Assembly: GCF_000177675.1 (NCBI RefSeq)
Contig: NZ_ADGX01000023.1
Span: forward strand, 1 to 64,000
DNA from: Parafrankia sp. EUN1f
GTDB lineage: Bacteria; Actinomycetota; Actinomycetes; Frankiales; Frankiaceae
Length of the DNA stretch: 64,000 nucleotides
Direction: 5' to 3'
The notes below the pieces were generated by a model, which had not been told where the DNA came from, ran no database searches, and saw nothing but the letters and a program-made list of their open reading frames with translations. Below are positions 1 through 64,000 of this stretch, one piece after another. The position numbers were made by a program, and so were the translations under genes. Position 1 is the stretch's first letter. Each line of letters starts with the position of its first letter.

Positions 1-270
1 GCCGCCCGGACCGGGGTCGGTGGCGGTGCCGGGCGCGTCCGTCACCTGCGCGCCCAGATTGCGCAGTGCGGCCGCCATCAGCAGCGTGTCCCGTGAGCGG
101 AGCGGACCACGCAGCCGGGAGACCCCGTCCGCGAGGGCGGCTAGGACCAGCGCGCGGTTGGTGCCGGATTTGGAGCCGGGTACCGCGACGGTTGCTCTGA
201 CCGGCCCGGTCGCTACCGGCGCCGGCCACGGGTCGTGTTGCTCGCGCTGCTCGCGGGTGGTGGTGGTCAC
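1..270 (-). CDS. aroA: 3-phosphoshikimate 1-carboxyvinyltransferase (EPSP synthase), N-terminal part
   Basis: Only the first 90 codons lie in the window; the gene runs off the left edge. Reading from the GTG at 270, residues 31-39 are PGSKSGTNR, the phosphate-binding N-terminal signature of EPSP synthase. It is followed by a segment containing [10 protein letters not shown], typical of actinobacterial AroA. The enzyme joins shikimate-3-phosphate and PEP in aromatic amino-acid synthesis. The start was chosen because the upstream ATG in another frame stops at once, and this GTG gives the usual short lead-in before the signature. A methyltransferase gene ends 26 bp upstream in the same direction, so the two are probably co-transcribed. 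Confidence 0.9.
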
Positions 271-296
271 GGTGCCAGCATGCCGGATTCCGGCCG

Positions 297-1103
297 TCAG
301 TCAGGCCGGCGGGCCGAGGCGATCAGATGAATACCGATCGACTCCCCCTCGCGCTCGGCGGCCAGTTCGACCTCGGTACGGACCAGGGTGGGGAAGCATG
401 AGACGTCCTCGGCGACGGCCCGGCGGACCGCCTCGGCCGAGAGCACGGTGCGCGGGCGGATCCAGTCGACCTCCAGCCCGGCACTGGTCAGCAGGGCACG
501 CAGCTCCTCGGGCCAGAAGCAGCGCGTGATGCTGCCGTCCTCGGCCGGAACCAGGACGACGTCCGCGCGTGGCACGTCCGACAGCTCTGCCCACCGGTGC
601 TGCTCGGCGAGCCGGGCGAGGCCCAGCAGCAGCGAGTCGACACAGAGCAGCAGACGGCCACCTGGCCGCAGCATCTGGTAGATCTCCTCGAGGGTCGTCT
701 CCGTCGCCAGGCAGAACGACAGCGCGCGTGCCTCGGCGAGGACGGCGTCGAAGGACCCGGGCCGGAACCAGTCGAGCGAGCGCGCGTCGCCGACGACCCG
801 CTGCAGCCGGCCGGAGCCGGGCGCCGGGGCGCTCGCACCCGGTGCGTCATCAATGGTCAGGCTGCTGACCACCCGCACCACCTCGTGACCCGCGGCGGCC
901 ATCTGGCGTGCGAACCTGGCACGCGGGCCGGAGACGTCGAGGACGCGGACCGGCCCGGTGGGCAGCCATTCCCGCAGCTGGGCCGAGGCGACTTCCTCGT
1001 AGAAGGCCCAGTAGGGGTCGTCACTGTTGGCCGGGGCCTCACAGACCAGCGTGTTCGTGTTCGCCCGGGACGAGTGAGCGTCGGCTTCGGCGCCAGACAG
1101 CAT
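297..1103 (-). CDS. class I SAM-dependent methyltransferase
   Basis: This 268-residue protein has a Rossmann methyltransferase pattern. [15 protein letters not shown] segment near residues 52-65 fills the SAM-binding motif I position. An acidic residue follows the next strand, [13 protein letters not shown] comes later, and the C-terminal half contains [13 protein letters not shown], the usual post-motif. Motif I has DVSG rather than DxGxG, so the SAM loop is divergent. The ATG at 1103 is preceded by an AGGAA-like ribosome site. The substrate cannot be read from the sequence. The gene lies directly upstream of aroA in the same orientation. Methyltransferase family membership is secure; the role is not known. 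Confidence 0.8.
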
Positions 1104-1132
1104 GGACCGTTCCTACCCTTCGAGGGGCAATG

Positions 1133-1372
1133 ATGCGAGGCATGTCACACACGCAAGGTGAAATTCTGACAGATGTTCGGGCCGACCACGCAGTGTCCTT
1201 CCATAGCGGTTCGGGCAACAGGGAGACCCGCGTGCCGCTGGTGCACGTTCCGGTTCCCCTGTTCGCCGTTTCCCCGCTCGCCGCGAAGGCCCGTCCGGCG
1301 CGGGCCACGACCGGCGGGCCGGTGACTGACAGGCTGGTGGCCGACGCCAGCCCGGTGGAGCGCTCGCGGTGA
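1133..1372 (+). CDS. small hypothetical protein coupled to the downstream hydrolase
   Basis: A short open frame of about 79 codons starts at an ATG cluster (1130, 1133 or 1142) behind a GAGGGG ribosome-binding site at 1122-1127. Its TGA overlaps the GTG of the next gene as GTGA, the arrangement expected for translational coupling. The protein is basic and low in recognisable motifs; the N-terminal part reads MSHTQGEILTDVRADHA. I do not recognise a family. The evidence for coding is the ribosome site and the 4-base overlap, not homology. It could instead be an untranslated leader of the hydrolase gene. Confidence 0.4.
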   Translation: MRGMSHTQGEILTDVRADHAVSFHSGSGNRETRVPLVHVPVPLFAVSPLAAKARPARATTGGPVTDRLVADASPVERSR

Positions 1373-2079
1373 TCGGAGATCTCATCTCTGTCGACGGCGG
1401 ACGCCTGCGGCTAGTTCCCGCTCCGCTGGACGCGGGTCCGGGGTCTGCCCAGGCCAGCGCCCCGCTCGCGGGTATCGCCGCACCTCCCGGAGCGACGGTG
1501 GTGCTGCTGCACGGTGCTGGCAGCGGCACCGACACGCCGGTGCTGACCGCGCTCGCCGGCCGCCTGGCGGGGGCCGGAACACGGGTCGCCACGCTGGAGA
1601 TGCCCTACCGGGTGGCCGGTCGCCGCGCGCCGGACCGCCCGAGCCGGCTGGACGGGGTCCTCACGGCCGCGGTGGCGGCCCTGGGCTCCCCGGCGTTCCT
1701 CGGGCTCGCCGGCGCGTCGATGGGGTCCCGCGTGGCGGTCCGCTGTGCCCGCACGGTCGGGGCCCGCGCGGTGCTGGCGCTGGGCTTCCCGCTGCAGCCG
1801 CCGGGTGGGCGGCCCTCGCGCGAGCCGGAGCTGGCCGACGCCGGTGTGCCGGTGCTGGTGATCCAGGGTGAACGTGACGCCTTCGGCACCCCGGCGGCCG
1901 ACCCGTCCCGACAGGTCGAGGTGCGGATCGTGGCCGGTGCCGACCACTCGTTCCGGGTTCGGGTCCGTGACGCGAGGACGGTGGACGAGGTGGCCGACGA
2001 GGCCGCGGATCTCGGTTCGTCCTGGCTGCTCGGGCAGTTGGCCGGCGCCGCCGGCGTTGGCACCGGTGCCGAGGGCTGA
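1369..2079 (+). CDS. alpha/beta hydrolase of the dienelactone hydrolase/KANL3-Tex30 type
   Basis: The 236-residue protein shows LLHGAGSG at residues 47-54 (oxyanion region) and the nucleophile elbow GASMGS with Ser117. A late aspartate sits in QGERDAFG and the histidine in GADHSFR, giving a complete Ser-Asp-His triad. This is the small alpha/beta hydrolase family commonly found beside sigR in actinobacteria. The substrate is unknown. The GTG start overlaps the stop of the small upstream frame. The gene is followed after about 110 bp by the SigR promoter, so it is not part of the sigR transcript from that promoter. Confidence 0.8.
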   Translation: MIGDLISVDGGRLRLVPAPLDAGPGSAQASAPLAGIAAPPGATVVLLHGAGSGTDTPVLTALAGRLAGAGTRVATLEMPYRVAGRRAPDRPSRLDGVLTAAVAALGSPAFLGLAGASMGSRVAVRCARTVGARAVLALGFPLQPPGGRPSREPELADAGVPVLVIQGERDAFGTPAADPSRQVEVRIVAGADHSFRVRVRDARTVDEVADEAADLGSSWLLGQLAGAAGVGTGAEG

Positions 2080-2187
2080 GGCGGCCCCGGAAGGGCCGAA
2101 GGCCGTGGCGGACCGCAGGAGAGCGTGGCGCGCCCCGGATGTGTGCTCACGTCCACCTCTGGTACCCAGGTTCGCGTCGCTGGAACC

Positions 2188-2214
2188 GGGAATTGCGGCC
2201 GACGTTCGCTGGTT
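2188..2214 (+). promoter_or_regulatory. SigR-type promoter (GGGAAT-N18-GTT)
   Basis: GGGAAT at 2188-2193 is separated by exactly 18 bases from GTT at 2212-2214. This matches the known SigR/SigH consensus GGAAT-N18-GTT. It lies upstream of the sigR gene itself, which is the autoregulatory arrangement known from Streptomyces. Transcription would begin near 2220. That leaves the ATG at 2302 and later starts available on this transcript. Confidence 0.8.
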
Positions 2215-2463
2215 TGCCGGAGTGGAAGGGCAAGAGGCAGGCACCGGGCGAGGGGCACCGAGGTGGTGCGGCTCCCACGGTGGCCGCGTCGTGGAGGTTC
2301 GATGAGGTCCCACCACATTGTTCCGGCTGCGCCGCCGACGGAATGTCGTCCGCCGCGCCCGGGGCACGGAGGTAACGCCGCGGCGCCGCCACGCGCATGG
2401 TCCGTGGCAGGGGTATCGTCCGGCGCGGAGAGTTGGGCGGTCCGGGCAGTCGTCGGTGGGCCG

Positions 2464-3114
2464 GTGACTGGTACCGGGCACGGTGAAGGAGTGATCCTGG
2501 TCGACGAGACCGGCGACGAGACAGCCGAGGCACGCGGCGCTCGCTTTGAGCGGGATGCGCTGCCGTTCCTCGACCAGCTTTACGCGGCCGCGTTGCGGAT
2601 GACGCGCAACCCCGCGGACGCGGAGGATCTCGTCCAGGAGACCTTCGTCAAGGCGTTCGCGGCGTTTCACCAGTTCCAGGAGGGCACCAACCTCAAGGCC
2701 TGGCTGTACCGCATCCTGACGAACACCTTCATCAACACCTACCGGAAGCGCCAGCGCCAGCCGTTGCAGAGTCCGACCGAGCAGGTCGAGGACTGGCAGC
2801 TCGCCGAGGCCGAGTCACACACGTCGACCGGCCTCAAAAGCGCCGAGGCTGAGGCGCTGGAGCATCTGCCTGACAGCGACATCACCGAGGCGCTCCAGGC
2901 CCTGCCCGAGGATTTCCGGATGGCGGTCTACCTGGCCGATGTCGAAGGGTTCTCCTACAAGGAGATCGCTGAGATCATGGGCACGCCGATCGGAACGGTC
3001 ATGTCCCGGTTGCACCGTGGGCGGCGTGGTCTGCGGAAGTCGCTGGAGCAGTACGCGCAGGAGCGCGGGCTTGTTCCGGCCGGGTCCGCCGAGAACGAGG
3101 GCGGTGGGTCGTGA
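2464..3114 (+). CDS. sigR: ECF RNA polymerase sigma factor SigR (thiol-oxidative stress)
   Basis: Region 2 is clear in [20 protein letters not shown] and region 4 in [20 protein letters not shown]. The region between them also fits the SigR/SigH family. It directs transcription of thioredoxin and thiol-homeostasis genes when its anti-sigma factor RsrA, encoded next, loses zinc under disulfide stress. The GTG at 2464 (216 residues) was chosen because the GPVTGT context there resembles Streptomyces SigR as I recall it. GTG 2491 is possible but sits directly against GAAGGA. An ATG at 2302 behind GGAGG (2293-2297) is in frame and would add 54 residues, like the induced long isoform of Streptomyces. 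The stop overlaps the rsrA start as GTGA. Confidence 0.9.
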
Positions 3115-3398
3115 GCTGTGGAGCAAGCCACAACATTGACTGCCGGAAGGTGCTCGACGCCGTTTTTCTTTACCTGGACGGCGAGTGCAACGGTTCACAG
3201 CAGAACCTCATCCGGTCGCATCTCGACGAGTGTTCGCCATGCCTGCGGGAGTTCGGCGTGGAACACGAGGTGAAAATGCTTGTCGCCCGCAAGTGCGGCG
3301 GTGAGCGGGCGCCGGATTCGCTGCGGTTGAGCGTGCTCGCGCGCCTGCGGGCGGCCCGCTCCGATACCGACGCAGCCGCCGAGTTCCAGCCGGAGTAG
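3111..3398 (+). CDS. rsrA: zinc-binding anti-sigma factor RsrA
   Basis: This 95-residue ZAS-family protein has Cys11, His37, Cys41 and Cys44 (HLDECSPC), plus Cys3 and Cys26. The first four match the zinc ligands reported for Streptomyces RsrA. The reduced zinc form binds and silences SigR; oxidation forms a disulfide, ejects zinc and frees the sigma factor. The GTG start overlaps the sigR stop by four bases, so the pair should be made in balanced amounts. With the SigR promoter upstream this forms a complete autoregulatory loop. Confidence 0.93.
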
Positions 3399-3612
3399 GG
3401 GGCAGCCGCCGGCGGGTCTGGAGCGGGGTGCCTGCGGCGGCTGCGTGTGCGGCGCCGTCCCGGGTGCGCCCGGGTGTCTCGACACCTCCGGCGACCCCCG
3501 GCGTGGAGTGGGGCGAGCAGGTGCCGGGTCGGCCGGCAGGCCGGCGGTGGCCGTGAGCGCGGAAGCGGTGCTTTTCAGGTGCGGTGCTTATCGGGCTCAC
3601 AGCCGCTGCGGT

Positions 3613-3618
3613 TAGGCT
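3613..3618 (+). promoter_or_regulatory. -10 box of leaderless epimerase gene
   Basis: TAGGCT ends 7 bases before the GTG at 3626, which places the transcription start on or next to the start codon. No Shine-Dalgarno sequence is present. The pattern fits leaderless transcription, common in actinobacteria. Confidence 0.5.
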
Positions 3619-3625
3619 TCTGTGC

Positions 3626-4594
3626 GTGCGTATCCTCGTGACCGGCGCGGCCGGTTTCATCGGTTCCACGGTCGTTGACCGGATGCTTGCCGATGGTCAT
3701 TCGGTCGTCGGGCTTGACGACCTGTCGTCCGGGCGAATGGAAAATCTCGCGCAGGCGGGGTCGGATGCCCGTTTCTCCTTCGAGAAGGGCGATATCACGG
3801 CCACCGGCCTCACCGACTTCGTCGCGCGGGTGCGGCCGGATGTCGTGGCTCATCTCGCCGCGCAGATCGACGTCCGGGTGAGTGTGGCCGATCCGCTGCG
3901 CGACGCACGCCTCAATGTGCTGGGCACGATCAACGTGCTGGAGGCGGCGCGACTGGCGGGTGCGTCGAAGGTGATCCACACGTCGTCGGGCGGGTCGATC
4001 TACGGCACCCCGGCCGTGCTGCCGGTCAGCGAGGCCGTCGCGCCGTCCCCGGAATCGCCGTACGCGGCCGGCAAGGCCGCGGGCGAGCTCTACCTCAACG
4101 TCTACCGCGCGACCTACGGCCTGGCCAGCACCGCGCTGGCGCTGGGCAACGTCTTCGGCCCGCGGCAGGATCCGCACGGCGAGGCCGGCGTGGTCGCGAT
4201 CTTCGGCACCGCGCTGCTGGAGGGCCGCCCGACCAAGATCTTCGGTGACGGCACGACCAGCCGGGACTACGTCTACGTCGCGGACGTCGCGGACGCCTTC
4301 GCCCGGTGCGTGCCGGCCGAGGCCGCCAACGGCCTCCGGCTCAACATCGGGACGGCGGTCGAGACCACGGTGCGGGACCTGCACAGCCGTGTCGCGCGTC
4401 TGGTGGGTGTGCCGGACGATCCGCAGTTCGCCGCGCCGCGGCCCGGGGAGCTCCAGCGCATCGCGCTGGATGTCGCCCTCGCCCAGCGGGCGATCGGCTG
4501 GCACCCGCAGATCAGCCTGGACGCCGGGCTCGGGCACACCATCGACTGGATCCGGGGCCGGCTCGGCAGCACGGCCACCGCCGCCGGCGTCTAG
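3626..4594 (+). CDS. NAD-dependent epimerase/dehydratase, UDP-glucose 4-epimerase-like
   Basis: The 322-residue short-chain dehydrogenase has the NAD-binding TGAAGFIGS at residues 6-14, a serine-rich strand HTSSGGS, and the catalytic Tyr146-x3-Lys150 (YAAGK). Family features such as GNVFGPRQDP and FGDGTTSRDYVYVAD, the latter typical of GalE-like enzymes, follow. It interconverts or oxidises a nucleotide sugar in the cytoplasm, probably UDP-glucose/UDP-galactose, but the exact substrate cannot be told from sequence. The GTG at 3626 is favoured over upstream codons because it opens directly with RILVTG and has a -10 box 7 bases upstream. The gene stands alone. Confidence 0.85.
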   Translation: MRILVTGAAGFIGSTVVDRMLADGHSVVGLDDLSSGRMENLAQAGSDARFSFEKGDITATGLTDFVARVRPDVVAHLAAQIDVRVSVADPLRDARLNVLGTINVLEAARLAGASKVIHTSSGGSIYGTPAVLPVSEAVAPSPESPYAAGKAAGELYLNVYRATYGLASTALALGNVFGPRQDPHGEAGVVAIFGTALLEGRPTKIFGDGTTSRDYVYVADVADAFARCVPAEAANGLRLNIGTAVETTVRDLHSRVARLVGVPDDPQFAAPRPGELQRIALDVALAQRAIGWHPQISLDAGLGHTIDWIRGRLGSTATAAGV

Positions 4595-4664
4595 CAAGCC
4601 CAGGGCCCGGGTGGCCCGGTGAGAGACGCGTCAACGCCCGCCGCCGGCCCACCCGGACCACCTG

Positions 4665-4739
4665 TCAGGTGTTCGGGCGCTTGCCGTGGTTGGCCTTGTG
4701 CTTGGCCCTGGCGCGCCGCTTGCGCTTCTTCTTCGCCAT
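4665..4739 (-). CDS. ribosomal protein bL37 (24 residues, AURKAIP1/COX24-type)
   Basis: A 24-codon frame reads MAKKKRKRRARAKHKANHGK followed by RPNT and a stop. The lysine/arginine-rich body and KANHGKRPN ending match the tiny actinobacterial large-subunit protein bL37 seen in mycobacterial ribosome structures. A strong GAGGAGGG site lies upstream of the ATG. It is too short for most gene callers. It sits between the convergent epimerase and the DUF5317 gene on its own strand. Confidence 0.85.
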   Translation of the reverse strand: MAKKKRKRRARAKHKANHGKRPNT

Positions 4740-4815
4740 GACGCCCTCCTCTCATTCCTTCGGCCACATACTGCCAGCCCGTCGGCGTACGTCGTCGTGA
4801 CGGTTCGGTCGACGA

Positions 4816-5766
4816 TCAGGGGGTGTCGACCGGGTGACGGGGGCCGTTCCCGGTGACGTGGTCCGTGGCCGTGTCGGTCCCGGCGGCCTCGACGGCCCCC
4901 GCGGCTTCGGCCGCTCCGGCGGCGCCGGCGGCCTGGGCCGCGGGCGCGCCCGCCGCGGTCACGTTGTCGGTCCAGCCGTCCTCGGCGAAGCTGTCGTCCT
5001 CGGCGAAGTCGTCGCCCTCCGGGAATCCGTCATCCCCGGCGAGGTCACCGACCGGCTCGGTGCGGACGGCGACTGCCGCCGCGAGGTCGTCGCCGGCCTC
5101 CGCGGGTCCGTCGCCGATGGTGCCCTGACCGGGGCCCGCCGCCGCGGCCCGGCCGGCCCGGCCGGCCCGCGTACCGCGCTCCGCCGAGTCCGCGTTCGCC
5201 GTTCTGCGTGGCCGGTCGAGGCCGGCGACCATCCGCGACTGCAGGGTCCGGCGTGCCCGCACCGGGCCGACGCCGCCGAACAGGCCCAGCCCCGCGGCCA
5301 TCAGGACGTCCCCGAAGCTCACCACCGCCGCGGACCCGGGCATGGGCAGCGGCAGGATGTCGCTGAGGAGGCGCAGCGAGGTCTGCGAGTCCGCCACGGT
5401 GTGGAAATGCGAGGCCGTGACCTCCTCGATGGGCACCCCCGCCCGGTCCGCGGCCCAGGCCGAGACCGGCATGTCCCCGCCGTTGGCGTTGATCACGACA
5501 GCGTTGAGGATCACGCCGGCACAGAGCAGCCCCAGCCCGGGAAGCCGGCGGTTCGTCAGGGTGAAGACCACCAGGCTGGCCGACGCGAGGATCCATGCGG
5601 GGCCGTGCAGTGGGCCTATGAGCCGGCCAACCGCCAGGACGGCCACCGCTGCGACGAACAGCGGGGGCCGGGCGACATACACGCGGCTGAGGGCGTCCAG
5701 GGTTCCGCCCCTCGCGAGACCCACGGCCAACCCGCACAGAAGGGTCAGTAGGAGGAGTACGAGCAC
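4816..5766 (-). CDS. DUF5317 family integral membrane protein
   Basis: The 316-residue protein starts with VLVLLLLTLLCGLAVGL, then about five hydrophobic segments up to roughly residue 185 (including LPGLGLLCAGVILNAVVINA). A long acidic, alanine-rich cytoplasmic-type tail follows. The conserved block around NAVVINANGGDMPV and SLRLLSDILPLP is characteristic of DUF5317 in actinobacteria. Function is unknown. The GTG at 5766 was chosen because the frame upstream is arginine/proline-rich and lacks membrane character. The tail has runs of Ala and Glu/Asp of low complexity, probably disordered. Confidence 0.7.
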   Translation of the reverse strand: MLVLLLLTLLCGLAVGLARGGTLDALSRVYVARPPLFVAAVAVLAVGRLIGPLHGPAWILASASLVVFTLTNRRLPGLGLLCAGVILNAVVINANGGDMPVSAWAADRAGVPIEEVTASHFHTVADSQTSLRLLSDILPLPMPGSAAVVSFGDVLMAAGLGLFGGVGPVRARRTLQSRMVAGLDRPRRTANADSAERGTRAGRAGRAAAAGPGQGTIGDGPAEAGDDLAAAVAVRTEPVGDLAGDDGFPEGDDFAEDDSFAEDGWTDNVTAAGAPAAQAAGAAGAAEAAGAVEAAGTDTATDHVTGNGPRHPVDTP

Positions 5767-6022
5767 ATCCGTAAGTGTGGCCGGTGGTGGCCCGGGCGCA
5801 CACCACCGCCCGCCGGTGTGACCTGTCCGCGGAGACACGGTGAGTCCCACACGCCGCTGAGCGGCGCTCGCGTCGCGACGCCCGAGCGGGTCCGCGGGTG
5901 CCCCCGGGGCGCGCCATGGCCCACTCGTGGCGCGGTGACCGAAGGGCACCAGGTCACCACTACGCTGATGTCAGCAGCGCCGCAGCGCCGCAGCGCGGTC
6001 GAGGCGAGGGAAGGGAAGCCTG
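5767..6022. other. intergenic region between divergent genes
   Basis: This 256-bp gap separates the DUF5317 gene and the biotinyl carrier. Frames through it are arginine/proline-rich shadows. Apart from the AGGGAAGGGAAG ribosome site just before 6023, I see nothing recognisable. Confidence 0.5.
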
Positions 6023-6241
6023 ATGGCTGAGGAAGTCCGTGCCGAGATGGTTGCCAATGTCTGGAAGGTCGTCGTCGGAGTCGGTGACTCCGTCGCGGCC
6101 GGTGACGCGCTGGTCATTCTCGACTCCATGAAGATGGAGATCCCGGTGATCAGCGAGGAGGGTGGCACGGTCGCGAGCATCGCCGTCAACGAGGGCGATG
6201 TCGTGCAGGACGGGGACCTGATCGCCGTCGTGGAGTCCTGA
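6023..6241 (+). CDS. small biotinyl/lipoyl carrier protein
   Basis: The 72-residue protein is essentially one biotinyl domain. The modification site is the lysine in DSMKMEIPV near residue 37, flanked by the usual beta-hammerhead segments VGDSVAAGDALVIL and VNEGDVVQDGDLIAVVE. MKM is the biotin-ligase recognition triplet. Such free-standing carriers occur in actinobacteria as partners of acyl-CoA or other carboxylases; the partner is not encoded nearby. A purine-rich ribosome site precedes the ATG. Its position next to the biotin synthesis genes is suggestive but not proof of joint function. Confidence 0.88.
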   Translation: MAEEVRAEMVANVWKVVVGVGDSVAAGDALVILDSMKMEIPVISEEGGTVASIAVNEGDVVQDGDLIAVVES

Positions 6242-6310
6242 CCCGCGAGTCCTGACCCGCTCCAGGTGCGGCGCGGCGTCCGGGGAGGGCGCGAGCGGGT
6301 GGCCCTGCCC

Positions 6311-6316
6311 TACGCT
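6311..6316 (+). promoter_or_regulatory. -10 box upstream of the BsaP-like gene
   Basis: TACGCT lies 8 bases before the ATG at 6325 with no Shine-Dalgarno sequence between. This fits a leaderless or near-leaderless transcript separate from the biotinyl carrier gene. Confidence 0.45.
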
Positions 6317-6324
6317 GGTGCCCT

Positions 6325-6513
6325 ATGGACGCCTCGTTCTGTGACCGCTGTGGCCAGCTTGCGAGCATCGGGAGCCACGAGGCCTGCGCGCGTGCCCGGG
6401 CGCTCGAACCGCCGCGGTACTGCCAGTCCTGCCGGCGCCGCCTGGTCGTCCAGGTGACCCCGCTGGGGTGGAGCGCCCGGTGCGCGGAGCACGGGACGTC
6501 CGTGTCGAACTGA
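6325..6513 (+). CDS. bsaP: BsaP-like biotin synthase auxiliary protein (Cys-rich small protein)
   Basis: The 62-residue protein has two CxxC pairs, Cys6/Cys9 and Cys33/Cys36, plus Cys21 and Cys53 and His18/His56. The core RYCQSCRRRLVVQV followed by GWSARCAEHG is, from memory, close to the small Rv1590-type proteins encoded beside mycobacterial bioB. Those were described as iron-sulfur auxiliary proteins that mycobacterial biotin synthase needs. Here the gene is convergent with bioB, with 88 bp between the stops, rather than downstream in the same operon. The family call rests on the pattern and the neighbour. A generic zinc ribbon is the alternative. Confidence 0.7.
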   Translation: MDASFCDRCGQLASIGSHEACARARALEPPRYCQSCRRRLVVQVTPLGWSARCAEHGTSVSN

Positions 6514-6523
6514 CGGGCGGGCT

Positions 6524-6585
6524 GCCCGGGCCGGCGACGCGACGCCGGCGGCGTCACGCCGCGCGCCGGGCGGCCCGGCCCGGGC
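6524..6585. terminator. nested inverted repeats between convergent bsaP-like gene and bioB
   Basis: GCCCGGGCC at 6524-6532 pairs with GGCCCGGGC at 6577-6585. Inside it GACGCC (6541-6546) pairs with GGCGTC (6550-6555). There is no T-tract. The location between two gene ends suggests a bidirectional termination or stabilising structure. Confidence 0.45.
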
Positions 6586-6601
6586 CCGTGTGTTCGGCGT
6601 G

Positions 6602-7669
6602 CTACAGGGTGGCCTGCAACGACTTGATCGGCATGCGCAGGTCGGCGAGCATCTCCAGGTCGCTGCCGGGGTCCTTGCCCAGCGTGGTCAGGTAGTTCCC
6701 GACGATCACCGCGTTGATGCCGCCGAGCATGCCCCGTACGTCGAGATCGCCCAGGGTGATCTCCCGTCCTCCCGCGTAGCGCAGGATCGTGCGCGGCAGC
6801 GCGAGCCGGAAGGCGGCGATGGTGCGCAGCGCGTCGCGGGCGTCGACCGGCGGCAGGTCTCCGAAGGGAGTGCCCGGTCGCGGGTTCAGGAAGTTCAGCG
6901 GTACCTCGTCGGGCTCCAGCATCGCCAGCTGGGCGGCGAGCTCCGCGCGCTGCTCCAGCGACTCGCCCACCCCGATGATCGCCCCGCAGCACAGCTCCAT
7001 GCCGGCGGCGCGGACGAGCTCACACGTCTCCCACCGCTCCTCCCAGCTGTGGGTCGTCACGACCTGGGGGAAGTACGAGCGCGCTGTTTCCAGGTTGTGG
7101 TTGTAGCGGTGCACGCCGAGCTCGGCGAGTTCGTCCACCTGCTCCTGGGTGAGCATGCCGAGCGAGCAGGCCACGTGGATGTCGACGGCTTCGCGGATCG
7201 CGGCCACACCTTCGCGGATCTGCGCCATCAGCCGCTCGTCGGGCCCGCGGACGGCGGCGACGATGCAGAACTCGGTGGCACCGGTCGCGGCTGTGGCCTT
7301 GGCGGCGTCGACGAGCGAGGGGATGTCCAGCCAGGCCGACCGCACCGGCGAGTCGAAGCGCCCGGACTGTGAGCAGAAGTGGCAGTCCTCGGGGCAGCCG
7401 CCGGTCTTGAGGCTGATGATGCCCTCGACCTCGACCTCGGGGCCGCACCAGCGCAGCCGGACTTCGTGGGCCAGCGCGAGCAGGTCGTTGAGGGATTCGT
7501 CCGGCAGCCGGAGGACCGCCAGCACGTCCTGCTCGGCGAGCCCTCGGCCGGCCTCGAGGACCTGTTCGCGTGCGCGGGCGAGCAGGTCGTCGGGTGCGTC
7601 GTCGGGAGCATCGACGGCCGGGGACGTTTCCACTGGCGTGGTCACAGGTGCGGTCACAGGGATCCCCAT
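6602..7669 (-). CDS. bioB: biotin synthase
   Basis: The radical-SAM cluster motif [10 protein letters not shown] gives Cys92, Cys96 and Cys99 (CxxxCxxC). Downstream come the family segments [29 protein letters not shown] and FLNPRPGTP. It inserts sulfur into dethiobiotin, the last step of biotin synthesis. Start at the ATG at 7669 (355 residues) was chosen because the sequence further upstream is proline/alanine-rich. No strong ribosome site is visible, so the start is uncertain. It is the last of bioF-bioD-bioB on this strand, about 147 bp after bioD, and may have its own promoter. A BsaP-like gene faces it. Confidence 0.93.
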
Positions 7670-7816
7670 CGCAAAGTCGGGTGTGGCTGCCGGTGGGTGT
7701 GGAGGCGGAGGCTTCGGCCTGGGCCATGGTGCCCGTGCCGCCACCATTGTTCAGTCATCCGTGCTGATCGTGCCGGTGTTGTGACGTGTGTCTGCCGGTG
7801 CCGTCACGCGGTGCCG

Positions 7817-8533
7817 TCATGCGGCGTGCAGGGCCCGGAACGCGGCGGCGTCGAAGGCGCCGCCGAGCGCTGGTTCGAGCGAGGCCCGCGCCACGCTCAG
7901 GAACCGCTGCGGGTCGAGCAGGCCCGCGCCGGCCGGGACGGCTCCGGCGAGCGGGCGCGCCGCCAGCAGCTCCAGGTCGGTGATGTTGCTGCGGGCGGCC
8001 AGGTCGGGCGTCGCCGGCCAGGAGCCGATCACGACGCCGGCCAGGTCGAGGCCGCGGTGCGCCATGGCCTCCAGGGTGAGCGCGGTAGCGTTGAGACTGC
8101 CCAGCCCGGCGGTGGTCACCACGAGCACGGGCGCCTTCAGCATGCGGGCGAGGTCGGCGACGGTGGCGCCGTCCTCGTCGTAGCGGACCAGCAGGCCGCC
8201 GGCGCCCTCGACGAGGACGAGGCGGCGGTCGGCCCGCAGCGTGTGGACGGTGTCGGCCACCGTGGCGAGGTCGAGGGTGGGCCGGCCGGCCCGGCGCGCG
8301 GCGCTGACCGGCGCCAGCGGGTCGCCGTAGCGCACCAGCTCGTGGACGTCCCCGACCCCGGACAGGTCCCGGACAAGATCCACATCGCCGAGCTCGTCGG
8401 CGCGGACACCGGTCTGCGCCGGTTTGACGACGGCCACCGTGGTTCCGCGGTCCGCGGCGAGTGCCGCCAGCGCGGCCGTCACCACGGTCTTGCCCACCTC
8501 GGTCCCGGTTCCTGTGACGATTATCACACTCAT
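7817..8533 (-). CDS. bioD: dethiobiotin synthetase
   Basis: The 238-residue protein has the P-loop GTGTEVGKT at residues 8-16. It also has VKPAQTG and VEGAGGLLV, the two other signature motifs of BioD. It closes the ureido ring of 7,8-diaminopelargonate using CO2 and ATP. Its ATG overlaps the bioF stop as ATGA, so it is translationally coupled to bioF. Length is normal for the family. Confidence 0.93.
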   Translation of the reverse strand: MSVIIVTGTGTEVGKTVVTAALAALAADRGTTVAVVKPAQTGVRADELGDVDLVRDLSGVGDVHELVRYGDPLAPVSAARRAGRPTLDLATVADTVHTLRADRRLVLVEGAGGLLVRYDEDGATVADLARMLKAPVLVVTTAGLGSLNATALTLEAMAHRGLDLAGVVIGSWPATPDLAARSNITDLELLAARPLAGAVPAGAGLLDPQRFLSVARASLEPALGGAFDAAAFRALHAA

Positions 8534-9813
8534 GGTGCGGGGAAGCGTGCGATCGATCCGGTGATCACCCCGACCGCGCGGGCCACGTCGGCGTCGGTGA
8601 GATCGGCCCGGGCGGCGACCCGCAGCCGGCTGGTGCCGGCGGGGACCGTCGGCGGGCGGAAGCACCCGACGGCGACGCCGGCCTCGCGGCAGGCCGCGGC
8701 GACGCCGACCGCCCGTTCGGGGTCGCCGAGCACCACGGAGACCACAGCTCCGGCCGGTTCCGGAGCCCCCGTCGCCGCCGCGATCTCGTGTGCGCGCCGC
8801 CGGACCTGCTCCGGAAGCTGCGGTCGTTCGGTCAGCAGCCGCAGCGCGGCGAGCGCCGAGCCCGCGCAGGCCGGCGCCAGGCCGGTGTCGAAGATGAACG
8901 TCCGGGCGGTGTCGATGAGGTGGTCGCGCAGCGCGGCCGGGCCGAGGACGGCGCCACCCTGGCTGCCCAGCGACTTGGAGAGGGTGACGGTGGCGATCAC
9001 GTCGGGCTGGCCGGCAAGCCCGGCGGCGGCCAGGGCGCCCCGGCCGCCGTCGCCCACCACTCCGAGCCCGTGCGCCTCGTCGACGAGCAGCACGGCGCCG
9101 TGCCGTCTGACAACTCCGTGCAGGGCGGCCAGCGGAGCCAGGTCGCCGTCGGCGGAGAAGACCGAGTCGCTGAGGACGAACGCGCGCCGCCAGGTGCCGG
9201 TCGCGAGCGCCTTGTCGACCGCCTCCACGTCCGCGTGCGGGGTGACCACGACGTCGGCGCGGGACAGCCGGCAGGCGTCCACCAGCGAGGCATGGTTGTG
9301 CTCGTCCGAGACCACCAGGTCGCCGGGGCCGGTCAGCGCGGTGATCATCGCGAGGTTGGCGGCGTACCCGGAGGAGAAGACCAGCGCCGAGGCGAAGCCG
9401 AGATGCTCGGCCAGCGCGGCCTCGAGATCGCCGTGCAGCGTCGTGGTGCCGCTCACCAGGCGGCTGCCGGTGGACCCGGCGCCGAACGCGCGCAACGCCG
9501 CGATCCCACCCTCGATAACGGCGGGATGGCGGGCGAGCCCGAGGTAGTCGTTGCCGGCCAGGTCGAGCAGGAGGTCGCCGTCCGTCCAAGGCTGCAGGGA
9601 GCCCTGCGCCGGCAGCGCCGCGGGCGCCGCGCCCCCCGGCGTGTCGTCCGGAGTGCCGCCCGGCCGCGGGCGTGGTGCCCGGGGGCGCAGGACCCGGTGC
9701 AGCCCGGCCTCGGATCGCTGCCGTGCCGCCGCCGCCAGCCAGCCGAGTGGATCGGCGTCGGGGGGTCCGTCGGGCTGGCTGGCTGGTGACGTGGAGCTGG
9801 TGTGTTCGGGCAT
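8530..9813 (-). CDS. bioF: 8-amino-7-oxononanoate synthase
   Basis: This is a PLP-dependent alpha-oxoamine synthase. The core NDYLGLARHP and GSRLVSG is followed by DEHNHASLVDACRLSRA, VDEAHGLGVVG and the PLP-lysine segment TLSKSLGSQGG near residue 280. It condenses pimeloyl-ACP or -CoA with alanine. An N-terminal proline/glycine-rich stretch (about residues 40-70) is extra compared with compact BioF proteins. I chose ATG 9813 (427 residues). A TACGCT -10 box ends 7 bases before a GTG codon directly preceding this ATG, so a leaderless GTG start at 9816 is equally likely. Divergent from the sensor kinase, 73 bp apart. bioA is not in the window. Confidence 0.92.
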   Translation of the reverse strand: MPEHTSSTSPASQPDGPPDADPLGWLAAAARQRSEAGLHRVLRPRAPRPRPGGTPDDTPGGAAPAALPAQGSLQPWTDGDLLLDLAGNDYLGLARHPAVIEGGIAALRAFGAGSTGSRLVSGTTTLHGDLEAALAEHLGFASALVFSSGYAANLAMITALTGPGDLVVSDEHNHASLVDACRLSRADVVVTPHADVEAVDKALATGTWRRAFVLSDSVFSADGDLAPLAALHGVVRRHGAVLLVDEAHGLGVVGDGGRGALAAAGLAGQPDVIATVTLSKSLGSQGGAVLGPAALRDHLIDTARTFIFDTGLAPACAGSALAALRLLTERPQLPEQVRRRAHEIAAATGAPEPAGAVVSVVLGDPERAVGVAAACREAGVAVGCFRPPTVPAGTSRLRVAARADLTDADVARAVGVITGSIARFPAP

Positions 9814-9886
9814 CACGTCGGCGAGCGTACGCATTCCGACCCGGCCGCCCGGCACGCCACCGCGGGCGTCTGGCAGTCTGCGTCCC

Positions 9887-11356
9887 GTGGGAACCCTGGC
9901 CGACGCCCTGCGAGCGGGCACCGATCTCAGCGACGACGACATCGACCATCTCCACGCGCTCGTCGCGGACTGGGCGCTGCTGGCCGACCTGTCCTTCGCG
10001 GACCTGCTACTGCTCGTGCCCGCACGGTCCGGTTCGGTACGCGCGGGTCACGCCGGTGGCATGGAGTTCCAGGTCGTGGCCCAGGTGCGTCCGACGACCG
10101 GGCCGACGGCGTACCACAACGACGAGGTGGGCAGCGTCGTCATCAACCGCTGGGTGGTGCAGAACGCCTGGCGTGAGCACCGCATCGCCCGGGAGGGCGA
10201 GCCCGAGTGGGACGGTGGCGTCCCGGTTCGGACCGAGGCGATTCCGGTCCGGCACGGCAACCGGGTGATCGCGGTCCTGGCGCGCGACACCAACCTCGCG
10301 ACGACGCGCACGCCGAGCGCGCTGGAGTCCGCGTACCTGCAGGCGGCGAACAACCTGGCGCTGATGATCGCGGAGGGGGCGTTCCCGTTCCTGGGCGGCT
10401 CCGCGGAGCTGCCCGAGCCTCCGCGGGTCGGCGACGGGATGATGCGCCTGGACGGCGCCGGCAAGGTCATCTTCGCCAGCCCGAACGCGTTGTCGGCCTA
10501 CCGACGCCTCGGCTACACCGGGAACGTCACCGGCGAGGACCTGCGCACCGTGCACCGGGCGCTGAACCTGCCGGCGACGACACCCGCGGTGTGGCACGCG
10601 ATCAGCCGGCGCCGGCCGGTCGAGGTCGAGCTGGAGGTGGGCAGCACGGTGGTGCTGCTGCGGGCGATCCCGCTGTACCCGGGCGCGATCCGGGAGGTTC
10701 TGGTCCTCGTCCGGGACGTCTCGGAGCTGCGGCGCCGCGAGGCCCAGCTGCTGAGCAAGGACGCGACGATCCGCGAGATCCATCATCGGGTCAAGAACAA
10801 CCTGCAGACGGTGGCCGCGCTGCTGCGCCTGCAGATGCGGCGTACCAAGGCGGACGAGGCCAGGGACGCGCTGCGGGAGTCCGTGCGCCGGGTCACCTCG
10901 ATCGCGGTCGTGCACGAGACGCTCTCCCAGACCCTCGGCGAGTCGGTGCCCTTCGACGAGATCGCGGACCAGATCACCTCGGTGACGGTGGACCTCGCCT
11001 CGACCGGGACACGCGCTACGACGCGGCGGACGGGGTCGTTCGGACGGCTGCCCGGCGAACTCGCCACGCCGTTGGCACTTGTGCTTTCGGAGCTTCTGCA
11101 GAATGCTGTCGAACATGCGTTCGACGGATCCTCGGGGGCGATCGAGCTCCGGGTGCGGCGTGAGGGTGACCGCCTCGACATCGTCATCGCCGACGACGGC
11201 GCGGGCCTGCCGGATGACTTCCAGCTCGAGCACTCGCCCCGGCTCGGGCTGCAGATCGTGCGGCAGCTGGTGCTCGGGGAGATGCGGGGAACCATCCGGC
11301 TGCAGGCCGGTCCGGAGCGGGGGACCGAGGCGCTGCTTTCGATTCCACTTTCTTGA
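9887..11356 (+). CDS. pdtaS: PdtaS-like sensor histidine kinase (GAF/PAS, HisKA_2)
   Basis: The 489-residue soluble kinase has no membrane segments. An N-terminal GAF-like domain covers about residues 1-150 and a PAS-like region follows. The HisKA_2 phosphoacceptor segment EIHHRVKNNLQTVAALL has histidines at 299-300. The ATPase domain has ELLQNAVEHAF (N box) and DDGAGLPDDF (G box). This is the architecture of PdtaS, which phosphorylates the ANTAR-type RNA-binding antiterminator PdtaR. No pdtaR is in the window. The GTG at 9887 follows CAGTCT at a short distance and has no ribosome site, so it may be leaderless. Its upstream region is shared with bioF. Confidence 0.87.
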   Translation: MGTLADALRAGTDLSDDDIDHLHALVADWALLADLSFADLLLLVPARSGSVRAGHAGGMEFQVVAQVRPTTGPTAYHNDEVGSVVINRWVVQNAWREHRIAREGEPEWDGGVPVRTEAIPVRHGNRVIAVLARDTNLATTRTPSALESAYLQAANNLALMIAEGAFPFLGGSAELPEPPRVGDGMMRLDGAGKVIFASPNALSAYRRLGYTGNVTGEDLRTVHRALNLPATTPAVWHAISRRRPVEVELEVGSTVVLLRAIPLYPGAIREVLVLVRDVSELRRREAQLLSKDATIREIHHRVKNNLQTVAALLRLQMRRTKADEARDALRESVRRVTSIAVVHETLSQTLGESVPFDEIADQITSVTVDLASTGTRATTRRTGSFGRLPGELATPLALVLSELLQNAVEHAFDGSSGAIELRVRREGDRLDIVIADDGAGLPDDFQLEHSPRLGLQIVRQLVLGEMRGTIRLQAGPERGTEALLSIPLS

Positions 11357-11767
11357 AGTCGTGTGTTTGGGCCTTGCGTGGCGGGGTACACCCAGATCCG
11401 TGACCTCCGTCCGCGGCCGACGCCTGCTGGTCGAGTCGTCTCCGTCGGCGGGGTCGTCGGGTGGGAAAGTGGCCCAGAAAGATTTTTCGGCCGCTCCGTC
11501 CGTGTCCGTGCAGGCGACTGCGGCGGACCAGCGGACAGAGCGGCCGATGGTGTTACTCTTCGCGGCTCCCGCGCTGAGCGCGCGCGGGGACCACGCCTCG
11601 GTAGCGGACGCGGGCGACCTCTCCCACCGGGGGCGAGATCCAGCTCATCCGTGTACGTCGAGGCTGTCAGAGATCATTGTTTGGTTGTGGTCGGCCTGCC
11701 CGAAGCAGGCGCGTTCCGTGCTGGCGCCGACTGGCGCGGTGTCGCCCAGGTCAGGGCGCTACCGAGC
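11357..11767. other. gene-free stretch between pdtaS and whiB1
   Basis: This is 411 bp between two convergent genes. Frames here give low-complexity Arg/Ser-rich translations with no family resemblance. I see no clear palindrome or tRNA-like structure. Confidence 0.5.
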
Positions 11768-12016
11768 TCAGGCGGTGCGAACTCGCAGGCGTTCCTGGCG
11801 CTTGAGCGCCCGGCGTTCATCCTCGCTGAGACCGCCCCAGACTCCGGAGTCCTGCCCGGTGTCAAGAGCCCAGTTGAGACAGTCACTCGTGACTGCGCAT
11901 CGCCTGCAGACTGCCTTCGCTTCTTCGACCTGGCGTTCTGCCGGACCGGTCGTACCGATCGGGAAGAAGAGCTCGGGATCCTCGTCACGGCAGAGCGCGC
12001 GGTGGCGCCAGTCCAT
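11768..12016 (-). CDS. whiB1: WhiB1-type iron-sulfur transcription factor
   Basis: The 82-residue protein has the four cluster cysteines Cys9, Cys37, Cys40 and Cys46 and the turn GVWGG at 58-62, followed by a basic tail. The opening MDWRHRALCRDEDPELFFPI closely matches mycobacterial WhiB1. In mycobacteria WhiB1 binds the principal sigma factor and its [4Fe-4S] cluster reacts with nitric oxide. The ATG at 12016 has a GAGGGAG ribosome site 9 bases upstream and begins at the conserved MDWR, so upstream codons were not used. Monocistronic. Confidence 0.93.
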   Translation of the reverse strand: MDWRHRALCRDEDPELFFPIGTTGPAERQVEEAKAVCRRCAVTSDCLNWALDTGQDSGVWGGLSEDERRALKRQERLRVRTA

Positions 12017-12661
12017 GCGTACTACTCCCTCTCTCGTCTCGGACCACACTGCACATCAGACGCTCGGTGAGCCGCCTTGGTTGCGTCGCGTCCCGGAAGA
12101 AAATTTCGGATGTCTGGTTGGGGCGTGACGATCGGGGCTTGTGCGAGTGCATGCGCGTGGTCCCAGGTGCACGTGCATCTACCTCGGACATTCGCCACCC
12201 TCCCACCGGAACGGGCAGGTGCGCAAGAACCTGCATGCGTCTTCACACCGGGTCTGGCCGGTACCTGTCCACCAGGGACACGGGCGGACCACGGCTGAGC
12301 CGACCCTTCACCCAGGATTGGCCGTGGGGAGAGAATCCCTTGTCCTGTAGCTCTTTTTGGCCTACCGGATCATGTCTGACCGTTGTGGGGTGACTCGGCG
12401 CCGCGCGTCGCTGCCAGGCTAGCTGATCTTGTGAATCCGGACCATGACGCTTGGTCATTCTGTGCTACGCTGTCGCTTTGGTGTTGATTCTCGCTGTGCA
12501 TAGGCCGCCCGTGCAAGGCGTCTGCGCCTCGAACCACGTCCACTCCTGGGAACGATGCCGGCGCCCACTGAGATCGAGCTCACCGGCGCCCTGAGGCGGG
12601 CCGTGGCAGCCCGGCGTGCCGCCGGCTACCGATCGCGGGTGCCTCCGTGCAGGATGGAGCG
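12017..12661. other. long intergenic region upstream of whiB1 and the glycerophosphodiesterase gene
   Basis: This 645-bp stretch has lower GC than its surroundings in places. It holds the whiB1 5' region. A promoter-like TACGCT sits near 12472-12477 on the plus strand within an AT-richer patch. No convincing protein frame is seen. A frame from 12555 starting MPAPTEIELTGALRR lacks a ribosome site and soon becomes a shadow of the next gene. Confidence 0.45.
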
Positions 12662-13509
12662 ATGGAGGTTCTGGGGCATCGTGGCAGCCGGTCGCCCGGC
12701 CCGGAGAACACGGTCGAGGCCGTGGATGCCGCGTTACGAGCCGGTGCGGACGGAGTCGAGCTGGACGTCCGCCGCAGCGCCGACGGTGACCTGGTGTGCG
12801 TGCACGACGCTCGGCTGCCGCGTGTGGGGGGCCTCGGTGGGCGTGCGGTCATCCGCCGGTCGACGCGGGAGCTGGCCAGCCAGGGCATCCCCGCGCTCAC
12901 CGAGATGCTCGACGCCTGGGGCGGCCGCGGGCGGCTCATTCTGGAGATCAAGAACCAGCCGGGCCAGCCGGACTTCGACGCGCCGAGGGAGCGGACGGCC
13001 CAGGCGCTGATCGAGCTCCTGCGCGCCAGGGGCGACGGCCACGCTGATGCCACGGCGGCGGGGATCACGGTGTCGTCCTTCGACTGGTTCGCGATCGAGG
13101 CGGTCCGGGACGCCGGGATCGGTGTCGGGACCGCGTTTCTGACAATGCCGCGCATGTCGGTCAGTGGCGGGATCGCCTACGTCCGCGCGGCCGGCCACAC
13201 GGAGCTGCACGCGCACCTGTCCGCCGTGCGCCGTGCGCCGGACGCCGTGGCGCGGGCGCGTCGTGCCGGCATCCGGCTGGTCACCTGGACGGTCACCGAC
13301 CCGGCGGCCGCGCTGGAGCTTCAGAACGCCGGAGTCGACGCCATCATCTGCGACGACCCGACCGCCATCCGCCGCGCGCTCGGGCGAGGAGAACCGACCG
13401 GCGGTGGGCCTGATGGTCGCGGGCCTGATGGCAACCGAGCCGATGGCAACGGAGCCGATGGCAGTGGGCCCCACGGCAGCGGGGCCGACGGGGGAAGGGC
13501 GCGCGCTGA
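12662..13509 (+). CDS. glycerophosphodiester phosphodiesterase, 3' end anomalous
   Basis: The first 240 residues form a complete GDPD TIM barrel. It opens with GHRGSRSPGPENT, then GVELDVRRSADGDLVCVHD with the metal and catalytic residues, LILEIKN, and ends at DAIICDDPTAIRRAL. It would release glycerol-3-phosphate from deacylated phospholipids. After about 13390 the frame enters a GPDG/ADGN-type repeat and then has no stop until 14809. It would thus run antisense through the whole diacylglycerol kinase gene. Another frame has TGA at 13411, 13426 and 13507, so a one-base indel near the repeat is likely. The end given here is therefore approximate. ATG 12662 follows an AGGATGGAG site. Confidence 0.75.
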
Positions 13510-13516
13510 GCGCGCG

Positions 13517-14512
13517 TCAGGCGATCACCCGCAGCGCGCTCGCCTCGTTGGCGAGCTCCACGGACTCGAAGAGTCCGAGTACCTCACCGTCCATCTGTAC
13601 CGTGACGGGGCGGTCGGCGTCCAGCGTGATGGACGACGCGTTATGGAGCCCGAAGACGTTGCGCCCGTGCGGATCGGGATTGTCGCCGAGCATCTGCAGG
13701 CCGGTGCGCACCACGCTGGTCAGCCGGGCCCGCCGCAGGCCCACCAGGTCCAGGCCGGTGTCGAAGGACGCCTGGGGGCACGCGGCTACCGGCCGGTTGT
13801 TCAGGTAGGTCCAGGGCCGGGTGTTGCACACGATCGCCAGCGACACCTCGGCGGGAGCGGCGTCGTCCGCCGTGCCCTCGGCCGCCGGGGCGCCCTCGGC
13901 CGGTGTGGCGCCGTCGGCTGGGATGGCTGCCTCCGTGACCGTGATGGTCGGGCCGGAGCGCCCGGTGCGCTTCACCATCTCGGCGAGTGCGCAGCGCAGG
14001 AACAGCCCGGGCGTGCTGCGGCGCCCCTTCTCGCGACGGCGTTCGACCGCGGCCACCACATCGGCGTCCAGGCCCATGCCCAGGCAGAAGGCGAAGTAGC
14101 GCTGCTGGTCGCCGTAGTGGGCCAGCCCGACGCTGACGTCGCGGGAACGGCCTTCGCGCAGCGCGGCGAGCAGCTCGCCGGTCGCCTCGACGGGCGACGG
14201 GGAGTACCCGAGCGCGCGCGCGAACACGTTGGTGCTGCCGCCGGGCACCACGGCGAGTGCGGGGCCGTCGCTCGCCGGGCCGCTGCTGACCAGGCCGTTG
14301 ACGACCTCGTTGACGGTTCCGTCACCGCCGAGCACGATCACCACGTCGACGCCCAGCTCACGGGCGTGGACACCGAGCTCCACCCCGTGGCCGCGCCCCT
14401 TGGTGACGACCGTCTCCAAGGCGACGTCCGCGGTCAGAGCGGTGGCGAGCACGTCTCGGACCCGCTCGGTAGTCGTGGTCGCGACCGGATTGACGACCAG
14501 CAGCCCGTGCAT
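13517..14512 (-). CDS. diacylglycerol kinase family lipid kinase
   Basis: The 331-residue protein has LGGDGTVNEVVNGL at residues 61-74, the nucleotide-binding signature of DAGK catalytic domains. VPGGSTNVFAR follows at about 89-99, and the C-terminal beta domain has VTVQMDGEVLG. It phosphorylates diacylglycerol or a related lipid or sphingoid base; the exact lipid is unknown. An Ala/Glu-rich insertion (near residues 205-225) is unusual and probably a loop. TACCGT on this strand at 14524-14519 is 6 bases before the ATG, suggesting a leaderless message. Convergent with the glycerophosphodiesterase; both act on glycerolipids. Confidence 0.87.
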   Translation of the reverse strand: MHGLLVVNPVATTTTERVRDVLATALTADVALETVVTKGRGHGVELGVHARELGVDVVIVLGGDGTVNEVVNGLVSSGPASDGPALAVVPGGSTNVFARALGYSPSPVEATGELLAALREGRSRDVSVGLAHYGDQQRYFAFCLGMGLDADVVAAVERRREKGRRSTPGLFLRCALAEMVKRTGRSGPTITVTEAAIPADGATPAEGAPAAEGTADDAAPAEVSLAIVCNTRPWTYLNNRPVAACPQASFDTGLDLVGLRRARLTSVVRTGLQMLGDNPDPHGRNVFGLHNASSITLDADRPVTVQMDGEVLGLFESVELANEASALRVIA

Positions 14513-14621
14513 ACGAATACGGTAGCCTGCGCAAACATTCGGGGCAGTGGGGAGGGAAAACTCTCACACCGTGCGTCCGACGGCCGTGACGCAGCGCCCG
14601 GGTGTGGCGCTGTCCGGCACG

Positions 14622-14627
14622 TAATCT
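14622..14627 (+). promoter_or_regulatory. -10 box of leaderless membrane-protein gene
   Basis: TAATCT ends 6 bases before the ATG at 14634 and no ribosome site is present. The transcription start should coincide with the start codon. Confidence 0.5.
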
Positions 14628-14633
14628 TGGCGG

Positions 14634-15134
14634 ATGGGTACCAACCGTGGCGCCGTGGGGGAGTCCGGCCGTGGGCCGGAGCCGGCGGCGGAGCCGCGCG
14701 CGAGGCCGCGGCCTGTGCTCGTGGCAGGGGCGTTGCTAGGCATCGAGACGGCGGTTCTGGCCGGCCTCGGCGTGCTGCTGGTGGTTCGTGGCTTCGGGTC
14801 CGACATTGACGACGTCGGGCGGGCGGAGACCGGCGGGCTGCTGGCGCTGGTGGGCGCGGCCTGCCTCGGTCTCGTCACGTGGGGAGTGTTCCGAGGGCGG
14901 GAGGGGTTCCGGACCCCGGCTCTCGTGACCCAGATCCTGTGTCTTCCTGTTGCCTGGGGGCTGCTCCAGGGCGGCCTGTACGGCTACGGTGTGCCGCTGG
15001 TGGCGGTGCCGATCACCATCGTCATCGCCCTGGGGCTTGGCGGCGGGTACTTCCGGTCGGGCGATGACGCCGATCAGCCGGCCGCCGATGCGCCGGATGG
15101 TGGCCGGCGGGCGCCCAGGCGGACGTCGACCTGA
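14634..15134 (+). CDS. four-helix integral membrane protein, unknown function
   Basis: The 166-residue protein has a charged Pro/Arg-rich N-terminus. Four hydrophobic segments follow at about residues 27-48, 64-82, 95-110 and 114-135, then a polar, disordered tail rich in Asp and Arg. There are no catalytic motifs that I recognise. It is divergent from the lipid kinase and convergent with sigF. The start is supported by the TAATCT box six bases upstream. Probably a small conserved actinobacterial membrane protein. Confidence 0.65.
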   Translation: MGTNRGAVGESGRGPEPAAEPRARPRPVLVAGALLGIETAVLAGLGVLLVVRGFGSDIDDVGRAETGGLLALVGAACLGLVTWGVFRGREGFRTPALVTQILCLPVAWGLLQGGLYGYGVPLVAVPITIVIALGLGGGYFRSGDDADQPAADAPDGGRRAPRRTST

Positions 15135-15170
15135 GCCGACCCGGGGCCCGGGGTCGGCCGGCGCTGCGGA

Positions 15171-16349
15171 TCAGCCGTCCTCCAGCAGCCCGCGGCGCAG
15201 CTGGGCCAGGGTGCGGGCAAGCAGCCGGGACACGTGCATCTGCGAGATCCCGAGCTCGTTCGCGATCTGCGACTGCGTCATGTTGCCGAAGAAGCGGAGC
15301 AGCAGGATGCGCTTCTCGCGCGGCGGCAGCTTCTCCAGGAGCGGCTTGAGGGACTCGCGGTACTCCACGCCCTCCAGGGACTCGTCCTGCACCCCGAGGG
15401 TGTCGGCGACAGCCGGGGCCTCGTCGTCGCCGGAGTCCGGTGCGTCGAGCGAGACCGCGGAGTAGGCGTTCGCGGACTCCAGGCCCTCGAGCACCTCCTC
15501 CTCGGTCATCTCCAGATGGCGGGCGATCTCGCTGACGGTCGGCGACCGGCCGAGCGACTGGGACAGCTCGGAGGTCGCCTTCGTCAGCGAGAGCTTCAGC
15601 TCCTGGAGCCGGCGCGGAACCCGGATGGCCCAGCCCTTGTCCCGGAAGTGCCGCTTGATCTCACCGACGATCGTCGGCGTCGCGTAGGTCGAGAACTCGA
15701 CGCCACGCTCCGGATCGAACCGGTCCACCGACTTGATGAGGCCGATCGTCGCGACCTGCACCAGGTCGTCGAGCGGCTCGCCGCGGTTTCGGAACCGACG
15801 AGCGAGGTATTCGACCAGCGGTAGGTGCATGCGGACGAGCTGGTCGCGCAGCGCCGCCCGCTCGGGGTCGCCCTCGGGCAGGGAGACCAGGCGGGCGAAC
15901 AGGAGGCGGGCCCGGACCCGGTCCGGCGAGGTGCTGCCGGACCGCTCGGAGCTGTCGGATCCATCCGAATCCGAGTCCGAACCCGGTTCGGCATCCGACC
16001 GGGCTGAACCGGATTCGTCCGACCCGCCCGGGCCGGCTGGCCCGGCCGCGTCGACGGCGTCGTCCGGATGGGCCTGCTCGCCGAGGGCCGAGGCCGTCGA
16101 CGCCTCCGAGGCGGGTGGCCCGCCTGCCGCGGACCCGCGCTCGGAGCGTGGGCCGACGGTTGGCTCGGCGTGGCCGAGGCCGCCGCGGTCGGTTCCCGCC
16201 CCGGACAGCGCGGTCACGCCGGCGACGTCGTCGGCGCTGCGCTGGCTGATCGCGGTGACGGGGTCGCCCGCGCCCGCGGAATCGAGGCCGCCCGCGTGGC
16301 CCGCGGGCGCTGATCGAGGTGTGGTGGGTGTTCTGCCGGCTGAAGTCAC
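15171..16349 (-). CDS. sigF: SigB/SigF/SigG-family RNA polymerase sigma factor
   Basis: The C-terminal 260 residues contain sigma-70 region 2 (GLIKSVDRFDPERGVEFSTYA), region 3 (RVPRRLQELKLSL) and region 4 (FFGNMTQSQIANELGISQMH). This pattern is that of the stress and sporulation sigma-F group. The first roughly 120 residues are an Ala/Ser/Asp-rich disordered extension with a SDSDSDGSDSS stretch, longer than usual. The ATG overlaps the stop of the anti-sigma gene rsbW as ATGA, which fixes the start. RsbW would hold SigF inactive until an RsbV-like antagonist releases it. No rsbV is in the window. Confidence 0.88.
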   Translation of the reverse strand: MTSAGRTPTTPRSAPAGHAGGLDSAGAGDPVTAISQRSADDVAGVTALSGAGTDRGGLGHAEPTVGPRSERGSAAGGPPASEASTASALGEQAHPDDAVDAAGPAGPGGSDESGSARSDAEPGSDSDSDGSDSSERSGSTSPDRVRARLLFARLVSLPEGDPERAALRDQLVRMHLPLVEYLARRFRNRGEPLDDLVQVATIGLIKSVDRFDPERGVEFSTYATPTIVGEIKRHFRDKGWAIRVPRRLQELKLSLTKATSELSQSLGRSPTVSEIARHLEMTEEEVLEGLESANAYSAVSLDAPDSGDDEAPAVADTLGVQDESLEGVEYRESLKPLLEKLPPREKRILLLRFFGNMTQSQIANELGISQMHVSRLLARTLAQLRRGLLEDG

Positions 16350-16882
16350 AACGTGCCTACCGTGTCGCCGAGGGCCGCTGCGGAGGCCGCGCCTGAGCCG
16401 CGTACGTGCCCGGCCGGGGGCTCACCCAGGTCGGCCCGGACGCCGCGACGCTTCTGAAGGGCAATGCTGACCCGGGAACCCGGGCCCGTCGAGCTGGAGA
16501 CGTCACCGGCCAGCGCGGTCAGGACCGTCCAGGCGAACGTCTCCCTGGACGGCGGCTCGCCGTCCAGGCTTTCGACTGTGACCAGGACCTTCATAACGCC
16601 AGGTTCCAGGGCGAATCTGCATTCCAGCGACGAACCGGGAACAGCGGAGACGAGCAGCAGTGCGCAGGCCTCGTCCACCGCGATACGAAGATCCTCGATG
16701 TCGTCGAGAGTGAAGTCCAAGCGGGCCGCGAGGGACGCCGTGGCCGTCCGCAGGACGGTCAGATAGGCGCTCGCGGCGGGCAGGGTGAGCTGGACGACGT
16801 CGTGCGGGCCACCCTGGTGGGTGGCTTCGCCCGAGATGCCGTCGGAGTTCTCCGCGCCGCCGGTAGAAGGCGTCGGATTCAC
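16346..16882 (-). CDS. rsbW: RsbW-like anti-sigma serine kinase
   Basis: The 178-residue protein has a GHKL ATPase fold with the N-box region DIEDLRIAVDEACALLL and a later GSRVSIALQK strand. This is the compact RsbW/SpoIIAB architecture. It binds SigF and phosphorylates an anti-anti-sigma factor. The GTG at 16882 follows a GGGGTAGGAAC ribosome-site-like stretch. The gene is translationally coupled to sigF. The N-terminal 25 residues and the C-terminal 25 are low complexity. Confidence 0.85.
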   Translation of the reverse strand: MNPTPSTGGAENSDGISGEATHQGGPHDVVQLTLPAASAYLTVLRTATASLAARLDFTLDDIEDLRIAVDEACALLLVSAVPGSSLECRFALEPGVMKVLVTVESLDGEPPSRETFAWTVLTALAGDVSSSTGPGSRVSIALQKRRGVRADLGEPPAGHVRGSGAASAAALGDTVGTL

Positions 16883-17336
16883 GTTCCTACCCCCAAGAGC
16901 CCGGGTCGTGCGAGGAAGGTCCTCGTCGATGATGTATGTCGTCGTGCCGGGCGCCGTCGCCGCGACCAGTCATGTCATCCGGGGCGCCGTGTCCGTTTCC
17001 GGACGACACTCCGGTGCTGACCCATGCCCCGTTCCGCGGGGCGGTACTCCGATGATGGTCCTGCTGATGGTTCTGCCCGGGAGGAACATCTGGCGCGGCC
17101 TCCCGTGGTTCACCACCGTACCCAGCCTCCCTGGGGTGTCGCAGGTCGGGTGATCAGAACGCGCCGCCTGGGGTCCGACTGGTCGCGGATGGCCGATTCA
17201 TACTCGGCCAACTGGGAATTCATCCGCGCGGCTCGGCCGGATGCCGGCCGGCCGACAGGTCAGCGTGGATGGGCGGCCAGCCGGGGTGATACGGGTGCGA
17301 GTCCTGGATGACCGGCTCGGCCGGCGAAAGGGCATG
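16883..17336. other. gene-free stretch upstream of rsbW
   Basis: This is 454 bp containing the rsbW-sigF promoter region and the 3' end of the acetyltransferase side. I looked for a GTTT-N14-17-GGGTA sigma-F promoter on the minus strand and did not find a convincing one. No coding frame is supported. Confidence 0.45.
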
Positions 17337-17828
17337 TCAGCCGATATCGGGGGACCGGCGCGGGCCGGCCAGCGCGTTGATCGCGGCGGCATCCAGGCGC
17401 CAGGTGGTCCACTCGGAGGTGGGTGCCGCCCCCACCGACCGGTAGAAGGCGTGTGCGGGGGTGTTCCAGTCCAGCACAGCCCATTCGAGGCGCTGGTACC
17501 CGTGTTGGACGCAGAGCTGGGCCAGTTCCGCGAGCAGGGCCCGACCGTGCCCATGGCGGCGGTGCTCGGGTCGTATGAACAGGTCGATCAGGTACATGCC
17601 GGCCTTGCCGGTCCAGGTCGAGAAGGTCGGGTGCCACAGCGCGCACCCCACGACCGCGCCGGCGTCGAGGGCGACCAGGCAGTACGCCGCGGGCGGGTCG
17701 CCGAACAGCGCGGTGGCGAGATCCTCGTCGGTCATCGACACGGCGTCCGGTTCCCGCTCATAGGCGGCGAGGCCATGGACCAGGGCCAGAACGGCAGCGA
17801 CGTCCGCGCGCTGCGCTGCTCTGATCAT
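17337..17828 (-). CDS. GNAT-family N-acetyltransferase
   Basis: The 163-residue protein has the GNAT acetyl-CoA motif A region LIDLFIRPEHRRHGHGRALL (R-x-x-x-G-x-G/A type). The late WNTPAHAFYRSVGA segment is typical of diamine and small-molecule acetyltransferases. The first residues MIRAAQRADVAAVLALVHGLAAYE also fit that subgroup. The acceptor is unknown. ATG 17828 was chosen since the longer frame upstream is not conserved in character. Stand-alone gene. Confidence 0.8.
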   Translation of the reverse strand: MIRAAQRADVAAVLALVHGLAAYEREPDAVSMTDEDLATALFGDPPAAYCLVALDAGAVVGCALWHPTFSTWTGKAGMYLIDLFIRPEHRRHGHGRALLAELAQLCVQHGYQRLEWAVLDWNTPAHAFYRSVGAAPTSEWTTWRLDAAAINALAGPRRSPDIG

Positions 17829-17984
17829 GTCGGCTCCGAAGGTGGCGTCAGGTGGCGTCAGATGGCAGGCACGGGGCTGGGCGGGTGTGGCGAGGTCCAC
17901 CGAAGGGCCTGGACGTGGGACGTCCCCACCGGGTGGCGTTGTGTGCCTCCGGCGGGGACGTCCGTCGTGCTGGTCGGGTGACCG

Positions 17985-18383
17985 TCAGGCGGCGGCCTTC
18001 GTCTCCCAGAAGATCGTCGAGATCTCGTCGATCAGGTCCAGGAGCTGCTGGCCCTGGGCCGGGTCGACCGAGCCCTTCGCACCGGCGGCGCCGGCGGCCT
18101 TCGTGGCCTTCCAGAACAGATCGTGCAGCTGCGGGTACTTCTCGATGTGGTTCGGCTTGAAGTAGTCGGTCCAGAGCACCCAGAGGTGGTGCTTGACGAG
18201 CTCCGCGCGCTCCTCCTTGATGGCCAGCGCGCGGGCCCGGAACTCGGGGTCGGTGTTGCCCTGGTACTTCTCCTGGATGGCCTTGACCGACTGGGCCTCG
18301 ACCTTCGCCTGCGCGGGGTCGTAGACGCCGCAGGGCAGGTCGCAGTGGGCGTTGACGCTGATGGCGGGCTTGAGCAGGCTCAT
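17985..18383 (-). CDS. sodN: nickel superoxide dismutase (pro-form)
   Basis: The 132-residue protein contains the nickel hook HCDLPCGVY at residues 13-21. In the mature enzyme His1, Cys2 and Cys6 of this segment bind nickel. The 12-residue leader MSLLKPAISVNA must be removed to expose that histidine. The rest is the expected four-helix bundle. It dismutates superoxide in the cytoplasm. The ATG has a GAGGAAG ribosome site. The maturation protease gene sodX is divergent, 160 bp away, so the pair shares a control region. I saw no clear Nur box. Confidence 0.96.
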   Translation of the reverse strand: MSLLKPAISVNAHCDLPCGVYDPAQAKVEAQSVKAIQEKYQGNTDPEFRARALAIKEERAELVKHHLWVLWTDYFKPNHIEKYPQLHDLFWKATKAAGAAGAKGSVDPAQGQQLLDLIDEISTIFWETKAAA

Positions 18384-18543
18384 TCCGCTTCCTCTCTGTA
18401 CGCCTCGGGTCTCAGGTCGCCCCAGGGCGGCCGTGTCCTCCGTACAGCGGGACAGGCCGGCCCGGGTGGGTGCGATCGCGGGATCCGGGTCGCGGATGTG
18501 CAGCTCGTGGACCCGGTTTTCCGCCTTCTGGCAACCTACCCCT

Positions 18544-18882
18544 GTGAGGCCGAGCATTTCTCCGCGGGCGGTGTCCGTTCGCGGCGAGTCCATGCGTCCG
18601 ACACTGCGCGATGGCGACGCGTGCCTCGTGTTGTGGGGAGCGCCACCCAGGCCGGGAGACGTGGTGGTCGCCCGGCTGCCGGAACGAGGACTCGGAATCA
18701 AACGGGCCGAGTTCGCGGACCCGGACGGTTCCTGGTGGCTGCGTTCGGACAACGTGGGGGTCGGAACCGACAGCGCGACGTTCGGCATGGTCGCGGCCAC
18801 CGACATCCTGGGCCGGGTGGTCGCTCGGTACTGGCCGCGGCCACGTCCGTTGCGCCGTCGCCGCGTGCGGCCGCTGCCCTAG
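18544..18882 (+). CDS. sodX: nickel-type superoxide dismutase maturation protease (S26 signal-peptidase-like)
   Basis: The 112-residue protein has the S26 catalytic serine in VRGESMRPTL (Ser16) and the general-base lysine in LGIKRAEF (Lys53). The late SDN segment, WLRSDNVGVGTDS, is typical of the family. It removes the short SodN leader to free the nickel-binding histidine. It lacks a membrane anchor, unlike exported signal peptidases, as expected for cytoplasmic SodX. GTG 18544 was chosen; GTG 18571, closer to the catalytic serine, is possible. It is divergent from its substrate gene. Confidence 0.87.
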   Translation: MRPSISPRAVSVRGESMRPTLRDGDACLVLWGAPPRPGDVVVARLPERGLGIKRAEFADPDGSWWLRSDNVGVGTDSATFGMVAATDILGRVVARYWPRPRPLRRRRVRPLP

Positions 18883-18913
18883 TACGGCACCTGTCTTCGT
18901 GACCTGTCTTCGT

Positions 18914-18981
18914 GCGGCCACAGTCGTAGCGCGGCCACGGTCGTGGCGCGGCCACGGTCGTGGCGCGGCCACGGTCGTGGT
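18914..18981. repeat. four tandem copies of a 17-bp unit
   Basis: Copies at 18914-18930, 18931-18947, 18948-18964 and 18965-18981 are close matches to GCGGCCACGGTCGTGGC. The second and third are identical, the first has two changes, the fourth one. Each unit contains CCAC and GTGG arms able to form a small hairpin. The array lies just after sodX in the convergent gap to rmlC. Confidence 0.9.
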
Positions 18982-19068
18982 GCGGGGCTGCCGTGGTGGG
19001 GCAGGTCGGAGCCGCCGGGGCCGTTCTGGGGCCGCGGAGGTGGTCTGCCGGCCGGGCGCGTGGCTGGT

Positions 19069-19692
19069 TCAGGCGCGGCCGACGCCGCTGCCGAGCGGGC
19101 GCAGCGATTCGTAGAAGGCCCTGCAGTCGGCGTAGTCGGGAAGGATTCCGGCGGCGGCGGCCTGCGACAGGCTCGGCGCCGCGACGTCCTTCTCGGACAG
19201 CAGCGGCGTGATGTCGGGTGGCCAGGGCAGGTCGAGGTCGGGGTCGAGTGGGTTGATCCCGTACTCACGGGCCGGCGTGTAGGGGGCCGAGCACAGATAG
19301 GTGATCACCGCGTTGTCGGTGAGGGCCATGAAGGCATGCCCGAGGCCTTCCGCGATGTACAGCCCGCGGCGGTCGACGTCGTCGAGGATGACGGCCGCGT
19401 GCGCGCCGAAGGTCGGCGAGCCGAGCCGTATGTCGACCACACAGTCCAGAACGCGACCACTCACGCAGGTCACGTACTTTGCCTGGCTGGGCGGCACCTG
19501 GGCGTAGTGCACTCCGCGCAGAGTTCCCGCGCGGCTGACGCTCGCGTTCGCCTGGGCGAGTTCGAGACGGTGCCCGGCCACTGATTCCAGCGCGTCGGTG
19601 CGGAACCATTCGAGGAATGTCCCGCGAGGGTCGGAGTGCTTGCGCGGGGTGAACAACCAGGTATCGGCTATCGGCAGCTCGGTGACCTCCAC
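19069..19692 (-). CDS. rmlC: dTDP-4-dehydrorhamnose 3,5-epimerase (RmlC) family
   Basis: The 207-residue cupin has GTLRGVHYA with catalytic His62, the conserved Lys72 in QAKYVTCVSG, and LYIAEGLGHAFMAL, all RmlC signatures. The early DPRGTFLEWF also fits. It epimerises dTDP-4-keto-6-deoxyglucose in the rhamnose pathway or makes a related deoxysugar. No rmlA, rmlB or rmlD is adjacent, so the pathway role is inferred. GTG 19692 lies 8 bases after TAGCGT on this strand, suggesting a near-leaderless message. Stand-alone. Confidence 0.85.
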   Translation of the reverse strand: MEVTELPIADTWLFTPRKHSDPRGTFLEWFRTDALESVAGHRLELAQANASVSRAGTLRGVHYAQVPPSQAKYVTCVSGRVLDCVVDIRLGSPTFGAHAAVILDDVDRRGLYIAEGLGHAFMALTDNAVITYLCSAPYTPAREYGINPLDPDLDLPWPPDITPLLSEKDVAAPSLSQAAAAGILPDYADCRAFYESLRPLGSGVGRA

Positions 19693-20894
19693 GAGAACAT
19701 ACGCTACTAGGTTTAGCTCGCCGATTCCTCGTGACGCTCGTCCGGGAAGGCGTGCTCTGGGTGAACGAGATGACACCTTTGGTTATCATCTTGACCGCGG
19801 GTTGTCGGGGATCTCCCGAAATATGTCGCCGCGCCGTACGGGGGGTTACGGTGTTGACGCTGGACCTGTTCCTGGATCCTCTTTGTGTCGCCTCCCGCAC
19901 TCCACCAATCCACGGACGAACAACATTTGTGCGAGCGTGAATCGTCTCACGATTCATCTGTGCTGCGTGTGTCGCGAACCCGTGATCATTGGGCTGTCTC
20001 GACGGGAAACAAGCAGGAAACGCACCGGAATCAGCCCCGCCGATGCGCCCGGGCTTTCGGCCCGATTGGGAAACCCGGATGACATGGGTGGCGGGAGGCC
20101 TGGCGACGGGGAAGGCGTGCGGCCGCGGCGCGGTCTCTCCCGGCGATCCGGTCGGTTGCCGGGCCTGGTGTGGTGGCCTCCGGAATCTGGTGCGGTGGTC
20201 TCCGGGCCCTGGTGCGGTGGCCTCCGGAACCCGGCACGGGCGCGGCCACGACCGGTTCCGGGCATCGCGACTGGTCTGAACATCGCGATTGGTTCCGGGC
20301 ATGAGGTGATTCGTGACCTGCGCCGTGATGTCCGTCTCACGGTTCCATCGTGATCAGATGGCGTGTTCCCCGGCCCGCCGGATGAGGCTCGCGGCGGCGC
20401 CGAGAAGGCCGGCGGCGGCGTCGCCACCGCGCCGGGTGTGCCGGACCGGTGGCGGTTGTGATGCTCGTGACCGGCCCGAATCGAGTCGGATGGGCGACAG
20501 GTACCGTCGCCGGGCGGCCTGTCGCCGCGGCGCGCGACGGTGTCGCGTGCCGCCCGAGACGCCTACAAGCACAGTCATGTCACGAGCACGCTACGTCGGT
20601 GGCCTCGGTTCACGTCTGTCGGTTTCGCGCAGGAGACATCCATGGCCGGTCGGTGGCGAACCAGACAGCCGGGCTCGGGGCGCTGCACGTGCCATATTGG
20701 AAGCTGCGCCGGGCCACCCCCGCCGCAGACATGTGGCACAACCAGCCGCCTCACACGCCGAGGCGACAGCGCAAGGCCCGCCGCCCCGCGAACGCGTGAT
20801 CTTCGCCGGGGTCCCGGGAACGTCCTAGCCACGTCCGGGCAGTGACACCGTTCGCCGGACGGTACCGCCGTGGCTTGTCCGAGGAGCCCCTTTC
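19693..20894. other. 1.2-kb region without a convincing gene
   Basis: All frames here are short or read as arginine/proline-rich shadows. The left 350 bp is clearly less GC-rich than the window and contains short AT-rich tracts. The middle contains a 22-bp tandem repeat (20166-20231). One small frame from about 20641, behind an AGGAGA site, gives a Cys-containing peptide. I do not accept it as a gene without comparative support. The right end holds the malic enzyme 5' region. Confidence 0.5.
20166..20231. repeat. three tandem copies of a 22-bp unit
   Basis: Units at 20166-20187, 20188-20209 and 20210-20231 follow TGGTGCGGTGGCCTCCGG plus four variable bases. They differ at only a few positions. 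Shorter partly related words (GGTTCCGGGCAT) recur just downstream. Confidence 0.85.
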
Positions 20895-22169
20895 GTGACC
20901 GCAACGACCGACCACACGACCCTCGACCAGTCCATCGCCGCCCCGGTCCAGGGCACGGCCTCGCCGCAGTCGCCGGCAGTGTCGCCGGGCTTCGACGGGC
21001 CGAGCCCGCGCCCCTCCGACGACGATCCCGCCTTCGCGCTGCACCGGGGCGGAAAGATCGGGATCGGCCTGACCGCGCCGCTGAACAACCGTGAAGACCT
21101 CTCCCTCGCCTACACGCCAGGCGTGGCCAGGGTGTGCATGGCGATCGCCGAGGCGCCGGCACTGGCTGACGATTACACCTGGCGTGCCAACACGGTCGCC
21201 GTTGTGACCGACGGAACCGCTGTGCTCGGCCTCGGCGACATCGGGCCCGCCGCGGCGCTGCCGGTCATGGAGGGCAAGGCCGCGCTGTTCAAGCACTTCG
21301 GCGGCGTGGACGCGGTGCCGATCTGCCTCGACTGCACCGACGTCGAGGAGATCGTCGACACCGTCGCGAGGCTCGCCCCGGGCTTCGGCGGTGTCAACCT
21401 GGAGGACATCTCGGCGCCGCGCTGCTTCGAGATCGAGGCGCTGCTCCAGGAGCGCGTCGACATCCCCGTCTTCCATGACGACCAGCACGGCACCGCGATC
21501 GTGGCGCTCGCCGCGCTGGAGAACGCCGCGCGGCTCACCGGCCGGAACCTCTCGGACCTGCGGGCCGTGGTGTCGGGGGCGGGCGCCGCCGGGATCGCCG
21601 TGACCCGCATCCTGCTCGCGGCGGGGATCGGTGACATCGCCGTCGGTGACAGCCGCGGCATGATCTACGCCGGCCGCGATGGCCTGACGCCGATCAAGGC
21701 CGCGCTCGCCGCGGACACGAACAAGGCCGGCAAGCAGGGCTCGATCAACGAGGCCCTCGCCGGTGCGGACGTCTACCTCGGCCTCTCCGCCGGCAAGGTG
21801 CCCGAGGAGGTCGTGGCGACGATGGCGCCGGAGGCGATCATCTTCGCGATGGCGAACCCCGACCCCGAGATCGACCCCGAGGTCGCGCACAAGTACGCCC
21901 GCATCGTCGCGACCGGCCGGAGCGACTACCCCAACCAGATCAACAACGTCCTGGCCTTCCCCGGGGTGTTCCGCGGTGCGCTGGATGTCCGCGCGAGCCG
22001 GGTCACCGAGGGGATGAAGCTGGCGGCCGCCCGGGCGCTCGCCGATGTGATCGCCGACGAGCTCAGCGAGGACAACATCATCCCGAGCGTCTTCGACGCG
22101 CGGGTCGCCCCCGCGGTCTCGGCGGCGGTGGCCGCCGCGGCCCGTGCCGACGGAGTCGCACGCCGCTGA
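20895..22169 (+). CDS. NAD(P)-dependent malic enzyme
   Basis: The 424-residue protein has [12 protein letters not shown], the conserved malic-enzyme tyrosine segment. [10 protein letters not shown] and [11 protein letters not shown] follow with metal-binding acidic residues, then the nucleotide-binding GAGAAGIAV, and late [10 protein letters not shown] and [14 protein letters not shown]. It decarboxylates malate to pyruvate with reduction of NAD or NADP. It belongs to the short bacterial type without a fused phosphotransacetylase domain. A GGAG site precedes the GTG at 20895. A Pro/Ser-rich N-terminal 40 residues precede the conserved part. Confidence 0.92.
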
Positions 22170-22187
22170 CCAGGCGAACCTGAGGAT

Positions 22188-22218
22188 GGCCGCCGAGGGT
22201 TTCCCGCCCTCGGCGGCC
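22188..22218 (+). terminator. hairpin after the malic enzyme gene
   Basis: GGCCGCCGAGGG at 22188-22199 is perfectly complementary to CCCTCGGCGGCC at 22207-22218, with a 7-base loop. It starts 19 bp after the stop codon. No T-tract follows, as is common in high-GC genomes. Confidence 0.7.
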
Positions 22219-22334
22219 ACACTCGCCTCCGGCCGGCTGCAGGCCCTGTCAGGGAGCCGGCTCGCAGGCCCCTGCCAGGGCCGCTGGCTGGCCGGCAGGG
22301 CCCAGCCGAGCGGCCGGGACCTGGCCTGGAACGG

Positions 22335-22478
22335 TCAGACCCGGCCGCAGCCCAGACAGGGCCGGTTCTCGTTCACCTCGGCCAGCGGGCGCAGCGCGCC
22401 GCAGCCCTTGTAGGAGCAGCACACAAAATCCGCCGACGGGACGATGATGATCCGGTCGCCGTCGGTCGCGAGCGTCAT
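22335..22478 (-). CDS. small zinc-ribbon-like protein
   Basis: A 47-residue product is read from ATG 22478. It has four useful cysteines in two pairs, CCSYKGC in the middle and CLGCGR near the end, typical of a zinc ribbon. The N-terminal half reads MTLATDGDRIIIVPSADFV. The frame extends further upstream, but that part is proline/arginine-rich and unlikely to be coding. No ribosome site is obvious. I do not recognise a named family. It ends 165 bp from the malic enzyme stop in convergent orientation. Confidence 0.5.
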   Translation of the reverse strand: MTLATDGDRIIIVPSADFVCCSYKGCGALRPLAEVNENRPCLGCGRV

Positions 22479-22762
22479 CGGCGGCTCGGGGGCTGGCACC
22501 GGCCGATGCCGACGCCAGCCGAATCGGCGACCGCCCCCGTCACGGCCGACCGCAGCCGGCGTTCCTCCCTGTGTTGCCACGGGACTGAGTTCAACACATC
22601 CGCGGGGTCGGCGCGACGGCCGGGGCCAACGGAACGTGCGGCCACGGGCCGCCGGGCTGCGCGGAGGCTCGTCGGGTGCGGGCTGAAGCCGCCCGAACCC
22701 GGACGAACTCCGAGGCACCGAGAGGGCACGGAGCGTCCGAGCGCCAGGCGTCACCGGCGCAA

Positions 22763-22768
22763 TAGGGT
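22763..22768 (+). promoter_or_regulatory. -10 box of leaderless oxidoreductase gene
   Basis: TAGGGT ends 7 bases before the GTG at 22776, and no ribosome site lies between. This fits a leaderless transcript. Confidence 0.45.
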
Positions 22769-22775
22769 CGGGCTC

Positions 22776-23750
22776 GTGCTTGCCGCTGCCGCAGTCGCGA
22801 TCAACCCAGACGACCCGCTCTCAGGCCTGCGCGTCGGTGATCAGCCCGCGCCGGTGGTCCCGGAGGGCTGGACCACGGTCTCGGTGCGGGCCGCCGCGCT
22901 CAACCATCACGATCTTTTCAGCCTGCGCGGTGTCGGCCTGCCCGCCGAGCGGCTGCCGATGATCCTGGGCTGCGATGCCGCCGGGGTCAGCGCCGACGGT
23001 GCGGAGGTCATCGTCCACGCGGTCATCGGCGACCCGGCCCGGGGCGGCGGCGACGAGACCCTGGACCCGTCCCGGACGCTGCTTTCCGAGCTGCATCCGG
23101 GAACACTCGCCGAGCAGGTGGCCGTCCCACGGGCGAATCTCGTCCCGAAACCGGCGTCGCTGTCGTGGGAGGAGGCGGCCTGCCTGCCGACCGCCTGGCT
23201 GACCGCCTACCGCATGGTGGTCAGCCGCTCGGGCCTGCCCGCGAGCGGCGGTGGCACGATGCTGGTCCAGGGGGCCGGCGGCGGGGTGGCGACGGCGGCC
23301 CTGATGATCGGTAAGGCGGTCGGGCACACCGTCTTCGTCACCTCGCGGGACGAGGCCAAGCGCCGCCGTGCGCTCGATCTCGGCGCCGACCTCGCGGTCG
23401 CGACGGGGGAGCGTCTGCCTGCCCGTGTCGACACGGTGATCGAAACGGTCGGTGCCGCCACCTGGTCGCATTCGGTGCGTTCGCTGCGCCCGGGCGGCCG
23501 GATCGTCTGCTCCGGGGCGACCAGCGGGCCGAACCCGCCGGCGGAGCTGAACCGGATCTTCTTTCTCCAGCTCTCGGTGGTCGGGTCGACGATGGGCACC
23601 CGCGGCGAGCTGGCCGACCTGGTGAGCCTTCTGGACCGCACCGGCACCCGCCCGCTGGTCGACGATGTCCGCCCGCTCGCGGACGCACGAGCCTCGTTCG
23701 AACGTCTCGCTCAGGGCGAGGTGTTCGGCAAGCTCGTCCTCACCGTCTAG
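22776..23750 (+). CDS. zinc-independent MDR-family quinone oxidoreductase/alcohol dehydrogenase
   Basis: The 324-residue medium-chain reductase opens with a GroES-like domain (AALNHHDLFSLRGVG, ILGCDAAGVSADG). The nucleotide-binding domain has VQGAGGGVATAAL and a following TSRDEAKRR typical of NADPH-dependent enzymes. The structural zinc cysteine cluster is absent, which places it with quinone oxidoreductases. Substrate unknown. GTG 22776 was chosen for the -10 box seven bases upstream and because the sequence before it is not protein-like. It ends 54 bp from the convergent DUF6104 gene. Confidence 0.83.
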   Translation: MLAAAAVAINPDDPLSGLRVGDQPAPVVPEGWTTVSVRAAALNHHDLFSLRGVGLPAERLPMILGCDAAGVSADGAEVIVHAVIGDPARGGGDETLDPSRTLLSELHPGTLAEQVAVPRANLVPKPASLSWEEAACLPTAWLTAYRMVVSRSGLPASGGGTMLVQGAGGGVATAALMIGKAVGHTVFVTSRDEAKRRRALDLGADLAVATGERLPARVDTVIETVGAATWSHSVRSLRPGGRIVCSGATSGPNPPAELNRIFFLQLSVVGSTMGTRGELADLVSLLDRTGTRPLVDDVRPLADARASFERLAQGEVFGKLVLTV

Positions 23751-23804
23751 TGTCTAGGCCGGGTTCTCCGGGAGCGGTGCGGCGGGCGCAGCGCGGGTGC
23801 GGCG

Positions 23805-23984
23805 CTAGAGGTCGGGGTCCTCGTCGGGCCGGGCGAGCCAGGTCGCGAGCTGTTCGACGGCGTCCTCGAACTGCGGGTGCAGGTCGACGAAGGTGCGCAG
23901 CGCGTCCGCGAGCCATTCGAAGGACACCGACTCCTCGCCGCGCCGGTTGGCGAGCTCCTCGATGCCACGGTCGGTGAAGTACAT
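23805..23984 (-). CDS. DUF6104 family small protein
   Basis: The 59-residue acidic protein begins MYFTDRGIEELANRRGEESV and continues with VSFEWLADALRTFVDLHPQF and a late ATWLARPDED. This matches the DUF6104 pattern widespread in actinobacteria, where it is often found near the 2-oxoglutarate dehydrogenase gene as here. Function is unknown. ATG 23984 matches the family start; the ORF extends upstream without conserved sequence. It lies downstream of kgd on the same strand but is separated by two strong palindromes. Confidence 0.72.
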   Translation of the reverse strand: MYFTDRGIEELANRRGEESVSFEWLADALRTFVDLHPQFEDAVEQLATWLARPDEDPDL

Positions 23985-24043
23985 GCCTGGACGGTATCGG
24001 GTCGTACGAGTCGCGGAGCCGTGCAAGGTCGCGGAAACGAGAT

Positions 24044-24091
24044 CCGGCGGTGGGCCGGGCCCGTGGCAGTCAGGGCCCGGCCCACCGCCGG
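24044..24091 (-). terminator. 19-bp perfect inverted repeat between kgd and the DUF6104 gene
   Basis: The arm at 24044-24062 is the exact reverse complement of the arm at 24073-24091, with a 10-base loop. It lies about 190 bp after the kgd stop and 60 bp before the DUF6104 start on the minus strand. It could be a second terminator for kgd or part of the DUF6104 leader. Confidence 0.65.
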
Positions 24092-24232
24092 CTTGGGTCG
24101 CTGTCGTCGCGTGTCCTGCTATGCGCCGCTGTGCGTACGCTTGCTGCTATGTAGCCGCCCGGTCGCCTGCCGCGGACCAGCTCAGGTGCTGCGGCCGCAG
24201 CAGGCTGGCGGGTCGGAGCCGCGCCGATCGTG

Positions 24233-24266
24233 CACTGCGGCCGCCTGGCGCCAGGCGGCCGCAGTG
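24233..24266 (-). terminator. 34-bp perfect palindrome just after kgd
   Basis: The 17 bases at 24233-24249 are the exact reverse complement of 24250-24266, with no unpaired loop. It starts 13 bases after the kgd stop codon. The position and strength suggest a transcription end or mRNA 3' stabiliser; there is no T-run. Confidence 0.75.
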
Positions 24267-24279
24267 GCACGGTCAGGCG

Positions 24280-27200
24280 TCAGTCGCTGAAGGCCGCCTC
24301 GACGAGAGCTGCCTGCTCCCGCTCGTGCACCCGGGACGAGCCGGAGGCCGGGGCGGCCGAGGCCCGCCGCGAGACCCGCCGCAGCCGCAGACCCTCGGGC
24401 AGCGACTCGGGCAGGTTCAGCGCCATGTGCGGGTAGGCGCCCTGGTTCGCCGGCTCCTCCTGGACCCAGACGAGGTCGGTCACGTTCGGGTACCTGCTCA
24501 GCAGTGCGGCGAGCTCCGGCCCGGGGGTCGGGTAGAGCTGCTCGACGCGCAGCAGGGCGAAGCGCTGGGCGTCGTTGCGCTTCTCCTTGGCGGCGGCGAG
24601 GTCGTAGTAGACCTTGCCGGCCGACAGCAGCACCCGCCGCACGCTGGCCGGGTCGCTGACCGAAGCGTCGTCGATGATCGGCTGCCAGGCTCCGCCGGTG
24701 AGCTCCTCGACAGTGCAGGCGGCCGCCTTCAGGCGCAGCATCGACTTCGGCGTGAAGACGATCAGCGGCCGGCGCACCGGTGACAGCGCCTGCCGGCGCA
24801 GCAGGTGGAAGTAGCTGGCCGGGCTGGACGGGGCGGAGACGGTCATGTTGCCGTCGGCGCACAGCGAGAGGAAGCGCTCGATGCGGGCCGAGGAGTGGTC
24901 CGGCCCCTGGCCCTCGTACCCGTGCGGCAGCAGCAGGGTCAGTGAGGAACGCTGGCCCCACTTCGCCTCACCCGCCGAGATGAACTCGTCGATGATCGAC
25001 TGTGCGCCGTTGGCGAAGTCGCCGAACTGCGCCTCCCACAGCACCAGGGTGTCGTCCCGGGCCACCGAGTAGCCGTATTCGAACCCCATCGCGGCGAACT
25101 CGGAGAGCAGCGAGTCGTAGGTGTAGAAGGTGCCGACCCGCGACCCGTCATCGTTGCGCAGGGTGCGCAGCGGCGTGTGGTCCTCCGCGGTGTAGCGGTC
25201 GACCAGCACGGAGTGCCGCTGGCCGAAGGTGCCGCGGCGGCTGTCCTGGCCGGTGAGCCGCACCGAGGTGCCGCCCAGCAGCAGGCTGCCGAACGCGATC
25301 ATCTCGGCGAGCGCCCAGTCGATGGCCCCGGTCTCGACCATCTGCGGGCGGCGTTCGATCTGCGGCCGCAGGCGCGGGTGCACGACGAAGCCGTCCGGCA
25401 GATTGACCTGGGTGTCGACGATCTTCTTGACGGTCTCGAGCGACACTGCGGTGGTGACTGCGGCAGCTGCGGCGGCCTCGGCCGGGGTGGTGACGATCCG
25501 CGGCTGCGGCGTGGGCCGGGTCGTGGTCTCCCTGGTCTCGGAGAACGCCTTCTCCAGCTCGGCCCGGTAGCTCTTCATCGCGTGTTCGGCCTCGTCGCGG
25601 GTGATGTCCCCACGGCCGATCAGGGCCTCGGTGTAGACCTTGCGCACCGAACGCTTGGAGGCGATCGTGTCGTACATCAGCGGCTGGGTGAAGGACGGCT
25701 CGTCCATCTCGTTGTGACCCCGCCGGCGGTAGCAGACCAGGTCGATGACGACGTCCTTGTTGAACTCCTGCCGGTAGGCGAACGCCAGCGCCGCCACCCG
25801 GACGCACGCCTCCGGGTCGTCCCCGTTGACGTGGAAGATCGGCGCCTGCACCATGCGCGCCACGTCGGTCGCGTAGACCGAGGACCGGCTGGACGTCGGT
25901 GACGTGGTGAAGCCGACCTGGTTGTTGATGACCACGTGCACGGTGCCACCGGTGCGGTAGCCGCGCAGCTGGGAGAGGTTCAGCGTCTCGGCGACCACAC
26001 CCTGGCCGGCGAACGCGGCGTCACCGTGGATCAGCACCGGCAGCACCGTGAAGCCTTCGAAGCCCTTGTCCAGGACGTCCTGCTTCGCGCGGGCGACACC
26101 TTCGAGGACGCCGTCGACGGCCTCCAGGTGCGACGGGTTGGCGACCACCGAGACGGGGACGGTGCGCCCCTCCTGGTCGGTGTAGACGCCGTCGGCACCC
26201 AGGTGATACTTGACGTCACCCGAGCCGTGCGCGGTCTGCGGGTCGACGTAGCCCTCGAACTCGTCGAAGATCTGCCGGTACGACTTGCCGACGATGTTGG
26301 CGAGCACGTTGAGCCGCCCGCGGTGCGCCATCCCGATGACGACCTCGTCGAGCCTGGCCTCCGCCGCCCGGCCGAGGATCTCGTCCAGCAGCGGGATCGT
26401 CGACTCGGCGCCCTCCAGCGAGAACCGGCGCTGGCCGACGTACTTGGTCTGCAGGAACGACTCGAAGGCCTCGGCGGCGCCGAGGCGCTCCAGCACGTAC
26501 AGCTGCTCGGCCGGGTCGGGCCGCTCGGCGGAGCGCTCCACCCGGGCCTGGATCCAGGTGCGCTCCTCCGGCTCCTGGATGTGCATGTACTCGATGCCGA
26601 CCCGGCGGCAGTAGGAGTCACGCAGGACGCCGAGGATGTCACGCAGCCGCATCGTGCGCTGCCCGGCGAAACCACCCACCGCGAACTCGCGGTCGAGGTC
26701 CCACAGAGTCAGGCCGTGGCCGATGATGTCCAGGTCGGGGTGGCTGCGGATGGCGAACTCGAGCGGGTTCGTGTCGGCCATCAGGTGACCACGCACCCGG
26801 TAGGCGTGGATGAGCTCCATCACCCGGGCGCCGTGGTCGAGGTCGCCCTCGTGGTGGGCGGAGATGTCGGGCAGCCATCGGATCGGCACGTAGGGGACGC
26901 GCAGCGAGGCGAAGATCTCGTCGTAGAACCCGTCGGCGCCCAGCAGCAGCTGGTGGATGCGCCGCAGGTACTCGCCGGACTGCGCGCCCTGGATGATCCG
27001 GTGGTCGTAGGTGCTGGTCAGCGTCATGATCTTGGAGATCGCGAGCTTCGTCAGGGTCTGCTCGGAGGCACCCTGGAACTCGGCCGGATACTCCATGGCG
27101 CCGACGCCGATGATGGTGCCCTGACCCTCCATGAGGCGCGGGACGGAGTGCACCGTCCCGATGCCGCCGGGGTTGGTCAGGCTGATCGTGACGCCGGTGA

Positions 27201-27990
27201 AGTCGTCCATGGTCAGCTTGTTCGTGCGGGCGCGGCGGACGAGGTCCTCATACGCCAGCCAGAACTGGCTGAAGTCGAGGGTCTCGGCCTTCTTCACCGC
27301 GGCGACGACGAGCTGGCGCCCCTTGGGCGTGACCAGGTCGATGGCGAGACCGAGGTTGATGTGCTCCGGCTGAACGAGCGTCGGCTTGCCGTCGATCTCG
27401 GCGTAGGACGCGTTCATCGCCGGGTGGTCGATCAGGGCCTTCACCATGGCGTAGCCGATCACATGGGTGAAGGAGATCTTCCCGCCGCTGGACCGGGCCA
27501 GGTGCCGGTTGATGACGATGCGGTTGTCGGCCAGCAGCTTCGCCGGCACCGCACGCACGGACGTCGCGGTCGGGACGTGCAGCGAGGTCTCCATGTTGGA
27601 GACCACCCGGGCGGACGCGCCGCGCAACGGGGTGCGCTCCCCGGCGGCGACCGCGGCGGCGGGCTTGGCCGGCGCGGATGCCGGCTTCGCGCTCGCGGCG
27701 GCAGGCGCCGGTGCCGGTGCCGGTGGCGCCGTGACCGGTGCCACGCTCGCGGTGGCAGCCGGAGCGGAGGGGGTCGAAGGCGTCGGCGTTGACGCGGGAC
27801 TGGGGACGGTGGCACCGCTCGCCTGCGCGTTCCCGGCAGCCGGGTTCGCGGGGCGGTAGTCGGAGAGGAACTCGCGCCATTCGGGGGAGACGCTCTCCGG
27901 GTCCTCGAGATACTGCTGGTAGATCTCGAAGACCAGCCACTCGTTAGGGCCGAAGTCAGGTTCTGACGCGGGTACCGTCGGTGCTGTCAC
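24280..27990 (-). CDS. kgd: multifunctional 2-oxoglutarate dehydrogenase E1/decarboxylase with succinyltransferase domain
   Basis: The 1236-residue fused enzyme is typical of actinobacteria. An N-terminal helix segment ([19 protein letters not shown]) is followed by an Ala/Pro linker. The E2-like acyltransferase domain, about residues 110-350, has the catalytic YDHRIIQGA near 328. The ThDP E1 domain has [25 protein letters not shown] near 665, and NNQVGFTT. It lacks a lipoyl domain and works with separate lipoyl E2 and E3 proteins in the TCA cycle. GTG 27990 is distant from a GAGG site. A near-perfect palindrome follows the stop. Divergent from the hydantoinase-like gene. Confidence 0.95.
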
Positions 27991-28438
27991 GGAGCCAATC
28001 GCCTCTATCCACGGTGTACATCTCAGCCTGTTCGCAGGCCCTTCGCTACCGTCTGCTCAGATTACCCGCTGTGGACGGACACCCCGAAGCTGCCCTCCCC
28101 GGCGTCGCGTCACATTCGTCCCGTTGTGTCAGGGCTGATCGCCTCCTGCCGGCGCCACGATCCACTGGCTCGGCCCGATGGCGATCTCGCCTGTGCCGCT
28201 GGCAAAGGCGGGTTGTCCACGCGATTCCCCGCCGGCCTTCGGCGCTGCGCGCGAGGTCACACGAAGACCCAACAGGTGGTTCCGTACCTGGTGCCGGCTC
28301 AGCCTTACCGGCCGCCCGGTACCGCTTCACGTTGTTGCTCTGGGTAATCAGTGCTCTGGGTGGCCGCTGCTGCCACCGGCCGGCCAGGGCGCCAGCATGT
28401 CAGGGACGCCGTCGGAAGTCAGGGAAGCAGGAGGCCGA
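27991..28438. other. divergent promoter region of kgd and the hydantoinase-like gene
   Basis: This 448-bp stretch must hold promoters for both neighbours. On the minus strand a TAGCGA-like box lies about 60 bp before kgd. The AGGAGG at 28429-28434 serves the right-hand gene. No protein frame is supported. Confidence 0.45.
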
Positions 28439-30583
28439 GTGCCCGATCACCAGGAGCCGTCCGGCGAGCGGGTCCGGCTCGGAGTGGATGTCGGCGGCAC
28501 CTTCACCGATCTGGTGGCGGTGGATCCGGACGGTGGGGTGCGGTTCGCCAAGGTGCCGTCCGTTCCCACCGACCCGTCCGACGCGGTGCTGGCCGCGGTG
28601 GCCGCGGCCGGCCTCGCCCCGACACAGGTCGGCACCTTCGCCCACGGGACCACGGTGGCCACCAACACGCTGCTGGAACGCGCCGGGGCCCGCACCGCGC
28701 TGGTGACCACACGGGGCTTCCGGGACGTGATCGAGATCGGCCGGCAGAACAGGCCGTCCCTCTACGACCTGACCAGGGACCGCCCGCCCAGCCTCGTCCC
28801 GCGCGAGCTGCGCTTCACCGTCGCCGAGCGGTGCGGGCCGACCGGGGTGATCGAGCCGTTGCGCGACGAGGACGTCGCCCGGGTCGTCGAGGAGGTGGCG
28901 GCCGTCCCCGACCTCGCGGCGGTCGCCGTCTGCCTGCTGTTCTCCTTCGCCTTCCCCGCCCATGAACAGGCCGTCGCCACGGCGCTGCGGCGGCGGTTGC
29001 CGGGCATCACGGTGGTCGCCTCCAGCGAGGTGCTGCCGGTGTTCCGCGAATACGAGCGCTTCACCACGGCTGTCGCGGACGCCTATCTGACCCCCGGACT
29101 CTCCACCTATCTGCGGCGCCTGGAGCACCGGTGCGCGCGGCGGTCGCTCACCGTCCCCATGATCATGCAGTCGTCGGGCGGTGTCACCGAGCTCGCCGAG
29201 GCGGCCGGGCACGCCGCCCGCTGTGTGCTGTCCGGCCCGGCCGGGGGCGTCGTCGGCGCCGCCTACGTCGCCGGCCTCTCCGGCGTCCGTGACCTGCTGA
29301 CCTTTGACATGGGCGGGACGTCGACCGATGTCGCGCCCGTGCTCGGCGGGCGGGCGCTCACCACGTCCGAGTCGGTGCTCGCCGGGGTGCCGATCATGCT
29401 GCCCACGGTGGACGTCCACTCGGTCAGCGCGGGCGGCGGCTCGATCGCCTGGGCGGACGCCGGCGGCGCCCTGCGGGTCGGCCCGCGTTCGGCGGGAGCC
29501 GACCCCGGCCCGGCCTGCTACGGGCGCGGCGGCACCCGGCCGACGGTCACCGACGCCGACCTCTATCTGGGCTACCTCGCCGACGGCGCGGGACTCGGTG
29601 GCGAGGTCACGCTCTCCCGGGCAGCGGCCGAAGCGGCGCTGAGCGGGCTCGGTGCCGAGCTGGGCCTCACCCCGGCACAGGCCGCCGCCGGGGTGGTGGC
29701 CGTCGCCGACGCGGAGATGACCCGGGCGCTGCGGGTCGTCTCCGTCGAACGCGGCATCGACCCGCGTGAGCTGGTGCTGGTGGCCTTCGGTGGGGCCGGT
29801 GGGACGCACGCCTGCGCGTTGGCCGAGGAACTCGGCATGTCCCGGGTGCTGGTCCCGCTGGCCGCCGGGGTGCTGTCGGCGCTGGGGCTGGCGATCGGGG
29901 ACGTCCGGCGTGACCATGCCCGCCCGCTGATCGGCCGGCTCGGCGAGGTCGATCTCGCCCGCGCCTTCGCCGACCTGGCCGCGGACGCGACCGCGGACGC
30001 AGACGCTGCCACGACCACGACCACGACCACGACCACGGCCACGGCCACGGATGCGGCTGCGTCCGCCGAGCCGGGGCAGGCGTCGGAGGAATCGCCGGCC
30101 GTGCTCCAGCGGCGCGTCGACTGCCGGTACGCGGGCCAGTCCCACGAGCTGACCATCGACGTCGCCGAGCCGGAGGACGCCGAGCTGCGGGAGGCCGAGG
30201 CCGGGGACGCGGTCGGCGCCGCCTCGATGGCCCAGGCCGTGCGTGTCGCCTTCGAAGCCGAGCATCTGCGCAGATACGGGCACATCGCGCCGGAGCGTGA
30301 GATCGAGACCGTGGCGGTGCGCCTGGTGGTGACCGTGCGCGGCCCACGTCCCGTCCCGGTGGCCCCACCCGCCGACCCGACCGTTCGGCGCGGACGCCGG
30401 CAGGCCTGGCTGGACGGTGCGTGGCAGGACGTCGACGTGGTCCCGCGCGCCGCGCTCGGCGTCGGTGACGTCGTCGCAGGCCCGGCGGTGGTCGAGTTCG
30501 CCGAGGCGACCTGTCTGCTCCGCCCCGGCTGGACGGGCACCGTCGACGACGTCGGGACGCTCGTCCTCACCCGTCAGTTGTAA
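28439..30583 (+). CDS. hydantoinase/5-oxoprolinase family subunit A (HyuA-like)
   Basis: The 714-residue ASKHA-fold protein opens with RLGVDVGGTFTDLVAV. It continues with AHGTTVATNTLLERAGA, MIMQSSGGV, TFDMGGTSTDVAPV and SVSAGGGSIAW, all signatures of hydantoinase A/N-methylhydantoinase A. These ATP-dependent enzymes open five-membered cyclic amides, usually with a separate B subunit. No B subunit is adjacent. GTG 28439 has AGGAGG four bases upstream; ATG 28397 is a weaker option. About residue 525 there is a run of threonines encoded by an ACC/ACG repeat (30011-30050), a lineage-specific low-complexity insertion between conserved domains. Confidence 0.85.
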   Translation: MPDHQEPSGERVRLGVDVGGTFTDLVAVDPDGGVRFAKVPSVPTDPSDAVLAAVAAAGLAPTQVGTFAHGTTVATNTLLERAGARTALVTTRGFRDVIEIGRQNRPSLYDLTRDRPPSLVPRELRFTVAERCGPTGVIEPLRDEDVARVVEEVAAVPDLAAVAVCLLFSFAFPAHEQAVATALRRRLPGITVVASSEVLPVFREYERFTTAVADAYLTPGLSTYLRRLEHRCARRSLTVPMIMQSSGGVTELAEAAGHAARCVLSGPAGGVVGAAYVAGLSGVRDLLTFDMGGTSTDVAPVLGGRALTTSESVLAGVPIMLPTVDVHSVSAGGGSIAWADAGGALRVGPRSAGADPGPACYGRGGTRPTVTDADLYLGYLADGAGLGGEVTLSRAAAEAALSGLGAELGLTPAQAAAGVVAVADAEMTRALRVVSVERGIDPRELVLVAFGGAGGTHACALAEELGMSRVLVPLAAGVLSALGLAIGDVRRDHARPLIGRLGEVDLARAFADLAADATADADAATTTTTTTTTATATDAAASAEPGQASEESPAVLQRRVDCRYAGQSHELTIDVAEPEDAELREAEAGDAVGAASMAQAVRVAFEAEHLRRYGHIAPEREIETVAVRLVVTVRGPRPVPVAPPADPTVRRGRRQAWLDGAWQDVDVVPRAALGVGDVVAGPAVVEFAEATCLLRPGWTGTVDDVGTLVLTRQL
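30011..30050. repeat. CCACGA/CCACGG simple repeat inside the hydantoinase-like gene
   Basis: A hexanucleotide-type repeat encodes consecutive Thr codons then Ala-Thr. It falls in a non-conserved linker and keeps frame. Confidence 0.8.
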
Positions 30584-30968
30584 CGGAGGGGAACAGGAGG
30601 GCGCAGTGCCGCGTTAGGATAAGCAGTGCCGGTCCGTATCATGGCCCCCGGACCCATATTGAGTCGCTACGTGCGACATCACGCCGTGAGGCGACCTGGC
30701 GGGCCGGCACCCACAATCCTGGTTTGGCGTGTTCGCCCCGCTTTTGGCGGGGCTTCCCGGAGGGGCTTGTGGGATGTTGGTCGGGGGGCCGAGCCCCCCC
30801 GGGACCCCCCACGGGAAACCCTCGGTAGGTGGTCGGTAGGTGGTAGGTGGCGGGGGCTGGGGGTTCGGGAATGTGCCGGGAAGACACGGCCCCGGAGATA
30901 CTGGGCCTGTCAAACGAAGTGCGCCGTCTCGCCAATGCTTCGGCGACCACCTTGCTTACGCTTGTCGG
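30584..30968. other. structured intergenic region
   Basis: This is 385 bp with two clear hairpins. GCCCCGC (30735-30741) pairs with GCGGGGC (30747-30753). GGGGGGC (30783-30789) pairs with GCCCCCC (30793-30799). A GGTAGGT word recurs around 30825-30845. The hairpins can end transcription of the preceding gene. No open frame is supported. Confidence 0.55.
30957..30962 (+). promoter_or_regulatory. -10 box of leaderless thymidylate-kinase-like gene
   Basis: TACGCT ends 6 bases before the GTG at 30969, with no ribosome site. The start codon is expected to be the transcript's first codon. Confidence 0.5.
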
Positions 30969-31613
30969 GTGCGACGCCGGCCGATCATTGCTCTGCTCGG
31001 GGTGGACGGGTCGGGCAAGACGACCCAGGCCAGGCGGCTCGCGGTCTGGTTGAACGGACAGGGTGTGCCGGCCCGCTACTTCGAGAACGCCGGCGGTCGC
31101 CCGATCTGGGATGCGCTGGCGCGACGGCTCGACCGTGCTGACGGGCAGGCGCTGTTCGGCCGCCGCGCCTACGTCGCGGTCGAGGCTTCCATGCGCTGGG
31201 TGGCGGTCAGCCGGGCGCTCGCGCTTTCCTGGCTGACCGGCCGCGTCGCGGTGATGGACCGCTACGCCTACTGTCAGTATGCGATCATGCGTGCCCGCGG
31301 CGATCGTGGCGAACGTCGAGTGCGTGGCGCGTTCCGCCGGTTCCCTGCGCCTGACCTGGTCTGCTATCTGTCCGTCCCCGCCGGGCTCGCGCAGCGGCGG
31401 GTGGAGCAGCGTGGACGCGACCGTGAGGAACTCGGCTACCTCGTCGCCTTCGACGAGGCGTACCGCTCCCTGCCGGAGGCGTCGTCGTTCGTCGTCGTCT
31501 CGGCCGAGGGATCGTCCGAGGACGTCCAAACAGCCTTGCGGGCGACCGTCCTACCGGTGCTCGCCCGGTTTCGGGGGACGGCGGGCCGTCGTCCAGGCTG
31601 TGATTGGAGGTAG
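30969..31613 (+). CDS. thymidylate-kinase-like nucleoside monophosphate kinase
   Basis: The 214-residue P-loop kinase has GVDGSGKTT at residues 11-19. VMDRYAYCQYA fills the DR(Y/H) motif position and DLVCYLSVP occupies the strand of thymidylate kinases. The LID region has RGRDREELGYLVAFDEAY. This is dTMP kinase family; whether it phosphorylates dTMP or another substrate cannot be told, since many actinobacteria have paralogues. The start is fixed by the TACGCT box. It is convergent with thiL. Confidence 0.78.
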   Translation: MRRRPIIALLGVDGSGKTTQARRLAVWLNGQGVPARYFENAGGRPIWDALARRLDRADGQALFGRRAYVAVEASMRWVAVSRALALSWLTGRVAVMDRYAYCQYAIMRARGDRGERRVRGAFRRFPAPDLVCYLSVPAGLAQRRVEQRGRDREELGYLVAFDEAYRSLPEASSFVVVSAEGSSEDVQTALRATVLPVLARFRGTAGRRPGCDWR

Positions 31614-31721
31614 GGCCGTGCCGTTCACCTGGAATGAGGTGCGGGCCCGGCGCCCCGCGGGGACAGCGTCGCCGAGCACCGTGTCCGGATCGACGCCGAG
31701 GTACGTGCCTACCGGTTCGGA

Positions 31722-32780
31722 TCAGGCGAAGTGGTCCCAGCCGGGCTGGTCGTGCTGGTCCCGGCCGTTGACGAGGACGCCGTGGTGGCGCGTGCCGGCG
31801 CCGGTGGGCCGCTCGTTCAGGACACGCCCGATCACCGTGCAGCCCGCCGGCAGTTCCGTGCCGGGGGCGACACAGGCGACGAGTGCGTGATCGTCCCCGC
31901 CGGTCAGCACCCAGTCGAATGGATCCGCGCCCAGTGCCGCGGCGGCGGCGCTTATCCGCGCGGGTACCGGTATGAGGGCGGTGTCGAGATCGATCCACAC
32001 CGATGAGGCCGCGGCGATGTGGCCGAGATCGGCGAGCAGGCCGTCGGACACGTCGCACATCGCGTGCGCGCCGGCCGCGGCCAGCTGCGGGCCGAGTGGA
32101 TAGGGCGGCTGTGGCCGCCGGTGGGCGGCGAGCAGCTCGACGTACCCGGGATCGTCCAGATTCACCGCGGATCCGCCGGTAGCGCCGGTAGCGCCGGCAG
32201 CGGCGGCGCGGAGCAGCGCGAGGCCGGCCTGGGCCCAGCCGAGCCGGCCGGCCAGGACGACGAGATCCCCGCCGCGTGCGGTGTCCCGGCGTACCGGTGC
32301 GCGGCCGGCCAGATCGCCGAGCGCGGTGATCCCGAGCACGATGGTGTCGGAGGAACTGATGTCGCCTCCGGCGACCGAGGCGCCGACCAGCTCGCATTCG
32401 TCGCGCAGGCCGTCGGCGAACTGCTCGGCCCAGGCGATCGGCAGGCTCCGCGGAGCCCCCAGCCCGACGACCAGGGCGGTCGGCCGGGCGCCCATCGCGA
32501 CCACGTCGGCGAGGTTCTGCGCTGCGGCCTTGCGGCCCACGTCGTAGGCGGAGGACCAGTCCCGCCGGAAATGTCGGCCTTCGAGGAGCAGGTCGGTCGT
32601 GATGACGACCCGGCCGTCCGCGCTGGCCACCACGGCGGCGTCGTCGCCGGGCCCGAGCAGGACGTCCGGGCCGGCCGGCAGGCGTCGGGTGATCGCCTGG
32701 ATCAGCCCGAACTCGCCGAGATCCGCGACAGTCGTGGCGTCGGGCGTGGTGTCGGCGGTGTCTGGTCTGCTGGCGCTCAT
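31722..32780 (-). CDS. thiL: thiamine-monophosphate kinase
   Basis: The 352-residue protein has LLGPGDDAAVV near residue 40 and ITTDLLLEGRHF, where the acidic residues bind metal. It also has QNLADVVAMGARPTALVV and late MCDVSDGLLADLG, all ThiL/PurM-fold signatures. It phosphorylates thiamine monophosphate to the pyrophosphate cofactor, needed for example by Kgd encoded nearby. ATG 32780 was chosen because the sequence upstream is not family-like. A TAGCGT box on this strand lies about 10 bases before it. Stand-alone, convergent with the kinase gene. Confidence 0.92.
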   Translation of the reverse strand: MSASRPDTADTTPDATTVADLGEFGLIQAITRRLPAGPDVLLGPGDDAAVVASADGRVVITTDLLLEGRHFRRDWSSAYDVGRKAAAQNLADVVAMGARPTALVVGLGAPRSLPIAWAEQFADGLRDECELVGASVAGGDISSSDTIVLGITALGDLAGRAPVRRDTARGGDLVVLAGRLGWAQAGLALLRAAAAGATGATGGSAVNLDDPGYVELLAAHRRPQPPYPLGPQLAAAGAHAMCDVSDGLLADLGHIAAASSVWIDLDTALIPVPARISAAAAALGADPFDWVLTGGDDHALVACVAPGTELPAGCTVIGRVLNERPTGAGTRHHGVLVNGRDQHDQPGWDHFA

Positions 32781-33122
32781 GGCCCGGCCCACGCTATCGG
32801 TCCGGGCTGTGGTCGCCGCGCGGGTCGGTGTTCTGTCGGGATTCAGGCGGGATTCGGCGCTGTTAACGAGGTAATTGACGCCGACTGCAACATCCACGAC
32901 ATCGTGACGTCATCTTCCGCTGCGACTCTGACGCGCGTGCATCACCCTCAGCATCGTTGTCGGCGGCCGGCTCGTCCGGTAGTCGTGCGCGTCGTCCGCG
33001 AGCCCGTGGGGCCTCGCGCCGGCGTCCGTCCCAGCGTGGGCGGCGAGCGATGACCGGGCTCCCGCGGGTGTGCACAGGGCGCCGACCCGGCCTCGCCGGG
33101 CGTCGGCACGGGTAGGGCGCGA
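32781..33122. other. intergenic region between divergent thiL and the acetamidase gene
   Basis: This 342-bp region includes an 8-bp palindrome TGACGTCA near 32906 and AT-richer sequence around 32865-32920. No protein frame is supported. Confidence 0.4.
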
Positions 33123-34463
33123 GTGGCCCTGCAGCCGGGACGAGGAAAGATCGAGGGCCGGCACTATCTGCCGTCCACCCCGGAGACGATCAGCTGGGGT
33201 GCCCTCCCGAACGCGCGGACGCGACCGGTGCTCAGCGTGGACTCTGGCACGACCGTCACCATCGACACGGTCAGCCAGGAAGGCATTCTCGAGGACCAGG
33301 GCCGCGATCCCGATGCCTTTCTCGGAGGTTTCGGGGTCGTCCCCTCGGAGGTGTTGGAGGACGCGCGGGCCATCGCCGCGTCCGGCGTTCCACACCGGTT
33401 CGGCACGGACGGCTCGGATGTGGTGACGGGCCCGATCCACGTACGCGGCGCCATCCCCGGCGACATGCTGCGGATCGACATCCTCACACTGCACCCGCGG
33501 GCCCGTTATGGCGTGATCTCCACCCGGCACGGCGCGGGCCTGCTCGCCGGGGAGTTCCCGGAGACGCCGGCACCGGCCCTCGACGCCGACGCGCGGCGCT
33601 GGCAGGGCTATCGCACGGTGACATCCTTCTGCGCCGTGGAGCGCCGGCGGGGGCGGCTGTTCGGGGCCATGCCGAGCGGGAGCCACGGGCGCATCCGCTT
33701 TCCGCTGAACCCGTGCCTGGGGATCATGGCTGTCGCGGCCGACGTGACGGACGATACGGTCACGTCGCGCTCGACCGGCGCCTTCGGCGGTGCGCTGGAC
33801 TGTCGGGAGCTCGGCCCCGGCGCGCATCTGTACCTGCCCGTCCAGGTGGCGGGGGCGCTTTTCGCGGTCGGCGACCCCCACTATTCCGTGGGCGACGGGA
33901 TGATCGGGGCGACCGCGCTGGAGGGTCCGCTGCGGGCCACCCTGCGGCTGGTCACCCTGCGAGAGGCGGCGGCGACCGCCGCGCTCGGCGCGCTGCGTGA
34001 GCCGTTCATCGAGACCGAGGAGCTGTGGATCACCACGGGCTTCGACCCTGATCCGCGGGAGGCGGTGCGCCGGGCGGCGCGGGCCGCGGTGAGGTTCCTC
34101 CAGACCAGGGGCGGCCTGCAGCGGGCGGACGCGGTCGCGTACCTCGCGGCGGCGGCGGACTTCGGCATCGGCCGGCTGACCGACGGCCACGGGACCGGCT
34201 TCTGCCGGCTCCGCCGCTCGGACTTCAACGAGCCGGCGCCGGTCAAGTCACGGCTGCCGCGCGGCGGCTTCGCCCGGATCGTCGGTGCCTCCGACTCCGA
34301 CTCCGACCCGACGCCCGACTCCGACCCGACGCCCGAAGTCGAGTCGATGCCCGAAGCCGAGCTCGGACGTCCCGACGCTGACCGTCAGGTCATCGTGCCG
34401 GAGCCGACCCGCGAGGCGGTGACCGCCGTCGGCCAGTCCGGGACCGACGAACCGGCCACCTAG
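33123..34463 (+). CDS. acetamidase/formamidase family amidohydrolase
   Basis: The 446-residue protein matches FmdA/AmdA. It has SVDSGTTVTIDT, TGPIHVRGAIPGDMLRIDIL, GRIRFPLNPCLGIMAV, GALDCRELGPGAHLYLPVQV and a late GDPHYSVGDGM. These enzymes split ammonia from short aliphatic amides such as formamide. The last 60 residues are a low-complexity Asp/Ser/Pro tail with DPTPDSDPTPE repeats, not part of the enzyme. GTG 33123 is the start that begins just before the conserved region; the ribosome site is weak. A stop overlap with a candidate minus-strand frame exists at 34460-34463. Confidence 0.83.
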   Translation: MALQPGRGKIEGRHYLPSTPETISWGALPNARTRPVLSVDSGTTVTIDTVSQEGILEDQGRDPDAFLGGFGVVPSEVLEDARAIAASGVPHRFGTDGSDVVTGPIHVRGAIPGDMLRIDILTLHPRARYGVISTRHGAGLLAGEFPETPAPALDADARRWQGYRTVTSFCAVERRRGRLFGAMPSGSHGRIRFPLNPCLGIMAVAADVTDDTVTSRSTGAFGGALDCRELGPGAHLYLPVQVAGALFAVGDPHYSVGDGMIGATALEGPLRATLRLVTLREAAATAALGALREPFIETEELWITTGFDPDPREAVRRAARAAVRFLQTRGGLQRADAVAYLAAAADFGIGRLTDGHGTGFCRLRRSDFNEPAPVKSRLPRGGFARIVGASDSDSDPTPDSDPTPEVESMPEAELGRPDADRQVIVPEPTREAVTAVGQSGTDEPAT

Positions 34464-34696
34464 TTCGGGCGCAAGACGCCAATCGGACGGACGTGGCTGA
34501 GGTCGCCACGGGTGGTGGGCGACCCCCGGGGCCGCTCGAAGCGTCGACGCTTCTGGTCGGTCTGGTTTTGGAGCGCGTAGCAGAATCCGGAGAAGCGGCG
34601 GATCCGACCCCCGATATCGACCTGGCGGTCCGTGCCCACCCGCCACAGGCCGACCCACCGGGGATTCAGTGCCGCCGCGCAGAGCCAGCAATTCAT
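34460..34696 (-). CDS. candidate small Cys-containing protein, uncertain
   Basis: A 78-codon frame from ATG 34696 reads MNCWLCAAALNPRWVGLWRV, then a conserved-looking RIRRFSGFCYALQNQ and a basic stretch. CxxC and FCY resemble half of a zinc-binding HNH-like module, but the partner cysteine is missing. It lies in an AT-richer segment between two genes and ends by overlapping the acetamidase stop. There is no ribosome site. It might be a real small gene, a remnant or chance. I cannot name a family. Confidence 0.3.
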   Translation of the reverse strand: MNCWLCAAALNPRWVGLWRVGTDRQVDIGGRIRRFSGFCYALQNQTDQKRRRFERPRGSPTTRGDLSHVRPIGVLRPN

Positions 34697-34746
34697 GCCA
34701 ATTCGGACAACAAGGGCAGGGGAGTCGCTTGGCAATCCGCAAAAAG

Positions 34747-34782
34747 TGAGGCTTTTGGCTGCCGCGGCAGCCAAAAGCCTCA
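34747..34782. terminator. 36-bp perfect palindrome flanked by A and T tracts
   Basis: The 18 bases at 34747-34764 are the exact reverse complement of 34765-34782. AAAAA lies on the left (34741-34745) and a T-rich tract on the right (from 34783). This is a textbook bidirectional intrinsic terminator between the convergent acetamidase and helicase genes. Confidence 0.85.
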
Positions 34783-34974
34783 TTTCTTTCTCGTAAGCAG
34801 CGGCATCGGCGGAAGCTCGAGGCTCGAGGCTCGGGAATCTGCGACGGGCTCGCTGGCGCCCGAAATCCTCAGATATTGCTCGGTAGCAACGGCGCGGCGG
34901 TCCGGCGGCCACCCGATCGGGGAGCTGCCGGACCGCCGTGGGCCGACACCGGAGCCAGGCGGCTCCGGAGCGGC

Positions 34975-37900
34975 TCAGTCCGCCGTGGGAGGAACGTCGT
35001 CGAGGCCCTCCAGCTCGGAGAGCTGGATGGGATGCCACCGCTGGCGGCGTTCGTCCGGGTCGGCGTGCACCGAGGCCACACCGGGACCAGCCGTGTCGGA
35101 TGTGGCGGGAGCGTGGTCGGCCGACGGACGGCTGGACTCGAGGTCGTCCGCGTCAGCCGTGCCACCGGTCGCCCCACCGGTCGCCGTGGCGGAGGCTGCT
35201 GGTCCGGTGTCGGCCTTCCCGCCGGTCGGCACCGCCGTGATGTTCGCCTCCGGGACGACCGGTGCGCCGGGCGAGACAGCGTCCTCCGACCACTGATCCG
35301 GCCCGGAGGGGAGGTCGTGCATGGCGGGGAAGCCGCTGGGTGACGTCCCCACGGACGCCCAGCCGGTGGGCGAGCCACCGGACGTCGACCAGGCGCCGGT
35401 CGTGCCGGAGCCGGCGGCGCCGGAGCCGGTCGTGCCGCCCGCGGACGGTCGCGGCAGGCCCGGTGTGCTCGGGAACAGGTCCCGCGCGGTGAACCTCCCC
35501 GCGTCCCGTGGTTCCGGAACCGGCAGGGCCGAGGGGCGCACGGGAGCTGAATCCCGCCCGGGTGCGGTGGTGTCACCGGCGGGCCGTGGTGCCGGCCTCG
35601 ACCCGCTCTCCGGCCGCACCGGGCCGGCCGGAGCGGCCGCCGACAGGGCCTCCGCCGCGGCGGCCGGCGACCCCGCCGGAGCGGACGTCGCGGGAGCGGA
35701 TGTCGCGGGAGCGGATGTCGCGGGAGCGGATGTCGCGGGAGCGGACGGCGCCGCGATGGACGTCGCCGAAGCCGCCGGTGGGAGGGCCCTGGGTGCCGGG
35801 GCCGCGGGTACGGCGGTGCCGGCGGGTACCGGGCTCGCGTACTCGGGCGCGGTCAGGAGCTGGGTCACGTGCATCGCCGGGTCGGGATGGTTCGGCGTCA
35901 CGGGCAGGTGCGCAGGGAGGGCGATCGGCAGGATGCCCGCGGCGGCGAGCCGGGGCCACAGCGGGGCGAGCGCCGCCTCCGGGTCGATCTCGAACTCGGA
36001 CCGGCGGATCCGCCAGATCCGCCAGCCGACCCGGCGCAGCTCCCGCTCGCGGGTCAGGTCGCGCTCGACATCCTCGGTGGATCGGGTGGTGTCCCCGTCG
36101 CACTCGACGGCGAGCCGGGCCCGCCCCCCGGACACGACCAGGTCGAACCGGCGGCCGTTGATCTCGACCTGCGGTGTCACGTGGTATCCGCGGGTGGCCA
36201 GGGCGAGGAAGACCCGCTGCTCGAACAGGGAGTCGAAGCGCGGATGCGGCAGGACCGGGCTGACCTCGGACGCGGCGACCGGCGCCGCCGAGATGGCCGT
36301 CGGCGCCGACCCCGAATGCGCCAGCACGTAGCTGAGGTAGCTGTGCCGCAGGTCGACGGGGTCGAGGTCGGAGGCCGAGACCGAGTGGAACAGCCAGACC
36401 TGGTCGCGGGCCCGGGACGCGGCCACGTTGAACCTGCGCTGGTACTCCAGGCGGGTCAGCGAGGTGTTCGACGTGCCGGGCGAGATGACCAGGGAGAGGA
36501 AGATGACGTCCCGCTCGTCGCCCTGGAAGTCGGGTGGCGATCCGACCCGCAGCCGGCGCCGCTGCTGCTCGGCGGCGGACATCCGGGAGACGAGCTCGGA
36601 GCGGATGAGCTCGGCCTGGGCGGTGCCCTGCAGCACGACGATGCCGAACGTCAGGCCCCGGTAACGCGGATCCTCGGCGCATTTCAGCACCTGGGTGACC
36701 AGCGCCTCCGCCTCGACGGGGTTGCGTGGGCCGTCCGCCGTCGGGGTGGTGTAGGCATGCGGGACGTACTGGGCGCGCAGCGGGGTGAGCCGGTCGACAC
36801 CGAACTGCCGCAGCGGGATCAGCGGTGCGTCGCGGTAGAACATCGCCGACGACCACTCGATGATCTCCGGCATGCAGCGGAAGTGCTCGCGCAGCCGGAC
36901 GACGTCGCCGAACCTGGTCCGCAGCAGGGAGAACAGGCTGGACCGTGGGGTGAAGCCGACCCGCAGCCAGCTGGGGATGTCCGGCAGCAGGGTGTCGAGC
37001 CGGTTGAAGACCGGTTCGAGCTCCTCGGCGGAGGCGTCCGGCGGCGTGCACTGCCGGTCGTCGCCGACGACGATCACCCGCGGCGCGAGCCAGAGCAGAA
37101 AGAGGCTCTCGAGGCCGGCCTGGCTTCCCTCGTCGACGATCACCACGTCGAAGCTGTCCCGTACCGCCGGGATGGTCGACAGCACCTCGCTGATCGGCAT
37201 CACCCAGGCCGGGACGGCCGTCTGCGCGATCCGCATCGCCTCCCGGGCGGCCTGCCGGTAGCGCTCGGCGTGCCGGCCGGTGAAACGGCCGCCGGCGGCC
37301 ATCGCGTCGGCGTAGGCGCGCAGGGCCGCCGACTGCTCGGTGCCCATCCGTTCCAGGCAGTGCTTCCAGGCCAGCGATCCGGCCAGCTCGGCGGTCGCGG
37401 AGGCGACCAGCTCGTCGGCGGCGTCGAGGTCGGCGTCCAGATCGGCCTGATCCGTGCCGCGGACGCGGGCGAGCCAGGTCGCGGCGACGGCGTGCGACCA
37501 TGCCTTGCCGAAGGACTCGAACAGCTCCCCGAGGGCCGCCGGGCCGGTGGAGGCCTGGCCGCTCTGACCGGTCTGACCGGCCTGACCCGCGTGACCTGCC
37601 TGGCCGGACGTCGCGTGGCTGGCCGCGCCCTGGCCGGCGAACAGACGTCCCGCCTGCAGCAGGTCGGCCAGGACGGGGTGGGCCTCCCGGACCCGGCCGA
37701 GCAGCTCGTCGCGGCGGCGGGCACGGGCGCGGCCGTTCAGCGCGTCCGCCGTGGCCTCCAGCGCCGCGACATAGCCGGCCGGGTCGCGGGCCTCGACCGC
37801 CATGGCGAGCAGGGCCAGCTCGTCGACGGCATCCGGCTGGGCGGCGGCGGCGACGAGCTCGGCGGTGAGGTCCCGCAGCCCGGTGCCCGCGGCCGTGGCG

Positions 37901-40900
37901 GCCTGCCGCAGCCGGTACGCGTTCGCGGCCGCACCCACGTCGAAGCACGCCGTGGGGGAGTCCAGCGGGATCCCGTGCGCGCCGAGCGCGTCGAGCAGCG
38001 CCGCCAGCCGGCCGCGGGCCGCGACGGCGACGTCGATGGCCCGTGCCACGTCCTGCGCCTCGGTGAGACGGGCCAGCCGGACCTCCAGCTCCGCGGACGG
38101 GTCCGGGGCGACGCTGAGCAAAGACCAGGCGCGGGTCGCCGCGTCGAGCGCGACCTCCGCGCGCAGCCGGAACAGCGCCAGGTCCAGCAGCTCCGGGGTG
38201 CGGGGCGGGACCCCGTCGACGCTCGTCTCCTCGAGCAGGATCCGGGCGTCCTTCTGTGCCTTCGACCGGAAGAACCGGCGCAGCGTGCCGCCGGCGTCCA
38301 TGTGCTCGCGCAGCGCGATGGCGGAGGACAGCAGCGCGATCGCGTCGGGCCCGCGACCGTCGGGGTAGCGGGGGAGCTCCACCTGGTGCAGGCCGAGCTC
38401 GACCACCGCCGCGGTCGCCTCCGCGATCGCGGGCGCCGCGGCGGCGACCTTCGTCCACAGCACCGCGGCCCGGCCGGCGAAGGCGTCGGCGAGCGCGTCC
38501 GCCGCCCACGGCTGCCGGACGGTGAGCCGGGCGATGATCTCCGCCGCGCGCAGCACGCCATCGACGGCGTCGGCCAGCCGGTCGGCCGCCTCGTCGCCGG
38601 CCAGGGCGAGTGCGTGCGCCAGCACCGGAACCATGGTCGCCGCCTGGCGGGACAGCGCATGCTCGGCGGTCTCGGCGGCGTGCAGGGCACCCTGCTCGGC
38701 GTAGGCCAGCGCGGTCAGCTCGGAGCGGGTGGGCAGTTCGCCGAGCTCAGGCGGCAGCCCGAACGCCCGCTGCTCACGCAGCGCGGACAGCGCGATCGCC
38801 GAGGTGATCGGGGATGGGACGGTCGGCGGGTCGGACGGTCCCGTGGACTCCGCCCCGACGGCCTGACCGGCCTGACCGGCCTGGGCCCCCGTCCCGGCCG
38901 AAGCGCCCGAACCACCCTCGCGACCTGCGCCGGCCGCGTCCGGGGCACGTTCCGGCCCGGCGCCACCGCCACCATGGCCCGGTTGGGCGGGTTGACCTGA
39001 TCGCGTGGACTGTCCCGGCTGCGTGGACTGTCCCGGCTGGGCAGGCTGCGCCTGGCCGTCCGCCGGCACCGGCGGGGCGGGCAACGCGGGTGGTGCGGGC
39101 GGTGCTGGGAGGGTGGCGGGAATGGTCCGGACGAGCCGTCCCCCGATGGTGATCCGCAGCGGCGTGGTCGGCACGTTGGACGGATCGTGGGGTCCGCCGG
39201 GCGGCTGCCCGGGGCCACCGAAGCCACGCAGCGCCGAGGAGACGGGGTCGGGTGTCGTCAGCAGGCGCCAGAGCTCGGCGGCTTCGGAGTCGTTGAGCGG
39301 CGGGCGTGGCCAGCCACCACCCTCCGGCCCGGGCACGGGAACGGGGATCCATCCGTGCTCGGCGGCCTCGTCGCGCAGCCGCGCGGCGATCTCGGCGCGG
39401 GTGCCCGACCAGCCGGCACCGACCTCATACGTGCCGTGCCGGCGCCACTCGGCCGCCCGCCGTGCCGCCACCGCGGTCGCGATCCGCTCCCGCTCGGAGA
39501 CCGCCGAGTTCCGGCGCTGGCGCGCCGTCCGGATCCGCTCATCCTGGGATCCGGCGTCGTAGACGGCCTTCTGGGCGGCCAGCGCGCTGACGCTGGTGGC
39601 GAGCTCGCCGGCGCCGCTCTCGGCGTCCTCGGTGAGCGAGACGCACAGCCGGCGCAGCTCGGGCGGGAGCTTCTCCTGCAGCACCCGGAGGGCCTGGCCC
39701 TTCTGGCTGGTCACCAGGACCCGGCGGCCTTCGGCGAGCAGCGCGCTGATCAGGTTCGCGATGGTGTGGGTCTTGCCGGTGCCCGGTGGGCCCTCGACGA
39801 CGACCCCGTTGTCCAGGCGCAGCCTGCGCATCACCCGGGTCTGCTCCGGGCTGATCGGGAGTGGCGAGAGCCAGTCCCCGGCCACGTCGGCATCGGACGC
39901 ATCGGACGAATCCGGCGAGCCGGGGGAGCTGGATGAGCCGGAGCCGGTGGAGTCGGTGGGGCCGGCGAGGGTGCCCGCGGAGCGGGGTGCGAGGGCCAGG
40001 CGGCCTGGTTCGGCGCCCTCCGCCGTGGCGAGCCAGGCCAGCCGCTCGGACGTGTCGAGGGTTTCCACGAGCTGGGCGAGTCCCAGCGGCGGCAGGCCTT
40101 CGCCGCGCAGCGCGTCCAGCATCTGCTCGTAGTAGTTGAGCAGCGCGGCATGCCCGCGGGAGCGCAGGATGAGCGCCGGCGCGAGGGTGAGCGAGGCGCT
40201 GGGGCCGGCCGGGCCGGGCGGTGGCCAGTTCGGGCGGTAGCCCTCGGTCGGGCCGTCGACGGCGAGCGTGAGCCAGTCCCGCAGGAGTCGCTCGTCGTCG
40301 GCCCCCAGCGGCGCCGCGTCACGTGAGCGGAGGCGCTCGTGCAACGCGTTGGTCCGTTCCGGCCGGAACGCCGGGACCCGGTCGAGGAAGGCGCTGTCCT
40401 CCAGCCGGGTGGAGGTACCCGCCGGCACCCGCAGCCGGATGGCTGACGTCATCGGATCGGTCTCGACCACGAGCCGGGTGACGAGCAGATGCCGTCGGAC
40501 CGGGCGGGGCAGCTTCCAGGTCAGCAGGCCGGTGGCGAGCACCAGCTCCAGGGTGTCGCCTTCCTGGGCCAGACGCTGCGCAACCCCGTACAGCGTCGTG
40601 TGCAGGTGGCGTCGGTCGGCGTCGGCCCGCGCCCGTGAGCTCCACACCTGCCACGCCCGCGCCCATTCCGCGAACGCGGCCGCGACGTCCGCCGGAACCG
40701 GCGTGGCGCTCGGATAGGTGGTTGCGGGCTCGCCGGAGGTGCCGGCGCGCCCGTTGCCGGCGGCGCCGGCTGTGCTCGGCTGCCGCGGGCCGGTCACCTC
40801 ACCGGTGCGCGGCCGGGTGCCGTTGGAACGACGGCCGTTGGACGTCGGCGAGCCACCCTTGGACGCCGGCCCCGAGCCGTTCGAGGTCGGTCCCTGGCCG

Positions 40901-41889
40901 TTCGAGGTTGGCCCGCTGCCGTTGGCGGAGGGCGCCGTGCCGTTGGAGGAGGGCGCCGTGCCGTTGGACGAAGATGCCGTGCCGTTGGATGAAGGTGCCG
41001 TGCCGTTGGATGAAGGTGCGGCGCCGTTGGACATCGGAGAGGAACCGTTCAGGGCACCCGATGGCGCGTCACCCGGGCCCGCCGCGTCATCCTGGCCGGG
41101 CTGGTCGTCGCCGTGGCCGGCATCGTCGGTGGGGTGGCCCGCGGCCCGGTCCGCCGGGCTCACAGCGGGCAGGTCGTAGACGAGGAGCGGGGCCGCGGTC
41201 AGGTCCACGTCGGCCGGGGGCACCGGCCCGTGCAGGACGATGCCGTGCTGCGCCCGGCCGGCGGACGCCTCCGAGCCACGGACGGGCAGCCGGACCCGGC
41301 CACGGAGGATCTCGGGCAGCGGTGGCGCGGGCGGAAGCAACGCGGCGGCGGGTGCCTCGAGCAGGACCTCGCCGGCACCGGCGGCTTCGAACAGCGACAG
41401 GCCGGAGGGCAGGCCGGCGAGCCAGATCACCAACGGGTTCTCGTCGACGTCGACGATCTGCTCGGACTGGGAGACCGCCACCTCGTGCAGGAAGCGCACG
41501 AGCCGGTGGCAGCGGTCGGTCAGCGCGGCGTAGCGCTCACGACGGGCGAGGTCCAGCGCCCTGGCGTCAGCGGCGTCGGCCGCGGTGGCGTCGCTCCTGC
41601 CACCGTCACCGCTGTCACCGGCGTCACCGGCGTCACCGGCGTCCGGGCCAGGGCGGCCGGTGCCGGTGCTGCTGTGGCTCTCGGTGCGACCGCGGCTCTC
41701 GGTTCCGCCGCGGCCCGCCGCGTGGTCGGCGCCGATGCCCGGCCGTGGCGTGTCGGAGCTGGCACGGGCCGTGGTCCGGGCGGTCACCCGTGCCGGACGG
41801 CGCTCCGCCCCGTCTGTGCCGACGTCCGCCGTGTCCGTGGCCCCTGCGTGAGCCACTCCGGAGTCCACCGAACCCGAGTCCGTCGTCAT
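34975..41889 (-). CDS. giant superfamily 1 helicase with C-terminal restriction-endonuclease-like domain
   Basis: The 2304-residue protein has an N-terminal region of unknown fold (about 100-215 and 385-640) split by a low-complexity linker of repeated SNGTAPSSNG-like words. The SF1 helicase core has Walker A GPPGTGKTHT near residue 700 and a long alpha-helical insertion (about 900-1550). The DExx-type VDEGSQAGLESL sits near 1583, GDDRQCTPP follows, and motifs V/VI lie around NVAASRARDQVWLF. A PD-(D/E)xK-like MTES_1575/Vsr-type domain has RFDLVV and LAVECDGD near 1925. A proline/alanine tail with ATSAP repeats ends it. It may act on DNA ends or foreign DNA. ATG has a GGGAGAG site. Confidence 0.85.
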   Translation of the reverse strand: MTTDSGSVDSGVAHAGATDTADVGTDGAERRPARVTARTTARASSDTPRPGIGADHAAGRGGTESRGRTESHSSTGTGRPGPDAGDAGDAGDSGDGGRSDATAADAADARALDLARRERYAALTDRCHRLVRFLHEVAVSQSEQIVDVDENPLVIWLAGLPSGLSLFEAAGAGEVLLEAPAAALLPPAPPLPEILRGRVRLPVRGSEASAGRAQHGIVLHGPVPPADVDLTAAPLLVYDLPAVSPADRAAGHPTDDAGHGDDQPGQDDAAGPGDAPSGALNGSSPMSNGAAPSSNGTAPSSNGTASSSNGTAPSSNGTAPSANGSGPTSNGQGPTSNGSGPASKGGSPTSNGRRSNGTRPRTGEVTGPRQPSTAGAAGNGRAGTSGEPATTYPSATPVPADVAAAFAEWARAWQVWSSRARADADRRHLHTTLYGVAQRLAQEGDTLELVLATGLLTWKLPRPVRRHLLVTRLVVETDPMTSAIRLRVPAGTSTRLEDSAFLDRVPAFRPERTNALHERLRSRDAAPLGADDERLLRDWLTLAVDGPTEGYRPNWPPPGPAGPSASLTLAPALILRSRGHAALLNYYEQMLDALRGEGLPPLGLAQLVETLDTSERLAWLATAEGAEPGRLALAPRSAGTLAGPTDSTGSGSSSSPGSPDSSDASDADVAGDWLSPLPISPEQTRVMRRLRLDNGVVVEGPPGTGKTHTIANLISALLAEGRRVLVTSQKGQALRVLQEKLPPELRRLCVSLTEDAESGAGELATSVSALAAQKAVYDAGSQDERIRTARQRRNSAVSERERIATAVAARRAAEWRRHGTYEVGAGWSGTRAEIAARLRDEAAEHGWIPVPVPGPEGGGWPRPPLNDSEAAELWRLLTTPDPVSSALRGFGGPGQPPGGPHDPSNVPTTPLRITIGGRLVRTIPATLPAPPAPPALPAPPVPADGQAQPAQPGQSTQPGQSTRSGQPAQPGHGGGGAGPERAPDAAGAGREGGSGASAGTGAQAGQAGQAVGAESTGPSDPPTVPSPITSAIALSALREQRAFGLPPELGELPTRSELTALAYAEQGALHAAETAEHALSRQAATMVPVLAHALALAGDEAADRLADAVDGVLRAAEIIARLTVRQPWAADALADAFAGRAAVLWTKVAAAAPAIAEATAAVVELGLHQVELPRYPDGRGPDAIALLSSAIALREHMDAGGTLRRFFRSKAQKDARILLEETSVDGVPPRTPELLDLALFRLRAEVALDAATRAWSLLSVAPDPSAELEVRLARLTEAQDVARAIDVAVAARGRLAALLDALGAHGIPLDSPTACFDVGAAANAYRLRQAATAAGTGLRDLTAELVAAAAQPDAVDELALLAMAVEARDPAGYVAALEATADALNGRARARRRDELLGRVREAHPVLADLLQAGRLFAGQGAASHATSGQAGHAGQAGQTGQSGQASTGPAALGELFESFGKAWSHAVAATWLARVRGTDQADLDADLDAADELVASATAELAGSLAWKHCLERMGTEQSAALRAYADAMAAGGRFTGRHAERYRQAAREAMRIAQTAVPAWVMPISEVLSTIPAVRDSFDVVIVDEGSQAGLESLFLLWLAPRVIVVGDDRQCTPPDASAEELEPVFNRLDTLLPDIPSWLRVGFTPRSSLFSLLRTRFGDVVRLREHFRCMPEIIEWSSAMFYRDAPLIPLRQFGVDRLTPLRAQYVPHAYTTPTADGPRNPVEAEALVTQVLKCAEDPRYRGLTFGIVVLQGTAQAELIRSELVSRMSAAEQQRRRLRVGSPPDFQGDERDVIFLSLVISPGTSNTSLTRLEYQRRFNVAASRARDQVWLFHSVSASDLDPVDLRHSYLSYVLAHSGSAPTAISAAPVAASEVSPVLPHPRFDSLFEQRVFLALATRGYHVTPQVEINGRRFDLVVSGGRARLAVECDGDTTRSTEDVERDLTRERELRRVGWRIWRIRRSEFEIDPEAALAPLWPRLAAAGILPIALPAHLPVTPNHPDPAMHVTQLLTAPEYASPVPAGTAVPAAPAPRALPPAASATSIAAPSAPATSAPATSAPATSAPATSAPAGSPAAAAEALSAAAPAGPVRPESGSRPAPRPAGDTTAPGRDSAPVRPSALPVPEPRDAGRFTARDLFPSTPGLPRPSAGGTTGSGAAGSGTTGAWSTSGGSPTGWASVGTSPSGFPAMHDLPSGPDQWSEDAVSPGAPVVPEANITAVPTGGKADTGPAASATATGGATGGTADADDLESSRPSADHAPATSDTAGPGVASVHADPDERRQRWHPIQLSELEGLDDVPPTAD
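35685..35755. repeat. 15-bp tandem repeat in the helicase C-terminal tail
   Basis: GCGGGAGCGGATGTC-type units repeat about four to five times and encode ATSAP repeats in the disordered tail on the minus strand. Frame is kept. Confidence 0.8.
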
Positions 41890-42268
41890 CTAGTCTCTCC
41901 CCGATTCCGGCCGGCGCGTGCCGGCGGCGGAACTCGTGACGGGGCGTCGCGAACGCCCTGTTCCGATCGTTCCGGGACCGGAACACCCGATACCAGAACT
42001 AGTGCAAGCCTCCCGGACGAACCAGGACGGTGGCGCCGCGACCCACTGTTTGCGGCACTCGTCCGTATGCGGAGTTGGCCCAGGGGGTGTAGCGGCTGAA
42101 ATCGATGGCCCGGCGGTGGCCGGCCGTCGTGGGCGGAAGTCGCCTGCGGCTGGGCATGGTTGGCCGTGGTCGGTCCGTGGTCGGGTGCGGGATTCTGCGT
42201 GTTCGGTGGGGTGTCCACCGGCGTGCCGCTGCCCGGCCCGAAGGTGGGATGCGACAACATACGCATCC
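41890..42268. other. divergent control region of the two helicase-nuclease genes
   Basis: This 379-bp stretch must carry promoters for both genes. The minus-strand gene has a GGGAGAG ribosome site. The plus-strand gene has a CAACAT or TACGCA -10-like box a few bases before its GTG. Lower GC than the flanking genes in its right half. No protein frame is supported. Confidence 0.5.
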
Positions 42269-45200
42269 GTGAGGTCACGGTTCTTTGCCGACACCCACGT
42301 GCACTCCAGGTACTCGCGGGCCTGCAGCCGCGACTGCGACCTGGAGCATCTGGCGTGGTGGGCGGCCAGAAAAGGCATCCGCGTCGTCGGCACCGGCGAC
42401 TTCACCCATCCGGCGTGGTCGCAGGAGCTGGCGACCAAGCTGGTGCCGGCGGAGCCGGGGCTCTTCCGGCTGCGCCCCGATCTGGAGCGCGACGTGCTCG
42501 CGACGCTGCCGGCCTCGTGCCGGACGGCGACGCGATTCATGATCTCCACTGAGATCTCCACGATCTACAAGCGTGGTGAGCGCACCAGAAAGGTCCATCA
42601 CCTCCTCTACGCACCCGATCGGGAGTCGGCCGGTCGGATCACGTCCGCACTGGCCCGAATCGGCAATCTGGCCGCCGACGGACGCCCGATTCTCGGCCTG
42701 GACTCCCGCGACCTGCTGGAGACAACGCTCGCCGCGGGCGATGGCTGCTACCTCGTCCCCGCCCACGTGTGGACCCCGTGGTTCGCCGTTCTCGGCTCGA
42801 AGTCGGGGTTCGACGCGGTCGAGGACTGCTACGCCGATCTCGCCGACCACGTCTTCGCGCTGGAGACCGGGCTCTCGGCCGACCCGGAGATGTTCTGGCG
42901 GATCTCCGGGCTGGACCGGTACCGGCTCGTCAGCAACTCCGACGCGCATTCGCCGCCGATGCTCGGCCGCGAGGCGACGGCCTTCACCTGCGATCCGGAC
43001 TACTTCTCGATTCTCGCCGCGCTGCGCACCGGGGACGGTTTCGGCGGCACCGTCGAGTTCTTCCCCGAGGAGGGGAAGTACCACCACGACGGGCACCGCA
43101 AGTGCGGGGTCGCACTGACCCCGGAGCAGACCCGTGAGCTCGGCGGGCTCTGCCCGGAGTGCGGCCGCGGGCTGACCGTCGGCGTGCTGAACCGGGTCGA
43201 CACGCTGGCCGACCGGACCGAGTCCACCCGCCCCGAGACCGCGGGGGACGTCACCTCGCTCGTCGCGCTGCCGGAGATCGTCGGCGAGATCCTCGGTGTC
43301 GGCCCGAAGAGCAAGGCGGTCGCCTCCCAGGTGACGACGCTGGTCTCGCGGCTGGGCCCGGAGCTGGGCATCCTCTCGGACGTCCCGCTCGACGCGATCG
43401 CCGAGGTCGGCTCACCGACGCTGGTGGAGGGCATCGGGCGCCTGCGCCGGGGCGAGGTGATCCGCCAGGCGGGGTACGACGGTGAGTACGGCGTCATCCG
43501 GCTCTTCCAGCCGAACGAGCTGAGCGCGGACGCGGGCACGCTGTTCGACGTGCACCCGACGGCCCCCCGGCCGGCCTCCACCGCCGGTGGCGGCGGCAGC
43601 GGCGGCGCCGGCGGTCCGGGTGGACGTAGGGCCCGGGGCTCCGCCCGGCGCAGCGCGCTGGTTCCCGAGGCCGCCACCCCTGTCCCGGAGGCCCCCACCC
43701 CTGTCCCGGAGGCGCCAGGACCCGTCCCGGATGTCCTCGGCTCGGAACCGGGCGGACCCGGCTCTGGCTCCGGCTCCGCGCCGGATGCCGCTCCTGGCGA
43801 CCGTTCCGTCCTCGACGGCCTGGATCCGGACCAGCGGCGCGCGGCGGAGCAGGTCGGTGGGCCGATGCTGGTCCTCGCCGGTCCCGGCACGGGCAAGACC
43901 CGCACGCTGGTGCACGCCATCGCGTACCGGGTGCGGGAGCTTGCGGTGCCCGCCGAGCAGTGCCTCGCCGTGACCTTCACCCGCCGGGCCGCCGGTGAGC
44001 TGCGGGAGCGTCTCGACCTGCTGCTCGGCACGGACACGGCCGGGTCCGTGGCCGGATCCACGGCCGGCTCCGCGGTGACCGCGACGACGTTCCACGGCCT
44101 CGGCCTCGCGATCATCCGCGAGCGGCACGAGGCGCTCGCGCGGGCCGCCGAGGTGCGGGTGGCCGACGACGCCGTCCGCGACGAACTGGTGGACGAGGCC
44201 CTGCACGGTGCCGAGAGCCCGCAGGCCCGGCGCCGGGTCGTTGCCGAGCTGGCCGACCTCAAACGGCGGCGCGCGTTGGGCCGGTCCTACCGGGACCATC
44301 CGTCGGCCGGGGTGCTCGCGCGCTACGACGCCGCGCTGCGCGACCGTAACATGGTCGACCTGGACGATCTGGTGACCCTCCCGCTCGGGCTGCTGAGGTC
44401 GTCCCCCGAGCTGGCCCGGGAGTACCAGCGGCGCTGGCGGCACGTCTGGGTCGACGAGTTCCAGGACATCGACGAGGTGCAGTACGGGCTGCTGCGGGAG
44501 CTGTGCCCGCCCGACGGCGACCTGTGCGCGATCGGTGACCCGGACCAGGCCATCTACAGCTTCCGCGGCGCCGAGGTCGGCTTCTTCCTGCGGTTCGAGC
44601 AGGACCGTCCGGGCGCTCGCCGGGTCTCGCTGACCCGCAACTACCGGTCGACGCCGACGATCGTCGGGGCCGCGCTGGACGCGATCGCGCCCAGCACGTT
44701 CGTCCCCGACCGGGAGCTGCGCGCGGTCACCGGCCAGGACACCGACGGTCCCGTCGTGATCCGGCCGTGCGGGAGCGAGGCGGAGGAGGCGATCGCCGTC
44801 GTCGACCTCATCGAGGAGGCGCTGGGCGGCACCTCGTTCCACTCCCTCGACTCCGGTGCGGTGGACGGATCGGAGCGGGGCAAGCTGTCCTTCGCCGACA
44901 TCGCGGTGCTGTACCGCACGGCCCGCCAGGCCGAGCCCGTGGTCGACGCGCTGCTGCGCCGGGGGTTTCCGTTCCGCCAGCACGGCCACACCCCGCTCGC
45001 GGAGCTGCCCGCGGTGGGGGCCCTGCTCGCGGACCTGCGGGAGCGGGCCGGCGAACCGCCGCGCTCCGTGTCGACCTCCCTGCGGGACGCCGCCGCGCGG
45101 CTGACCGATCTCGCGGCCGGTTCGGACACCGCTCTGGGGGCGGTCCTGCGCTCCGAAGCCGCCGACGGCGGCGGCGGTCGGTCGCCCGGTGCGGCGGAGC

Positions 45201-45742
45201 TACGCCGGGCGGTGGAGCTCCTGGCCCCGGCGGCCGCGGCCGCGGGAACAGATCTCGGCTCCTTCCTCACCGCGGTCGCGCTGGGGACGGAGGTCGACGA
45301 CCTGGATCCCCGGGCGGACCGGATCTCCCTGCTCACGCTGCACGCGTCCAAAGGGCTGGAGTTCGGGCTCGTCATCATCGTCGGCTGCGAGGACGGGCTG
45401 CTGCCGTTGCGCTGGGGCGGGCCGGTGCCCGCCGCAGGGACCACCTCCACCGCCGCAGGGCCTACCGCCGCAGGGGCGACCGCTGCCGCTGCCGTGGCCG
45501 CGGCAGCCGAGGCGGAGGCGGAGGAGCGACGACTGCTGTTCGTGGGTATCACCCGGGCGCGCACCCAGCTCGTTCTCACCCACGCCACGCGACGTCGCCG
45601 CGGCGGAGAGGTCGTCCAGACCGGGCCCTCGCCGTTCCTCTCCGCCATCGACGGGCGGTACCTGGAGAAGCGGACCGGATCGGCGCCGTCCGCCGCGCAG
45701 GTCCGCCGCAGGTCGGAGGGCCGGCAGCTCCGACTGATCTGA
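42269..45742 (+). CDS. EndoQ-type PHP endonuclease fused to UvrD/PcrA-like helicase
   Basis: The 1157-residue protein begins with an EndoQ/TIGR00375 PHP domain. Metal ligands in FADTHVHSRYS (His10, His12), TEIS and NSDAHSPP are visible, as is a zinc-finger segment with KCGV and CPECGRGLTVGVL near residue 300. After a Gly/Pro linker with repeated PVPEAPT words (about 430-515) comes a complete UvrD helicase. It has Walker A AGPGTGKTRTL near 537, VDEFQDIDEVQYG near 727, GDPDQAIYSFRGAE, LTLHASKGLEF and LFVGITRART. EndoQ cleaves 5' of deaminated bases in archaea and some bacteria, so the fusion could nick and unwind. GTG 42269 precedes the PHP motif closely. Confidence 0.88.
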   Translation: MRSRFFADTHVHSRYSRACSRDCDLEHLAWWAARKGIRVVGTGDFTHPAWSQELATKLVPAEPGLFRLRPDLERDVLATLPASCRTATRFMISTEISTIYKRGERTRKVHHLLYAPDRESAGRITSALARIGNLAADGRPILGLDSRDLLETTLAAGDGCYLVPAHVWTPWFAVLGSKSGFDAVEDCYADLADHVFALETGLSADPEMFWRISGLDRYRLVSNSDAHSPPMLGREATAFTCDPDYFSILAALRTGDGFGGTVEFFPEEGKYHHDGHRKCGVALTPEQTRELGGLCPECGRGLTVGVLNRVDTLADRTESTRPETAGDVTSLVALPEIVGEILGVGPKSKAVASQVTTLVSRLGPELGILSDVPLDAIAEVGSPTLVEGIGRLRRGEVIRQAGYDGEYGVIRLFQPNELSADAGTLFDVHPTAPRPASTAGGGGSGGAGGPGGRRARGSARRSALVPEAATPVPEAPTPVPEAPGPVPDVLGSEPGGPGSGSGSAPDAAPGDRSVLDGLDPDQRRAAEQVGGPMLVLAGPGTGKTRTLVHAIAYRVRELAVPAEQCLAVTFTRRAAGELRERLDLLLGTDTAGSVAGSTAGSAVTATTFHGLGLAIIRERHEALARAAEVRVADDAVRDELVDEALHGAESPQARRRVVAELADLKRRRALGRSYRDHPSAGVLARYDAALRDRNMVDLDDLVTLPLGLLRSSPELAREYQRRWRHVWVDEFQDIDEVQYGLLRELCPPDGDLCAIGDPDQAIYSFRGAEVGFFLRFEQDRPGARRVSLTRNYRSTPTIVGAALDAIAPSTFVPDRELRAVTGQDTDGPVVIRPCGSEAEEAIAVVDLIEEALGGTSFHSLDSGAVDGSERGKLSFADIAVLYRTARQAEPVVDALLRRGFPFRQHGHTPLAELPAVGALLADLRERAGEPPRSVSTSLRDAAARLTDLAAGSDTALGAVLRSEAADGGGGRSPGAAELRRAVELLAPAAAAAGTDLGSFLTAVALGTEVDDLDPRADRISLLTLHASKGLEFGLVIIVGCEDGLLPLRWGGPVPAAGTTSTAAGPTAAGATAAAAVAAAAEAEAEERRLLFVGITRARTQLVLTHATRRRRGGEVVQTGPSPFLSAIDGRYLEKRTGSAPSAAQVRRRSEGRQLRLI

Positions 45743-45772
45743 CGTCGGCCTGATCTGACGTCGGCCCGCGTG

Positions 45773-46546
45773 CTACCGCGGCTGGATTCGCTCGATCTTG
45801 GTCCAGCCGCGCCAGCCGCGTTCCTCGAGCTGTTTGAGGAGCCTGCGTGCGATCGGCACCGACTCGAGGAAGACGGAGTCGAGGAGCTCCGCGAGATCGT
45901 CGGTGATCTCCCAGTCGCGGTTCTCCGCATCCGTCTCCGTGGTGTCGGCGGCCTCGAAGGAGGCGACGAGCCGGTCTCCCAGGGCCGCCACCCGCGGGTC
46001 GTCGGCATCCCAGTCGATCACCATGGCGAGATCGCGGTAGAGCGCGACGATCGCCGGGTCGTCGAGCTGCTGCCGCTTCAGCTTCATGAGGAGCGGCATG
46101 CGGTCCGGGAGCTGGGCGGCGACCAGGATCCAGGCGTCCCGCTCGCCCGCGATCATCAGCTCCGGAAGTCCGAGCTCGCGCAGCCGGTCGAGGTAGGCCA
46201 CCGCCTCCGGCGGAAGGGCCAGGCTGTCGCCGGCAGCCAGCGCCGCGATCCGCTCGCGGTGGCGTTGCCGCTCCCTGATCTCCGCGCGTAGGCGCCGGTC
46301 GATGTCGGTGACAGCGGCGCCGAACTCCTCCTCGCCCGCGTCCAGCAGCTCCCGGACGCGCGCGAGCGGTACTCCGGCGTTGGCCAGGGTGCGGATCTTG
46401 ATGAGCTCGACGACGGCGCGGGCGTCGTAGCGCCGGTAGCCGGCGTGGTCGCGTTCCGGCTCCGGCAGCAGACCCCTGGCGTGATAGTGCCGCACCGCGC
46501 GCACGGTGACGCCCGCGTACGACGCCAGCTGGCTGATCGTGAGCAC
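45773..46546 (-). CDS. MerR-family transcriptional regulator
   Basis: The 257-residue protein has a MerR helix-turn-helix near the N-terminus (ISQLASYAGVTVRAVRHYH, then LLPEPERDHAGYRRYDARAV) and a long alpha-helical effector region. GTG 46546 begins exactly at the domain and has an AGGAGA ribosome site about 7 bases upstream; the longer frame is not family-like. It is the third gene of the ABC exporter operon, 24 bp after the permease. It therefore likely senses a substrate of that exporter and controls the operon. The ligand is unknown. Confidence 0.87.
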   Translation of the reverse strand: MLTISQLASYAGVTVRAVRHYHARGLLPEPERDHAGYRRYDARAVVELIKIRTLANAGVPLARVRELLDAGEEEFGAAVTDIDRRLRAEIRERQRHRERIAALAAGDSLALPPEAVAYLDRLRELGLPELMIAGERDAWILVAAQLPDRMPLLMKLKRQQLDDPAIVALYRDLAMVIDWDADDPRVAALGDRLVASFEAADTTETDAENRDWEITDDLAELLDSVFLESVPIARRLLKQLEERGWRGWTKIERIQPR

Positions 46547-46569
46547 CGTGCCAGTCTCCTCTTTCTCGC

Positions 46570-47382
46570 CTATTTCACGGGCACGCGCAGGAACAGGCGA
46601 CGTGACCACAGGAAGCCGAGCAGTGCGATCAGGGCGCACCAGCCGATCGCGAGCCACAGGTCGGAGCCTGCCGACGTACCCGTGACCAGGGCGCGCAGGG
46701 TGTCGATCATCGGGGTGAACGGCTGATGCTCCGCGAACTGGCGCAACCCGGTGGGCATCGCGTCGGTCGGCACGAAGCCGCTGCTGATGAACGGCAGGAT
46801 CACCAGGAACAACGGCGTGTTGCTGGCTGTCTCGACGCTGTCCGCCGCCAGGCCCATGCCGACGGTCAGCCAGGTGAGCGCGAACGAGACACCGACCAGC
46901 AGCCCGATCGCGCCGAGCCAGTCGAGCGGGCCGGCGTCGGAGCGGAACCCGAGCCCGAACGCGACCGCCGCCACGATCACCACGGCGAAACCGGTCCTGA
47001 TGACGGCGCCCAGCACATGGCCGGTGAGCACCGAAACCCGGGCGATGTTCATCGTGCGGAACCGGGCGATGATCCCGGTGGTCATGTCGGTCGCGGTCGA
47101 GATCGCGGTGCCGAGCGCGATGCTGGTGACGGTCATGAACAGGATGCCCGGCGTGATGAACTCCAGGTAGTCGCCGCGGTCCCCGGCGCCGGCCCGGCCC
47201 ACCACGCCCTCGGGGCCCGGCAGGCCGGCGCCCAGGGTCCCGCCGAACACGTACACGAACAGCAGCAGGAACACGATCGGCTGCGCGACCAGCATGATCG
47301 ACAGCGAGGGGTAGCGGCGGATGTGCACCAGGTTGCGCCGCAGCATCGTCGCCGAGTCCCGGACGGCGTAGGCGGTGCTCAT
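46570..47382 (-). CDS. ABC-2 type exporter permease (DrrB-like)
   Basis: The 270-residue membrane protein has about six hydrophobic segments, starting with IMLVAQPIVFLLLFVYVFGG. The DrrB-like blocks YLEFITPGILFMTV and ARFRTMNIARVSVLTGHVL follow, then a late PFISSGFVPTDAMPTGLR. It forms the channel for the ATPase encoded just upstream. The ATG at 47382 overlaps the ATPase stop as ATGA. Daunorubicin-resistance-type exporters move hydrophobic drugs or lipids; the cargo here is unknown. Confidence 0.88.
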   Translation of the reverse strand: MSTAYAVRDSATMLRRNLVHIRRYPSLSIMLVAQPIVFLLLFVYVFGGTLGAGLPGPEGVVGRAGAGDRGDYLEFITPGILFMTVTSIALGTAISTATDMTTGIIARFRTMNIARVSVLTGHVLGAVIRTGFAVVIVAAVAFGLGFRSDAGPLDWLGAIGLLVGVSFALTWLTVGMGLAADSVETASNTPLFLVILPFISSGFVPTDAMPTGLRQFAEHQPFTPMIDTLRALVTGTSAGSDLWLAIGWCALIALLGFLWSRRLFLRVPVK

Positions 47383-48338
47383 GCGGGGATCCCCTCTGCG
47401 GTGGGCGCTGCCGCGGCCGTGCGGCCGGTGAGCGCGAGAAACACGTCGTCGAGGTCGGCGGACTGGACCGTGAGGCCGGCGACGGCGTCGTCGTCGAGGC
47501 CGGCGAGCAGGCGGCGCAGCCCGGCGACGCTGCCGTCGCCCGGCACCTGCAGGGTGAGCGCCTCGACGTTGGACGAGGCCTGCGGATGCGCGGCCGCCGC
47601 GGCGGCCAGCCCCGCGGCGTCGGTGAACTGCACCGTCACGTGCCCACCGGGCACCCGCCGCTTCAGCTCGGCGGCCGTACCCTCGGCGACGAGGCGGCCA
47701 CCGTCGAGCACTCCGATCCGGTCGGCGAGCTGGTCGGCCTCGTCGAGGTACTGCGTCGTCAGCAGCACCGTCACGCCGTCGGCGACCTGCTCGCGCACGA
47801 TCGCCCACAGGTCGCGCCGGCTGCGCGGGTCGAGGCCGGCCGTCGGCTCGTCGAGGAAGATCAGTCGGGGCCGGGCGATGAGCGTCATCGCCAGGTCGAG
47901 GCGACGCTTCATGCCGCCCGAGTAGGTCTGCGCCCGCCGGTCGGCCGCGGCGACGAGGTCGAACCGCTCCAGCAGCACCGTCACCGCGGCGGTCGCGGTC
48001 GCCCGCTCCAGGTGGGCGAGCTCGGCCATCAGCCGCAGGTTCTCACGCCCGGTGAGCAACTCGTCGATCGCGGAGAACTGCCCGGTCACACCGATCGTGG
48101 CACGCACCCCGGCAGGCTCGCGCCGGACGTCGAAGCCGCCGACACGGATCTCGCCGCCATCCGGGGCCAGCAGGGTGGAGAGGATGTTGACGATGGTCGT
48201 CTTACCGGCACCGTTGGGCCCGAGGAGCGCGTAGACGGAGCCCTGCGGAACGGTCAGGTCGACGCCGTTGAGCACAGCGTGTTGCCCGTAGGACTTGGTA
48301 AGCCCGGAAACCTCGATCGCGGGCCTGATGGCGGTCAT
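47379..48338 (-). CDS. ABC exporter ATP-binding protein (DrrA-like)
   Basis: The 319-residue protein has Walker A GPNGAGKTT near residue 40 and a Q-loop in GVTGQFSAID. The signature is YSGGMKRRLDLAM, Walker B is LIFLDEPTAGLD, and a C-terminal DrrA-type domain ends in VQSADLDDVFLALTG. It powers the DrrB-like permease and is the first gene of a three-gene operon ending in a MerR regulator. A 53-nt structured repeat lies about 70-120 bp upstream. Confidence 0.92.
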   Translation of the reverse strand: MTAIRPAIEVSGLTKSYGQHAVLNGVDLTVPQGSVYALLGPNGAGKTTIVNILSTLLAPDGGEIRVGGFDVRREPAGVRATIGVTGQFSAIDELLTGRENLRLMAELAHLERATATAAVTVLLERFDLVAAADRRAQTYSGGMKRRLDLAMTLIARPRLIFLDEPTAGLDPRSRRDLWAIVREQVADGVTVLLTTQYLDEADQLADRIGVLDGGRLVAEGTAAELKRRVPGGHVTVQFTDAAGLAAAAAAHPQASSNVEALTLQVPGDGSVAGLRRLLAGLDDDAVAGLTVQSADLDDVFLALTGRTAAAAPTAEGIPA

Positions 48339-48400
48339 GGGGCCATGCTGGAGGCCTGACGCAGGGTCAAGGTCAAGCCTGCGCCCGGAAAGAAATCAGT

Positions 48401-48467
48401 GAGCCTTTTCCATCTCGCGATGCGCGGCTGGCAGGCCGCGAGTCCGAGTCGACGATGGAAGAGGCTC
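48401..48467. repeat. dispersed structured element, copy 1
   Basis: The core at 48409-48461 is 53 bases long. It aligns without gaps to 53046-53098 with 46 of 53 bases identical. Outer arms GAGCC/GGCTC and CCATC/GATGG can pair, enclosing a GC-rich inner part. It lies between two minus-strand genes, upstream of the ABC ATPase gene and downstream of the alpha-oxoamine synthase. Confidence 0.7.
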
Positions 48468-48488
48468 AGTCCAGGCGGCGCAGGGGAA

Positions 48489-49850
48489 TCAGTCCAGGCG
48501 GCGCAGGGGAAAACGCCGGGCCGCGTCGCTCAGGACGTCCAGGAGCGTGTCGATTTCGGCCTCGGTGTTCGCGGCGGTCACCTGGACCCGCACGCCGACC
48601 TGGTCCCGGGGCACCAGCGGGAACGGCGCCACCGTGACGTAGATGCCCCGTTCGAAGAGGAACGCGCCGAGTGCGTCCGCGTCGTCGGGGCCGGGGTCGG
48701 TGAGCGGAATCTCGATGATCGGATGGCCGGAGCTGTTCAGGGTGGCCAGCCCGAGCGAGCGGATCCCGGCCAGCGCCCGGGCGGTCAGGGTGTGCAGGGC
48801 CAGCCTGGCCTGTTCGCCGCGCTCGGCGTTGACCCGTAGCCCGACCTGCGCGGTCGCCAGCGACGCGACCGGCGGCGGGCCGGAGAAGATGTACGGGTTG
48901 GCCATGGTCTTCAGGTAGTCCTTCAGCTCGGTCGGGCAGGTCGCGAAGGCGAGCAGCGAGGAATACGACTTCGAGAAGCCGCCGACCATGACGACGTCGT
49001 CGTAGGACTGCCCGAGATGGCGGACGACGCCGTTCCCGCGCAGCCCGTACGGAGTGGGCTCCGCCGGGGAGCGCTCGCCGATGACGCCGAACCCGTGCGC
49101 GTCATCGATGTAGACGACGGCTTCATGCGACCGGGCGACGGCGAGAATCTCGGCCAGCTGTGGCCCGTTGCCCGTCATGCTGTTCACGCCGTCGATTGCG
49201 ATGACCCGGGGGAAGAGCCGGCACGCGCGCAGCGCGCGGTCCAGCCGGTCCAGCCGGGCCTCCCGGAAGCGGCGCACGGTGGCGCCTCGGCCCGACGCCA
49301 TCGCCGCCCCGTCGTGCACGGAGCTGTGGGCATGCACCTCGACGAAGAGGGCACCCTGGCCGACAAGCGCGGGCAGCACGGACAGATGTATGTGGCTGAT
49401 CGTCGGCAGCAGCAGGGTGTCGGGCGCGCCGAGAAGCTCGGAGAGGCTCTGCTCGATCTCGGTGAACAGCCGCGGATTGGCGATGATCCGGGACCAGCTG
49501 GGGTGTGTTCCCCAACGGTCGAGATACTCCGGCACGGCTTCGATGATTTCGCGGTCCAGATCGAAACCCAGATAGTTGCAGGACGCGAAGTCGATCAGCC
49601 ATCGGCCGTCGATGCGAATGCGTCGCCCCGCGATCTCGTCGACCCGCGAGTCGTAGAACGGTGACTGGCGGCGCATCCGGGCCATTTCCGCCATGACACC
49701 GTAGGGACGGGCCAGCACGTGGCGAAGACCTGCGCCGTCGGCCTGCCGGGCCGGCGCCACGGCCTGCGCCGCGAGCCGCGGATCGTCGGCGGTGGCCGTG
49801 GCGCGGATCGACTCGGCTCCGGCCGGGGCGGAATCCGAGATCTGGGTCAC
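48489..49850 (-). CDS. PLP-dependent alpha-oxoamine synthase (BioF/KBL/SPT-like), second copy
   Basis: The 453-residue fold-type I enzyme has DFASCNYLGFD, VHAHSSVHDGAAMASG, YIDDAHGFGVIG and the PLP-lysine segment GGFSKSYSSLLAF. It belongs to the alpha-oxoamine synthase family. It diverges from the BioF encoded in this window: SKSYSS replaces SKSLGS, and GPPPVASLATAQ is near the C-terminal half. Related enzymes make aminoketone precursors, serine-palmitoyl products or signal molecules, so the product is open. GTG 49850 gives a Ser/Ala-rich start. Divergent from a SAM methyltransferase gene, 594 bp away. Confidence 0.82.
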   Translation of the reverse strand: MTQISDSAPAGAESIRATATADDPRLAAQAVAPARQADGAGLRHVLARPYGVMAEMARMRRQSPFYDSRVDEIAGRRIRIDGRWLIDFASCNYLGFDLDREIIEAVPEYLDRWGTHPSWSRIIANPRLFTEIEQSLSELLGAPDTLLLPTISHIHLSVLPALVGQGALFVEVHAHSSVHDGAAMASGRGATVRRFREARLDRLDRALRACRLFPRVIAIDGVNSMTGNGPQLAEILAVARSHEAVVYIDDAHGFGVIGERSPAEPTPYGLRGNGVVRHLGQSYDDVVMVGGFSKSYSSLLAFATCPTELKDYLKTMANPYIFSGPPPVASLATAQVGLRVNAERGEQARLALHTLTARALAGIRSLGLATLNSSGHPIIEIPLTDPGPDDADALGAFLFERGIYVTVAPFPLVPRDQVGVRVQVTAANTEAEIDTLLDVLSDAARRFPLRRLD

Positions 49851-50197
49851 TCGGACCAGCTTTCGTTCTGCGGGTGACGCAGAGCCGTCGGGGTCATCGC
49901 CGGCACCGACCTTTCGGGACGCCCGAAAGTCCGGTCTCCGGGCATGGGAAACGAGAAAAACCGACGAAAGGCTGCCCGAGTCGTCGGGAAGTCAGGTGAG
50001 GGTGACGCTTGACGAAGAGCCAAGGAAGAACATAGCGGGTCGAACCGGTGCCTTCCACCGCTTTCATGTTTTCTTGGGCGCTATCGCGGGGGCGGCGCGG
50101 GGCGTCCCACGACGACCGGCGCCCCGGGCGGTCTCCGGGCCCTCTCCGGGTGTCCGTGGGGTGGCCTCCTGCGGGCATTCGGGCCCGCCCCGGCCAC

Positions 50198-50289
50198 CTC
50201 GTCCGGCTGGTCCGCGGGCACTCGTCCGGCTGGTGTGCAGGCACTCGTCCGGCTGGTCCGCGGGCACTCGTCCGGCTGGTGTGCAGGCA
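50198..50289. repeat. four tandem copies of a 23-bp unit (two 46-bp periods)
   Basis: Units at 50198-50220, 50221-50243, 50244-50266 and 50267-50289 all begin CTCGTCCGGCTGGT. They alternate between CCGCGGGCA and GTGCAGGCA endings, so copies 1 and 3 are identical and copies 2 and 4 are identical. The array sits about 155 bp before the methyltransferase start. Confidence 0.92.
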
Positions 50290-50431
50290 GCGCAACGACC
50301 GGCCGAACGGCAGGGCGAACGAGGGCACCGGATCGGGCCGCGTGCCGACCCGCGGCGGGCCCGTCGGCGCCCGCCGCGGGAGCAGGCCTTTCGACGCGGC
50401 CACAGGAAACAACCCGGCGCGGCAGTGGTGT

Positions 50432-50437
50432 TATCGT
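50432..50437 (+). promoter_or_regulatory. -10 box of leaderless methyltransferase gene
   Basis: TATCGT ends 7 bases before the ATG at 50445, with no ribosome site. A leaderless transcript is expected. Confidence 0.5.
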
Positions 50438-50444
50438 GCCCGGC

Positions 50445-51266
50445 ATGTCCGAGACCGTGTCCGCTTCGAACAGCCCGTCGTCGAGCGCGCCGGCTTCGGC
50501 CAGGCCCGCGCATGAGGGCCCGCCGCCCATCCGTGACCTCCCGTACGCGGGCTTCGGCCTGAACAGGTCGGTCACGCTCTTCAAGGCTCACCGCAAGGAG
50601 CCGGTCGACCCGGCCGGGTTCTATTCGCTCATCGCGGCCGACTCCGTCCGCCAGCTGGAGCGGTACACCTCCCTGGCCGGCCAGCTGGTGCTCGACGTCG
50701 GCGGCGGCCCGGGTTACTTCCGGTCCGCCTTCCTGGACGCGGGCGCCCGGTATTACTGGGTTGAGCCCGACGTCTCCGAGATGGAGGCCGGCGGCATCGA
50801 CGTTCCGGGGCGAGTCCGCGGCAGCGCGCTCGAACTGCCGTTCCGCTCCGACTCGATCGACCTCTGCTACAGCTCGAACGTCCTTGAGCATGTGCCCGAC
50901 CCGTGGCGGATGTGCTCGGAGCTGGTGCGGGTCACCCAGCCCGGTGGGCTCATCTTCCTCAGCTACACCAACTGGCTCTCCCCGTGGGGCGGCCACGAGA
51001 CCGCGCCGTGGCACTACCTCGGGGGCCACCGGGCCGCCGAGCGGTTCCGCAAGCGTGAGGGCAAGGCACCGAAGAACCGGTTCGGCGAGACCCTGTTCCC
51101 GGTTTCCGTCGCCGGCACCCTCGCCTGGGCACGCCAGCGCAACGACGTCGTGGTCGTCGACGCGATGCCGCGCTATCTGCCGGACTGGGCGAAGGTCATC
51201 CTCCGCGTCCCCGGCGCCCGCGAGGTCGTCACCTGGAACCTCGCGATGGTCCTGCGCAAGGTTTAG
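50445..51266 (+). CDS. class I SAM-dependent methyltransferase
   Basis: The 273-residue protein has motif I VLDVGGGPGYF, then RGSALELPF, the family YSSNVLEHVPDP and post-motif TQPGGLIFLSYTNW. It is of the Methyltransf_11 type, common for lipid, sugar or natural-product methylation. The N-terminal 40 residues are Ser/Ala-rich. A mid-C-terminal segment KNRFGETLFPV is lineage-specific in look. Target unknown. The start is supported by a -10 box seven bases upstream. It shares a divergent region with the second alpha-oxoamine synthase. Confidence 0.85.
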   Translation: MSETVSASNSPSSSAPASARPAHEGPPPIRDLPYAGFGLNRSVTLFKAHRKEPVDPAGFYSLIAADSVRQLERYTSLAGQLVLDVGGGPGYFRSAFLDAGARYYWVEPDVSEMEAGGIDVPGRVRGSALELPFRSDSIDLCYSSNVLEHVPDPWRMCSELVRVTQPGGLIFLSYTNWLSPWGGHETAPWHYLGGHRAAERFRKREGKAPKNRFGETLFPVSVAGTLAWARQRNDVVVVDAMPRYLPDWAKVILRVPGAREVVTWNLAMVLRKV

Positions 51267-51323
51267 CGCAGCGTCGTCTGGCTCAGCGTCTCAGCAGGGC
51301 CTCGCCGTCGACCGGGAGCAGCA

Positions 51324-51375
51324 CCCGCCCGAAGTGCCCGCCCGAAGTGCCCGCCCGAAGTGCCCGCCCGAAGTG
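51324..51375. repeat. four tandem copies of a 13-bp unit
   Basis: Perfect copies of CCCGCCCGAAGTG occur at 51324-51336, 51337-51349, 51350-51362 and 51363-51375. The last unit runs into the terminator stem. They lie in the convergent gap between the methyltransferase and the ABC binding protein. Confidence 0.93.
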
Positions 51376-51417
51376 TGGAGGATTTCGGTCGTTCCGACGA
51401 CCGAGATCCTCCACACT
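51372..51417. terminator. strong bidirectional hairpin between convergent genes
   Basis: AGTGTGGAGGAT at 51372-51383 pairs perfectly with ATCCTCCACACT at 51406-51417. Inside, TCGGTCGT pairs with ACGACCGA. It lies between gene ends at 51266 and 51468. Confidence 0.8.
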
Positions 51418-51467
51418 TGTCTGGCAGCAAAGCCAGGTGTGGCGGGCGGCCAGCGGCCGCGGCCAGC

Positions 51468-52745
51468 TCAGTGGTCGAGGCGCTGGCCGCACCACAGGGA
51501 GGCGTTCTGGGCGCCGGGCGCCTCGTTGCGGACGATGTCGTAGCCGGTGCCCGCGTTGTTGACCTGTACGAAGCTGTAGCAGCTGCTGATCTTGCCGAAG
51601 TCGTTGCGGAAGTCCACGTCGCCGGCCAGCAGGCCGGAGGCGTTGTAGCCCTTGGACCCGCGCAGGGTGTCGATGAAACCGGTGCGGGTCGGGCAGGGGC
51701 CGGCGAGTTCGAGCCCGTGCACGAAGACGTCCGTGAGGATGTAGGACACCAGCGCGAGTTCCTGGTCGGGCCGGTCCAGCTGGGGCGCGAACTCGCTCAT
51801 CGCGTTCAGGTAGATCTGCTGTGACGGGGTGCGTGCCTCGAAGGGCACGTAGTTGACGAAGGTGCTCAGGCCGGCCAGCGCGTTGCCCTGCCGGGCCAGC
51901 AGGCTCGGGTCGTAGCCGTTGGCGGCGAGCATGACTCTCGGCCTCAGTTCGATCCGCTGCCCCGCCCGCATGATGTCGGCGAGCTCGTCACTGGAGATGG
52001 GCGCGATGATCGTGTCCGCGCCCGAGGCCTTGAGTTGCTGGGCCATCGCCTCGGGCGTGATCGTGTTCAGGTTCCAGATGAACGGGCCGGGCAGGATTCT
52101 GATTCCGGTGGCGACGAGACTATCCACGATCTTGCTGCTGAAGTCCTGCGGGGCGTCACCGATATCGGTCCTGATGACGGCGGCGGTGGTACCTCCCCGT
52201 GCTTTCACGTACCGGCCGAAGGTGTCGACGGACGGGCCGCTGCTGAACACGTAGGAGTACGCGAACATGTTCTGGTATTCGGACCACACGCCCTCGGCTG
52301 GCAGCCCGGCAACCGGAATATTGAGGTCGTGAAGGTAGTCAGCGCCGCCGGAGGCCGCCGTTGTCGCCTCCACCAGGCCGAAGACCTTTTTCCGATCGAT
52401 GAGGTCACGGACGACCTCATTATTCGTGGCCGGGCTGGACTCGTCATCCCGCACGGTGGCGACGATGCGCCGGCCGTGGATTCCACCGTCGGCGTTCGCC
52501 AGGCCGATGCGTGCGTCGAAGCCGCTGCGCATCGCCGCCAGTGGTTTCGCCAGCGGGCCCGTGTCCGGGACGACGAACCCGATCTGGATCTCGTCGTCCG
52601 TCACTCCAGGTGCGATACAGCCGGCCTTCCGTGAGCTGGCGCCGTCGTCGGCGGACCCGACCAGGGAACACCCGGTGAGAGCGATCACGGCGGATGCGAC
52701 GAGCCCGCCTGCCACTCGTAGCTTCCGGTGGTGACGACGGGCCAT
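51468..52745 (-). CDS. branched-chain amino acid-type ABC substrate-binding lipoprotein
   Basis: The 425-residue protein has a basic start, a hydrophobic stretch and a lipobox with LTGC at 23-26, so it is exported and lipid-anchored. The mature part shows the periplasmic-binding fold of the LivJ type, with IQIGFVVPDTGPL, RRIVATVRDDESSP and a two-lobed pattern. Ligand unknown. No permease or ATPase genes are adjacent, so it is an orphan receptor that must dock with a transporter encoded elsewhere, or acts as a sensor. A GGAGGAG ribosome site precedes the ATG. A palindrome cluster lies 260-290 bp upstream. Confidence 0.87.
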   Translation of the reverse strand: MARRHHRKLRVAGGLVASAVIALTGCSLVGSADDGASSRKAGCIAPGVTDDEIQIGFVVPDTGPLAKPLAAMRSGFDARIGLANADGGIHGRRIVATVRDDESSPATNNEVVRDLIDRKKVFGLVEATTAASGGADYLHDLNIPVAGLPAEGVWSEYQNMFAYSYVFSSGPSVDTFGRYVKARGGTTAAVIRTDIGDAPQDFSSKIVDSLVATGIRILPGPFIWNLNTITPEAMAQQLKASGADTIIAPISSDELADIMRAGQRIELRPRVMLAANGYDPSLLARQGNALAGLSTFVNYVPFEARTPSQQIYLNAMSEFAPQLDRPDQELALVSYILTDVFVHGLELAGPCPTRTGFIDTLRGSKGYNASGLLAGDVDFRNDFGKISSCYSFVQVNNAGTGYDIVRNEAPGAQNASLWCGQRLDH

Positions 52746-52993
52746 CTGTGCTCCTCCGCAGGATGCGATTAGTCAGGATCGGTGGCCTGGGCGGGACCTG
52801 GATCCGGATGTCGAACGGGCGTCTTCGAGCCCGTGGCGACCGCGATCCAGGGCACGAAAACAACGTTTCTGGCCAGGAGCTTCGTGATTCTCGTCCTGGG
52901 TGATGCGTGCGCGCGGCCTGGTTGTCCTTTTCGGGTACGGGCATGCCGGAGCTGCCCGGGTCTTCTGTTTGGTTGGACGACTTCCGGTCGCCA

Positions 52994-53035
52994 GGTTCAC
53001 GGTGAACCGGCGTTCATTTGATGAACCGCCGTTCA
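52994..53035. promoter_or_regulatory. cluster of TGAAC-type palindromes (operator-like)
   Basis: GGTTCACGGTGAACC at 52994-53008 is a perfect inverted repeat around one base. TGAACCGGCGTTCA at 53003-53016 and TGAACCGCCGTTCA at 53022-53035 are both TGAAC-N4-GTTCA, centred 19 bp apart. The GAAC-N4-GTTC core is shared with LexA boxes, but the flanks and spacer do not match the full actinobacterial consensus. A dimeric repressor is likely; its identity is unknown. Confidence 0.6.
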
Positions 53036-53045
53036 ATGCCCCTCG

Positions 53046-53098
53046 TCCATCTCGCGGTCCGAGGCCGGGATGCCGCGGGTCCGAGTCGACGATGGAAG
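53046..53098. repeat. dispersed structured element, copy 2
   Basis: The sequence is 53 bases with the same ends (TCCATCTCGCG and CGACGATGGAAG) as copy 1 and no gaps. TCCATC and GATGGA arms pair. It is again in a gap between two minus-strand genes, upstream of the binding-protein gene and downstream of aat. Confidence 0.7.
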
Positions 53099-53394
53099 AA
53101 GATCAATGCGGTCGATCGATTTCGACCACAATACAGATGGCTGTCGCTTTGTGCATGGAATGCCTTCAGGTGTACTTGTTACGTCAAAGCTGACATCGAC
53201 TCAGAATTTCGGGGCGCAACGGATGTACCGGCCTATTTCGACTTCGACCTCGACTTCGGCGCGGACCTGATCGATCGCGGCCGGAATCAGAGCGCGTCCC
53301 GCGGAATCAGGGCGCGTCCCGGATGCGTACAAGGTGTGCCCCGCGTTTCGGTGGTGCGGGGCGCGGGCTGGCGCGCCGGATGCGTCCGGTTCGC

Positions 53395-54273
53395 TCAGGC
53401 GTCGGCCGGCCGGGGCCGGCTCTGCGGTGGCCTGCGCGGCGGCGCGAGGCGGGAGACAGGCAGGCGGTCGCATTCGAGGCGGATGCGGTCATCACGGACC
53501 GCCCGCAGGGTCGCGAGGAACTCCGCGCGCGGAATCTCCTGCACGCCGAGCGTGATCAGGTGCTCGGTGGTGAGCTGCGTGTCGAGGAGCACCCCGCCGG
53601 CCTGCCCGAAGCGGTCCAGGAAGTCGACCAGGGCGACCTTCGACGCGTCCGAGGCGCGGTGGAACATGGACTCACCGCAGAAGATCCGCCCGACGAGCAC
53701 GCCGTACATCCCGCCGACCAGGCGGTCGTCGTCCCAGATCTCGATGCTGTGGGCCCAGCCGCAGGCATGCAGTTCGGCGAAGCCCTCAATGAGGTCCTCG
53801 GTTATCCACTGGTGCGGGCCGTCCCGCCGGCAGTGGCGCACGACATCCACGAAGGATTCGTTCATGGTGCTGGTCCAGCTGCTGTTGCGCAGACGTTTGA
53901 CCAGCGAGCGGCGGACCCGCATCGTGCCGGGCGCGAGCACGGTCCGCGGATCCGGGCACCACCAGGGCGGGTCCAGCAGCTCCGGGTTCCCACCGGCGGT
54001 CCGGCGGCGGCGACCGGTCCGCGCGGCCGGGATCCGGGGAATCGCCCCGCGGGCGACGGCCACGCCCAGTGCCGCGCGCAGCTCGTCGGCCTCGGCGGGA
54101 TCGTCGGTCGGCCACGGGAAGGCCCCCTGGCGGTAGGCCCCGACCAGGGTCGCCGGGGTCATCCCGCCGCCGGCGGCGACCGGCCCGTATGACGGGGCCT
54201 GATCCAGGTACCGGGCCAGGATCGGATGGTCCCAGCCCGAGGAGGGCGGTTCGGGGCTCGGTGGGGTCAGCAT
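53395..54273 (-). CDS. aat: leucyl/phenylalanyl-tRNA-protein transferase
   Basis: The 292-residue enzyme has AYRQGAFPWP near the N-terminus and WWCPDPRTVLAPG. Later come WITEDLIEGFAELHACGWAHSIEIW and GGMYGVLVGRIFCGESMF, all family signatures. It adds Leu or Phe to N-terminal Arg or Lys of proteins, marking them for ClpS-ClpAP. An Arg-rich insertion after residue 80 is unusual. The ATG is inside the stop region of the upstream GGDEF-EAL gene, overlapping by 7 bases, so the two are translationally coupled. Confidence 0.92.
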   Translation of the reverse strand: MLTPPSPEPPSSGWDHPILARYLDQAPSYGPVAAGGGMTPATLVGAYRQGAFPWPTDDPAEADELRAALGVAVARGAIPRIPAARTGRRRRTAGGNPELLDPPWWCPDPRTVLAPGTMRVRRSLVKRLRNSSWTSTMNESFVDVVRHCRRDGPHQWITEDLIEGFAELHACGWAHSIEIWDDDRLVGGMYGVLVGRIFCGESMFHRASDASKVALVDFLDRFGQAGGVLLDTQLTTEHLITLGVQEIPRAEFLATLRAVRDDRIRLECDRLPVSRLAPPRRPPQSRPRPADA

Positions 54274-56609
54274 CGCAGCGGACCCATCGGAGTCGGGGCC
54301 GGAGCCGGCGTCGGGGTCAGCTGCTGCGCGCAGTCCTGGTGGCCGAGCGCGGACAGGGTCGCCGTCAGCTCGGTCGCGGGCCGCGGCTGGCCCAGGAAGT
54401 AGCCCTGGGCCAGGTCACACCCGTAGCTGCGCAGCTTGGCGAGCACGCTCGCACTGTCCACGCCCTCCACCACGATCCGCAGGCCCAGCGCGTGCGCGAG
54501 CCCGATCGTCGACCGCACGATCGCCTCCGCCTTCTGCCGGCGCCGCTCGGACCCGTCCTCCAGCCGTGTGACGAACGACTTGTCCAGCTTCAGGATGTCG
54601 ACCGGAAGCTCCTGGAGGTACGCGAGCGAGGAGTAGCCCGTGCCGTAGTCGTCGACGGCGATCTTCACCCCGAGCTCGCGCAGCTCGTCCAGCACCGCGG
54701 CGGAGCGCACGAGGTCGCGCATCAGCGTCGTCTCGGTGATCTCCACCTCCAGCGCCGAGGGCGGCAGGCCGTACTGGTGCAGCAGCCCGCGGACCTGGTC
54801 CGGGAAGGCGCGGTCGAGCAGGTCCGAGGCGGCGAGGTTGACGGCGACCGTCATGTCGACACCGCCGTCCCACCAGCGCCGGCACTGGGCGAGCGCCAGC
54901 TCCAGCACCTCGATGGTGAGCTTGCGCATCAGCCCCGCCTGCTCGGCGAGCGGCACGAAGGCGTCCGGTGCCAGCAGGCCCCGGGTCGGGTGCCGCCAGC
55001 GGACGAGGGCCTCCACACCGTGCGGGCTCCCGGAGCCGAGATCGACCTTCACCTGGTAGTGGACCTCGATCTGGCCGGTCCCCAGCGCCGCCCGCAGCGA
55101 CTCGATCATGTCGAGGCGCAGCAGCGTGTCGACCTCCGCGCCGGGCCGGTAGTAGCCGACGCCGGTCCGGCCGGCCTTCGCGCCGTACATGGCGACATCC
55201 GCACGTTGGAGCAACGTCTGCGCGTCGAGCGCGTGTTCCGGGTAGAGGGCCGCGCCGATGCTCGCGCCGACGTGCAGGGTCATCCCGCCGACCTCGAACG
55301 GGCCCGACAGCGCCTGCAGCACCCGCTCGGCCACCAGTCGGGCGGCGTCGGCATCGGCGTCCTCCAGCAGCACGGCGAACTCGTCTCCGCCGAGGCGAGC
55401 CTGTAGATCACCGGGCCGCAGGGCGCCCGAGATGCGGGCGCCGACCTCGATGAGCAGCGCGTCGCCCAGGTGGTGGCCGAACGAGTCGTTGATCTCCTTG
55501 AAGCGGTCCAGGTCGAGCAGGAGCAGCGCGGACGAGTCGCCCTGCCCGGAGTTCATCTCCATCTGGGAGAGCCGTTCGAGGAAACCCCGCCGGTTCGTCA
55601 GCCCGGTGAGATCGTCGGTGTGGGCCAGCGCCCTGCTCTCGGCGAGCTGCTGGACCTCGATGAAGGTCATCGCGGCGCGGGCGAGCGCGGCGAGCACGGT
55701 CGTCGCCGCCAGGATCACCGTCACCAGCGGAAGGTCCACGGTCGATCCGAGCACGAGCAGCGCGATCGCCACGACGCTGAGCACCAGCGGGACGGTGATC
55801 ACGCTCCAGCCGGACATCCGCGCCGGTCTGCGCCAGGGCTGGCGTTGCCAGGCCGCGAACGCGGGGGTCAGCAGTGACAGCACCCAGACGATGTCCACCA
55901 GGCCCCCCTGTGTGTACCCCCCGTTTGCGATCAGGTACAGGACGTAGGAGTCGGCCAGCGCGAAGCCGCCGAGCCCGGTGCCGAGCAGCCACCACACCTG
56001 CCCCGGGCGCCAGTCCATCAGCCCGAAGGCGGTGACGACCAGCAGGAGCAGCAGCAGGTCGGCGAGCGGGTAGATGAGCCCGAACACGATGGTCGCGGTG
56101 TCACCGGGATCCGCCTCCGAGATCCACGGGGTGATTCCGCTGCACAGCGCGGCCACCCCGAGGACACCGACCAGGGCGTCCAGCCACACGCTCGGGTGAA
56201 AGCGAAGGATCCGCTGCCGCAGCAAAAGGATGACCGCGACATAGCAGGCGGGGTAGAAGAGGAGCCATCCGATGTCGGCCGCCGAGACGATGCTGTTCTC
56301 ACCGCTGCCCGCACCGCCCGTGGGCTCTTCGACCACCAGGCTGAAATAGACGCCGGCGAGGCCGTAGCTGATGATCCCGGCGCCGAACAGTGCCCACGGG
56401 GCCCGCGCACCACGCAGCAGCACCGCGCGCAGGATGCACAGCAGACCCGACACGACGATGATGGACGTCCGCAGCGCCAGGACGGCCGGCTCGTCGCCGG
56501 AGGTGCCGGCCAGCGTGAGCACCGCGTACAGCCCGGCGGCGAGCAGCAGTGAAAGCTGCGCCAGCCGGATCACGCGGAATCGGCGCGGTGCTGGTGGGGA
56601 GACGTTCAA
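54267..56609 (-). CDS. membrane-bound GGDEF-EAL cyclic-di-GMP protein
   Basis: The 780-residue protein begins with about eight membrane helices (residues 15-310), including LIYPLADLLLLLLVVTAFGL, a MASE-like sensor. The GGDEF domain has an intact RLGGDEFAVLL with an RxxD inhibitory site RPGD five residues before it. The EAL domain has GVEALVRW, DDYGTGYSSLAYL, KLDKSF and QGYFLGQP, consistent with catalytic competence. It can in principle make and break cyclic-di-GMP. The start is uncertain: TTG 56609 or GTG 56573, neither with a good ribosome site. It is coupled to aat downstream. Confidence 0.88.
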   Translation of the reverse strand: MNVSPPAPRRFRVIRLAQLSLLLAAGLYAVLTLAGTSGDEPAVLALRTSIIVVSGLLCILRAVLLRGARAPWALFGAGIISYGLAGVYFSLVVEEPTGGAGSGENSIVSAADIGWLLFYPACYVAVILLLRQRILRFHPSVWLDALVGVLGVAALCSGITPWISEADPGDTATIVFGLIYPLADLLLLLLVVTAFGLMDWRPGQVWWLLGTGLGGFALADSYVLYLIANGGYTQGGLVDIVWVLSLLTPAFAAWQRQPWRRPARMSGWSVITVPLVLSVVAIALLVLGSTVDLPLVTVILAATTVLAALARAAMTFIEVQQLAESRALAHTDDLTGLTNRRGFLERLSQMEMNSGQGDSSALLLLDLDRFKEINDSFGHHLGDALLIEVGARISGALRPGDLQARLGGDEFAVLLEDADADAARLVAERVLQALSGPFEVGGMTLHVGASIGAALYPEHALDAQTLLQRADVAMYGAKAGRTGVGYYRPGAEVDTLLRLDMIESLRAALGTGQIEVHYQVKVDLGSGSPHGVEALVRWRHPTRGLLAPDAFVPLAEQAGLMRKLTIEVLELALAQCRRWWDGGVDMTVAVNLAASDLLDRAFPDQVRGLLHQYGLPPSALEVEITETTLMRDLVRSAAVLDELRELGVKIAVDDYGTGYSSLAYLQELPVDILKLDKSFVTRLEDGSERRRQKAEAIVRSTIGLAHALGLRIVVEGVDSASVLAKLRSYGCDLAQGYFLGQPRPATELTATLSALGHQDCAQQLTPTPAPAPTPMGPLRC

Positions 56610-56849
56610 CCGCCACTCGCCCGATCTCCGCAAACGGCACGGCTGGTGGCTGGCCTGGACATAGGCCAAATTCTGCTGCACGCGACCTCGTGAGCTGCAA
56701 TGGGTGGTGGTCCGTGGCGGGAGGTCTGGGTGCACGTTGTCCGGGGTGGACGTCGCACGGGCGGATGCTGGTGTCGACAGCGTCGCCGCGTGGTCTGATG
56801 ACGGGAACAAACCGAGTCCCGGACGGCCGCGCCGTTGGGAGGAGACGAC

Positions 56850-57722
56850 GTGCGACTTGGCGTTCAGATTCCGGACTTCACCCGTCCCACGGGGCCCGCG
56901 GACCTCGGGCCCGCGCTCGCCGAGGTCGCCCGGGAGGTGGACACGGCGGGGTTCGACTATCTGGCGGTGATGGACCACTTCTTCCAGATCGCCTTCGTCG
57001 GCCCGCCCGAGCACGACATGCTGGAGGCTTACACGACACTCGGCTTTCTGGCGGCGAACACGAGCCGGGTCACCCTCCTGACGTTGGTCACGGGGACCGT
57101 TTACCGGGAACCGGGGGTTCTGGCCAAAATCATCAGCACCCTCGACGTGCTCTCCGGCGGCCGGGCGATGCTCGGCATCGGCGCGGCCTGGAACGAGGAG
57201 GAATCGGTCGGGCTGGGCATTCCCTTTCCGCCCGTCGCGGAGCGGTTCGAGCGGCTCGAGGAGACCCTGCAGATCTGCCTGCGGATGTGGTCGGAGGACG
57301 AAAGCCCCTGGTCCGGGAAGCACTACCAGCTGGCCCGGCCGCTGAACGTTCCCGCGCCGCTCACCCGCCCGCACCCGCCGATCATGATCGGCGGTGGGGG
57401 AGAGAAGAAGACGCTGCGGCTGGTGGCGAAATACGGGCAGGCCTGCAACCTCTTCTTCGGTCCGGAGCTGCGGCACAAGCTGGACGTCCTGCGCCGGCAC
57501 TGTGACGCCGAGGGGCGCGATTACGACGAGATCACCAAGACCTGCTACTACTCGTTCGACGTGGGTCCCTCCGGCGAGAACGTCGGGCGAATCCTGGACG
57601 ATCTCGGTTCGCTGGCCGACCTCGGCGTGTCGGTCGCGCTCGGGAGCGTCGCCGGCGTGTGGGACGTCGAACCGCTGCGGATCCTGGGCGAGCGGGTGGT
57701 CCCGGCGGCCGCCAAGCTCTGA
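56850..57722 (+). CDS. LLM-class F420-dependent oxidoreductase
   Basis: The 290-residue luciferase-like protein opens with RLGVQIPDFTRPTGP. It has the flavin-binding TIM-barrel pattern GFDYLAVMDHFFQ and TLVTGTVYREPGVLAKI, then LSGGRAMLGIGAAWNEEE and PPIMIGGGGEKKTLRL. It uses F420 (or FMN) for hydride transfer; the substrate is unknown. GTG 56850 has a GGGAGGAG ribosome site 5 bases upstream, which fixes the start. It is divergent from the GGDEF-EAL gene and convergent with the patatin. Confidence 0.87.
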   Translation: MRLGVQIPDFTRPTGPADLGPALAEVAREVDTAGFDYLAVMDHFFQIAFVGPPEHDMLEAYTTLGFLAANTSRVTLLTLVTGTVYREPGVLAKIISTLDVLSGGRAMLGIGAAWNEEESVGLGIPFPPVAERFERLEETLQICLRMWSEDESPWSGKHYQLARPLNVPAPLTRPHPPIMIGGGGEKKTLRLVAKYGQACNLFFGPELRHKLDVLRRHCDAEGRDYDEITKTCYYSFDVGPSGENVGRILDDLGSLADLGVSVALGSVAGVWDVEPLRILGERVVPAAAKL

Positions 57723-57756
57723 CCCGGGACTCACGGCCCGGGACCGACCGGCCGGG

Positions 57757-57794
57757 CTCACGGCGCCGGCCTCACGGCGCCGGCCTCACAGCGC
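57757..57794. repeat. 14-bp tandem repeat downstream of the LLM gene
   Basis: Two perfect copies of CTCACGGCGCCGGC (57757-57770, 57771-57784) are followed by a partial third. They sit in the convergent gap before the hairpin at 57829. Confidence 0.85.
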
Positions 57795-57828
57795 AGGATC
57801 CGAGGTCGGCGTCCTGGGCCCGGACTGG

Positions 57829-57870
57829 GGCCCGGCACCGGCGGCCGAGACCAGCCGCCGGCGCCGGGCC
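57829..57870. terminator. 17-bp near-perfect hairpin between convergent genes
   Basis: The arm at 57829-57845 pairs with 57854-57870 with one mismatch and an 8-base loop. It lies between the LLM stop (57722) and patatin stop (57890), so it can serve both directions. Confidence 0.75.
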
Positions 57871-57889
57871 GGTCCGGGGGAGCGGCGGG

Positions 57890-58720
57890 TCAGCCCTTCC
57901 ACAGGTCGCGGACGCTGTCCGCGACCGCGGCGGCCTGTGCCCGTCCCGCCCGGGCGGCGTCGGCACGGATCGCCGGGTCGAGAATGTTCGAGCCGAACGC
58001 GGCCCGGGACGTCTCGTCCGCGGCGACCACGAGTACCCGGCTGCCCGCGCGTTCGAGGCGCCGCACCTCGGTCGGAATGCCCAGGCCGTTGACCGGGGCG
58101 AGTATCAGCACCCGTTCGTGGCCCTCCGCCAGATCGGCATTGATCACGGATCGCATTCCGCCGTCGACATACCGGCGGTGGTCCACGGTCACCGGCGGAA
58201 ACACGCCGGGCAGTGCGGAGCTCGCCGCCACCGCGTCGACCAGGTGGACTCCCGAGTCGCGGTCGAACGCCACCCAGTCACCCGTTTCGGCCTCCACCGC
58301 CACCACCATCAGGCGACGGCGGGGCCATTCGCGCACGGGCAGCCGGCCGGCCACGGTCTGCCAGCGATCCTCTTCTGAGGGGACCGCGGCAGCCAGCGCG
58401 TACGCACCGATTCGGGCCCTGGCGTCGCGTGCGCCCCGAGAGCCCGCGGTGACCTGGGCAAGGGTCGACATGAGTTCGCTGTAGTCGAATTCGACGGTCG
58501 GTTCAGCGGCCGGGTCGGCGGGAGCCAGCTGCCGTGAATACAGCAGGTCCAGGTCCGCGCCACTGCTGATCATCGTGCCCACGGCAGAGCCTGCCGAGGT
58601 TCCGACGACCAGATCGGCATCGGTCACATCGATGCCCGCCTCCGCGAGACCGACCAGCAGGCCGATCTCCCAGGCGATGCCGGCCACGCCTCCGCCGCCG
58701 AGGACCAGCGCGTGCCGCAT
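57890..58720 (-). CDS. patatin-like phospholipase
   Basis: The 276-residue protein has the oxyanion GGGGVAG at 8-14, the nucleophile elbow GTSAG with Ser42, and a DGG motif in RYVDGGMRS, giving the Ser-Asp dyad. It hydrolyses acyl ester bonds in lipids; in bacteria the location may be cytoplasmic or secreted. No signal peptide is seen. ATG 58720 follows a GGAGAGG ribosome site at 8 bases. Confidence 0.88.
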   Translation of the reverse strand: MRHALVLGGGGVAGIAWEIGLLVGLAEAGIDVTDADLVVGTSAGSAVGTMISSGADLDLLYSRQLAPADPAAEPTVEFDYSELMSTLAQVTAGSRGARDARARIGAYALAAAVPSEEDRWQTVAGRLPVREWPRRRLMVVAVEAETGDWVAFDRDSGVHLVDAVAASSALPGVFPPVTVDHRRYVDGGMRSVINADLAEGHERVLILAPVNGLGIPTEVRRLERAGSRVLVVAADETSRAAFGSNILDPAIRADAARAGRAQAAAVADSVRDLWKG

Positions 58721-59126
58721 CCAACACACCTCTCCGCGACGGCCCTCGTCAGGGCGCGTCGCTTTCAGAAGGGCTTTTGGGAAGTACGCACCGGAGGTGG
58801 CAAGCCACCGCCGAAATCACCCGACAGTGCCATGCCATTGCGGCATGGAGATCGCTGCGGTGTAGATAAAGGGGCGGTGACCAGGCTCGATCGACAGCGG
58901 CCCGCCTGTGCGTTAGAGCAAGTGCGGCGGGCGGCGGTCGGGGAGCCTTCTCCAGCCGGGTTCGGTGCGAATCGTGTCGCGGCCTCCGGATCCGCATCGC
59001 GAGGGGGTGTCGGGGTTCACGTCCCGGGATAGCCGATCCGGGTCTGCAGTGCCAGGGTGACATTGCCAGGGTGACATTCCGGGGCAGGTCACCATGCCGA
59101 ACATCGGAGCATCTTCGGGAGGTCAT
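58721..59126. other. 406-bp intergenic region before the DNA methyltransferase
   Basis: It includes a hairpin CCATGCC/GGCATGG near 58830-58848 and two perfect copies of GCCAGGGTGACATT (59051-59064, 59065-59078) just before the gene. AT-richer patch around 58770-58880. No protein frame is supported. Confidence 0.55.
59051..59078. repeat. two tandem copies of a 14-bp unit upstream of the DNA methyltransferase
   Basis: GCCAGGGTGACATT occurs twice in direct tandem, ending 48 bases before the ATG at 59127. It could be an operator for the methyltransferase gene. Confidence 0.85.
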
Positions 59127-60374
59127 ATGACCGCGGCCATTGACCGGACGTCCCTGGCGCGAAACGAACACTTCACATTTCGGGCGAACCATGGCGTCGG
59201 GCGGCACGGCTGGCTTCGCCTCACCCCCGCGTTCGGGGTTCGGCTCGTGCGGGCCCGTCTACGCGAGCTGCCCGCCGGATCGGTCGTCACGGACCCCTTC
59301 TCGGGGACCGGAACCACGCCTTTGGCCGCGGCCGAGCTCGGGCATCTCGGCCAGAGCACCGACGTCAACCCGTTCCTGGTCTGGCTGGGCCGGGCGAAGG
59401 TCCGCCATTACCCGCGCGACACCCTCGAGCAGGCCAGTGCCGCGGCCCGGGACGTGGCGGCCGGCGCCGCCCGCAGCGATCGCGACAAGGCGCTGTGGCA
59501 GCCGGACATCCACCGGATCGAGCGCTGGTGGGGACCGGGTGAGCTGCAGGCGCTGCGGGCGCTGCGGGCCGAGATAGACGCCTTCAGCGGTCCGGTCGCG
59601 GACCTGCTCCAGATCGCGCTGTGCCGGGTGCTCATCTCCGTCAGCAACGCGGCCTTCAACCACCAGTCGATGTCCCTGCGCGCCGGCGCCCCGGCTGTGG
59701 GGGCCGCGATCGCGCGGGCCACGATCGCGCGGGCCGCGATCGCGAGATGGGAGGCCGAGGCCACGGACCTCATCGAGTCGGCCCGCCTCGACCTGCCCGG
59801 CACGGCGACCGTCCACGAGGGGGACTCCCGCGGATGCCCCGCCCAGCTGCGCCCGGCCGACCTGGTGCTGACCAGCCCGCCCTACGTGAACCGGATGTCC
59901 TACATCCGGGAGCTGCGGCCTTACATGTACTGGCTGCGCTTCCTCGACCGCCCTGTGGAGGCCGGGCAGCTCGACTGGCGCGCGATCGGCGGCACGTGGG
60001 GCAGCGCGACGTCGAGGCTGCGCACCTGGCTGCCGAGCACATGCACGCCGGTCGACGACGAGCTCGACGCCGTGTGCGCGCGCATCGCCGCCGCCGACGA
60101 CCGGAGCGGTCCGCTGCTGGCCGCGTACGTCCGGAAATACCACCACGACATGTGGCTGCACTTCCAGGCCAGCACCGGTCTCGTCCGGCCCGGCGGGCGG
60201 ATCTCCTATATTGTTGGAAACTCCACCTTCTATGGTCACGGCGTACCCGCGCAGGACTGGTACGCCTGTATGCTGCGCGAGCTCGGCTATGTCGGTGTAG
60301 AGGTCGAGGTAATACGGAAGAGGAACTCGAACAAGGCTCTCTTCGAGTTCGATGTCCGGGCCTTCCGCCCGTGA
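59127..60374 (+). CDS. orphan DNA methyltransferase (TSPPY-type, N4-cytosine or N6-adenine)
   Basis: The 415-residue protein has the SAM motif DPFSGTGTTPLAAAELGH at 56-73 and the catalytic TSPPYVNRMSYIREL starting at residue 249. The order motif I before IV is like gamma-class or related amino-methylases. The C-terminal part has GGRISYIVGNSTFYG. Target and amino-group specificity are unknown. No restriction enzyme gene is adjacent. ATG 59127 has GGGAGG at 59117-59122, four bases away; an earlier ATG at 59094 is possible. A membrane-protein gene follows 75 bp downstream. Confidence 0.85.
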   Translation: MTAAIDRTSLARNEHFTFRANHGVGRHGWLRLTPAFGVRLVRARLRELPAGSVVTDPFSGTGTTPLAAAELGHLGQSTDVNPFLVWLGRAKVRHYPRDTLEQASAAARDVAAGAARSDRDKALWQPDIHRIERWWGPGELQALRALRAEIDAFSGPVADLLQIALCRVLISVSNAAFNHQSMSLRAGAPAVGAAIARATIARAAIARWEAEATDLIESARLDLPGTATVHEGDSRGCPAQLRPADLVLTSPPYVNRMSYIRELRPYMYWLRFLDRPVEAGQLDWRAIGGTWGSATSRLRTWLPSTCTPVDDELDAVCARIAAADDRSGPLLAAYVRKYHHDMWLHFQASTGLVRPGGRISYIVGNSTFYGHGVPAQDWYACMLRELGYVGVEVEVIRKRNSNKALFEFDVRAFRP

Positions 60375-60449
60375 CATGCCTGGTACGGACCGACCCACCG
60401 GCAAGTCCGTCGGACGGCCGTCGTCCGGCCGCCTGCGATTATCCTCGGG

Positions 60450-61187
60450 ATGGCAGGGGAAAATGATTCCGACGGAAGCGGGGCGGACAGATATCAGGTG
60501 ACGACCACCACGACCAGAACACCACCGAAATCGACACCCGCGACCCGGGTCGCCGTCATCGTCGCAGAGGTTGCAGCGCCGGCGGTGCTCGTCACGGCGC
60601 TGCTCGCGCTCATCGCCTGGCACGATGCGCCGGATCCCGCGCACGCCCTGCTCTGGGGTGCCGTATCCATCCTGTTCGGAACGGTCATCCCGATGGCGTT
60701 CATCTTTCACGGGGTGCGGCAGCGCCGATGGTCCGGCCATCACGTTCCCGAACGCAGCAAACGGATGGCGCCGATGCTGTTCGGCTGCGCGTCGGTGAGC
60801 GCCGGCTGCTTTCTGCTGGCGGTGCTGGGCGCACCGCGGAATCTGGTCACCGTGTACGCGGCGATCATCGTCGAGGCGCTGATTCTCACGGTGATCACGA
60901 AGTTCTGGAAGATCAGCGGACATGTGGCGGCCGCGGCCAGCTGTGCCACCGTCGTCCTTTTCGTGTTCGGCCCGGCGTTCGTGTTCGGCTGGCTGCTGGT
61001 CCCGGTCGTGGCATGGGCGCGGGTACAGGCCCGGACCGCCCGCCTGGCCGAAGGCCCGGTGGAGGGCCAGGGCTCCGCAGCGGATCATGACGAGCTTGAC
61101 GGTCACACCCCGGCGCAGGCCGTCGCCGGCGCGGTGGTGGCCGCGGTGACGGTCACGGCCGCCTACCTGCTCGCCGGCGCCAGGTAA
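60450..61187 (+). CDS. integral membrane protein, PAP2-like C-terminus
   Basis: The 245-residue protein has about five membrane segments, with TALLALIAWHDAPDPAH early. The late block DHDELDGHTPAQAVAGAVV resembles the end of PAP2-type phosphatases (GH-x-PxQ). The first PAP2 phosphate-binding motif (KxxxxxxRP) is not evident, so activity is doubtful. A TATCCT box lies 4 bases before the ATG. Function unknown. It may be co-transcribed with the DNA methyltransferase. Confidence 0.6.
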   Translation: MAGENDSDGSGADRYQVTTTTTRTPPKSTPATRVAVIVAEVAAPAVLVTALLALIAWHDAPDPAHALLWGAVSILFGTVIPMAFIFHGVRQRRWSGHHVPERSKRMAPMLFGCASVSAGCFLLAVLGAPRNLVTVYAAIIVEALILTVITKFWKISGHVAAAASCATVVLFVFGPAFVFGWLLVPVVAWARVQARTARLAEGPVEGQGSAADHDELDGHTPAQAVAGAVVAAVTVTAAYLLAGAR

Positions 61188-61219
61188 CGGGCCGCCCGGC
61201 GGGACGTCACTTCGGGGCG

Positions 61220-61591
61220 TCAGCTGCTGGGCGGGTTGACGGTGGCCTGGACGGCGACGAACGCGGCGACGGCGAGCACGAGGTACGCGAAGGACCCGCG
61301 CAGGCGGTCGGCGGGCAGGTTGACACCGAACCGTCCGGCCAGCAGTGAGCCGATGATCGCGGTGGCGGTGAACACGGCGGTGATGCCGTGGTCGAGCGTG
61401 GCGTCACCGGCATGGGCGGCGAAGCCGGCGGCGGAGTTGATGACGAGGACAGCCAGGGAGGTGCCGACCGCCAGGGGCATGGGCAGGCCGAGGAACAGCA
61501 CGAGCGCGGGGACGGCCAGGATGCCGCCGCCACCGCCGAGCAGGCCGAGCAGGACTCCGATCGCCGCACCGAGGCCCAGCGCGGCGATCAC
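61220..61591 (-). CDS. half-size TauE/SafE (TSUP) sulfur-anion exporter
   Basis: The 123-residue protein has four membrane segments and carries [20 protein letters not shown], then [18 protein letters not shown]. These are the signatures of the C-terminal half of TauE/SafE exporters, which are usually about 250 residues with two such halves. The GTG start overlaps the upstream rhodanese stop as GTGA, so it appears to be a genuine separate protein. Full function would need dimerisation. It probably exports sulfite or a related anion from the operon's persulfide reactions. Confidence 0.8.
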
Positions 61592-62187
61592 GGCCGCGGG
61601 CCGGCCAGGGCCGCGATGACGCCGCCGATGTCGAGGCGGGGGCCGCGGTTGTAGGGGAGCTTCGCCAGCAGCATCGCCATCGTGCAGGTGTTCGTCAGGG
61701 CCGCCACGGTCAGGCCGGTGCCGATCCCCGCCGCGACCCACTTCGCGCGGGGGATCACCGTGCTGGCCACGACCGAGCCGAGCACGATGGAGCCGGCGAC
61801 GAGGCGGACCTGCCGTTCGAGCTCCCAGCGGGGTCGGCCGGCGCGCACGGGGGCGTCCAGGGCCTGCCAGGCGCCCAGGCCACCGTTGAGGACCCGCGGG
61901 GTCGCCACGCCCGCCGCGGCGAGGTCCGCTGCGGCCGCGGTGGCACGCTGCCCGGAGCCGCAGACGAGCACGACGTGCTCGTCGAGGTGGGTGCGCAGGT
62001 CGTCGAGGTGGGCGCGCAGCAGATCGAGCGGAACGTTGTGGGAGCCGGGAATGTGGGCCGTCTCGAACTCGCCCGGGGTGCGCACGTCGACCAGCCGCGG
62101 TGGCTGCGCCGTGCCCATCAGCTGTGCCAGGGTGGCCGCGTCGATCGTGGCGGCGCTCCCGCCGGCGGTGGGGGCGTTGCGGGTCAT
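61588..62187 (-). CDS. rhodanese with C-terminal DUF2892-type membrane part
   Basis: The 199-residue protein has a rhodanese domain with [20 protein letters not shown] and the catalytic cysteine in [11 protein letters not shown] membrane section with [20 protein letters not shown] follows. It moves sulfane sulfur between donors and acceptors at the membrane. The ATG has a GGAG site and overlaps the previous stop; the stop overlaps the TauE-half start. It is the second gene of the sulfur operon. Confidence 0.88.
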
Positions 62188-63698
62188 CGGATCTCCGTTT
62201 CGTTGTTGACGAAGGTCAGGCCGGCATCGGCGGCGGCGGGAAAGTCGTCGTCGAGATGCACCACCTGGCGGCCGGCGCGTTGCAGCAGGCTGGCGGCGAC
62301 CGCGGCGCGGTACCCGGATCCGCAGTGCACCCAGACGGTGCCGGCGGGGATCTCGCCGAGCCGGGCCGGCAGGTCGGGCAGGGGGATGTGCATGGCGCCG
62401 TCGAGGCGGCCGGCGCGCCACTCGTTGCCCAGGCGCACGTCGAGCACGACATCCGGCGCCGGCAGCGACAGCGGCAGTGGCGGTGACTGCGGCGGTGGCG
62501 GTGACTGCGGTGACGGCGACAGCGGCGACAGCGGGAGAGACGGCGGCGGCAGTGGAAGCCCGGGCGGGACGGTTCCGCGGCGGGCGGCGGCGAGGTCGGC
62601 GAACGTGGCGGTGGCGAGGCGGGCGAGGTGCTGCTCCTCGCCGGCGGCCCAGCGGTCGGGATCGCCGGTCGCGGCGGCGGCGGGCCGGTCGATGCCGATG
62701 CGGGCGAGTTCGCGCTGGGCGTCGGCGACCTGCTGCTCGCTTTCGCCGAGCAGGGTGATCGGCGTACCCCATGGGGCCAGCCAGCCCAGCCAGGTGGACA
62801 TCGGTCCGTCCAGGCCGAAGCTCAGCGTGCCGGCGAGGTGCCGGTGCGCGAACGCCCTGCGCGAGCGCAGGTCGACCACCCACTCGCCGGCGGTGATCCG
62901 CTCGCGCAGCTCGGCCGGGTCGGCCCGGCGGGCCGGGGTGAGATCGACCGGCGCGGCACCGTCGGCGTTACGGGCACCCATGTGCGCGTAGTAGGCCGGG
63001 TAGGCGTCGAGCCCGGCGAGGACCTCGGTGACGAACGCGTCGCTCTCCAGCCGCAGCGCGGGGTTGACCTGCCGTTCCCGGCCGATCGTGGAGGCACGGG
63101 CGTCGGACTGGGTGGCGGAGCAGAAGCTGCCGAACCCGTGGGTCGGCCAGATCCGCGTGCCGTCGGGCAGCAGGTCGGCGAGGCGGCGCGCCGAGGCGTG
63201 CTGCTGCGCGGCGAGGGTGTGGGCGTGGCGCTGGCCGAGCAGGTCGGTGCGGCCGGTGGTGCCGAACAGCAGCGACCCGCCGGTGAACACCCCCACCGGC
63301 CCGCCGGTGGCGTCGAGGACGTACGACAGGTGGTGGAACGTGTGCCCGGGAGTGGCGACCACCCGCAGCCGCATCACGCCCGACACCGCGATCTCGTCGC
63401 CGTCGGCGACAGGGAGGCGGTCGAAGCCCACCACGTCGCTGGCCGCGACCAGATACCGGGCGCCGGTGATCCGGGCCAGGGCGAGCCCGCCGGAGACGTA
63501 GTCGTTGTGCAGGTGCGTCTCGGCGACGTGGGTGACCCGGACCCCGAGCCGCCCGGCCACGGCGAGGACCCGGTCGATGTCACGCTGCGGATCGACCACG
63601 ACCGCGACCTGCCCGTCGTGCGCCAGGTAGCTGCGATCACCCAGCGACGAGGTCTCCACGACCTGGACGTCGATCCGGACATCCGCTCCCACGGTCAT
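62184..63698 (-). CDS. MBL-fold persulfide dioxygenase fused to rhodanese domains (CstB/Blh-like)
   Basis: The 504-residue protein begins with a metallo-beta-lactamase domain with ETHLHNDYVSGG (His62, His64, Asp66), TPGHTFHHLSY and WPTHGFGSFC, the persulfide dioxygenase type. A degenerate rhodanese-like domain (WVVDLRSRRAFAHRH) and a C-terminal active rhodanese domain with VWVHCGSGYRA follow. The C-terminal linker is a Pro/Ser repeat. It oxidises persulfides to sulfite or thiosulfate. ATG 63698 has an AAGGGA site. First gene of the operon. Confidence 0.9.
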   Translation of the reverse strand: MTVGADVRIDVQVVETSSLGDRSYLAHDGQVAVVVDPQRDIDRVLAVAGRLGVRVTHVAETHLHNDYVSGGLALARITGARYLVAASDVVGFDRLPVADGDEIAVSGVMRLRVVATPGHTFHHLSYVLDATGGPVGVFTGGSLLFGTTGRTDLLGQRHAHTLAAQQHASARRLADLLPDGTRIWPTHGFGSFCSATQSDARASTIGRERQVNPALRLESDAFVTEVLAGLDAYPAYYAHMGARNADGAAPVDLTPARRADPAELRERITAGEWVVDLRSRRAFAHRHLAGTLSFGLDGPMSTWLGWLAPWGTPITLLGESEQQVADAQRELARIGIDRPAAAATGDPDRWAAGEEQHLARLATATFADLAAARRGTVPPGLPLPPPSLPLSPLSPSPQSPPPPQSPPLPLSLPAPDVVLDVRLGNEWRAGRLDGAMHIPLPDLPARLGEIPAGTVWVHCGSGYRAAVAASLLQRAGRQVVHLDDDFPAAADAGLTFVNNETEIR

Positions 63699-64000
63699 CG
63701 GCTTTTCCCTTCGGCTCGTCTGGTCGTCTGCTCATCTGTTCGCCGGTCGCGCCTGCTTGCTGGTCGTGCCTGGTCGCTGACGTCGAGGTGGTGCGGGTGC
63801 GGCCGGGTCAGCGGCTCGCCGGCGTCCCGCGGAGTGCGGGCCGGCACCTGACCGGTGCCCGGCGGCGGCGCGACGGCACCCACCGATGCCCGGCGGGACG
63901 GAACCGCCAGGTCGGCCCGTCGGCGCCGCCCCCGGACGGGCGCCCCTATACCCGGGGGGGTATCTGCGGAACCTGCTACAGCGGCGCCGCGCCACGCGGG
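63699..64000. other. control region of the sulfur operon
   Basis: This 302-bp region is upstream of the operon. A 62-codon frame ending at 63695 is arginine/proline-rich and not accepted. The region contains the CsoR/CstR-type operator at 63948-63963. A regulator gene may lie just beyond the right edge. Confidence 0.5.
63948..63963. promoter_or_regulatory. CsoR/CstR/RcnR-type operator
   Basis: ATACCC-GGGG-GGGTAT is a 16-bp palindrome-like site matching the A/T plus G-tract architecture of CsoR-family operators. CstR, a persulfide sensor of this family, controls the same kind of operon in other bacteria. It lies about 250 bp upstream of the persulfide dioxygenase start, in the right region to control it and a divergent gene. 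Confidence 0.75.

Follow-up and report, generated by a model that had tools for sequence, protein, structure and literature searches.

A dispersed repeat of about 68 bp in Parafrankia sp. EUN1f, very probably a MITE with the ends of an IS5-family insertion sequence

The locus and the two window copies

The window, the whole stretch of DNA that was analysed (64,000 nucleotides from Parafrankia sp. EUN1f), contains two 53-nt stretches (48409-48461 and 53046-53098), each in a gap flanked by two minus-strand genes, which match without gaps at 46 positions (7 mismatches by hand count) and which both contain the arms TCCATC/GATGGA. In all these points the first-pass annotation, which had been made from the letters alone, was correct. 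The similarity is far beyond chance (copy 2 has E = 3.7e-12 when the 9.35-Mb genome is searched with copy 1), and the two 53-nt stretches each form the core of a copy of a dispersed element of about 68 bp. The full unit exceeds them, being 67 nt long in both window copies, each of which lies between 3-bp direct repeats. The element is very probably a miniature inverted-repeat transposable element (MITE) and is so named in the following list (G004 and G001 are other genomes discussed below):

47379-48338, minus strand, ABC ATPase gene; copy 1 lies 62 bp upstream
48398-48400, no strand, left 3-bp target site duplication AGT of copy 1 (from the sequence and the single AGT at the orthologous site in G004)
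48401-48467, plus strand, MITE copy 1, 67 bp, ends GAGCCTTTTCCATC ... GATGGAAGAGGCTC; missing at the orthologous site in G004
48401-48414, plus strand, left terminal inverted repeat of copy 1, which matches the end of the G001 insertion sequence at all 14 positions
48454-48467, minus strand, right terminal inverted repeat of copy 1 (from the sequence and its pairing in the fold)
48468-48470, no strand, right 3-bp target site duplication AGT of copy 1 (from the sequence and the orthologous site in G004)
48489-49850, minus strand, class I/II aminotransferase-fold gene; copy 1 lies 21 bp past the gene
51468-52745, minus strand, periplasmic-binding-protein gene; copy 2 lies ~290 bp upstream
53035-53037, no strand, left 3-bp target site duplication AAT of copy 2 (from the sequence and the flank test)
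53038-53104, plus strand, MITE copy 2, 67 bp, with degenerate outer arms (GCCCCTCGTCCATC ... GATGGAAGAAGATC)
53105-53107, no strand, right 3-bp target site duplication AAT of copy 2 (from the sequence and the flank test)
53395-54273, minus strand, Leu/Phe-tRNA-protein transferase gene; copy 2 lies ~290 bp past the gene

The nearness of both stretches to the upstream regions of ABC-transport genes, to which the first-pass annotation had drawn attention, is real as far as the positions go, but it seems coincidental, since the orientation of the copies relative to genes has no significant bias and the arrangement of the neighbouring genes varies from copy to copy. Two other features of the window are recorded here. 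Adjoining copy 1, where the aminotransferase-fold gene has its stop codon, there is a 23-bp tandem duplication (48468-48513; TCAGTCCAGGCGGCGCAGGGGAA in one register), of which G004 has a single 23-bp stretch. A long plus-strand gene (42299-45742) appears by eye to join a PHP-type domain to a UvrD-type helicase.

Anatomy, copy number and target sites

The consensus unit, GAGCCTTTTCCATCTCACGGTSCACGGTCAGGGATGCCGCRGGTCCGAGTCGACGATGGAAAAGGCTC, is 68 bp long in 70 of 113 well-aligned copies and 67-69 bp in 100 of them. The copies end in GAGCCTTTTCCATC/GATGGAAAAGGCTC and have 14-bp terminal inverted repeats; the interior forms an inner hairpin continuing that of the ends, and the element is non-coding. 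The structure that had been noticed by eye is that of the paired inverted repeats. With at most one mismatch the end motif has 177 matches in the genome versus 2 for the reversed control. The copies are old, the nearest neighbour being at a median identity of 85% over all copies. A second interior type (CACGTTTGTCGAGCGCTGTAGCCGCAGGTCGGAG) with the same ends looks younger, since its best pairs are 95-98% identical.

The genome of strain EUN1f harbours at least 127 distinct copies. This number comes from a covariance model built from 37 copies, which gave 134 matches, of which 127 places were left after double-strand and very weak matches had been dropped; it is a lower bound because only 150 of 22,007 first-look candidates were scored. 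Thus, the element is a truly repeated and structured one, as had been proposed, and the case in which the two window stretches were the only copies in the genome does not apply, although a strict pattern search of the genome returned just these two. Searching by similarity from copy 1 gave 42 matches, among them the 37 copies behind the covariance model. Among the congeners, G004 has at least 107 copies and four others have none at E 0.01, and another genus of the family is represented by four genomes with two or three weak matches each, which have similar ends and a different interior. An exact 18-mer scan of 84,980 species genomes yielded scattered single matches in unrelated taxa only, which are taken as chance, and a plasmid search with copy 1 and its flanks gave no match.

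The flanks follow the pattern C-ANT, element, ANT-G, which is a 3-bp direct repeat with the consensus ANT (AGT/AGT for copy 1 and AAT/AAT for copy 2). Exact 3-bp repeats flank 40 of 113 copies versus 11.4 expected, and the middle base of ANT agrees in 79 of 113 versus 30.1 expected (maximum 48 across 10,000 shuffles). Where both flanks are ANT (n = 43) the middle base is identical in 36 cases. The bases immediately outside the repeats agree no better than chance (35 versus 31.6 expected).

For copy 1 the corresponding empty site is found in G004. A BLAST search with a 2-kb query around this copy finds 97-98% identity on both sides with the element absent: where G004 has AAATCAGTCCAGGCGG, with a single AGT, the window has AAATCAGT-element-AGTCCAGGCGG. 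In a longer reading of the site G004 has AAATCAGTCCAGGCGGCGCAGGGG, and the window has AAATCAGT, the element, AGTCCAGGCGGCGCAGGGG and then the second 23-bp copy. Copy 2 has a counterpart in G004 at the corresponding distance (C22:36313-36391). When 20 further sites were tested with joined flanks, four were cleanly empty in G004, each with one ANT-type target (in one case the filled counterpart has a decayed left repeat), three were other deletions or truncations, and most of the remaining ones matched as two pieces about one element apart, as expected if they are filled. With copy 1 there are, therefore, five clean empty sites, which amounts to a presence/absence polymorphism, and such sites could serve as markers between close species. 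It should be noted, however, that the polymorphic copies, copy 1 included, have no near-identical donor, so that the empty sites may reflect precise losses rather than places that were never hit; slippage across the palindrome could have removed the element precisely from G004, and this is no less possible than a fresh insertion in strain EUN1f.

The partner insertion sequence

When the family was searched with the 14-bp end, matches were seen in G001 and G043 that lie about 75-600 bp from contig ends, which is where they are to be expected because multi-copy insertion sequences break assemblies. In G001, contigs run from flanking DNA through the exact end GAGCCTTTTCCATC into an IS5-type transposase with the Pfam domains HTH_Tnp_4 and DDE_Tnp_4, the gene being partial since the contigs end inside it. 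Relatives of this transposase are present in 15 of the 35 family genomes searched; for the one in G048 the NCBIfam IS5 model gives 115.9 bits, which is under its cut-off of 140. In G013 and G043 there are full-length relatives of 1003 bp with GAGCC ends and with ANT flanks that for the most part agree (CAAT..AATG, TAAT..AATA and CACT..ACTG; CCGT..AGTG is imperfect). From its ANT target duplication the IS5-family partner is presumably of the ISL2-type subgroup.

In the genome of strain EUN1f and in G004, the two copy-rich genomes, no transposase of the G001 kind was found, which counts against present mobility of the element. The DDE_Tnp_1 and DDE_Tnp_4 genes of strain EUN1f were considered as partners and rejected, as they have no matching ends. 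Around orphan end motifs of this genome no insertion sequence was seen (open reading frames were listed for one motif), and these motifs resemble truncated copies or other short elements. A more distant second lineage of IS5-type elements (L291, L297, L298, L299), 35-37% identical, occurs in several family genomes; it has GAGCCTTTCCC-like ends and ANT-like flanks.

Nature of the element and its setting at gene ends

The ANT target duplications, the empty orthologous sites and the transposase-bearing element with an identical end together identify the window stretches, with high confidence, as copies of a dispersed MITE of about 68 bp with the ends of an IS5-family insertion sequence, and not as a structured RNA or regulatory element. 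Against this counts that the MITE is homologous to the insertion sequences over no more than ~14-18 bp at the ends. The IS5-family elements of the Frankiaceae share with the MITE the 14-bp end GAGCCTTTTCCATC (identical in G001) and the 3-bp ANT duplication, but they are about 1 kb long and carry a transposase gene, whereas the MITE is non-coding and has an unrelated interior. As judged from the sequences, the MITE is not self-mobile and most likely owes its spread to the enzyme of a larger element with the same ends: an IS5-type transposase would have mobilised it in trans by cutting at the GAGCCTTTTCCATC ends, the element would have been inserted at C-ANT-G sites with duplication of 3 bp, and in strain EUN1f it would now be immobile for want of a transposase source.

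The first-pass annotation had implied a structured RNA or regulatory element near ABC-transport genes, i.e., a riboswitch, leader or small RNA family upstream of transport genes. The RNA of copy 1 indeed has a strong fold, whichever strand is taken (z -6.0 and -4.2), and in a hand-built structure 84.9% of the cells are paired versus 34-47% in slid controls, although this is mostly the inverted repeat itself. For copy 2, however, the fold is no better than those of shuffled sequences, the consensus that RNAalifold derived from 37 copies is weak and lacks covariation support, and Rfam has no match in the window at the gathering threshold, in agreement with the earlier failure to recognise a known riboswitch family. 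The comparison of paired changes between the arms, which had been suggested as a check, is positive in part: there are 43 shared non-consensus cells versus 19 expected, and the arms are slightly more alike within a copy (83.9%) than between copies (80.6%; shuffle maximum 82.3%), which also holds in a non-redundant set of 67. Recognition of both ends by the transposase, subfamily inheritance or arm-to-arm conversion would each explain such likeness, which alone is thus no evidence of RNA function. Gene calls from a purpose-written, rough codon-usage gene finder place 103 of the 127 copies fully between genes, 21 touching or slightly overlapping a gene end and 3 overlapping by more than 30 bases, so that 124 are outside predicted genes or merely touch them. 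In tandem context (n = 84) the orientation relative to the flanking genes has no significant bias (35 same, 49 opposite; p 0.16), and 59 copies are nearer to a gene 3' end and 25 to a 5' end, which argues against a regulatory RNA upstream of genes. Taken with the target duplications and empty sites, this makes the RNA explanation highly improbable.

The same setting could be that of a family of bidirectional transcription terminators kept by selection at gene ends, for which speak the 3' bias and the fact that the element is abutted or overlapped by a few bases by 21 predicted gene 3' ends and by no 5' end. The copies are not enriched between convergent genes (12/118 versus 49/299 background gene pairs), however, the consensus has no U-tract after the hairpin, and the 3' bias is equally expected if insertions hitting genes or promoters are purged. 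A terminator function is therefore not needed and is very unlikely. Less unlikely, but still doubtful, is that some copies of the MITE have been adopted by the host as gene-end modules, with a hairpin stabilising or ending mRNAs and arms kept complementary by selection, for which the coordinated arm changes above chance are cited. Judging from its sequence, the element end (T|GA) can supply a TGA stop at the 21 predicted gene 3' ends; MITE ends may in this way provide stop codons to many predicted genes.

Short intergenic palindromes in more than 100 copies, some of them arrayed in tandem every ~71 bp (one unit and 3 bp), also recall REP/BIME-type repeats. REPs have a RAYT (Y1 tyrosine) transposase as partner, and insertion of the RAYT/IS200 type makes no target duplication. 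The clear 3-bp ANT duplication of the Parafrankia element and the match of its ends to an IS5-type element leave spreading by a RAYT with scarcely any probability. As a MITE the element is ordinary in kind. Like other bacterial MITEs, for example RUP of pneumococcus and the Correia elements of Neisseria, it is short and non-coding, has terminal inverted repeats, a target duplication and many intergenic copies, and was presumably moved in trans. RUP and the Correia elements, however, have the target TA and other ends, and the Parafrankia element is shorter than most MITEs and has an interior that extends the end hairpin. A high-copy repeat of a probably nitrogen-fixing actinobacterial group thus very probably gains an identity, the MITE of an IS5-type element, together with a probable partner transposase. 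In the literature on Frankia MITEs and Parafrankia transposable elements no earlier description was found, and the word MITE is absent from the main text of a 2009 survey of Frankia insertion sequences (PMC2770080).

Inverted-repeat stretches of ~55-80 bp with common GAGCCTTTTCC ends and differing interiors were seen in G048 and G049 (L270, L273, L275, L276), which suggests further MITE families in another genus. Finally, a 217-bp stretch (L202:1786-2002, i.e., G000:C181:6485-6701) with inverted GAACCTTTTCC-type ends and a GATCTGAGGATC/GATCCTCAGATC interior is perhaps a larger non-autonomous relative.

Follow-up and report, generated by a model that had tools for sequence, protein, structure and literature searches.

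A TauE gene apparently shortened by an in-frame deletion in a sulfane-sulfur operon of Parafrankia sp. EUN1f

Close to the right edge of a 64,000-nucleotide stretch of contig NZ_ADGX01000023.1 from Parafrankia sp. EUN1f, the whole of which is called the window here, lies a set of genes for the handling of sulfide and polysulfide, the last of which encodes a TauE family protein of half size. A sequence-only reading had taken this product to be the C-terminal half of TauE, holding a single repeat unit that would assemble as a homodimer and thereby serve as a minimal version of the exporter. The question raised by the locus is whether the short gene encodes such a machine or is what remains of a longer one. 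The answer favoured here, with a probability of about 0.7, is that a CstR-type operon, presumably inducible by sulfane sulfur, in the order cstR, PDO/rhodanese, rhodanese/TM and tauE, has suffered a deletion in tauE, and that the exporter has most likely been lost with it.

The operon, its regulator and its operators

Operons of this kind, by which bacteria detoxify sulfide and polysulfide, are already known; within the window the present one is made up of genes for a persulfide dioxygenase (PDO) with a rhodanese domain, a second rhodanese with a transmembrane (TM) domain, and TauE (Table 1). These genes share one orientation and are coupled, with the middle gene overlapping both of its neighbours by 4 bases (62184-62187 at the PDO/rhodanese joint and 61588-61591 at the rhodanese/TauE joint), and the coordinates and Pfam domains confirm the three overlapping genes that had been read from the sequence. 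The PDO has an MBL domain and a C-terminal rhodanese domain, and it matches the PDB entries 3tp9 and 3r2u, the latter, which we take to be CstB, at 2e-43. The match of the TauE product to PF01925 reaches 66.8 bits against a curated cut-off of 32.6 and covers profile positions 2-110 of 237.

Table 1. Features of the operon inside the window
Feature	Positions	Strand	Description
PDO-rhodanese (type III-like persulfide dioxygenase-rhodanese)	62184-63698	minus	504 aa; Pfam Rhodanese and Lactamase_B
Rhodanese with YgaP-like TM domain	61588-62187	minus	199 aa; PF00581 69.2 bits, PF11127 36.4 bits
Shortened TauE	61220-61591	minus	123 aa, GTG start; PF01925; one hybrid repeat
Operator O2	63948-63963		Palindrome ATACCC-N4-GGGTAT, with the PDO gene on one side and, outside the window, the regulator gene on the other

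A csoR or cstR gene beyond the right edge had been proposed as a check on the operon, and a CsoR-family gene does lie just past it (C374:64120-64305, minus strand; PF02583, 69.4 bits), transcribed toward the PDO gene. CstR is told from CsoR by the retention of two cysteines together with the absence of the copper-ligand histidine. The 87-residue product has the two cysteines, Cys33 and Cys62, and four residues ahead of the latter it has Gly58, at what is presumably the position of the histidine in copper-sensing CsoR. Because both cysteines are kept and Gly58 presumably replaces the CsoR histidine, the regulator is read as CstR-like, a putative persulfide sensor, and not as a CsoR copper sensor.

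The CsoR-type palindrome that had been placed about 250 bp upstream of the PDO gene is perfect (ATACCCGGGGGGGTAT, O2 in Table 1) and lies 249 bp before the PDO start. When the window was shuffled 100 times, the palindrome never turned up, even with one mismatch allowed, and O2 is the sole exact site in the whole 9.35-Mb genome. A second operator, O1 (ATACCCCGGGGGGTAC), is found 29 bp before the ATG of the regulator gene. In Streptomyces coelicolor, the circuit around SCO0618-SCO0620 comprises a CsoR-like regulator, a PDO, a rhodanese and TauE and is under the control of that regulator, whose proposed site is ATACCn6GGTAT (PMC7533328); O2 fits this form exactly, and O1 fits it only approximately because one base is changed.

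Two operators flank the regulator gene in the window genome (G000) and in four relatives (G004, G001, G026 and G003). The site between the regulator and PDO genes is exact in all five, and the site before the regulator is exact in G001 and G003, whereas it departs by one base in G000 and G026 and by two in G004. Of the 7 genomes searched, 5 have the exact operator, and these are also the five in which the window TauE finds a strong match; the other two (G002 and G005) have neither an exact operator nor a match to that protein. Each of the four relatives has a regulator match ahead of its PDO and keeps the order regulator, PDO, tauE, with no match to the middle rhodanese gene in G003. The regulator gene, the two operators and this shared gene order support the earlier proposal of a sulfane-sulfur detoxification operon beside a CsoR/CstR-type regulator. 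In such an operon, persulfide would modify the regulator cysteines and the regulator would leave its two operators, the dioxygenase would oxidise persulfide to sulfite, the rhodaneses would pass on sulfane sulfur, and TauE would export the sulfite. The S. coelicolor PDO was shown to oxidise GSSH, and the TauE of that species "probably" exports sulfite, in the wording of that study (PMC7533328).

A further feature of the operon concerns the metal site of the dioxygenase. The window PDO carries the motifs HLHNDY and TPGHT, and it has Gly141 at the position of the Asp of "SGDF" in the PDB chains 3tp9 and 3r2u. Both histidines of the iron site are present, and Gly141 occupies the Asp position, which we take to be an iron ligand of ETHE1 (a 2-His-1-Asp site). 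When 67 loci were searched, 62 gave a PDO-like frame, and in the resulting alignment of 63 rows with the window included, Gly stands at this position in 23, all with HxHND, and Asp in the remaining 40, all with HxHAD. Because the Asp corresponds to the presumed ETHE1 ligand, the Gly/HxHND subgroup may have an altered metal site.

Origin of the short TauE gene

The closest relative genome, G004, shares 93-96% DNA identity across the region and carries at the same place a TauE of 258 residues with two repeats, and two-repeat TauEs also lie beside the PDOs of G001, G026 and G003. Aligned with the G004 gene, the window tauE shows a single in-frame gap of 405 bp, with 363 of 372 nucleotides identical. 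The best breakpoints fall at nucleotides 79-93, where repeat 1 encodes "VPALV" and repeat 2 "IPALV". The gene is a chimera: repeat 1 supplies its first 27-31 codons, and all that follows belongs to repeat 2, most of which is retained. The sequence-only reading was correct that a single repeat is present, but the protein is not a bare C-terminal half, as its N-terminal codons match repeat 1 of the full-length orthologue. Exact identity between the G004 repeats around the junction is limited to short stretches (7 bases at the PALV codons). Within the window's junction, some bases agree with one parent, some with the other and one with neither, and to either side the contig runs collinear with G004.

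An in-frame deletion between the two repeats of tauE appears in the assembly of this one strain. The deletion would be recent and would have arisen through short homology or slippage at the PALV-coding stretches, leaving one hybrid repeat that lacks both the linker cysteine pair and a second repeat, which was probably oppositely oriented. It had been named beforehand as a sign of truncation if relatives were to carry an intact, full-length TauE in this operon, and the presence of such a gene in G004, G001, G026 and G003 speaks against the proposed minimal homodimeric exporter. With half of the exporter gene apparently deleted in this way, the short TauE is better regarded as a probable damaged copy than as a new kind of minimal exporter. 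A deletion at the level of the strain or species is the best explanation for its half size, and the export function was probably lost.

A search for the same half-size TauE in related operons had also been proposed as a check, and here the survey turned up the full-length gene. Both repeats are present in one frame in 61 of the 64 named loci that have a relative of the window TauE, and the other three are cut by a contig start (L049), interrupted by a stop codon in the linker (L096) or frameshifted (L074). No clean half-size TauE occurs among the 64, and on these counts the notion that such a form is typical of these operons was rejected. Some loci coincide, with L044 at the same place as the G001 locus and L110 corresponding to G003. 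In a wider set of 68, made up of the 64 named loci and four G loci and with L044 and L108 at the same place, rhodanese matches were found in 64, CstR-like matches in 55 and the ATACCn6GGTAT site in 53, the operon genes not always standing in the window's order. PDO-like matches were found in 63, some of which may belong to another MBL-rhodanese subgroup because many are only 28-35% identical. Within this lineage, in collections that hold one genome per species and from which records very near the window genome may be left out, no half-size TauE was found besides the window copy and a remnant in G028, a separate 5'-truncated TauE beside a frame that reads as sulfite-oxidase-like.

Counting against a loss, the reading frame of the TauE half is open and its translational coupling is kept. 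In comparison with G004, dN and dS are 0.020 and 0.037 for the tauE remainder (9 changed codons, 5 of them non-synonymous), 0.022 and 0.050 for the PDO gene, 0.039 and 0.074 for the rhodanese gene and 0.005 and 0.095 for cstR, giving dN/dS values of about 0.54, 0.45, 0.52 and 0.05, respectively. With 9 differences, the ratio does not separate a working gene from a decaying one, and the tauE value is barely above those of rhodanese and PDO, though far above that of cstR, and therefore establishes no sign of relaxed constraint. As for other copies, Pfam finds three complete TauEs in the same genome and a fourth that is apparently split over two contig ends (C205 and C223). A second match to the window TauE was absent from its own genome at E 0.001. 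If sulfite export is needed, it would fall to these other full-length paralogues.

Fold, charge and natural half-size TauEs

The linker between the two repeats of full-length TauE contains two cysteines that are invariant in a 27-row alignment of the family. The pair is found in 66 of the 68 rows of a wider set, the exceptions being L049, which is without the first cysteine column, and L103, which has both cysteines in its text, shifted in the alignment. Among the rows of other subfamilies that span the linker (L020, L022, L024, L031, L033 and L038), a cysteine stands at either column in 0 of 6; L001 covers only the second column (with Ile), L029 covers neither, and no alignment was obtained for L002 and L003. 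The window TauE has no cysteine at all, the linker pair being removed by the 405-bp deletion.

A sequence search for a solved TauE structure gave a best E of 0.3. The AF2 model of a full-length relative (the L044 protein, with the 27-row alignment) has a pLDDT of 83 and a pTM of 0.82, and the single-chain model of the window TauE has 70 and 0.47. With VIA-align, the full-length model aligned to BacA 6fmt at Z 14.4 over 231 of its 258 residues and to 5oon at Z 13.9, the next fold reaching 5.8; this program may give mostly helical models a Z of nearly 14 even when they match nothing clearly, but the likeness to BacA is favoured by the large distance in score from the next fold and by an alignment that covers almost the whole model. 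Foldseek gave a BacA match at E 0.019 and TM 0.55, and none at E 0.001 or below. Among the matches listed, no open-licence paper dealt, by its title or the start of its abstract, with a TauE of BacA fold, or with a half-size, repeat or dual-topology TauE.

The BacA repeat has an inverted topology, with a re-entrant pair and three TM helices per repeat (PMC5852022), and PMC5861054 is a further source on this fold. Counted under the inverted model, the K/R residues of the 27-row TauE family number 10.9 on one predicted side and 2.2 on the other, in the inverted direction in 27 of 27 rows, and 7.5 versus 2.2 with the linker left out. Parallel repeats with four crossings each were rejected as an arrangement, the two sides then holding 6.9 and 6.3 with no bias. 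The second repeat of TauE is probably oppositely oriented, and for a protein of one repeat to restore a transporter of BacA-type fold, two copies would have to pair in antiparallel fashion. All K/R residues of the window half fall on one side (3 versus 0, or +3).

Two homologous repeats, or two adjacent half chains, are the mark by which a TauE would be recognised, and the window protein has one repeat only; the feature is not universal in PF01925, because lone halves exist elsewhere. Half-size TauEs were collected in two ways, by surveying 40 genomes of the phylum for PF01925 and by searching 119 genomes with one lone half-size protein. Of 42 loci read, 7 were repeats, and the remaining 35 comprise 14 adjacent pairs (called as two genes, and not as one gene broken by a sequencing error, from separate frames with consistent spacing only), 12 fused genes and 5 lone halves, along with 4 copies that are partial, cut or broken and were excluded from the comparison; these proportions are not frequencies, because the sample was picked by similarity to the lone protein or came from the 40-genome survey. 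The adjacent halves have opposite charge bias in 14 of 14 pairs, and in the first five the opposition was kept with hand-chosen start codons. In the fused genes, the repeats are strictly opposite in 10 of 12 (not in L146 and L148) when ends and linker are excluded. The five lone halves have K/R biases of +2, +2, -1, -1 and +1, the last being cut by a contig end, and in G044, G086, G094 and G101 the lone half is the only TauE above the PF01925 cut-off, with a second, weak match below it in G101.

These counts, although small and from a non-random sample, support half-size homodimers as a natural kind elsewhere in the phylum. The window copy looks like a fixed-orientation partner without its mate, although its +3 is near the +2 of some lone halves, in counts that are small and a sample that is not random. 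For the TauE/TSUP proteins, a series is suggested that leads from a single dual-topology gene through adjacent opposite halves to fused inverted repeats. If TauE does have a BacA-type inverted repeat, the natural lone halves are candidate dual-topology transporters, to be likened to EmrE, and they would make the origin of the fold testable with small proteins, a prospect that outweighs the operon result.

Competing explanations and known systems

It is unlikely that the 123-residue TauE works as a minimal exporter, that is, as an antiparallel dual-topology homodimer in which the deletion has reverted the fusion to an ancestral form. Such an exporter would accord with a product in which the fusion has kept register and reading frame and yields a complete repeat, with the lone halves that are the sole TauE of four genomes of 94-99% completeness and have near-balanced K/R counts (+2, +2, -1 and -1), and with a dN/dS just above those of two of the three neighbour genes. 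However, the short form is absent from the 64 named loci and from G004, G001, G026 and G003, the cysteine pair of the family is gone, and the one-sided charge resembles that of one partner type of the natural pairs. The weak single-chain model also counts against it, although the subunit of a dimer might score low when modelled alone. A narrower form of the idea, by which the window gene is a reversal of the fusion step and the collapsed repeat possibly still works as an antiparallel homodimer, is a shade more doubtful.

About equally doubtful is an artefact of assembly, in which the repeats were misjoined and the strain has a full-length tauE. The genome is a draft of 396 contigs with an estimated contamination of 4.86%, the deletion is known from one assembly, the repeats are similar and the junction falls exactly at their shared motif. 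Against it stand the shortness of the exact stretches shared by the G004 repeats and the mixed junction with its base from neither parent, both unlike a collapse of long identical repeats, and the collinearity with G004 to the left and right. Least probable by far is that the half subunit finds its partner elsewhere in the genome, in a complementary half or a full-length TauE, as the 14 split pairs of the phylum and the several other TauEs of this genome might suggest. The natural pairs are adjacent, but the window TauE is the sole PF01925 match on its contig; the one partial copy (C388:80737-81105) corresponds to the N-terminal half, continues into a frame that bears no resemblance to TauE and seems to be degraded, and the remaining TauEs gave no match to the window TauE at E 0.001. 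A deletion in tauE, with loss of exporter function most likely on the evidence of the sequence, accordingly stays the preferred reading. The short TauE is also a caution, in that a deletion may be misread as a minimal machine.

How the locus stands beside known systems can be seen from the family downward. As a member of TauE/SafE (TSUP, DUF81; PF01925), the window protein scores above the cut-off and differs in having only one of the two repeats, through internal deletion. The model of a full-length relative aligns with BacA/UppP (6fmt and 5oon), but BacA is a pyrophosphatase and the identity is 15-16%, and the shared fold does not show a shared function. The cst operon of Staphylococcus aureus comprises CstR, CstA, CstB, SQR and TauE, and the window operon has in common with it a CsoR-family regulator, a CstB-like dioxygenase-rhodanese and TauE. 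No SQR- or CstA-like gene was found among the genes read beside the window operon, and its PDO belongs to the HxHND/Gly subgroup, whereas 3r2u is of the HxHAD/Asp kind.

The operon itself is ordinary and adds a Parafrankia-related example with a genome-unique operator. Its gene set and operator type have already been tested in S. coelicolor, where the circuit has the same four kinds of genes, the same form of operator, two regulator sites and a PDO with a C-terminal rhodanese domain (PMC7533328). Going by gene number, the S. coelicolor TauE gene lies between those for the PDO and the regulator, and both sites lie in the pdo promoter (PMC7533328), whereas the window species has one operator on each side of its regulator gene. 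The window operon further differs from the S. coelicolor circuit in its TauE, which is cut to one repeat.

Persulfide dioxygenase and the genes beside cstR

At codon 141 (63276-63278) of the persulfide dioxygenase-rhodanese gene (PDO), Gly occupies the position of an Asp that we take, by assignment from ETHE1, to be a metal ligand. In the alignment, this Gly is found in 23 of the 63 PDO rows, every one of which carries HxHND instead of HxHAD, and the remaining 40 have Asp and HxHAD without exception. The linker of PDO varies in length among close relatives (504 vs 490 aa for the whole protein). To the right of the window, an ars-type cluster (locus L010, 6386-8679, equivalent to 64385-66678 of the same contig, C374) adjoins the regulator gene cstR.

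Features of PDO, the ars-type cluster and the TauE linker
Feature	Location	Remark
PDO linker	residues ~372-415 of 62184-63698	Pro/Ser/Leu-rich
ArsR-family gene	within C374:64385-66678	ars-type cluster member
ArsI/CadI-like protein	within C374:64385-66678	score exceeds NCBIfam cut-off
MIP channel	within C374:64385-66678	ars-type cluster member
Low-molecular-weight phosphatase-fold protein, ArsC resemblance	within C374:64385-66678	under NCBIfam cut-offs
Linker Cys pair	L107 tauE codons 123 and 135	between the two repeats

Linker cysteines and partial copies of TauE

The inter-repeat linker of the window's TauE family holds a Cys pair in 66 of 68 aligned rows, spaced C-X11-C among the window's relatives with slight variation, and located on the predicted K/R-rich side; none was seen in six rows of other subfamilies that span the linker.

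A further partial TauE is present in the same genome on another contig (L012 4552-5193; C388, near 80737-81105). This N-terminal half, perhaps a degraded gene, continues in frame into sequence that does not resemble TauE, and next to it is what seems to be the end of an ABC solute-binding protein. The relative G028 (L017, L111) retains a remnant of repeat 2, truncated at its 5' end, that belongs to the TauE lineage of the window's gene and adjoins a frame read as sulfite-oxidase-like; this is apparently an independent decay event.

Charge bias in TauE/TSUP halves

Among the loci read, a non-random sample, K/R counts gave opposite bias in all 14 adjacent-frame pairs of halves (L112, L113, L114, L115, L118, L126, L128, L131, L133, L134, L136, L138, L143 and L149), and lone half genes were near-balanced (L116, L028, L125, L130). 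This is the pattern expected if an inverted-repeat transporter occurs both in split and in dual-topology form.
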